Virus record (IMG/VR): IMGVR_UViG_3300013307_000055
Coordinates: 1-20,647 of that record
Strand: one strand, 5' to 3'
DNA: 20,647 bases
Source of the DNA: a virus
The first letter of the stretch is position 1; each line of letters starts with the position of its first letter. Positions 1 through 20,647 of this stretch are shown piece by piece. The notes beneath the pieces are model-generated. The model was not told where the DNA came from, searched no databases, and was given only the letters and a program-made list of their open reading frames with translations. The position numbers and the translations under genes were made by a program.

Positions 1-1
1 G

Positions 2-139
2 CTCTGTCCTCTGCCACCGCAAGGCGGCGTCCTGGCGGAGTGCCCTCTGTGCCGCAGGGTCATGGGCGCGACGTCTCCCTTGGACCGGGTGTGCGTGTTC
101 TGCGACCTGGCCGCTCATCTCATCTACGAGGAGTCCTGA
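2..139 (+). CDS. C-terminal part of a small two-CxxC zinc-ribbon-like protein (5' partial)
   Basis: An open frame enters from the left edge and ends at TGA 137-139, giving about 45 visible residues. It holds two CxxC pairs, CPLC and CVFC, separated by 13 residues. That is the usual layout of a small zinc ribbon or zinc knuckle in which four cysteines hold one metal ion. The tail after the second pair is DLAAHLIYEES. The stop lies 3 bases before the next start, so it appears to belong to the same transcript as the ParB-like and glycosyltransferase genes. The true start lies outside the window and the function is unknown. The two paired CxxC motifs make a chance open frame unlikely, but the fragment is short. 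Confidence 0.55.
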   Translation, partial: LCPLPPQGGVLAECPLCRRVMGATSPLDRVCVFCDLAAHLIYEES

Positions 140-142
140 CTC

Positions 143-889
143 ATGCCTGACCACACCGGCCTGATCCCCCTCGGCGGGTCCGTGTACGCCCACCCGGACC
201 TGGCTCCGTACCTGGAGCCGGTGGGCAACGTGGAGCCGCACCCCGACAACCCGAGGCGCGGCGAGGTGGACGTCATCTGCGCCAGCCTGGAGACGAACGG
301 GCTGTACCGACCGCTCGTGGTCCAGAAGTCCACCCGGTTCGTCCTGGCCGGCAACCACACACTGCTGGCTCTGCTCCGGCTCGGAGCAGAGCAGGTGCCG
401 GTGACGTGGGTCGATGTGGACGAACGAGACGCCGCCCGGATCATCCTCGCCGACAACCGGTCCAGTGATCTGGGCGGCTACGACGTGACTGCTCTGGCCG
501 AGGTGATGAACAGCCTCGGGCCGGACGCCTTCGTGGGGACCGGCTACGCCGAGGCCGACCTGGACCAACTCCTGGTGGACCTCCAGTCCGCCGCCGAAGT
601 CTCCAAGAACGCCTCCGGCTACTACGAGGCCGTGCAGGAAGCGATGGGCCACCAGACCGACGCCGAGGCCGAGTGGGTCGGGATGCCGGAGTACGAGCGC
701 GGCGACACCAACGCGTACCGGCAGATCCTCGTGTCCTTCGCCAACGCCGAGGACGTGGAGGAGTTCGCCAAGCGTCTCGACATGCACCTGACCCCCAAGA
801 CTCGGTACCTGTGGTTCCCGCAGCACGAACGGGACATCACCATCGCGCTCCGCTACCAGCAGGAGCAGGAGCAGGCGGCAGTGGGATGA
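143..889 (+). CDS. ParB-like nuclease/NTPase-fold protein with a second conserved C-terminal domain
   Basis: This 248-residue protein has an N-terminal ParB/sulfiredoxin-type domain at about residues 25-110. Visible elements are the DNPR segment (residues 35-38), the strand ending in LAGNHT (68-73, in the place of the GxxRxxA box), and ADNRSSDLGGYD (103-114), which is common in phage ParB-like proteins. The canonical GERR box is replaced by GNHT, so classical CTP-dependent partition is unlikely. A second segment, about 177-232 (EWVGMPEYE, then ILVSF, then LTPKTRYLWFPQ), looks like a separate domain seen downstream of ParB folds in other phage proteins. The ATG at 143 follows GAGGAG at 128-133. 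The stop overlaps the glycosyltransferase start (ATGA), so the two are probably translationally coupled. A role in genome handling or base modification is inferred from context only. Confidence 0.8.
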   Translation: MPDHTGLIPLGGSVYAHPDLAPYLEPVGNVEPHPDNPRRGEVDVICASLETNGLYRPLVVQKSTRFVLAGNHTLLALLRLGAEQVPVTWVDVDERDAARIILADNRSSDLGGYDVTALAEVMNSLGPDAFVGTGYAEADLDQLLVDLQSAAEVSKNASGYYEAVQEAMGHQTDAEAEWVGMPEYERGDTNAYRQILVSFANAEDVEEFAKRLDMHLTPKTRYLWFPQHERDITIALRYQQEQEQAAVG

Positions 890-1830
890 CCGGCCAGGCC
901 GAGGAGGATCTGACCCGGCCCCGGTTCCCCCTCTACATACCGTCCAAGGGCAGGCCCACGCGGAGCTACACCTCACGGGCTCTGACCACGATGGGCCTGG
1001 CCCACACCATCGTGGTGGAGGAGCAGGAGCGCGACGCCTACGAGGAGCAGTACGGCGACAACCCACTGGTGACGCTGGTCAACCTCGACCCGGCCTACCA
1101 ACGGTCGTACGACACCTGCGACCGGTACGGCTCCACCAAGAGCCGTGGTCCTGGACCAGCCCGCAACATGATCTGGGACATGGCGATTGACGCCGGAGCC
1201 GAATGGCATTGGGTCATGGACGACAACATCTACTGGTGGTTCCGCTTCACCGACAACCGTCTGATCCGGCTCGGTGACGGCACCGGGTTCCGCGCCATGG
1301 AGGACTTCACCCTCCGCTACGACAACGTGGGCATGGCAGGCCCGAACTACTACATGTTCGTCGCCGCCCGGTCCTCGTACCCGCCGTTCGTGACCAACAC
1401 CCGCATCTACTCCTGCAACCTCATCCGGAACGATCTGCCCTTCCGGTGGCGCGCCCGCTACAACGAGGACACCGACCTGTCGCTCCGGATCTTGAAGTCG
1501 GGACTCTGCACGATCCAGTTCAACGCGTTCCTGTCCAAGAAGACCCCGACCCAGATCGACAAGGGCGGCAACACCGGGGAGTTCTACGAGAAGGAAGGGA
1601 CGCTCGCCAAGTCCCTGATGCTGGTCCGGCTCCACCCGGACGTGGCTCGGGTCACCAAGCGGTTCGGGCGCACCCACCACTTCGTGGACTACCGACCGTT
1701 CAAGGCCATGCCGTTGCATCGCCGACCAGACGCCGCGATCCCCACCGAGGACCCGTACCGGATGAAGTTGGTGGAGGTCACCCCCGAACCCTGGAGCCTG
1801 CCCAATGGCCGAAACGCCGTACGACGCTGA
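886..1830 (+). CDS. TET-associated/GREB1-type glycosyltransferase (TAGT-like)
   Basis: This is a 314-residue GT-A-like glycosyltransferase. The start is ATG 886, which overlaps the ParB-like stop; an upstream in-frame start would lie wholly inside the ParB gene. Features that point to the TAGT/GREB1 family are LYIPSKGR near the N-terminus (residues 16-23), the VVEEQE strand (43-48), GPARN (90-94), then WHWVMDDNI (107-115), whose acidic pair D112-D113 sits in the DxD nucleotide-sugar/metal position. NEDTDLSLR (193-201) carries further acidic residues likely to be in the active site. TAGT proteins were predicted to add sugars to 5-hydroxymethylated bases made by phage TET/JBP enzymes. No TET/JBP gene lies in this window, so DNA as the substrate is an inference. 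The 3' end overlaps the next gene by 26 bases. A glycosyltransferase acting on another target is the alternative. Confidence 0.78.
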   Translation: MTGQAEEDLTRPRFPLYIPSKGRPTRSYTSRALTTMGLAHTIVVEEQERDAYEEQYGDNPLVTLVNLDPAYQRSYDTCDRYGSTKSRGPGPARNMIWDMAIDAGAEWHWVMDDNIYWWFRFTDNRLIRLGDGTGFRAMEDFTLRYDNVGMAGPNYYMFVAARSSYPPFVTNTRIYSCNLIRNDLPFRWRARYNEDTDLSLRILKSGLCTIQFNAFLSKKTPTQIDKGGNTGEFYEKEGTLAKSLMLVRLHPDVARVTKRFGRTHHFVDYRPFKAMPLHRRPDAAIPTEDPYRMKLVEVTPEPWSLPNGRNAVRR

Positions 1831-2422
1831 CACTGCCGCGAAGGTGCTCAACCTTCGCCGTGGAGGAGTCCCGTTCGACGTCATCGCCGACCAACTCCGG
1901 CTCACGCCGGAAGCGGCCAAGGCCTACTTCGACAAGGCCCTCGGAGCCAGCGACCCGGCGTTCATGCGGGCTCTGGAGTCCGACCGGATGGACCGGCTCC
2001 ACTTCGCCATCTGGCCCAAGGCCATCAAGGGGGACCTGGACGCCATCGACCGGGTGGTGAAGTTGTCCGAACGCCGCGAGAACGTCTCGACGGTGCCGAA
2101 GGTCAACGACCACGCGCTGGTCCAGGCGTTCGACCGGGCAGTCCAGACCGCCACGGAGCTGCACGCCGAAGGGCTCGACGCCGCCTTGGTCGCGGCCGGC
2201 CGAACCGTGGCCGAGCGGATTGACGAAGCGAAGGCCACCAGCCAGGGACAGGAACTCACCAAGGCCCTGTACCTGTTGCCGCACCTGATGAACGTGCTCC
2301 GCGAGATGCAGGCGACCCCTGCCTCTCGTTCTGCCGCGAGGGCAGCAACCCCCGAGGCTCCGGAGCCGGACAGCAAGTTGGCGCAGCTCCGAGCGATCCG
2401 GCAGAAGCGGCCAGCCGGATGA
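1805..2422 (+). CDS. terS: Probable terminase small subunit
   Basis: This 205-residue, mostly helical, charged protein starts at ATG 1805 inside the end of the glycosyltransferase gene. The N-terminal 45 residues (AAKVLNLRRGGVPFDVIADQ, followed by LTPEAAKAYF) read like a helix-turn-helix of the type small terminases use to bind the packaging site. The rest (about 60-165) is helical and suits ring assembly. The C-terminus is alanine- and proline-rich and ends in a basic tail (IRQKRPAG) that could contact the large subunit. Position just before the large terminase, with two small genes between, supports the call. Small terminases diverge strongly, so this rests on the HTH-like start plus synteny. 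The stop overlaps the next ATG (ATGA). Confidence 0.65.
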   Translation: MAETPYDADTAAKVLNLRRGGVPFDVIADQLRLTPEAAKAYFDKALGASDPAFMRALESDRMDRLHFAIWPKAIKGDLDAIDRVVKLSERRENVSTVPKVNDHALVQAFDRAVQTATELHAEGLDAALVAAGRTVAERIDEAKATSQGQELTKALYLLPHLMNVLREMQATPASRSAARAATPEAPEPDSKLAQLRAIRQKRPAG

Positions 2423-2541
2423 GCGCCGTGGCAACCGGCGACTTCATCACCGACGCGCTCAACCTGTTCCTTGAACGGATGGACCGGCTCTGCGAAGCCC
2501 TGGAGCGCATCGCCGACGCCGTGGAAGGCGACGACGAATGA
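2419..2541 (+). CDS. Small 40-residue amphipathic helical protein
   Basis: This short gene starts with an ATG that overlaps the preceding stop (ATGA), and its own TGA overlaps the next ATG in the same way. Such two-sided coupling is good evidence that it is translated. The product, beginning MSAVATGDFITDALNLFLER, is acidic and predicted to form one long amphipathic helix (leucine, methionine and isoleucine spaced along LFLERMDRLCEALERIADAV) followed by a GDDE tail. I do not recognise the family. A coiled-coil partner for the packaging proteins on either side is possible but unproven. Confidence 0.6.
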   Translation: MSAVATGDFITDALNLFLERMDRLCEALERIADAVEGDDE

Positions 2542-2933
2542 CCGAGTGGGAGCCGCCTGGACTCCGCGACCTCGTGGCCGGCATCCGGTACATGCCGGGA
2601 TGGATGGTGTACCTCGGCAGGGACAACGAGGGCGGCGGGTGGCTCACCCTGCACATCGTCTCCTGCACCCCGAACTCGTACGAGCCGGAGCAGACGATCC
2701 GCGTCAACCACTCGTTCCTGGTGCCGATGGCAACGTGGAACGACCGGACGTGGAAGGCGTGGCTGTTCGAGCGGTTCGTGGACGTGTGGCGACACGAGTC
2801 GGGCGAGTTCCTGACATTCGATGGCGTACGCGAGTTCGCACCCCACCACGGCAACGGCGAGGACCCGTACATCACCTGGCACGTCGGCGACCTGGCCGAC
2901 ACCAGAGTCCGAGCCGGAGACACCAAGGCGTAG
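2538..2933 (+). CDS. Conserved-looking actinophage hypothetical protein beside the terminase
   Basis: This 131-residue protein starts at an ATG that overlaps the preceding stop. It is rich in tryptophan and aromatic residues (WEPPGLRDL, GWMVYLGRDN, GGGWLTLHIV, WKAWLFERFVDVW, FAPHHGNGEDPY) and looks like a compact alpha/beta fold. I recall very similar proteins in other actinophage genomes, annotated only as hypothetical, but could not check this here. No catalytic motif is clear, although the HHGNGED segment (about residues 107-113) is a conspicuous polar cluster. The place between the two terminase genes suggests a packaging or early head role, by association only. Confidence 0.75.
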   Translation: MTEWEPPGLRDLVAGIRYMPGWMVYLGRDNEGGGWLTLHIVSCTPNSYEPEQTIRVNHSFLVPMATWNDRTWKAWLFERFVDVWRHESGEFLTFDGVREFAPHHGNGEDPYITWHVGDLADTRVRAGDTKA

Positions 2934-2937
2934 GCCG

Positions 2938-4479
2938 ATGGCCGGAGCAGAGACACCCCGGCTGTTCACGCCGCCGCTTCGTGACCTGGCCGACCAGGAC
3001 AACAGCCTCGGCTACTCGGTGATCGCCTTCGCCGAGGACGTCATCGGCCTGGACCTGCTGCCATGGCAACGCTGGCTGCTGGTCCACATGCTTGAACTCC
3101 TGCCGGACGGACGCCTCCGGTTCCGCACCGTCGTGCTCCTCATGGCCCGCCAGAACGGCAAGTCCACCATCAGCCAGGTGCTCGCCTTGTGGTTCATGTA
3201 CGTGTGGGGTGCGGATCTGGTCATCGGTACCGCGCAGGACTTGGACATGGCGGAGGAGATTTGGCAGGGGGCCGTCGATCTGGTCGAGGAGACTCCAGAA
3301 CTCGACGCCCTCAAAGCCCATGTGTTCCGGGTCAACGGCAAGAAGCAACTGGTGCTCCGGACCGGCGAACGGTACAAGGTCCGGGCAGCGAACCGGCGTG
3401 CCGGTCGTGGCCTGACCGGCGACCTCGTACTGCTGGACGAGTTGCGCGAGCACCAGTCGTGGGACGCCTGGGGAGCCATCAGCAAGACCACGATGGCCCG
3501 AGACGACGCGCTCCTGTTCACCCTGTCCAACGCCGGAGACGCCTCCTCGGTGGTCCTCCGGTACCTGCGGAAGTTGGGCCACGCCGCCCTCGGTGACCCG
3601 GACGGGATCAACAAGGCCGACGAGGCAGATCCGGCCACCGGCCTGGACCCGACCGACGAGGTGGACGTAGACGAGGACACGCTCGGACTGTTCGAGTGGT
3701 CTGCTCCACCCGACTGCGGGCTCCGCGACCGGGAGGGGTGGGGCCAGGCGAATCCTGCGCTCGGCTACACCATCGCCGAGAGGACCATCGCCGCCGCCGT
3801 TCGTACGGATCCCGAATGGGTGTTCCGCACCGAGGTGCTGTGCCAGTGGTCCGAGGGGACTCTGGAGGGGCCGTTCCCTGCCGGAGCCTGGGAGGCCTCG
3901 GCGGACAGGAACTCCGTTCGGGATCCGTCATCCGCCGTTGCGCTGTGCGTGGACACCTCGTGGGACCGGTCGGTGACGTGCATCGGCCTGGCCGCACTCC
4001 GCGAGGACGGCCTGGCCCACGTCGAGGTGATCGCCCGTCGAGCCGGAACCGAGTGGGTCGCCGAGTGGTTGACCAGCGACGAGCGTCTGCCGGAAGTCCG
4101 GGGCGCACCCGTCGCCGTGCAGTCACGCGGAGCTCCCGTCTCCTCTCTCATCCCCGACCTGTACGCCGCGAGGGTGTCGGTCACGGAGTGGGCCGGACCA
4201 GCCCTCGGTGTTGCGACCGGCGAGTTCTACGACCGGATCCGAGCCGCCATCGGCGAAGGCTCCGGCCAGGCCCAACTACGGCACCGCGACCAGCCTCTCC
4301 TCAACGTCGCCGCCGCCACAGCCGCCACCCGACCCATCGGCGACTCGTGGCTGTGGGACCGACGCCGGTCGCCGACCGACGTCTCCCCGCTCATCGCCGT
4401 GACCGGTGCCCTCTGGTGCCTGGCCCACGGTCGTCCCCGTACGAGCGCCTACGAAACCCGCCGATTGGAGGTGCTGTGA
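2938..4479 (+). CDS. terL: Terminase large subunit (ATPase and nuclease)
   Basis: This 513-residue protein is the packaging motor that translocates DNA into the prohead and cuts the concatemer. The ATPase half shows an adenine-binding LPWQRW (residues 41-46), a Walker A-like MARQNGKST (69-77), Walker B LVLLDE (163-168, with D167 and catalytic E168) and a coupling motif TLSNAG (195-200). The nuclease half starts near residue 330, with ALCVDTSWDRS (335-345) holding the first metal-binding aspartate (D339). Further acidic residues lie towards the C-terminus. Start ATG 2938 was chosen over in-frame upstream codons inside the previous gene; it has a weak AAGG 9 bases upstream and leaves a 4-base gap. 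Length is normal for the family. Confidence 0.95.
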   Translation: MAGAETPRLFTPPLRDLADQDNSLGYSVIAFAEDVIGLDLLPWQRWLLVHMLELLPDGRLRFRTVVLLMARQNGKSTISQVLALWFMYVWGADLVIGTAQDLDMAEEIWQGAVDLVEETPELDALKAHVFRVNGKKQLVLRTGERYKVRAANRRAGRGLTGDLVLLDELREHQSWDAWGAISKTTMARDDALLFTLSNAGDASSVVLRYLRKLGHAALGDPDGINKADEADPATGLDPTDEVDVDEDTLGLFEWSAPPDCGLRDREGWGQANPALGYTIAERTIAAAVRTDPEWVFRTEVLCQWSEGTLEGPFPAGAWEASADRNSVRDPSSAVALCVDTSWDRSVTCIGLAALREDGLAHVEVIARRAGTEWVAEWLTSDERLPEVRGAPVAVQSRGAPVSSLIPDLYAARVSVTEWAGPALGVATGEFYDRIRAAIGEGSGQAQLRHRDQPLLNVAAATAATRPIGDSWLWDRRRSPTDVSPLIAVTGALWCLAHGRPRTSAYETRRLEVL

Positions 4480-4482
4480 CAG

Positions 4483-6426
4483 ATGGGCATGTTCGACCGG
4501 TTCAAGAGGACCACGACCGTCAACACCTACGGGATCGGTGACACCTCCGAGGCGTTCTACGGCGCGTGGCAGATGAGCCGCGAGGAGTACGAGCGCATCA
4601 TGGGCCTGTCGCCCGCCGACATGTGGCGGACGCAGCCCTACCTCCGGACCGTCGTCACCTTCCTGGCGCGGAACATCGCGCAGTGCGCGCTCCAGACCTT
4701 CCAGCGTGTCAGCGACACCGACCGCCGCCGCCTCCACGACGGGGTGGCCGGCATCATCGCCCGACCCAACGCCGCCACCACGTCCTACGAGTTGGTGTAC
4801 GGCCTGGTGGCGGACCTGGCCCTCTACGACGTGGCGTACCTGCTCATGTCCGAGGACCCCGACAACTACCTGGCCCGCCTGCCGTTCTCGTGGGTCTGGC
4901 CCAAGGGTGGCGACACCTACGCGCCCGACCACTACGAGGTCCGGATGAACGACCGAGGCGAGTCGGTCATCATCCCCGCCGATCAGGTGCTCGTGTTCCA
5001 CGGCTGGCACCCCGGCAACCTCCGGTACGGCTCCTCGCCGGTCCACGCCCTCAAAGAGATCCTGGCGGAGCAGGTCCAAGCCGCCATGTACCGGCAGAGC
5101 GTGTGGGCCAGGGGCGGCAAGGTCGGAGCTGTGCTGACGCGGCCACCCGACGCGCCCGAGTGGAGCGATGAGGCACGCCGCCAGTTCAAGCGCGATTGGG
5201 AGTCCCGGTACTCCGGCTCTGGTCCAGGCGTCGGCGGCACGCCGCTCCTGGAGGACGGCATGTCCCTCAACCGGGTGGACTTCTCCGCCCACGAGATGGA
5301 GTGGGTCGAGGGCTCCCGCCTGGCCTTGAACACCGTGGCGTCGTGCTACCACGTCAACCCGACCATGATCGGGCTCCTCGACAACGCCAACTACTCCAAC
5401 GTGCGCGAGTTCCGGCGCATGTTGTACGGCGACACCCTCGGGCCGGTCATCGCGCAGATCGAGGACCGGCTCAACACGTTCTACGTCCCCCTCGTAGACG
5501 ACCGCGCCTCGGTGTACCTGGAGTTCAACATCGACGAGAAGTTGCAGGGGTCCTTCGAGGAGCAGCAGTCGGCGCTCTCGACCTCAGTTGGCCGGCCGTG
5601 GATGACCGCCAACGAAGCACGCGCACTCCGCAACATGCCCGCCATCGACGGCCAGGGAGCCGACGAGTTGGTGACCCCTCTGAACGTCCTCGTCGGAGGC
5701 CAGGCCTCACCCACGGACTCTGCTCCGCCGAAGGCTCTGCCGGTGGGCACGAAGGCCGGGAACCTGTACGCCCTCAAAGCGCGGGTGACGGACCGGCAGG
5801 TGGCGAAGTTGAACGAGGTGCTGTCGTCGTTCTTCCACCGGCAGTCCAAGGCGGTCCTCGCCCGGATCGGAGCAGGCCGCGACGACTGGTGGGACGGCGA
5901 CCGGTGGGACGGCGAACTCGCCTCGGACCTGCACGTCACCTACCTGGAGGTGACCAGCGTCCTCGGGAAGGCGGAGGCCCGGTCGCTGGGGTTCCACGAG
6001 GACGACTACGAACCGACCGCGACCCTGCACTACCTCCAGGCCGTCGCCGCCCGGTACGCGGCCAACATCAACTCCACCACCCACTCGCAGCTCCAGACCG
6101 CCGTGGAGGATCCGGAGCAGGACCCGGCCTCCGTGTTCGACGTCGCCACCGACAGCCGCGCCGCTGGAGTCGCCACCGGGATGGGCACCTTCCTCGCCGG
6201 GTTCGCCACCCACGAAGCGGCCTCGCAGATCGCCCGCGCCCACAACGTCGAGCCCACCAAGACGTGGGTCACCGGCACCAACCCGCGTGAGTCCCACGCG
6301 GCTCTGGACGGCGAGACGGTCGGACTGGACGACTCGTTCAGCAACGGCCTGTCGTGGCCTGGAGCCGCAGGCAACGACGCCGCCGACACGGCCAACTGCA
6401 ACTGCTCGGTCGTCATCAACCTCTGA
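4483..6426 (+). CDS. Portal protein fused to a MuF-like head morphogenesis domain
   Basis: This 647-residue protein joins two head proteins. Residues 1 to about 415 form an HK97-type portal, the dodecameric ring through which DNA enters; typical stretches are PYLRTVVTFLARNIA near residue 50, the clip region around VLVFHGWHPGN, and AMYRQSVWARGGKVGAVL in the helical stem. After a proline-rich linker (about 405-425), residues 428-647 resemble the MuF/gp7 minor head domain, ending in the diagnostic RESHAALDGETV (602-613) and the cysteine pair CNC (639-641). The ATG at 4483 has GGAGG at 4466-4470; a second ATG at 4489 is too far from it. Portal-MuF fusions occur in other actinophages, so this is probably genuine; no frameshift is needed. 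Confidence 0.93.
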   Translation: MGMFDRFKRTTTVNTYGIGDTSEAFYGAWQMSREEYERIMGLSPADMWRTQPYLRTVVTFLARNIAQCALQTFQRVSDTDRRRLHDGVAGIIARPNAATTSYELVYGLVADLALYDVAYLLMSEDPDNYLARLPFSWVWPKGGDTYAPDHYEVRMNDRGESVIIPADQVLVFHGWHPGNLRYGSSPVHALKEILAEQVQAAMYRQSVWARGGKVGAVLTRPPDAPEWSDEARRQFKRDWESRYSGSGPGVGGTPLLEDGMSLNRVDFSAHEMEWVEGSRLALNTVASCYHVNPTMIGLLDNANYSNVREFRRMLYGDTLGPVIAQIEDRLNTFYVPLVDDRASVYLEFNIDEKLQGSFEEQQSALSTSVGRPWMTANEARALRNMPAIDGQGADELVTPLNVLVGGQASPTDSAPPKALPVGTKAGNLYALKARVTDRQVAKLNEVLSSFFHRQSKAVLARIGAGRDDWWDGDRWDGELASDLHVTYLEVTSVLGKAEARSLGFHEDDYEPTATLHYLQAVAARYAANINSTTHSQLQTAVEDPEQDPASVFDVATDSRAAGVATGMGTFLAGFATHEAASQIARAHNVEPTKTWVTGTNPRESHAALDGETVGLDDSFSNGLSWPGAAGNDAADTANCNCSVVINL

Positions 6427-6443
6427 CCCACCCACCCCCAGCA

Positions 6444-6462
6444 CGCCCGCCACCACCGGGCG
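6444..6462 (+). other. Small stem-loop in the portal-protease gap
   Basis: The 64-base gap between the portal stop and the protease start holds CGCCCG (6444-6449) and CGGGCG (6457-6462) around a 7-base loop, giving a perfect 6-bp G/C stem. It has no T-run and is short, so it could be an mRNA processing or translation element, or chance in GC-rich DNA. The protease ribosome binding site begins 16 bases downstream. Confidence 0.3.
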
Positions 6463-6490
6463 CGGTCCGCCATGCCCAAGGGAGGCACGC

Positions 6491-7309
6491 ATGTTCAAGA
6501 ACGCCACCGTGCAGGTCAAGGCCGCTGGTCCCGATGACGGGCTCCAGGACGGCCAGTTCAAGGCACTCGTCTCGGTGTTCAACAACGTGGACTCGGTGGG
6601 GGACAAGGTGCTCCCCGGCGCGTTCGCCAAGACCCTCGCGGAGTGGGACGCCTCCGGCAACCCGATCCCCGTCTACTGGTCCCACCGCATGGACGACCCC
6701 GACATGAACATCGGGTACGTCATCGAGGCCGCAGAGACCAGCGACGGCCTGGAGGTGCTGGGGCAGCTCGACGTCGAGGACGACGCCTCGCCCAAGGCCA
6801 AGCAGGCCTACCGGCTCATGAAGGGCCGACGCGTCACGCAGTGGTCGTTCGCCTACGACGTCATCGACGGAGGGCCGGCAGAAGCGGACGGGCAGGAGTT
6901 CAACGAACTCCGCGAGTTGAAGTTGTACGAGGTGTCCACGACACCCATCGGAGCGAACGACCAGACGGAACTCCTCGCCGTGAAGCGGTCCGGCCAGGAC
7001 GACGTGTTGGCGAAGGTCGGTCGCACCATCTCGGCCAAGAACGAGGCCACCCTCCGCGACGCCGCGTCCTCTCTGGACTCCGCCGCGAAGGCCATCAAGA
7101 GCGTCCTTGCCGCACTCGACTCCGGCTCCGGAGACGACGGCGACAAGGCGGCAGAACCCAGTTCGGCCAGCGACACCGGTCCGGCCAAGGACGAGGAGCC
7201 CGAAGGGGCCAAGTCCGAGGAGCCCACCCGGCGCACGTCCGTCGAGACATGGGAGGCGCACATCCACCTCACCGAACTGGAAGGAACGAACAGTCATGCC
7301 TACAACTGA
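6491..7309 (+). CDS. HK97-type prohead protease with an acidic C-terminal tail
   Basis: This 272-residue S78-family serine protease would mature the prohead by trimming the capsid protein and other internal proteins. The N-terminal half shows DSVGDKVLPGAFAKTL (residues 34-49), PVYWSHRMDDP (60-70) with the probable catalytic H65, and QWSFAYDV (117-124) with the probable nucleophile S119; YEVSTTPIGANDQTELL (146-162) is the usual end of the protease core. From about 210 to 255 the protein is low-complexity and rich in D, E, S, A and G, likely disordered, and may act as an attached scaffold. Start ATG 6491 is set by AAGGGAGG at 6478-6485. The final 14 bases overlap the capsid gene. Confidence 0.92.
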   Translation: MFKNATVQVKAAGPDDGLQDGQFKALVSVFNNVDSVGDKVLPGAFAKTLAEWDASGNPIPVYWSHRMDDPDMNIGYVIEAAETSDGLEVLGQLDVEDDASPKAKQAYRLMKGRRVTQWSFAYDVIDGGPAEADGQEFNELRELKLYEVSTTPIGANDQTELLAVKRSGQDDVLAKVGRTISAKNEATLRDAASSLDSAAKAIKSVLAALDSGSGDDGDKAAEPSSASDTGPAKDEEPEGAKSEEPTRRTSVETWEAHIHLTELEGTNSHAYN

Positions 7310-8522
7310 CCTGCACGCCGAGCGTGCAGAAGCGATCAAGGCAGCCCGCACCGTAGTGGAAGCCGCCAAGGCCGACGACCGCGACCTCACCGACGAGGAG
7401 CAGGTCCAGGTCAAGGAGCACCTGGCAACCGCCGAGAAGGTGTCTCGGCAGCTCCAGGGCCGTGCCCTGGCAGACGCCGTGAAGGGCCTCCACCAGGACG
7501 ACGACGAGGACCCGCAGGGAGGCGGAGGCCAGGCCTCGGCCAAGTCCCTCGGCGACCACTACGTCAAGTCCGTTGGGGTCGAGGGTCTGGGCAGGGTCAA
7601 GGGCACCTCCGGTGTCAGTGTCTCGGCTCCGGAGTTCAAGGCCGCGACCGATCCTGTCCTGACGCCTGCGGCGCTGGGTCCGTGGAACACGACCTACGAC
7701 CGGACGATGGTCCAGGCCTACCGGCCCCCGCCGTCCGTAGCCTCGCTCATGGGCTCCGGCACCATCAGCGGGACCGGCGTCACCTACCTCGTGGAGGGTG
7801 CCGTCGAGGGTGCGTTCGCCACCGTCGCCGAGGGTGGCGCGAAGCCGCAGATGCACTTCGCCGACCCGACCACCGTCACCGACGTTCTCAAGAAGATCGC
7901 CGCGTGGTGGGACATGTCGGACGAGATGATCGAGGATCTGGACTTCATCGTGTCCGAGATCAACCAGCGGGGGCTCTACCTGCTGGCGATGGCCGAGGAC
8001 AACCAACTCCTCAACGGCCCCGGCACCGGCTCCACGGTTCGTGGTCTGCTCAACCGGTCCGGCATCCAGACCGAGACGCAGGCCGTCGCTCCGGACTCCG
8101 CAGCCGACACCCTGTTCCGGGCCATCACCAAGGTGCAGACCGCCACCGGGTTCGCGGCGGACGGCATCCTCATCAACCCCGCCGACTACCAGACGCTCCG
8201 CCTGGGGAAGGACGCCAACGGCCAGTACTTCGGCGGTGGCTACTTCCAGCCTCCGTACGGCGAGAGCCCCGGCCAGATGGGGCCGTTCCAGCCTCTCTGG
8301 GGTCTGAACACCGTGGTGTCGCCTTCGGTCGCCGCCAAGACCGCTGTCGTCGGCGCGTTCAAGATCGCCACCACCGTGTACCGGAAGGGCGGCGTTCGGG
8401 TCGAGCAGACGAACAGTGACCTGGGGAAGTTCACCAGCAACCTCATCACGACCCGGATCGAGGAGCGCCTGGCCCTGGCCGTCCGCTACCCCGCCGCCGT
8501 GGTCAAGGTGACCCTGCTGTAG
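7296..8522 (+). CDS. Major capsid protein, HK97 fold, with N-terminal delta (scaffold) domain
   Basis: This 408-residue protein builds the icosahedral shell. The first roughly 85 residues are charged and helical (ERAEAIKAARTVVEAAK, DEEQVQVKEHLATAEKVS) and end in an acidic glycine-rich linker, matching the delta domain that replaces a separate scaffolding protein in HK97-like phages and is removed by the protease. The rest follows the HK97 order: the N-arm, the E-loop region around VEGAVEGAFATVAEGG, the spine helix DEMIEDLDFIVSEINQRG, the A-domain segment GILINPADYQTLRL, and the C-terminal strands ending in AVRYPAAVVKVTLL. ATG 7296 has AAGGA about 10 bases upstream and lies inside the end of the protease gene. 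Confidence 0.95.
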   Translation: MPTTDLHAERAEAIKAARTVVEAAKADDRDLTDEEQVQVKEHLATAEKVSRQLQGRALADAVKGLHQDDDEDPQGGGGQASAKSLGDHYVKSVGVEGLGRVKGTSGVSVSAPEFKAATDPVLTPAALGPWNTTYDRTMVQAYRPPPSVASLMGSGTISGTGVTYLVEGAVEGAFATVAEGGAKPQMHFADPTTVTDVLKKIAAWWDMSDEMIEDLDFIVSEINQRGLYLLAMAEDNQLLNGPGTGSTVRGLLNRSGIQTETQAVAPDSAADTLFRAITKVQTATGFAADGILINPADYQTLRLGKDANGQYFGGGYFQPPYGESPGQMGPFQPLWGLNTVVSPSVAAKTAVVGAFKIATTVYRKGGVRVEQTNSDLGKFTSNLITTRIEERLALAVRYPAAVVKVTLL

Positions 8523-8528
8523 CCCGCC

Positions 8529-8568
8529 GAGGCCCGAGGCAGTCCCCCCATGCTCTGCCTCGGGCCTC
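8529..8568 (+). terminator. Perfect 14-bp stem-loop after the capsid gene
   Basis: GAGGCCCGAGGCAG (8529-8542) and its exact reverse complement CTGCCTCGGGCCTC (8555-8568) flank a 12-base loop, 6 bases past the capsid stop. No T-tract follows. GC-rich stems without a U-run are accepted as terminators or RNA-stability elements in actinobacteria. A partial terminator or 3' end stabiliser here would give the capsid gene more transcript than the connector genes downstream. Base pairing is seen directly; the function is inferred. Confidence 0.7.
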
Positions 8569-8597
8569 TCCCACCATCGCATGAGAGGAGTTCCGTC

Positions 8598-8759
8598 GTG
8601 GCCGAATCCGCCCCGAAGTTGGAGGAGTACACCGTCCTCATCAACGGCCTGGAGCACACGCTCCTGATGACCGCCGAGGACGCCGAACGGTACGAGTCGG
8701 CGAGCAAGACCAAGAGCAAGGCCCCCGCCAACAAGGCACGGACCGCCGAGGACAAGTGA
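8598..8759 (+). CDS. Small head-module protein of 53 residues
   Basis: The GTG at 8598 has AGAGGAG ending 8 bases before it. An earlier in-frame ATG at 8550 lies in the loop of the stem-loop and lacks a binding site, so it was rejected. The product has a short folded part (LEEYTVLINGLEHTLLMTAEDAERYE) and a lysine/alanine-rich tail. Proteins of this style, with a predicted beta-hairpin and basic tail, are often seen between capsid and adaptor genes in actinophages, but their role is unknown to me. It is the first gene after the stem-loop and ends 1 base before the adaptor start. Confidence 0.75.
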   Translation: MAESAPKLEEYTVLINGLEHTLLMTAEDAERYESASKTKSKAPANKARTAEDK

Positions 8760-8760
8760 C

Positions 8761-9333
8761 GTGACGGTCCAGACCGACGACCCGCCCGCCGCGCCTGCTC
8801 CGGCAGAGCAGGCGATGGCGGCGGTTCGTGCCTACTGCGGGTGGCACATCGCCCCGTCCCGAGACGAGACGCTGACGCTCGACGGTCCAGGCGGCACGGC
8901 TCTGGTCCTGCCGTCGCTGCACGTCACCGACGTGGTGTCCGTGACTGAGAACGGCACCGTGCTGGCAGACGGCACCGACCCGGACATACCCGCCGACTAC
9001 TCGTGGTCCGAGGCGGGCATCATCCAGCGGGGTCCGGCCGGCCAAACCGCGTGGTCGGGGTCGTGGTCGTGCGGCGTCTCGCTCTGGACCCGTGAGCTCC
9101 GAGGCATCGTGGTCGAACTGACCCACGGCTACGACGAGTGGCCTCCGGAGTTGGCCGGCATCATCAACGCCGTCAGCCAGCGCATGGTGGACAACCCGAC
9201 CGGCCTGGAGCAGCAGACGGTCGGGCCGTTCACGGAGAAGTACGCCACCAGTGGTGGCGGCGGGGCAGGCTCCGGGTTCGCCGGAGCCGACGAGGCCGTG
9301 CTGGCCCGGTACCGGCTCCCGCCGAGGCCGTGA
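8761..9333 (+). CDS. Head-tail adaptor (gp6-like connector)
   Basis: This 190-residue protein begins at GTG 8761. The pattern of an N-terminal helix ending in YCGWHIAPS, then a beta segment (LTLDGPGGTALVLPSLHVTDVVSV), then WSEAGIIQR, then a helix reading PELAGIINAVSQRMVDNPTG and a glycine-rich end is typical of the adaptor that binds the base of the portal ring in siphoviruses. Gene order, first long gene after the capsid, agrees. The TGA overlaps the following ATG as TGATG, suggesting coupled translation with the next connector protein. Confidence 0.8.
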   Translation: MTVQTDDPPAAPAPAEQAMAAVRAYCGWHIAPSRDETLTLDGPGGTALVLPSLHVTDVVSVTENGTVLADGTDPDIPADYSWSEAGIIQRGPAGQTAWSGSWSCGVSLWTRELRGIVVELTHGYDEWPPELAGIINAVSQRMVDNPTGLEQQTVGPFTEKYATSGGGGAGSGFAGADEAVLARYRLPPRP

Positions 9334-9659
9334 TGCAAGGCGCAGGCGAGGTCGTCACGGTCGTCACACCGGGGACGACGGTAGACGCCTACTCCGGCCA
9401 GGCCTCCCCGGATTGGGTCCACACAACGACTCGTGACGTCCTCACCCTGGCCCCTCCAGAACCACGCCCGTCCGACGAGCCGGTAGAGGACGCCCGCAAC
9501 GCCGTCGTCTCCGGCTGGACCCTCTACCTCCCACGCGGCTCCGGCGTCTCGCCGTACGAGCGGGTGCGAGTCCGAGGCATCGACTACCCGGTCCAGGGCG
9601 AGCCCGCCGTGTGGGGCAGCAAGGGCGAAGTGATCCAAGCGTTCCGAACAGAGGGGTGA
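9333..9659 (+). CDS. Head-closure (stopper) protein
   Basis: This 108-residue, mostly beta protein starts at ATG 9333, inside the preceding stop. Strands VVTVVTPGTTVDAYSG, then VSGWTLYLPRGSGVSPYERV, then VRGIDYPVQGEPAVW match the small beta-barrel stopper proteins that sit beneath the adaptor and keep DNA in the head. The usual signature of a glycine/proline-rich turn followed by the closing tryptophan strand is present. An in-frame upstream start would sit inside the adaptor gene and is unlikely. The assignment rests on fold pattern, size and gene order. Confidence 0.75.
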   Translation: MQGAGEVVTVVTPGTTVDAYSGQASPDWVHTTTRDVLTLAPPEPRPSDEPVEDARNAVVSGWTLYLPRGSGVSPYERVRVRGIDYPVQGEPAVWGSKGEVIQAFRTEG

Positions 9660-9662
9660 CCC

Positions 9663-9938
9663 ATGGGTGACTTCCGGCTCGACAAGGTGGTCCTGGAGAA
9701 CGCCGGAATGAAGGCGCTCCTCAACGAGGACTTCGTACGCGACGAGTTGACCAGACGGGCAGGCCGGACTCTGACCGCCGTCGAGTCCGCAGATCCCGAG
9801 CACGAGTACCACATCGAGCAGGCCACGACCGACCGCGCCGCAGTCCGGGTCGGGTCCGACGACGAGGGTGTCCTGTTCGCGGAGTCCGCGACCGGGGACC
9901 TGCTCCGGTCACTCGACGCGGCAGCCGGTTCGTCATGA
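9663..9938 (+). CDS. Neck protein, HK97 gp10-like (small)
   Basis: This 91-residue protein has an N-terminal helix (LENAGMKALLNEDFVRDELTRRAGRTL), a central strand pair (HEYHIEQATTDRAAVRVGS) and an alanine-rich end. Position between the closure and tail-terminator genes and this helix-then-beta pattern fit the short neck-type HK97 gp10-like proteins. The usual central YA-aromatic element is weak, so the assignment is by context. The stop overlaps the next ATG (ATGA). Confidence 0.6.
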   Translation: MGDFRLDKVVLENAGMKALLNEDFVRDELTRRAGRTLTAVESADPEHEYHIEQATTDRAAVRVGSDDEGVLFAESATGDLLRSLDAAAGSS

Positions 9939-10336
9939 GCCACGCGGTCCTGTTCCCCGACGTGGAGCTGTGGGCCACCGGCTACCTGCGGACCGCCCTG
10001 GACTCCAGGCCGGAGCCGTACACCGACAACGTGTACGTCGGCAACGTCGTACCGGACACGCGGGCCTCCCGCATGGTCGTGGTCCGCCGTGACGGCGGTC
10101 CTCTGGACCGGCTCCGTGACACCGCCCGCCTCGTGGTCCGGACGTGGGCCACCTCCGAGCAGGACGTCAACGACCTGGCCCGGATGGTCGGGGCGCTCCT
10201 GTGGGCCGCACCGGACGGGCAGCCGGTCATCCGGGTGGACCAACCCACCGGCCCGACGCCGGTAGCCGATCCGTCCCGACAGCCCCTCCGGCTCCAGACA
10301 TTCGAGGTCGTCGTCCGAGGCGACGACCTGGAGTGA
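9935..10336 (+). CDS. Tail terminator (tail completion) protein
   Basis: This 133-residue alpha/beta protein fits the tail terminator family, which caps the tube and joins it to the neck. Visible elements are the N-terminal helix ELWATGYLRTALDS, then VYVGNVVPDTRASRMVVVRRDGG, then a helix-strand stretch with ARLVVRTWATSEQDVNDLAR, and the final strands QPLRLQTFEVVVRGDDLE. The RxVVRTWA strand and terminal beta strand are typical of the gpU-like fold. The start overlaps the neck gene stop (ATGA). Confidence 0.75.
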   Translation: MSHAVLFPDVELWATGYLRTALDSRPEPYTDNVYVGNVVPDTRASRMVVVRRDGGPLDRLRDTARLVVRTWATSEQDVNDLARMVGALLWAAPDGQPVIRVDQPTGPTPVADPSRQPLRLQTFEVVVRGDDLE

Positions 10337-10364
10337 CCCACCCCACCTGACAGGAGGCACACCC

Positions 10365-10493
10365 ATGGCGGACAAGACGGTCGCCCTCACCCATCCCGAC
10401 GCGCCCAAGCCGGTCCAGGTCCCCGAGGACTTGGTGGACGCCTACAAGCACGCGGGCTGGTCCGACGCCGACAGCAAGACCGACAGCAAGTAA
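10365..10493 (+). CDS. Small 42-residue protein before the tail tube
   Basis: This gene has a strong ribosome binding site, AGGAGG at 10352-10357, 7 bases before the ATG. The product is short and hydrophilic, with the compact pattern PKPVQVPEDLVDAYKHAGW and a serine/aspartate/lysine tail. The pattern V-x-V-P followed by a helix and GW resembles small head-associated phage proteins, but I cannot assign a role. It sits 28 bases after the tail terminator and 21 before the tail tube, where actinophages often carry such a mini-gene. Confidence 0.7.
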   Translation: MADKTVALTHPDAPKPVQVPEDLVDAYKHAGWSDADSKTDSK

Positions 10494-10514
10494 CCGGAAG
10501 GAAGGACGCCAGTC

Positions 10515-11060
10515 ATGGCACTTGACTCATCGAAGGTGCGGGCAGCAGTCAGTGGTGCCGTGAGCGTTGGCCCCACGACCTCCACCCCGCCCACCGGAAC
10601 CGGTGGAACGATCACCGGGTTCACCGACCTCGGGTACGTCTCCGACGCCGGGGTCACCGAGGCACGGTCCAGGTCCACCAACGAGATTCACGCCTGGCAA
10701 GGCGGGGCTCTGGTCCGGACCCTCATCACGTCCGGTGCGCTCACGTACCACTTCGTTCTCCTGGAGACGAAGTTGGACACGGTGAAACTGTTCTATGGCG
10801 CGACTGTCACCTCGACGGTGACGGACGGATCGTTCGTCGTGATCCCGACCAACACGGGTGGCCGGCAGTCGTTCATCGTGGACGTCATCGACGGCGCGGA
10901 GCTCATCCGGACCTACATTCCGCAGGGCGAGGTGACTGACGTCGGCGATCACGTCTACGTGAACTCCGATCCGGTCGGCTACGACTGCACGATCACGGCC
11001 TACCCGGACTCCACCCTCGGCGCGAACGCCAAGGTGTGGGCGACGGCGTTGAAGTCGTGA
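10515..11060 (+). CDS. Major tail tube protein
   Basis: This 181-residue, strand-rich protein would form the stacked hexameric rings of the tail tube. It shows an N-terminal extension, then DLGYVSDAGVTEARSRS, a tube-type strand-helix core (HAWQGGALVRTLITSG, then LTYHFVLLETKLDTVKLFYG), and a C-terminal beta part (RQSFIVDVIDGAELIRTYIP, YDCTITAYPD). The IHAWQ and FVLLETKLDTVKLFYG stretches are characteristic of actinophage tube proteins. Its repeated purine-rich leader GGAAGGAAGGA, a few bases before the ATG, suggests strong translation, as expected for a virion component present in many copies. Confidence 0.88.
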   Translation: MALDSSKVRAAVSGAVSVGPTTSTPPTGTGGTITGFTDLGYVSDAGVTEARSRSTNEIHAWQGGALVRTLITSGALTYHFVLLETKLDTVKLFYGATVTSTVTDGSFVVIPTNTGGRQSFIVDVIDGAELIRTYIPQGEVTDVGDHVYVNSDPVGYDCTITAYPDSTLGANAKVWATALKS

Positions 11061-11410
11061 CCGCCGCCAAGCCCCGCAAGGCTCCGCAGGACCACAAGGC
11101 CAAGGCCAGTGAGGAGCCGGTCCGGTACCGGTTCACCTGGCAGGAGCAGGACTACGAGTTGCCGCCGCCGCAGATGGCCGTGGACCGGATCACCGGCCAG
11201 GCCCTCCGCGACGCCTACATGGACGGGCAGGAAGGGCAGATGCGGCTCGGCTTCCTGATGCTGGAGAACGTGGAGGCGGAGTCCGGCGCGGTCGAGGCTC
11301 TGTACTCGATGCCTGCTCCGGCCATGCTCGACCACATCGCCGCGTGGATGGAGACACGGGACTCCGAAACCGGAGCGACGGTGGGGGAATCGTTGCGCTC
11401 TGTGACCTGA
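11057..11410 (+). CDS. Tail assembly chaperone, short form (G-like)
   Basis: This 117-residue protein would coat the tape measure during tail assembly. The favoured start is GTG 11057, which overlaps the tube stop (GTGA); GTG 11036 is possible but has no binding site at a proper distance. After a lysine-rich N-terminus, the body (RYRFTWQEQDYELP, then QALRDAYMDGQEGQMRLGFL, then EALYSMPAPAMLDHIAAWM) matches the actinophage G-type chaperone. Near the end it carries G GGG GAA (11383-11389), where a share of ribosomes should shift -1. The unshifted frame stops at TGA 11408-11410. Confidence 0.9.
   Translation: MTAAKPRKAPQDHKAKASEEPVRYRFTWQEQDYELPPPQMAVDRITGQALRDAYMDGQEGQMRLGFLMLENVEAESGAVEALYSMPAPAMLDHIAAWMETRDSETGATVGESLRSVT
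11383..11389 (+). promoter_or_regulatory. Programmed -1 frameshift slippery site (G GGG GAA)
   Basis: In the short chaperone frame the codons read GTG, GGG, GAA. The last G of GTG plus GGGGAA forms a slippery heptamer, letting the P-site tRNA re-pair GGG to GGG one base back. The shift moves translation from the G frame to the overlapping T frame, which opens upstream and runs to 11775 without a stop. Slippage at a run of five Gs followed by AA is a common arrangement in actinophage chaperone genes. The exact slip nucleotide is inferred. Confidence 0.85.
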
Positions 11411-11775
11411 TCGGCCACCACAGAGCGGCCCTGGAGTACGACTGGAGAACCCGGTTCGGCCTCCCCCTGGACTCCGTGGGACGCGGCGTGTCCTGGGGGG
11501 AGGCCGTTCGTCTCGTTGGAGTCCTTGCCGCCGATCCGTCGTCCCACATCTGCGCCGCGTTGAACGAATGGCAGACACCGAGGAGTCCGGAGTGGCTCGT
11601 CCTGGCCGACCTGTTCGACGCCTTCGTGCGCGCCAACTACCGACAGCCACAGGCCTACCCGCGCCCGTTCCGTGATCCGGCAGACAAGCACCACGGCAAG
11701 ACCGATCTGCCGCGAGCCAAGGTGATCGACCTGCTGAACCGGCACGGCCACGACTTCACACCCGAGGAGGAGTAA
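11389..11775 (+). CDS. Tail assembly chaperone, frameshift extension (T-like)
   Basis: This is the segment read after the -1 shift. The full fused product would begin at GTG 11057 and end at TAA 11773-11775, about 239 residues. It begins IVALCDLIGHHRAALEYDW and continues with RFGLPLDS and VSWGEAVRLVGVLAADPSSH, then ends in an acidic EEE tail. This looks like the T domain that binds the tail tube and recruits it to the tape measure. The frame has no convincing start or binding site of its own, so frameshifting is the likely means of expression. The tape measure starts 3 bases after the stop. Confidence 0.85.
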   Translation: MVALCDLIGHHRAALEYDWRTRFGLPLDSVGRGVSWGEAVRLVGVLAADPSSHICAALNEWQTPRSPEWLVLADLFDAFVRANYRQPQAYPRPFRDPADKHHGKTDLPRAKVIDLLNRHGHDFTPEEE

Positions 11776-11778
11776 CGC

Positions 11779-13866
11779 ATGGCCGAAATCGGCACCGCCT
11801 ACGTGACGTTGCTCCCGTCCGCGAAGGGCTTCGGAGCTGCGACCGCGAAGGAACTCGGCTCCTCCGGAGTCACCGGGGGCACGACCGCCAGCAAGGGGTT
11901 CAAGGGCGCGTTCACCAAGGGCCTGGCCGGACTCGGCGGAGCCATGGTCGGGCTGTTCGCCGTGGACAAGGTGAAGGACTTCTTCGTCTCGGCGGTCGGT
12001 GAGGCCAGGGAGTCGCAGAAGGTGTCGGCGATCACCGCGCAGGTCATCAAGACCACGGGCGGAGCCGCGCAGGTGTCTGCCGCGCAGGTCGGGAACCTGG
12101 CGACGGCCATCTCCAACAAGACAGGCATTGACGACGAGGCGGTCCAGACCGGAGCCAACCTCCTGCTCACGTTCAAGAACATCAGGGACGAGGCAGGCAA
12201 GGGCAACGACATCTTCGACCAGACGACGCAGATCATGACCGACATGGCCTCGGCCATGGGCAAGGATCCCAAGACCGCTGCCATCGGCCTGGGCAAGGCT
12301 CTGAACGACCCGACCAAGGGCGTGTCTGCTCTGTCCAGGGTGGGCGTCACGTTCGACGCGACCCAGACGAAGCTCATCAAGAAGTTGCAGGAGTCCGGCG
12401 ACACGATGGGCGCGCAGAAGATCATCTTGAAGGAACTCAAATCCGAGTTCGGTGGCACGGCTGCTGCCAGCGCCACGGCAGGAGAGAAGGCGGGAGTCGC
12501 CTTCGGGAACCTCAAAGAGCAGATCGGCACCGCGCTCCTGCCGGTCATCGACAAGGTGGAGACAGTCCTTGCCGACAAGGTGATCCCTGCCGTCTCCACG
12601 TTCCTGACGCAGATGCAGACCGGCAAGGGAGCCGGAGGCCAGTTCGCCTCCGCCGTCAAGACGCTGTGGTCCGTCCTGGAGGACTTGTGGGGAATCCTCC
12701 AGCCCATCGGCAAGTTCCTGATCGACCACATGCCCATCGTGTACGGCATCGCGGCGGCGTTCCTCGTGTGGGAAGTGGCGACCATCGCCATGAACGTGGT
12801 GTCGGCCATCCAGTTGGGGCTCCTCATGCTCCAGACCCCCGGCACCCTGCTCTACGCCGCCGCCTCCGGCATCGCGGCCACCGCGACCGCCGTGTGGGCC
12901 GCAGCCACCTGGCTCCTCGCCACCCCTCTCGGGCTCATCGTGCTGGCGATCCTGGCGCTCATCGTCGTGGTCATCCTCGTCATCAAGTACCACAAGCAGA
13001 TCGGGGCGTTCATCGCCAAGGTGTGGGGCAAGATCAAGGACGCCGTGGTCGCGGCCTGGCACGGAGTCACCGGAGCGATCAGTCGGGCGTGGTCCAAGAT
13101 CAAGTCCACGATCACCAACGCCGTCGCGTCGGTCATCGACTTCATCAAGAAGCACTGGGGTCTGATCGTCTCCATCCTCGGAGGACCGTTCGCCGCCGCC
13201 ATCGTGGTGCTGGTCAAGAACTGGGGGAAGATCAAGAGCGCCATCCGGAACGCCTTGACCGCGCTCGGGCAGATGATCCGGTCGGCCTGGCAGAGGATCG
13301 TCGGCCTCGTCGCGCAGGCAGGCCAGAACCTGTGGTCCGCCGTGGCCGCGATCCCCGGCAAGTTGATGGGGCTCGCGTCCCGCTTCGGTTCGGCCGGCCG
13401 GGCCATCATCGGCGCGTTCGTCAACGGGTTGAGGAACGCCGGGTCGCTGGTGTCTGACATTGCCGGGAACGTGGGCCACGCCCTGTCCGGCCTCATCAAC
13501 TCCGCCATCGACCACCTCAACTCGGCTCTGGAGTTCTCCGTCAAGGTCGGACCCAAGTCGTTCGGGATCAACCCGCCTGACATTCCGCACGTCTCCCTGG
13601 CGACGGGCGGTCGGGCCAGAGGATCCGTGGTCGAGGTCGGCGACGGCAACCAGTGGGAGTCGATCATCCCCGACCGGCTCATGGTCCAGGCGCTCACCGC
13701 CGCCGCGTCTGCCGGTGCAGCTCCGAGCGGAGCCCGTGGGCCGGACCGGCTCCGGCTGGTCGTGGACGGGTACGAGTTCAACGCCTACGTGGACTCCCGT
13801 GCCGACGACCGCGTGTCGTCTGCACAGAGCCTCCAGGACGAGCGGGGGCGGTCCCGGTGGCGGTAA
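11779..13866 (+). CDS. Tape measure protein
   Basis: This 695-residue protein sets tail length and is ejected with the DNA. The N-terminal part (IGTAYVTLLPSAKGF, then a helical region with GDTMGAQKIILKELKSEF) matches the tape-measure core. A long hydrophobic stretch (about residues 315-410) has three or four potential membrane segments, followed by amphipathic lysine/tryptophan helices (WGKIKDAV, WSKIKSTI, WGKIKSAIRNAL) and a glycine-rich end with WESIIPDRLMVQALTAA. At about 1.5 angstrom per residue, a tail near 100 nm is expected. The start has GAGGAGGAG at 11764-11772. The last 10 bases overlap the next gene. Confidence 0.92.
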   Translation: MAEIGTAYVTLLPSAKGFGAATAKELGSSGVTGGTTASKGFKGAFTKGLAGLGGAMVGLFAVDKVKDFFVSAVGEARESQKVSAITAQVIKTTGGAAQVSAAQVGNLATAISNKTGIDDEAVQTGANLLLTFKNIRDEAGKGNDIFDQTTQIMTDMASAMGKDPKTAAIGLGKALNDPTKGVSALSRVGVTFDATQTKLIKKLQESGDTMGAQKIILKELKSEFGGTAAASATAGEKAGVAFGNLKEQIGTALLPVIDKVETVLADKVIPAVSTFLTQMQTGKGAGGQFASAVKTLWSVLEDLWGILQPIGKFLIDHMPIVYGIAAAFLVWEVATIAMNVVSAIQLGLLMLQTPGTLLYAAASGIAATATAVWAAATWLLATPLGLIVLAILALIVVVILVIKYHKQIGAFIAKVWGKIKDAVVAAWHGVTGAISRAWSKIKSTITNAVASVIDFIKKHWGLIVSILGGPFAAAIVVLVKNWGKIKSAIRNALTALGQMIRSAWQRIVGLVAQAGQNLWSAVAAIPGKLMGLASRFGSAGRAIIGAFVNGLRNAGSLVSDIAGNVGHALSGLINSAIDHLNSALEFSVKVGPKSFGINPPDIPHVSLATGGRARGSVVEVGDGNQWESIIPDRLMVQALTAAASAGAAPSGARGPDRLRLVVDGYEFNAYVDSRADDRVSSAQSLQDERGRSRWR

Positions 13867-15626
13867 ACACGCTCTCGCCCACGGTCGTCTCTGTCCGGTC
13901 CGCCAAGCCTGCGTACGTGTACGGGGCCACGGCCACCGTCCCTCTGGTCACCTCTGCCGCCTCCGGCAACGTCCGGGTCGGGATGCCCTCGGACATGCCG
14001 GCCAACGCCACCGTCACCTCGGCGATCCTCACCTTCCAGCAGGCCGGAGCCCTGGCCGGATCCATCACCGTGCAGATCCAACGGCACTCCGCGAACTGGC
14101 AGGCCTCCAAGGCGACGTGGAACAACCGGCCTGGAGTCTCCGGCACCGTCGTGTCCGTCACGAAGACTGCCCCGGCAGACGGAACCCTGTGGGCGTTCGA
14201 CGTCACCGCCGACGTCGCCGCGTTCGTCGGAGGCACCGTCGCCAACTACGGGTGGCGGCTCAACTCCACCTCGGCTACGGCGGTCAACACTCGCGGCTCC
14301 GCAGCCTCGGTCGGGAAGCCGACGCTCGTCATCACCTACATGACGCCGACCGACGCGCCGATCAACCTCGTGCCTGCCGGTAACCAGTCCGTGTCCGTCG
14401 CCAAGCCGTGGCTCACCTTCCAAGCCCCTCCGGACACGACCGCCATCAACGTGCAGATCGACGCGGACATGGCAGCGGCCTACGACTTCGACTCCGGCGA
14501 CGTCAACGCCACCACCGGCTCCCTGGACCTGACGACCACCGCGTTCGGCGGACTCGTGGCAGGCACCCCGAAGTATTGGCGGGCCAGAACCAAGAGCAGC
14601 CTGGGGTACTCCGCGTTCTCCGGCTGGGTCCAGATGCAGAGGACCGCCAAGCCGACCGTCACCATCACCAGCCCTGGAGCCACGACCGACGACACCACGC
14701 CACCCGTGGTCTGGTCCGTCGCCGGGGGGACGCAGGTGTCATGGCAGGTCATCATCACCGTGGCAGGCAAGGTCGTGGCCGACTCCGGCCAGACGGTCGG
14801 GACAGAAACCACCTGGACTCCTCCCAAGGCCGTGTCCACCATCGGGACGTCGGCGACCGCCGAGGTGCGGATCTGGGATGCCGTGGACCGGGTAGCCACA
14901 GCCGGTGACCCCGTGTACGCCAACGCCACCCTGACGTTCACCGCACAGGGGACCGGCTCCGTGACCCCGGCCACCGGGATGACTGCCGTACCGGACGGGT
15001 TCGCCCCGTTCGTCACGATCACCGGCACCCGTGCTGCCGCACCTGACTCGTGGCAGGTGGTCCGCGACAACACCTACATCGCCTCGGGACTGTCTCCCGC
15101 GTCGGCCAACCTCGCGGCCTATCAGGACTGGACCGCCGACCCGAACAAGCCCCACACCTACCGTGCCGCCCCGTACACGAACGGTGTAGGTACCGCCTCC
15201 GGTGGCCCGACCGTCACCGTCACTCCCACCTGCCTGGGGATCTGGCTGGTGGATCCGGTCACCCCCACCATCCGGGCCGTCATCTGGGGAGACAACGACG
15301 GCGATTGGGACGCCACGGAGCTGGCGGTGGTCCACCAGCCCGTCGCTGGTCCTCCGGTCCGTCGCGTCATCTACCGGCCACCCCTGTCCGGCTCCGTCAC
15401 CGGAGAGTTGGTGGACGTTGCCGGCCAGACCGCCGACGCGCAGATCACCAGCCTGTACGACTTCAAGTCCAACAACCGGGACCTGCGTCTGGTCCTCGGC
15501 GACCGCAACCTCCTCGTCCGGGTGGGGGACCTGCTCATCACCCCGACGCCGGACTCCGACCTCGACCGGCACTCGCTGGTCTCGTTCTCCTGGTGGCAGC
15601 AGGACACGCCGCCGTGGTCGCCATGA
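13857..15626 (+). CDS. Minor tail protein with DNRLRE-like domain and Fn3-like repeats
   Basis: This 589-residue protein starts at GTG 13857, overlapping the tape measure end; longer in-frame starts lie deep inside that gene. Residues about 12-162 look like a DNRLRE/CBM-type beta-sandwich (ATVTSAILTFQQAG, then WQASKATWNNRPG, then TLWAFDVTADVAAF, ending in KPTLVITYM). Three beta-sandwich repeats follow, at roughly 163-262, 263-363 and 370-457, in the style of fibronectin type III domains. A C-terminal beta domain (458-589) ends in WWQQDTPPWSP. Its place directly after the tape measure is that of the distal tail protein, so it may form part of the tip ring and also bind a surface sugar. The carbohydrate role is an inference from the domain type. 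The stop overlaps the next ATG (ATGA). Confidence 0.8.
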   Translation: MAVNTLSPTVVSVRSAKPAYVYGATATVPLVTSAASGNVRVGMPSDMPANATVTSAILTFQQAGALAGSITVQIQRHSANWQASKATWNNRPGVSGTVVSVTKTAPADGTLWAFDVTADVAAFVGGTVANYGWRLNSTSATAVNTRGSAASVGKPTLVITYMTPTDAPINLVPAGNQSVSVAKPWLTFQAPPDTTAINVQIDADMAAAYDFDSGDVNATTGSLDLTTTAFGGLVAGTPKYWRARTKSSLGYSAFSGWVQMQRTAKPTVTITSPGATTDDTTPPVVWSVAGGTQVSWQVIITVAGKVVADSGQTVGTETTWTPPKAVSTIGTSATAEVRIWDAVDRVATAGDPVYANATLTFTAQGTGSVTPATGMTAVPDGFAPFVTITGTRAAAPDSWQVVRDNTYIASGLSPASANLAAYQDWTADPNKPHTYRAAPYTNGVGTASGGPTVTVTPTCLGIWLVDPVTPTIRAVIWGDNDGDWDATELAVVHQPVAGPPVRRVIYRPPLSGSVTGELVDVAGQTADAQITSLYDFKSNNRDLRLVLGDRNLLVRVGDLLITPTPDSDLDRHSLVSFSWWQQDTPPWSP

Positions 15627-16921
15627 CGCAGCCGCTTGGCCTGACCCCGAAGCAAGAGCAGGCGTACGTCGCCTACCTGTTCAGCAACCACGACTTCGCC
15701 ATCTACGTGGACGTGATCGGCCTGGACCACACCCCGATCCGGTCCCTCAACGACGTGGGCGGGATGCTCCTCGACGGCCAGATCAACATTCAACGGGACT
15801 CCGCTGTGGTCCGCACTGCATCGTTCTCGTTCGCCGATCCGGACCACGCCCTGCACCTGGACCCCGACTCACCCTGGCAAGGGGCCTACTTCTCCGACCG
15901 GATGATCCGGGTCCGGCATCAGGTCACCGTGCCAGGCATCGGGCAGGTGACGGCCACCCCGTTCGTCGGGCCGATCACGAAGGTGTCCCGCGACGGGGAA
16001 GTCCTGGCCGTGGAGTGTCAGGACAAGGCGTCGCTGGCTCTGACCGGCACCTCGCCGGTCAAGGCCAGCAAGGGGATGAACGCCGTCGCCGCCATCCGGC
16101 GCATCATGAGCCAGGCCACAGGTGAGACGAAGTTCCGGCTGCCGGAGGGCACGACCCGGAACCTGCACAAGTCCTACGCCTGCGGGTGGCACGACGACGC
16201 CTCACCGTGGGTGGTCTGCCAGAGGATCGCCAACCAACTGAACATGCAACTGCTCTACTCCTGCGACGGCTACCTGACGTTGCGGCGCAGGCCATCGCAG
16301 CCCGCCGCCACCGTGTCCGGCTCTGCTCTGACGTCCTACCCGACCGTGGACTTCGACTCCACCGAGGTGGTGAACATGGTCCGGGTGCTCGGCACCCTGG
16401 CCCCGCCGAAGCGGAAGAACACCAAGAAGGACGCCAAGCCGCAACTGGAGCGACCGCCGACGAAGATCACCGCCGTGGCTGTGGCCGGAGCTGCCCATCC
16501 ACTGTCGCCGAACCGGCTGGGCCGCAACGGCGTGCCGAGGTACCTGCCGAGCATCATCGAGGACGCCACGTACAAGTCCCTGGCGCAGGCCAGGGAACTG
16601 GCCTCCACGACTCTGGCCGATGGCCTGACCCTGACGACCGGTGTCGCGTTCGACATGGTGCCCCTGTTCCACCTCGACGTCGGCGACGTCCTGACCGCAC
16701 AGGCTCCGTCCGGCACCATCACCGTCCGGCTCCTGGAGGGCTCCATCCCGCTGTCGGTGTCCGGGGACATGTCGGTTGGGATGCAGCGGTCGGTCAGCCG
16801 TGCCGCGCACGCCCGGATCCGGACCACGAAGCGGACTCCTGCTCCGACGCGGAAGGCGAGGAAGCAGTACCACAAGGATCTGGCGTCGTGGCGTAAGTCC
16901 CACCACAAGGCCGGACGATGA
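15623..16921 (+). CDS. Minor tail protein, hub/baseplate-like
   Basis: This 432-residue protein starts at an ATG that overlaps the previous stop. The opening (YVAYLFSNHDFAIYVDVIG, then INIQRDSAVVRTASFSFADP, and VGPITKVSRDGEVLAVECQD) looks like the tail-hub/DUF5047-like proteins of actinophages, and an ACGWHDDASPW stretch and paired beta domains follow. Two strongly basic segments stand out: about residues 261-276 (PPKRKNTKKDAKPQ) and the last 37 residues, with 7 arginines, 6 lysines and 4 histidines. The C-terminal tail may be exposed or may bind DNA or cell-surface polymers. A hub-type role is likely; the exact family is uncertain. Confidence 0.75.
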   Translation: MTQPLGLTPKQEQAYVAYLFSNHDFAIYVDVIGLDHTPIRSLNDVGGMLLDGQINIQRDSAVVRTASFSFADPDHALHLDPDSPWQGAYFSDRMIRVRHQVTVPGIGQVTATPFVGPITKVSRDGEVLAVECQDKASLALTGTSPVKASKGMNAVAAIRRIMSQATGETKFRLPEGTTRNLHKSYACGWHDDASPWVVCQRIANQLNMQLLYSCDGYLTLRRRPSQPAATVSGSALTSYPTVDFDSTEVVNMVRVLGTLAPPKRKNTKKDAKPQLERPPTKITAVAVAGAAHPLSPNRLGRNGVPRYLPSIIEDATYKSLAQARELASTTLADGLTLTTGVAFDMVPLFHLDVGDVLTAQAPSGTITVRLLEGSIPLSVSGDMSVGMQRSVSRAAHARIRTTKRTPAPTRKARKQYHKDLASWRKSHHKAGR

Positions 16922-19890
16922 CCGAGCGGGGAGAAGTCCGGGCAGTCTCGTGGATGCCGTTGGGCTCGGAGCTCACGGTCACCGCGAACGTCGGCACGCT
17001 CACCCTCCAGGTGGACAACCCGGTGGACTTCGATGAGGACGGCGGGACCGTTGACCTCAACGGCGTGCAGTACGACTACACCACCGTTGACCAAGACACT
17101 GGACTCCTCACCCTCACCTCGGCTGTGACCGTCGCAGGAGCGATTGGCGACCGGCTCAACGTGTACTCCGGAGGCATGGTCGCCATCGACTACGTGGCGT
17201 TCGTGTCTCTCGGCGACGGCGACGAGATCGAGGTTCCGATCCCGTTCTCCGACCGCGACCTCTGGCCCGAAGGCGAGTACGACTTCCCCGTCCTGGTGAA
17301 CCTGTCGGACAACCTGGAGTCGATGACCGGCGTGCCGAACCGGAGCCCGATCCGCGACGGCTCGTTCATCAACCCGGCCACTCTGCCCACCCCGACGATC
17401 CCGCCGTCCGATGGCCTGGTGCCGGCCACGGCTCCCACGAACCTGATCGTCACCGGAGGCATCGGAGCCCTGTTCGTCCGGTGGACCCCCATCAGCAACA
17501 AGGACCCGGTGACCTACGACGCCCACGTTTCGCCGACGTCGGGGTTCACGCCGGACTCCACGACTCTGGCCGTGTCCACGATGGCGACCTCGTTCACGCT
17601 GCGGCAACTCCCGACGCCGGTAGGCACTCCGCCGAACCAAGCGTTGTCGTACGACGCGACCTACTACGTCAAGGTGATCCCGCGCGACCTGGACGGGGCC
17701 GGCCCGACCAGTGCCGAGGCGTCGGGGGCGATGGTCCGGGTGACCGGACCAGACGTGGCGGCGGAGTCCATCACAGGTGACCGGATCCAAGGTGGCACCA
17801 TCACCGGCGACCTGTTGTCCACGACCGTCGTCATGGGCTCGACCATCTCCACCGGAGGCCTGGACGACCAAGGCCACCTGACCGGAGCTCGAGTGGACCT
17901 CGGGCCGGACGGGATGACCACCTACGCCCCGGACGGCATCACGCCGGTCGTCAACTTCCCCCTGGACCCGACAGACGACGCGTTCATCCACAACGCCCAC
18001 GTCTCGCTCCTGTCCGCCGACGTGGCGAACAACCTGACCGTCCACGGCACGAACAACGAACTCGCTGCCTCCTCGACCCTGCAACTCGGCTCCGGCGTCA
18101 CCTCGCCGTCCACGCCTCCCACCCTGGCGACCACCTACGACACGGTGCAACTGGACGTGACGACGCTGGTCCCCAGCAACGGCGGCTCCAACCAGGACTT
18201 CAACCTCGGGACGTTCAAGTTGGACCCCGGCCAGATCACCAGCATGTGCTGGGATCCGGTGTACACCTGCTGGCAGGTGTTCCAACAGCTCTCGGCAGGG
18301 TTCCGGCTCTGGCGGTTCAACCCGGACGGCTCCCTGCGGTGGACGCCGCTCAACACCGCGCCGTGGGTGGACGACTTCCGGGGCCAGAGCAAGGTGTCCG
18401 GCTGCCGCAACGGCTGGCTCCAGAACTTCACGTCGGGCGTGTGGTACGCCTGGGAGACGGTCACGACCGGAGGCAGCAACCGGTGGGGTTCCATCCCGAA
18501 CTCGTGGCTCCTGCCTGGCTCCACTGCCGACCCGTTCATGTCGTTCGATGAGGGCGCGCAGTTGTCGATGCTCTGCCAGATGAACACGTTCTCCAACGAC
18601 ACGATGCAGGTACGCCGGTTCCACACCGTGCCGTACGTCGGCGGCGCGATCCAGCCGTGCGTGAGCGACAGCATCACCACGAGCCCGACGACCATCCAGA
18701 AGTCCGGCTCGATCACCGGCGTCTACTACGGCCCTGCCGACTTCGGCGGCAACCGGTACGTCACCGCCACCGATGCGTACGCCGCCTTGAACGTGTGGGT
18801 GCCAGGCACCCGGTACAACGGGGCGGCGAACTACGCCGAGTGGTCTGCCCCGACCGTCGCCAAGGCGTTCGCGTGGGACGGCGGCAACTTCTGGTCTGTG
18901 GACGCGGGCGGGAAACTCACCAAGTACACCGGCTGGACCTGGCCGACCGAGCCGATGACCACATGGGTGGGCATGTCGGCCTACGACTCCGACGCCACAG
19001 GCGGCACCCACGAGACTCCGGTCGGCACCCTCGGCAACAGGAACGCCTCACGCCGGTCCAAGTTGACCATCACCGTGCCGGCCACGCAGGACTCCGGCCA
19101 GCCTGACGACCCGGACCAGTGGCGCGTGTACTTCGCCCGCCTGGCAGGCAGCACCGTGCCCACGGCCTCGCAGATGAAACTCGTCTCTGGCATCGGGTCG
19201 GCCACCCTGCCGACGTCGGTCACGATGCAGTCCGACGCGACCGGCATCGTTCCTCCAGGAGGCATCTACGGCCAGGCGGGAGCGATCAACACCTTCCCGG
19301 CAGGGAACCCCGCACAGATCCTCGACGGTGCCGGGAACGTGATGATCGACGCGCAGGGCCACGGCTCGGTCGGGATGACGGGCGAGGTCCGCATGTGGGC
19401 CGGATCGGCAGCTCCGAACGGGTGGCTCCTCTGCCAGGGCCAGTCGTTGTCCCGCACTGCGTACCCGGCCCTGTTCGCCATCATCGGGACCACGTTCGGG
19501 GCTGGCACGAACTCACCTGCCGGTACGACGTTCAGCCTGCCTGACATGAACTCCCGAGCCGCCTGGGGCACGGGGTTCATGGCGGTCCTCGGCCAGACCG
19601 AGGGTGGCGTCATGGCGGGTGTGGCGAACCCGTCCGTCGATACCCAAGGCCGAGCAGACCGGCAGAGCCACGTCCACGCACACGGCCCCGGAGCCCTCGT
19701 CAGCGCCGTCGTGGACCTGAACCTCCAGACCAACACCACCAACACCGGCACGGCGAACCGCATCACCCAGCAGAACCACTCGCACAACATCACCGGCAAC
19801 GTCGCCAGCGCCAGCGCCGTGTCGGGCGGGGTGGGCACCGTGCCGTCTGTCCACGCCTACACCGCGTTCAACTTCATCATCCGGACCTAG
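16918..19890 (+). CDS. Tail fibre/tip protein with Fn3-like, propeller-like and collar domains
   Basis: This 990-residue protein is the probable receptor-binding fibre. The start overlaps the hub stop (ATGA). In order: an N-terminal virion-attachment part (1 to about 150), a proline/threonine linker, an Fn3-like domain (about 171-278, TAPTNLIVTGGIGALFVRW), a beta-helix-like linker (ITGDRIQGGTITGDLL), then a tryptophan-rich repetitive region (about 441-690; SMCWDPVYTCWQVFQQ, FRLWRFNPDGSLRW) that looks like a beta-propeller. It ends with a phage tail collar domain (about 820-885; GWLLCQGQSL, FSLPDMNSRAAWG) and a C-terminal part ending YTAFNFIIRT. HVHAH (918-922) and HSH (954-956) could bind metal in a trimer, as in T4-type fibres. 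Receptor and trimerisation are inferred. Confidence 0.88.
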   Translation: MTERGEVRAVSWMPLGSELTVTANVGTLTLQVDNPVDFDEDGGTVDLNGVQYDYTTVDQDTGLLTLTSAVTVAGAIGDRLNVYSGGMVAIDYVAFVSLGDGDEIEVPIPFSDRDLWPEGEYDFPVLVNLSDNLESMTGVPNRSPIRDGSFINPATLPTPTIPPSDGLVPATAPTNLIVTGGIGALFVRWTPISNKDPVTYDAHVSPTSGFTPDSTTLAVSTMATSFTLRQLPTPVGTPPNQALSYDATYYVKVIPRDLDGAGPTSAEASGAMVRVTGPDVAAESITGDRIQGGTITGDLLSTTVVMGSTISTGGLDDQGHLTGARVDLGPDGMTTYAPDGITPVVNFPLDPTDDAFIHNAHVSLLSADVANNLTVHGTNNELAASSTLQLGSGVTSPSTPPTLATTYDTVQLDVTTLVPSNGGSNQDFNLGTFKLDPGQITSMCWDPVYTCWQVFQQLSAGFRLWRFNPDGSLRWTPLNTAPWVDDFRGQSKVSGCRNGWLQNFTSGVWYAWETVTTGGSNRWGSIPNSWLLPGSTADPFMSFDEGAQLSMLCQMNTFSNDTMQVRRFHTVPYVGGAIQPCVSDSITTSPTTIQKSGSITGVYYGPADFGGNRYVTATDAYAALNVWVPGTRYNGAANYAEWSAPTVAKAFAWDGGNFWSVDAGGKLTKYTGWTWPTEPMTTWVGMSAYDSDATGGTHETPVGTLGNRNASRRSKLTITVPATQDSGQPDDPDQWRVYFARLAGSTVPTASQMKLVSGIGSATLPTSVTMQSDATGIVPPGGIYGQAGAINTFPAGNPAQILDGAGNVMIDAQGHGSVGMTGEVRMWAGSAAPNGWLLCQGQSLSRTAYPALFAIIGTTFGAGTNSPAGTTFSLPDMNSRAAWGTGFMAVLGQTEGGVMAGVANPSVDTQGRADRQSHVHAHGPGALVSAVVDLNLQTNTTNTGTANRITQQNHSHNITGNVASASAVSGGVGTVPSVHAYTAFNFIIRT

Positions 19891-19900
19891 AGGAGAAGCC

Positions 19901-20179
19901 ATGTCGTACACCTCCATCGTGCAGATGGCCGGCAGCCAGTCACTCGCCAGCCGGATCGCCGCCGCTGCTGCTGACGAGGGCCAGTCGGACCCGGTGGGGT
20001 GGACGTCCGCGAACATCTGGCAGATCGTCGCAGCCGACCAGGGCTGGTCCGACGCGTGGGACTACGCCGTCGCCAACGCCACCGATGACGACAACCCGGA
20101 CACCGGAGCCCGACCGGGGGTCATCAACGACGCGATGATCCTCGCCGTCGTGCAGCCCCTGGTGACCACCGGCCCGTAG
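19901..20179 (+). CDS. Small acidic protein between fibre and holin
   Basis: This 92-residue protein has a strong leader AGAGGAGAAG just before the ATG. It begins MSYTSIVQMAGSQSLASRIA and is acidic, alanine-rich and helical, with a WQIVAADQGWSDAWDYAVAN segment and the close LAVVQPLVTTGP. No signal peptide or membrane segment is visible. I recall similar small proteins between the fibre and holin genes of other actinophages, all without known function. It may be a virion or tail-assembly accessory protein. Confidence 0.78.
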   Translation: MSYTSIVQMAGSQSLASRIAAAAADEGQSDPVGWTSANIWQIVAADQGWSDAWDYAVANATDDDNPDTGARPGVINDAMILAVVQPLVTTGP

Positions 20180-20184
20180 GTCCG

Positions 20185-20454
20185 ATGCCCCGGCTCCGTG
20201 ACAGGCCAACGCCCGACCTCGTGGTCATCGCTCTGGCCGGAGTCGTCGTCTTCTCCGTCGCTATGACGACCGTGGGCGCGGTGGTCCTCCGGATCGTGGA
20301 CCCCTCTGCGGACCTGGACAAGGTTGCGGCCCGCCTCGCCGACGTCACCAACACCCTCATCGGGGCCATCGTCGGCTACCTCGCCGGACGCGGCGTGGTC
20401 AAACCCACGGGGGGAAACGATGACGAACAACGAGGAAGCGGACTGGACGTTTGA
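20185..20454 (+). CDS. Probable holin (two membrane segments)
   Basis: This 89-residue protein has two hydrophobic stretches, about residues 10-33 (LVVIALAGVVVFSVAMTTVG) and 54-72 (VTNTLIGAIVGYLAGRG), joined by a charged loop with DLDKVAARLAD, and a polar, acidic tail. Small size, two membrane spans and the position after the tail genes fit a class II-type holin, which would make holes in the inner membrane at the end of infection. The start has no clear ribosome binding site, so it may depend on translation of the preceding gene 5 bases upstream. An endolysin is expected beyond the right edge. Confidence 0.75.
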   Translation: MPRLRDRPTPDLVVIALAGVVVFSVAMTTVGAVVLRIVDPSADLDKVAARLADVTNTLIGAIVGYLAGRGVVKPTGGNDDEQRGSGLDV

Positions 20455-20647
20455 GTCGCTGCGGGTAGTGCTGGAGCTGCACGTCGCGGCCCTGCGCGAC
20501 ATGTTGGACGAACGGCAGACCAACTACACCTCCGCCCACGACCGGCTCCAAGAGCAGGTGAACCGGCTCGGAGAGGCACACCAGTTCTTCGCCACCCGCG
20601 ATGAGGTGCGCGCCACCGACGAACGGATGGCCCAACAGATCGCGGAC
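20420..20647 (+). CDS. Coiled-coil protein of the lysis region (3' partial)
   Basis: ATG 20420 opens a frame that runs off the window after 76 codons. GGGGGGAAA lies just upstream, and the first 35 bases overlap the probable holin gene. The visible product is highly charged and helical, with a heptad-like pattern (FESLRVVLELHVAALRDMLD, then LQEQVNRLGEAHQFF, then TRDEVRATDERMAQQIAD). Proteins like this often follow holins in actinophages and may regulate lysis timing or act as a partner protein. The family is not identified and the C-terminus is missing. Confidence 0.7.
   Translation, partial: MTNNEEADWTFESLRVVLELHVAALRDMLDERQTNYTSAHDRLQEQVNRLGEAHQFFATRDEVRATDERMAQQIAD

Follow-up and report, generated by a model that had tools for sequence, protein, structure and literature searches.

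A ParB-like protein and a TAGT-family glycosyltransferase as a probable DNA hypermodification pair ahead of the terminase genes of a phage

Two coupled genes at the left end of the window (the whole IMG/VR contig, 20,647 b) encode a ParB-like protein and a glycosyltransferase of the TAGT family. We put at roughly 75% the probability that they form a DNA hypermodification pair, which occupies a modular slot between the ParB-like and terminase genes of an actinobacterial phage; the cassette probably decorates the viral genome with sugar. An earlier note on this DNA had proposed genome hypermodification, and this reading is well supported by the Pfam TAGT match, the GT-A fold, the partner domain borne by the ParB-like protein and the modification genes found in the slot of sister phages. 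The main new element appears to be this partner domain, for which we found no description. The vague family label TET-associated glycosyltransferase thereby becomes a system of two parts that can be tested and has a defined partner domain. Solitary TAGT genes of undefined function are reported for 288 of 753 phage genomes (PMC13216743); for these the cassette supplies a setting, a putative partner and putative routes to the donor.

The glycosyltransferase and its partner domain

All window genes described here lie on the plus strand. The ParB-like gene (143..889, 248 aa) is preceded by just 142 b, which hold the C-terminal piece of a gene truncated by the contig start (2..139); its translation is Cys-rich (CPLC..CVFC) and reads as zinc-ribbon-like. 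An ATGA stop-start overlap (886..889) joins the ParB-like gene to the TAGT gene (886..1830, 314 aa), which in turn overlaps the gene for the terminase small subunit (1805..2422; Pfam Terminase_6, 3.1e-15) by 26 nt. The terminase large subunit (2938..4479; phrog_9, 1.2e-83; 133 related IMG/VR stretches) and a portal protein with a C-terminal MuF-like part (4483..6426; Pfam Phage_portal, 8.6e-64; Phage_Mu_F, 6.5e-4, sub-threshold) follow. Thus the stop-start coupling and the position right before the terminase genes, both claimed earlier, are confirmed. All relatives of the terminase large subunit found among bacterial and archaeal genomes come from actinobacteria, and the portal is 42-47% identical to portal-MuF fusions of Arthrobacter phages; the predicted host of the virus is therefore an actinobacterium.

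The second protein of the cassette is a TAGT-family GT-A glycosyltransferase. It matches the Pfam TAGT model (PF20691) with an E-value of 8.2e-40 and 137.4 bits against a cut-off of 27.5, over profile positions 1-201 of 205, and phrog_842 with 1.7e-48. Its AlphaFold model (pLDDT 86.8, pTM 0.86) matches GT-A glycosyltransferases among PDB structures (GnT-I with 1e-4, GLT25D1, ppGalNAcT2 and SunS) and TAGT-domain phage proteins in BFVD, down to 1.7e-26, which agrees with the TAGT-type assignment made previously; sequence searches of PDB with the protein or with a 24-member TAGT profile gave no match. Homologues at 28-58% identity were found in 24 phage records and 28 IMG/VR loci, and a scan of 84,980 bacterial and archaeal genomes produced 188 TAGT pattern matches, none of them a true relative. 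In Vibrio phage henriette 12B8 a TAGT match with 49% identity (L032:8001-8846; L numbers designate loci) falls where the record has no annotated gene.

The three motifs pointed out in the earlier note are all present. In IPSKGR (937..954, aa 18-23), S20 and R23 are invariant and K21 is conserved in more than 90% of 24 sequences. The acidic motif DDN (1219..1227, aa 112-114) is invariant in 24/24, as are N193, E194, D195 and D197 of NEDTD (1462..1476, aa 193-197). The DxD-like DDN is likely a metal and sugar-nucleotide site, and NEDTD is likely an xED-like motif providing the catalytic base. Given the Pfam match, the homologues and acidic motifs invariant in 24/24, the TAGT observation is not due to chance.

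The ParB-like protein scores only 16.9 bits with Pfam ParB_N (aa 29-105), under the cut-off of 26.3, and matches a PHROG ParB model with 1e-39. Its ParB/Srx-fold domain (aa 24-145, 212..577) lies in a confidently modeled region (pLDDT 88-98 across aa 11-150), and the model matches ParB/Noc CTPase structures (Foldseek E-value 6e-5, probability 1.00); where the ParB box usually lies, the sequence is AGNHT. A plasmid-style partition role was considered and set aside, because this ParB family adjoins modification genes before terminase.

When the ParB-like protein was searched against TAGT loci, it matched near most TAGT genes by its C-terminal ~70 residues only. We term this region (aa 174-242, 662..868; consensus EWxGMPEF..IxVxF..FxxLIGQ..TxKTKSIWxP) the TAGT-partner domain. 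It occurs in three architectures: as the tail of a ParB protein (the window, L002, L004, L006, L008 and L009), as a separate gene of 75-140 aa, mostly directly upstream of the TAGT gene (L010, L012, L014-L019 and L023-L025), and as the N-terminus of the TAGT protein itself (L003; Vibrio phages 1.076.O and 1.124.O, POP12, Kuja, PTm1 and Aeh1). In L011 the separate gene lies downstream of the TAGT gene, and at some loci one or two genes split the two, a methylase among them in L013, L020 and L028. Where a contig extends around its TAGT gene, the domain is present at 24/24 loci; the other four, L005, L007, L026 and L029, start no more than 66 nt from their TAGT match. Conversely, a scan with one stand-alone member as query (the domain alignment being too little conserved to serve as one) identified 52 viral loci, all 52 with a TAGT gene beside the domain, adjacent or overlapping in 50/52. 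Against 50,697 phage records the window domain matches TAGT proteins only, and searches of Pfam, PHROGs and PDB returned nothing credible; the corresponding part of the ParB-like protein model is mostly of low confidence. From the 24/24 and 52/52 co-occurrence and the three architectures, the domain emerges as a dedicated companion of this TAGT subfamily, and by carrying it the ParB-like protein is linked to the TAGT. As a separate observation, the methyltransferase between the stand-alone domain and the TAGT is of N6/N4 type in L028 and of class-I type in L013; together with L020, these loci hint at a three-part system.

GT-A enzymes also glycosylate proteins and peptides, including several of the PDB matches of the window TAGT, a fact that counts against DNA hypermodification. 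The TAGT might thus glycosylate a virion protein (capsid or tail), its place near terminase, portal and capsid genes reflecting late-gene expression. We regard this as unlikely: the fold is indeed shared with the protein glycosyltransferases GLT25D1, ppGalNAcT and SunS, but the nearest curated family is DNA-linked, and it is a ParB-type protein to which the partner domain is joined. The TAGT gene of Vibrio phage 1.076.O lies between portal and head-morphogenesis genes, but many homologues are located away from structural genes, for example in Vibrio phage henriette 12B8, where the neighbors are DNA clamp-loader and polymerase genes, and the slot of sister phages holds DNA-modifying enzymes.

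The interval between ParB-like and terminase genes

The closest relatives of the window terminase (70-74% identity) share an arrangement in which a ParB-like gene is followed by a variable segment and then by the genes for the small and large terminase subunits. In the window this slot contains TAGT alone. In L041 the ParB is fused to an N6/N4 DNA methylase; L042, L046 and L048 carry a DpdA-like gene together with QueE/FolE/QueC or QueD (in L046 and L048 the gene is called DpdA-like from a weak NCBIfam match to L046, 0.003, and their mutual similarity). TET/JBP with an amino-acid:DNA transferase (ADDT) and an FAD oxidoreductase occupies L043 and L045, and TET/JBP with a weaker ADDT match and an Asp/Asn-hydroxylase-like gene occupies L050. 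Among isolated phages, Mycobacterium phage Stinger combines ParB, TET/JBP and terminase, and Gordonia phage Mariokart combines ParB, an ABC/GNAT protein (Mom-like by inference) and terminase. We note that Stinger gp2 (L037:776-1744), labeled queuine tRNA-ribosyltransferase in RefSeq, has a below-cut-off Pfam Tet_JBP match (4e-6) and dioxygenase-type HxD...H...R residues, so the label is likely a misannotation.

A survey covered the 80 ParB loci closest to L045; in 63 a terminase large subunit lies downstream. A modification gene was found in the ParB or in the ParB-terminase interval at 58/63 loci versus 2/26 ParB-less terminase relatives (Fisher 1e-14), figures obtained with queries drawn partly from the same loci, methylase fusions partly called by motif, fragmentary contigs and a small control. 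After clustering the ParBs at 85% the count is 46/51 (6e-13), and 39/51 (5e-9) once motif-based methylase calls are removed. These counts suggest that DNA-modification chemistry in such phages may be sought between ParB and terminase. No surveyed locus has both TET and TAGT, in numbers too small to claim mutual exclusion from the slot. The ParB, modification and terminase arrangement is partly published; its TAGT version appears to be new.

Several further slots deserve mention. The ParB-terminase segments of L196, L224, L225, L235 and L240 have no modification gene recognized by our query set; their genes may stand for new base chemistries, or they may be plain spacer genes. At the left end of Arthrobacter phage Shrooms (L166, 1-6615), ParB genes alternate with PAPS-reductase and methyltransferase genes, possibly another modification chemistry.

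Seven contigs, namely the window, L004, L005, L006 (32% GC), L007, L008 and L026, have a TAGT gene directly ahead of the terminase genes, and their terminases belong to different PHROGs. In the TAGT tree, the seven terminase-linked sequences fall into a moderately supported group of 11 rows (84/79), the other rows being two loci that end just past the TAGT gene and two without terminase linkage; L004, L005 and L026 join the window at 97/93. One explanation is that the cassette acts in packaging, the ParB-like protein and TAGT marking or processing the packaging site and the sugar serving as a signal to the terminase. The place of TAGT right ahead of diverse terminases in these seven contigs and the 26-nt overlap with the small-subunit gene are in its favor, but the same partner domain also accompanies many related TAGTs that do not adjoin terminase, and unrelated chemistries occupy the same position, which suggests a convenient late-gene slot; we consider this role very unlikely. 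The tie to packaging proposed in the earlier note therefore holds as a real gene order that recurs with diverse terminases; a functional coupling of modification to packaging is at most a prediction from this order.

A second TAGT subfamily (motifs FILTHGRP and DDDY) also lies next to ParB (L204:1409-2275, L215:5919-6794, L229:1268-2134 and L226:7725-8630). It is placed between ParB and terminase in L204, L215 and L229, and L226 ends before terminase; its ParB partners differ from those of the first subfamily in their C-terminal part. In the closely similar pair L236 and L238, the order is ParB-domain gene, TAGT, a helix-turn-helix (terminase-small-subunit-like) gene and an NAD-epimerase. There, one stop-free frame (L236:6053-7618 and L238:4862-6427) combines another, divergent glycosyltransferase of TAGT-like type with a ParB domain and the partner domain, and a separate TAGT gene follows it; internal starts are possible.

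Sugar donor, source of the hydroxyl and proposed mechanism

Sugar-nucleotide genes lie beside several related TAGT genes: UDP-glucose dehydrogenases in L025 and L028, NAD-epimerases in L025, L215 and L236, and in L028 also a cytidylyltransferase and a cupin. These neighbors make a UDP-sugar the likely donor. By eye, the NAD-epimerase of L236 and L238 resembles UDP-xylose synthase; pentoses are known on phage cytosine (PMC13390438, PMC12838424), so a pentose is a possible sugar.

The family name implies a partnership with TET/JBP, one that membership by the Pfam model does not depend on, and the earlier note had remarked that no such gene is visible. Indeed, neither the 29 TAGT-bearing IMG/VR contigs (the window and 28 others, all fragments) nor the tested TAGT phages gave a TET/JBP match, in searches with Pfam Tet_JBP (no match) and a four-sequence phage TET profile, which recovered the positive control Stinger, itself part of the profile, with 1e-171. 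The implied partnership is thus not seen here; TET/JBP fills the same slot in sister phages and consequently looks like an alternative occupant. The 29 contigs, fragments as they are, also yielded no thymidylate-synthase-family gene and no C5-methylase match. C5-methylase plus TET was rejected as a source of the hydroxyl, with a single partial C5-methylase match, in Vibrio phage 1.124.O. Two matches to the tested 2OG-Fe(II) oxygenase family were found, both in one contig. These two aside, no enzyme that could make the hydroxyl is seen in the 29 contigs or in two ~48-kb phages with a fused domain-TAGT protein, a result that counts against DNA hypermodification. One of the side observations concerns L006, a low-GC contig with ParB-domain and TAGT genes, in which a 2OG-Fe(II) oxygenase (12783-13436; Pfam 2e-10) follows the terminase large subunit and is a possible hydroxylase for the L006 system.

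It is an even bet that the TAGT performs the last step of an ordinary hmC or hmU glycosylation pathway, with the hydroxyl-making enzyme (TET/JBP, a dNMP hydroxymethylase or another oxygenase) encoded elsewhere in the genome. The window is only a genome fragment, many IMG contigs are too short to judge the absence of a hydroxylase, hmC that already bears a modification is the substrate of T-even TAGTs (PMC13216743), and a thymidylate-synthase-family gene is present in 5/5 large TAGT phages tested. Weighing against this, two ~48-kb phages with a fused domain-TAGT protein (records marked partial genome) have no match to the thymidylate synthase family, TET or 2OG oxygenases, and the slot of sister phages tends to keep linked modification genes together. 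This pathway is compatible with a hypermodification pair and differs on the origin of the hydroxyl only, so that the two confidences overlap. More doubtful is a two-component DNA glycosylation without phage TET/JBP or dNMP hydroxymethylase, in which the sugar would go onto an unhydroxylated base or an unrecognized enzyme would make the hydroxyl, the partner domain being key.

Two of the thymidylate-synthase-family matches are split. In Pectobacterium phage POP12 (150787-151871) the match is in two pieces with a stop, and in Tenacibaculum phage PTm1 (199569-201143) it has a long in-frame insert, suggesting an intron, intein or inserted element.

Under the hypermodification reading, TAGT would move a sugar from a sugar nucleotide onto a hydroxylated base in phage DNA, an action modeled on T-even TAGTs that extend glucosyl-hmC. 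The ParB-like protein would bind TAGT through its C-terminal domain and bring it to DNA, perhaps spending NTP to give access, as reported for DpdB with DpdA; DpdB is a ParB-like ATPase that supports dPreQ0 insertion by DpdA and is dispensable in some clusters (PMC12839542). A likely benefit would be that the modified product shields the phage genome from host nucleases.

Comparison with known systems

The T-even TAGT (PF20691, beta-glucosyl-HMC-alpha-glucosyltransferase) adds glucose to glucosyl-hmC, and a model of the T6 enzyme was reported to have a GT-A fold (PMC13216743). The window protein shares with it the Pfam family, the GT-A fold and the acidic DDN and NED motifs. However, it represents a distinct subfamily with its own partner domain, adjoining ParB-like and terminase genes; it is barely like the T6 enzyme by sequence (E-value 0.01), and its chemistry may therefore differ. 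Unlike in the T-even system, no alpha-GT or beta-GT was noticed among the scanned window genes and no hydroxymethylase was seen in the window.

In mycobacteriophage CRB2, ParB/DpdB, DpdA and queC/D/E lie near terminase (PMC6392294), and dPreQ0 was measured in phage Rosebush (PMC6884629). These cassettes, like those of L042, L046 and L048, have the window order of a ParB-like gene, a modifying enzyme and terminase, whereas the window enzyme is a glycosyltransferase rather than a transglycosylase and its slot has no precursor-synthesis genes. The window ParB-like protein adjoins a DNA base-modifying enzyme as DpdB does, its TAGT being predicted to act on DNA; we do not file it as DpdB, because the adjacent enzyme is TAGT and not DpdA/TGT-like, and it may work alike.

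Genes 1-5 of Gordonia phage CaiB, located before terminase, include ParB, TET/JBP, a pyrophosphorylase and a kinase (PMC9302106). The window resembles CaiB (Gordonia DR phages), L043 and L045 in the slot, the order before terminase and the short stop-start overlaps, and differs in having TAGT instead of TET/JBP or ADDT and a different domain at the ParB C-terminus. Finally, the ParB-methyltransferase fusion of L041 likewise ties a ParB domain to a modifying activity just before terminase; there the N6/N4 methylase is part of the same protein, whereas in the window a small TAGT-specific domain is attached to the ParB and the enzyme has a gene of its own.
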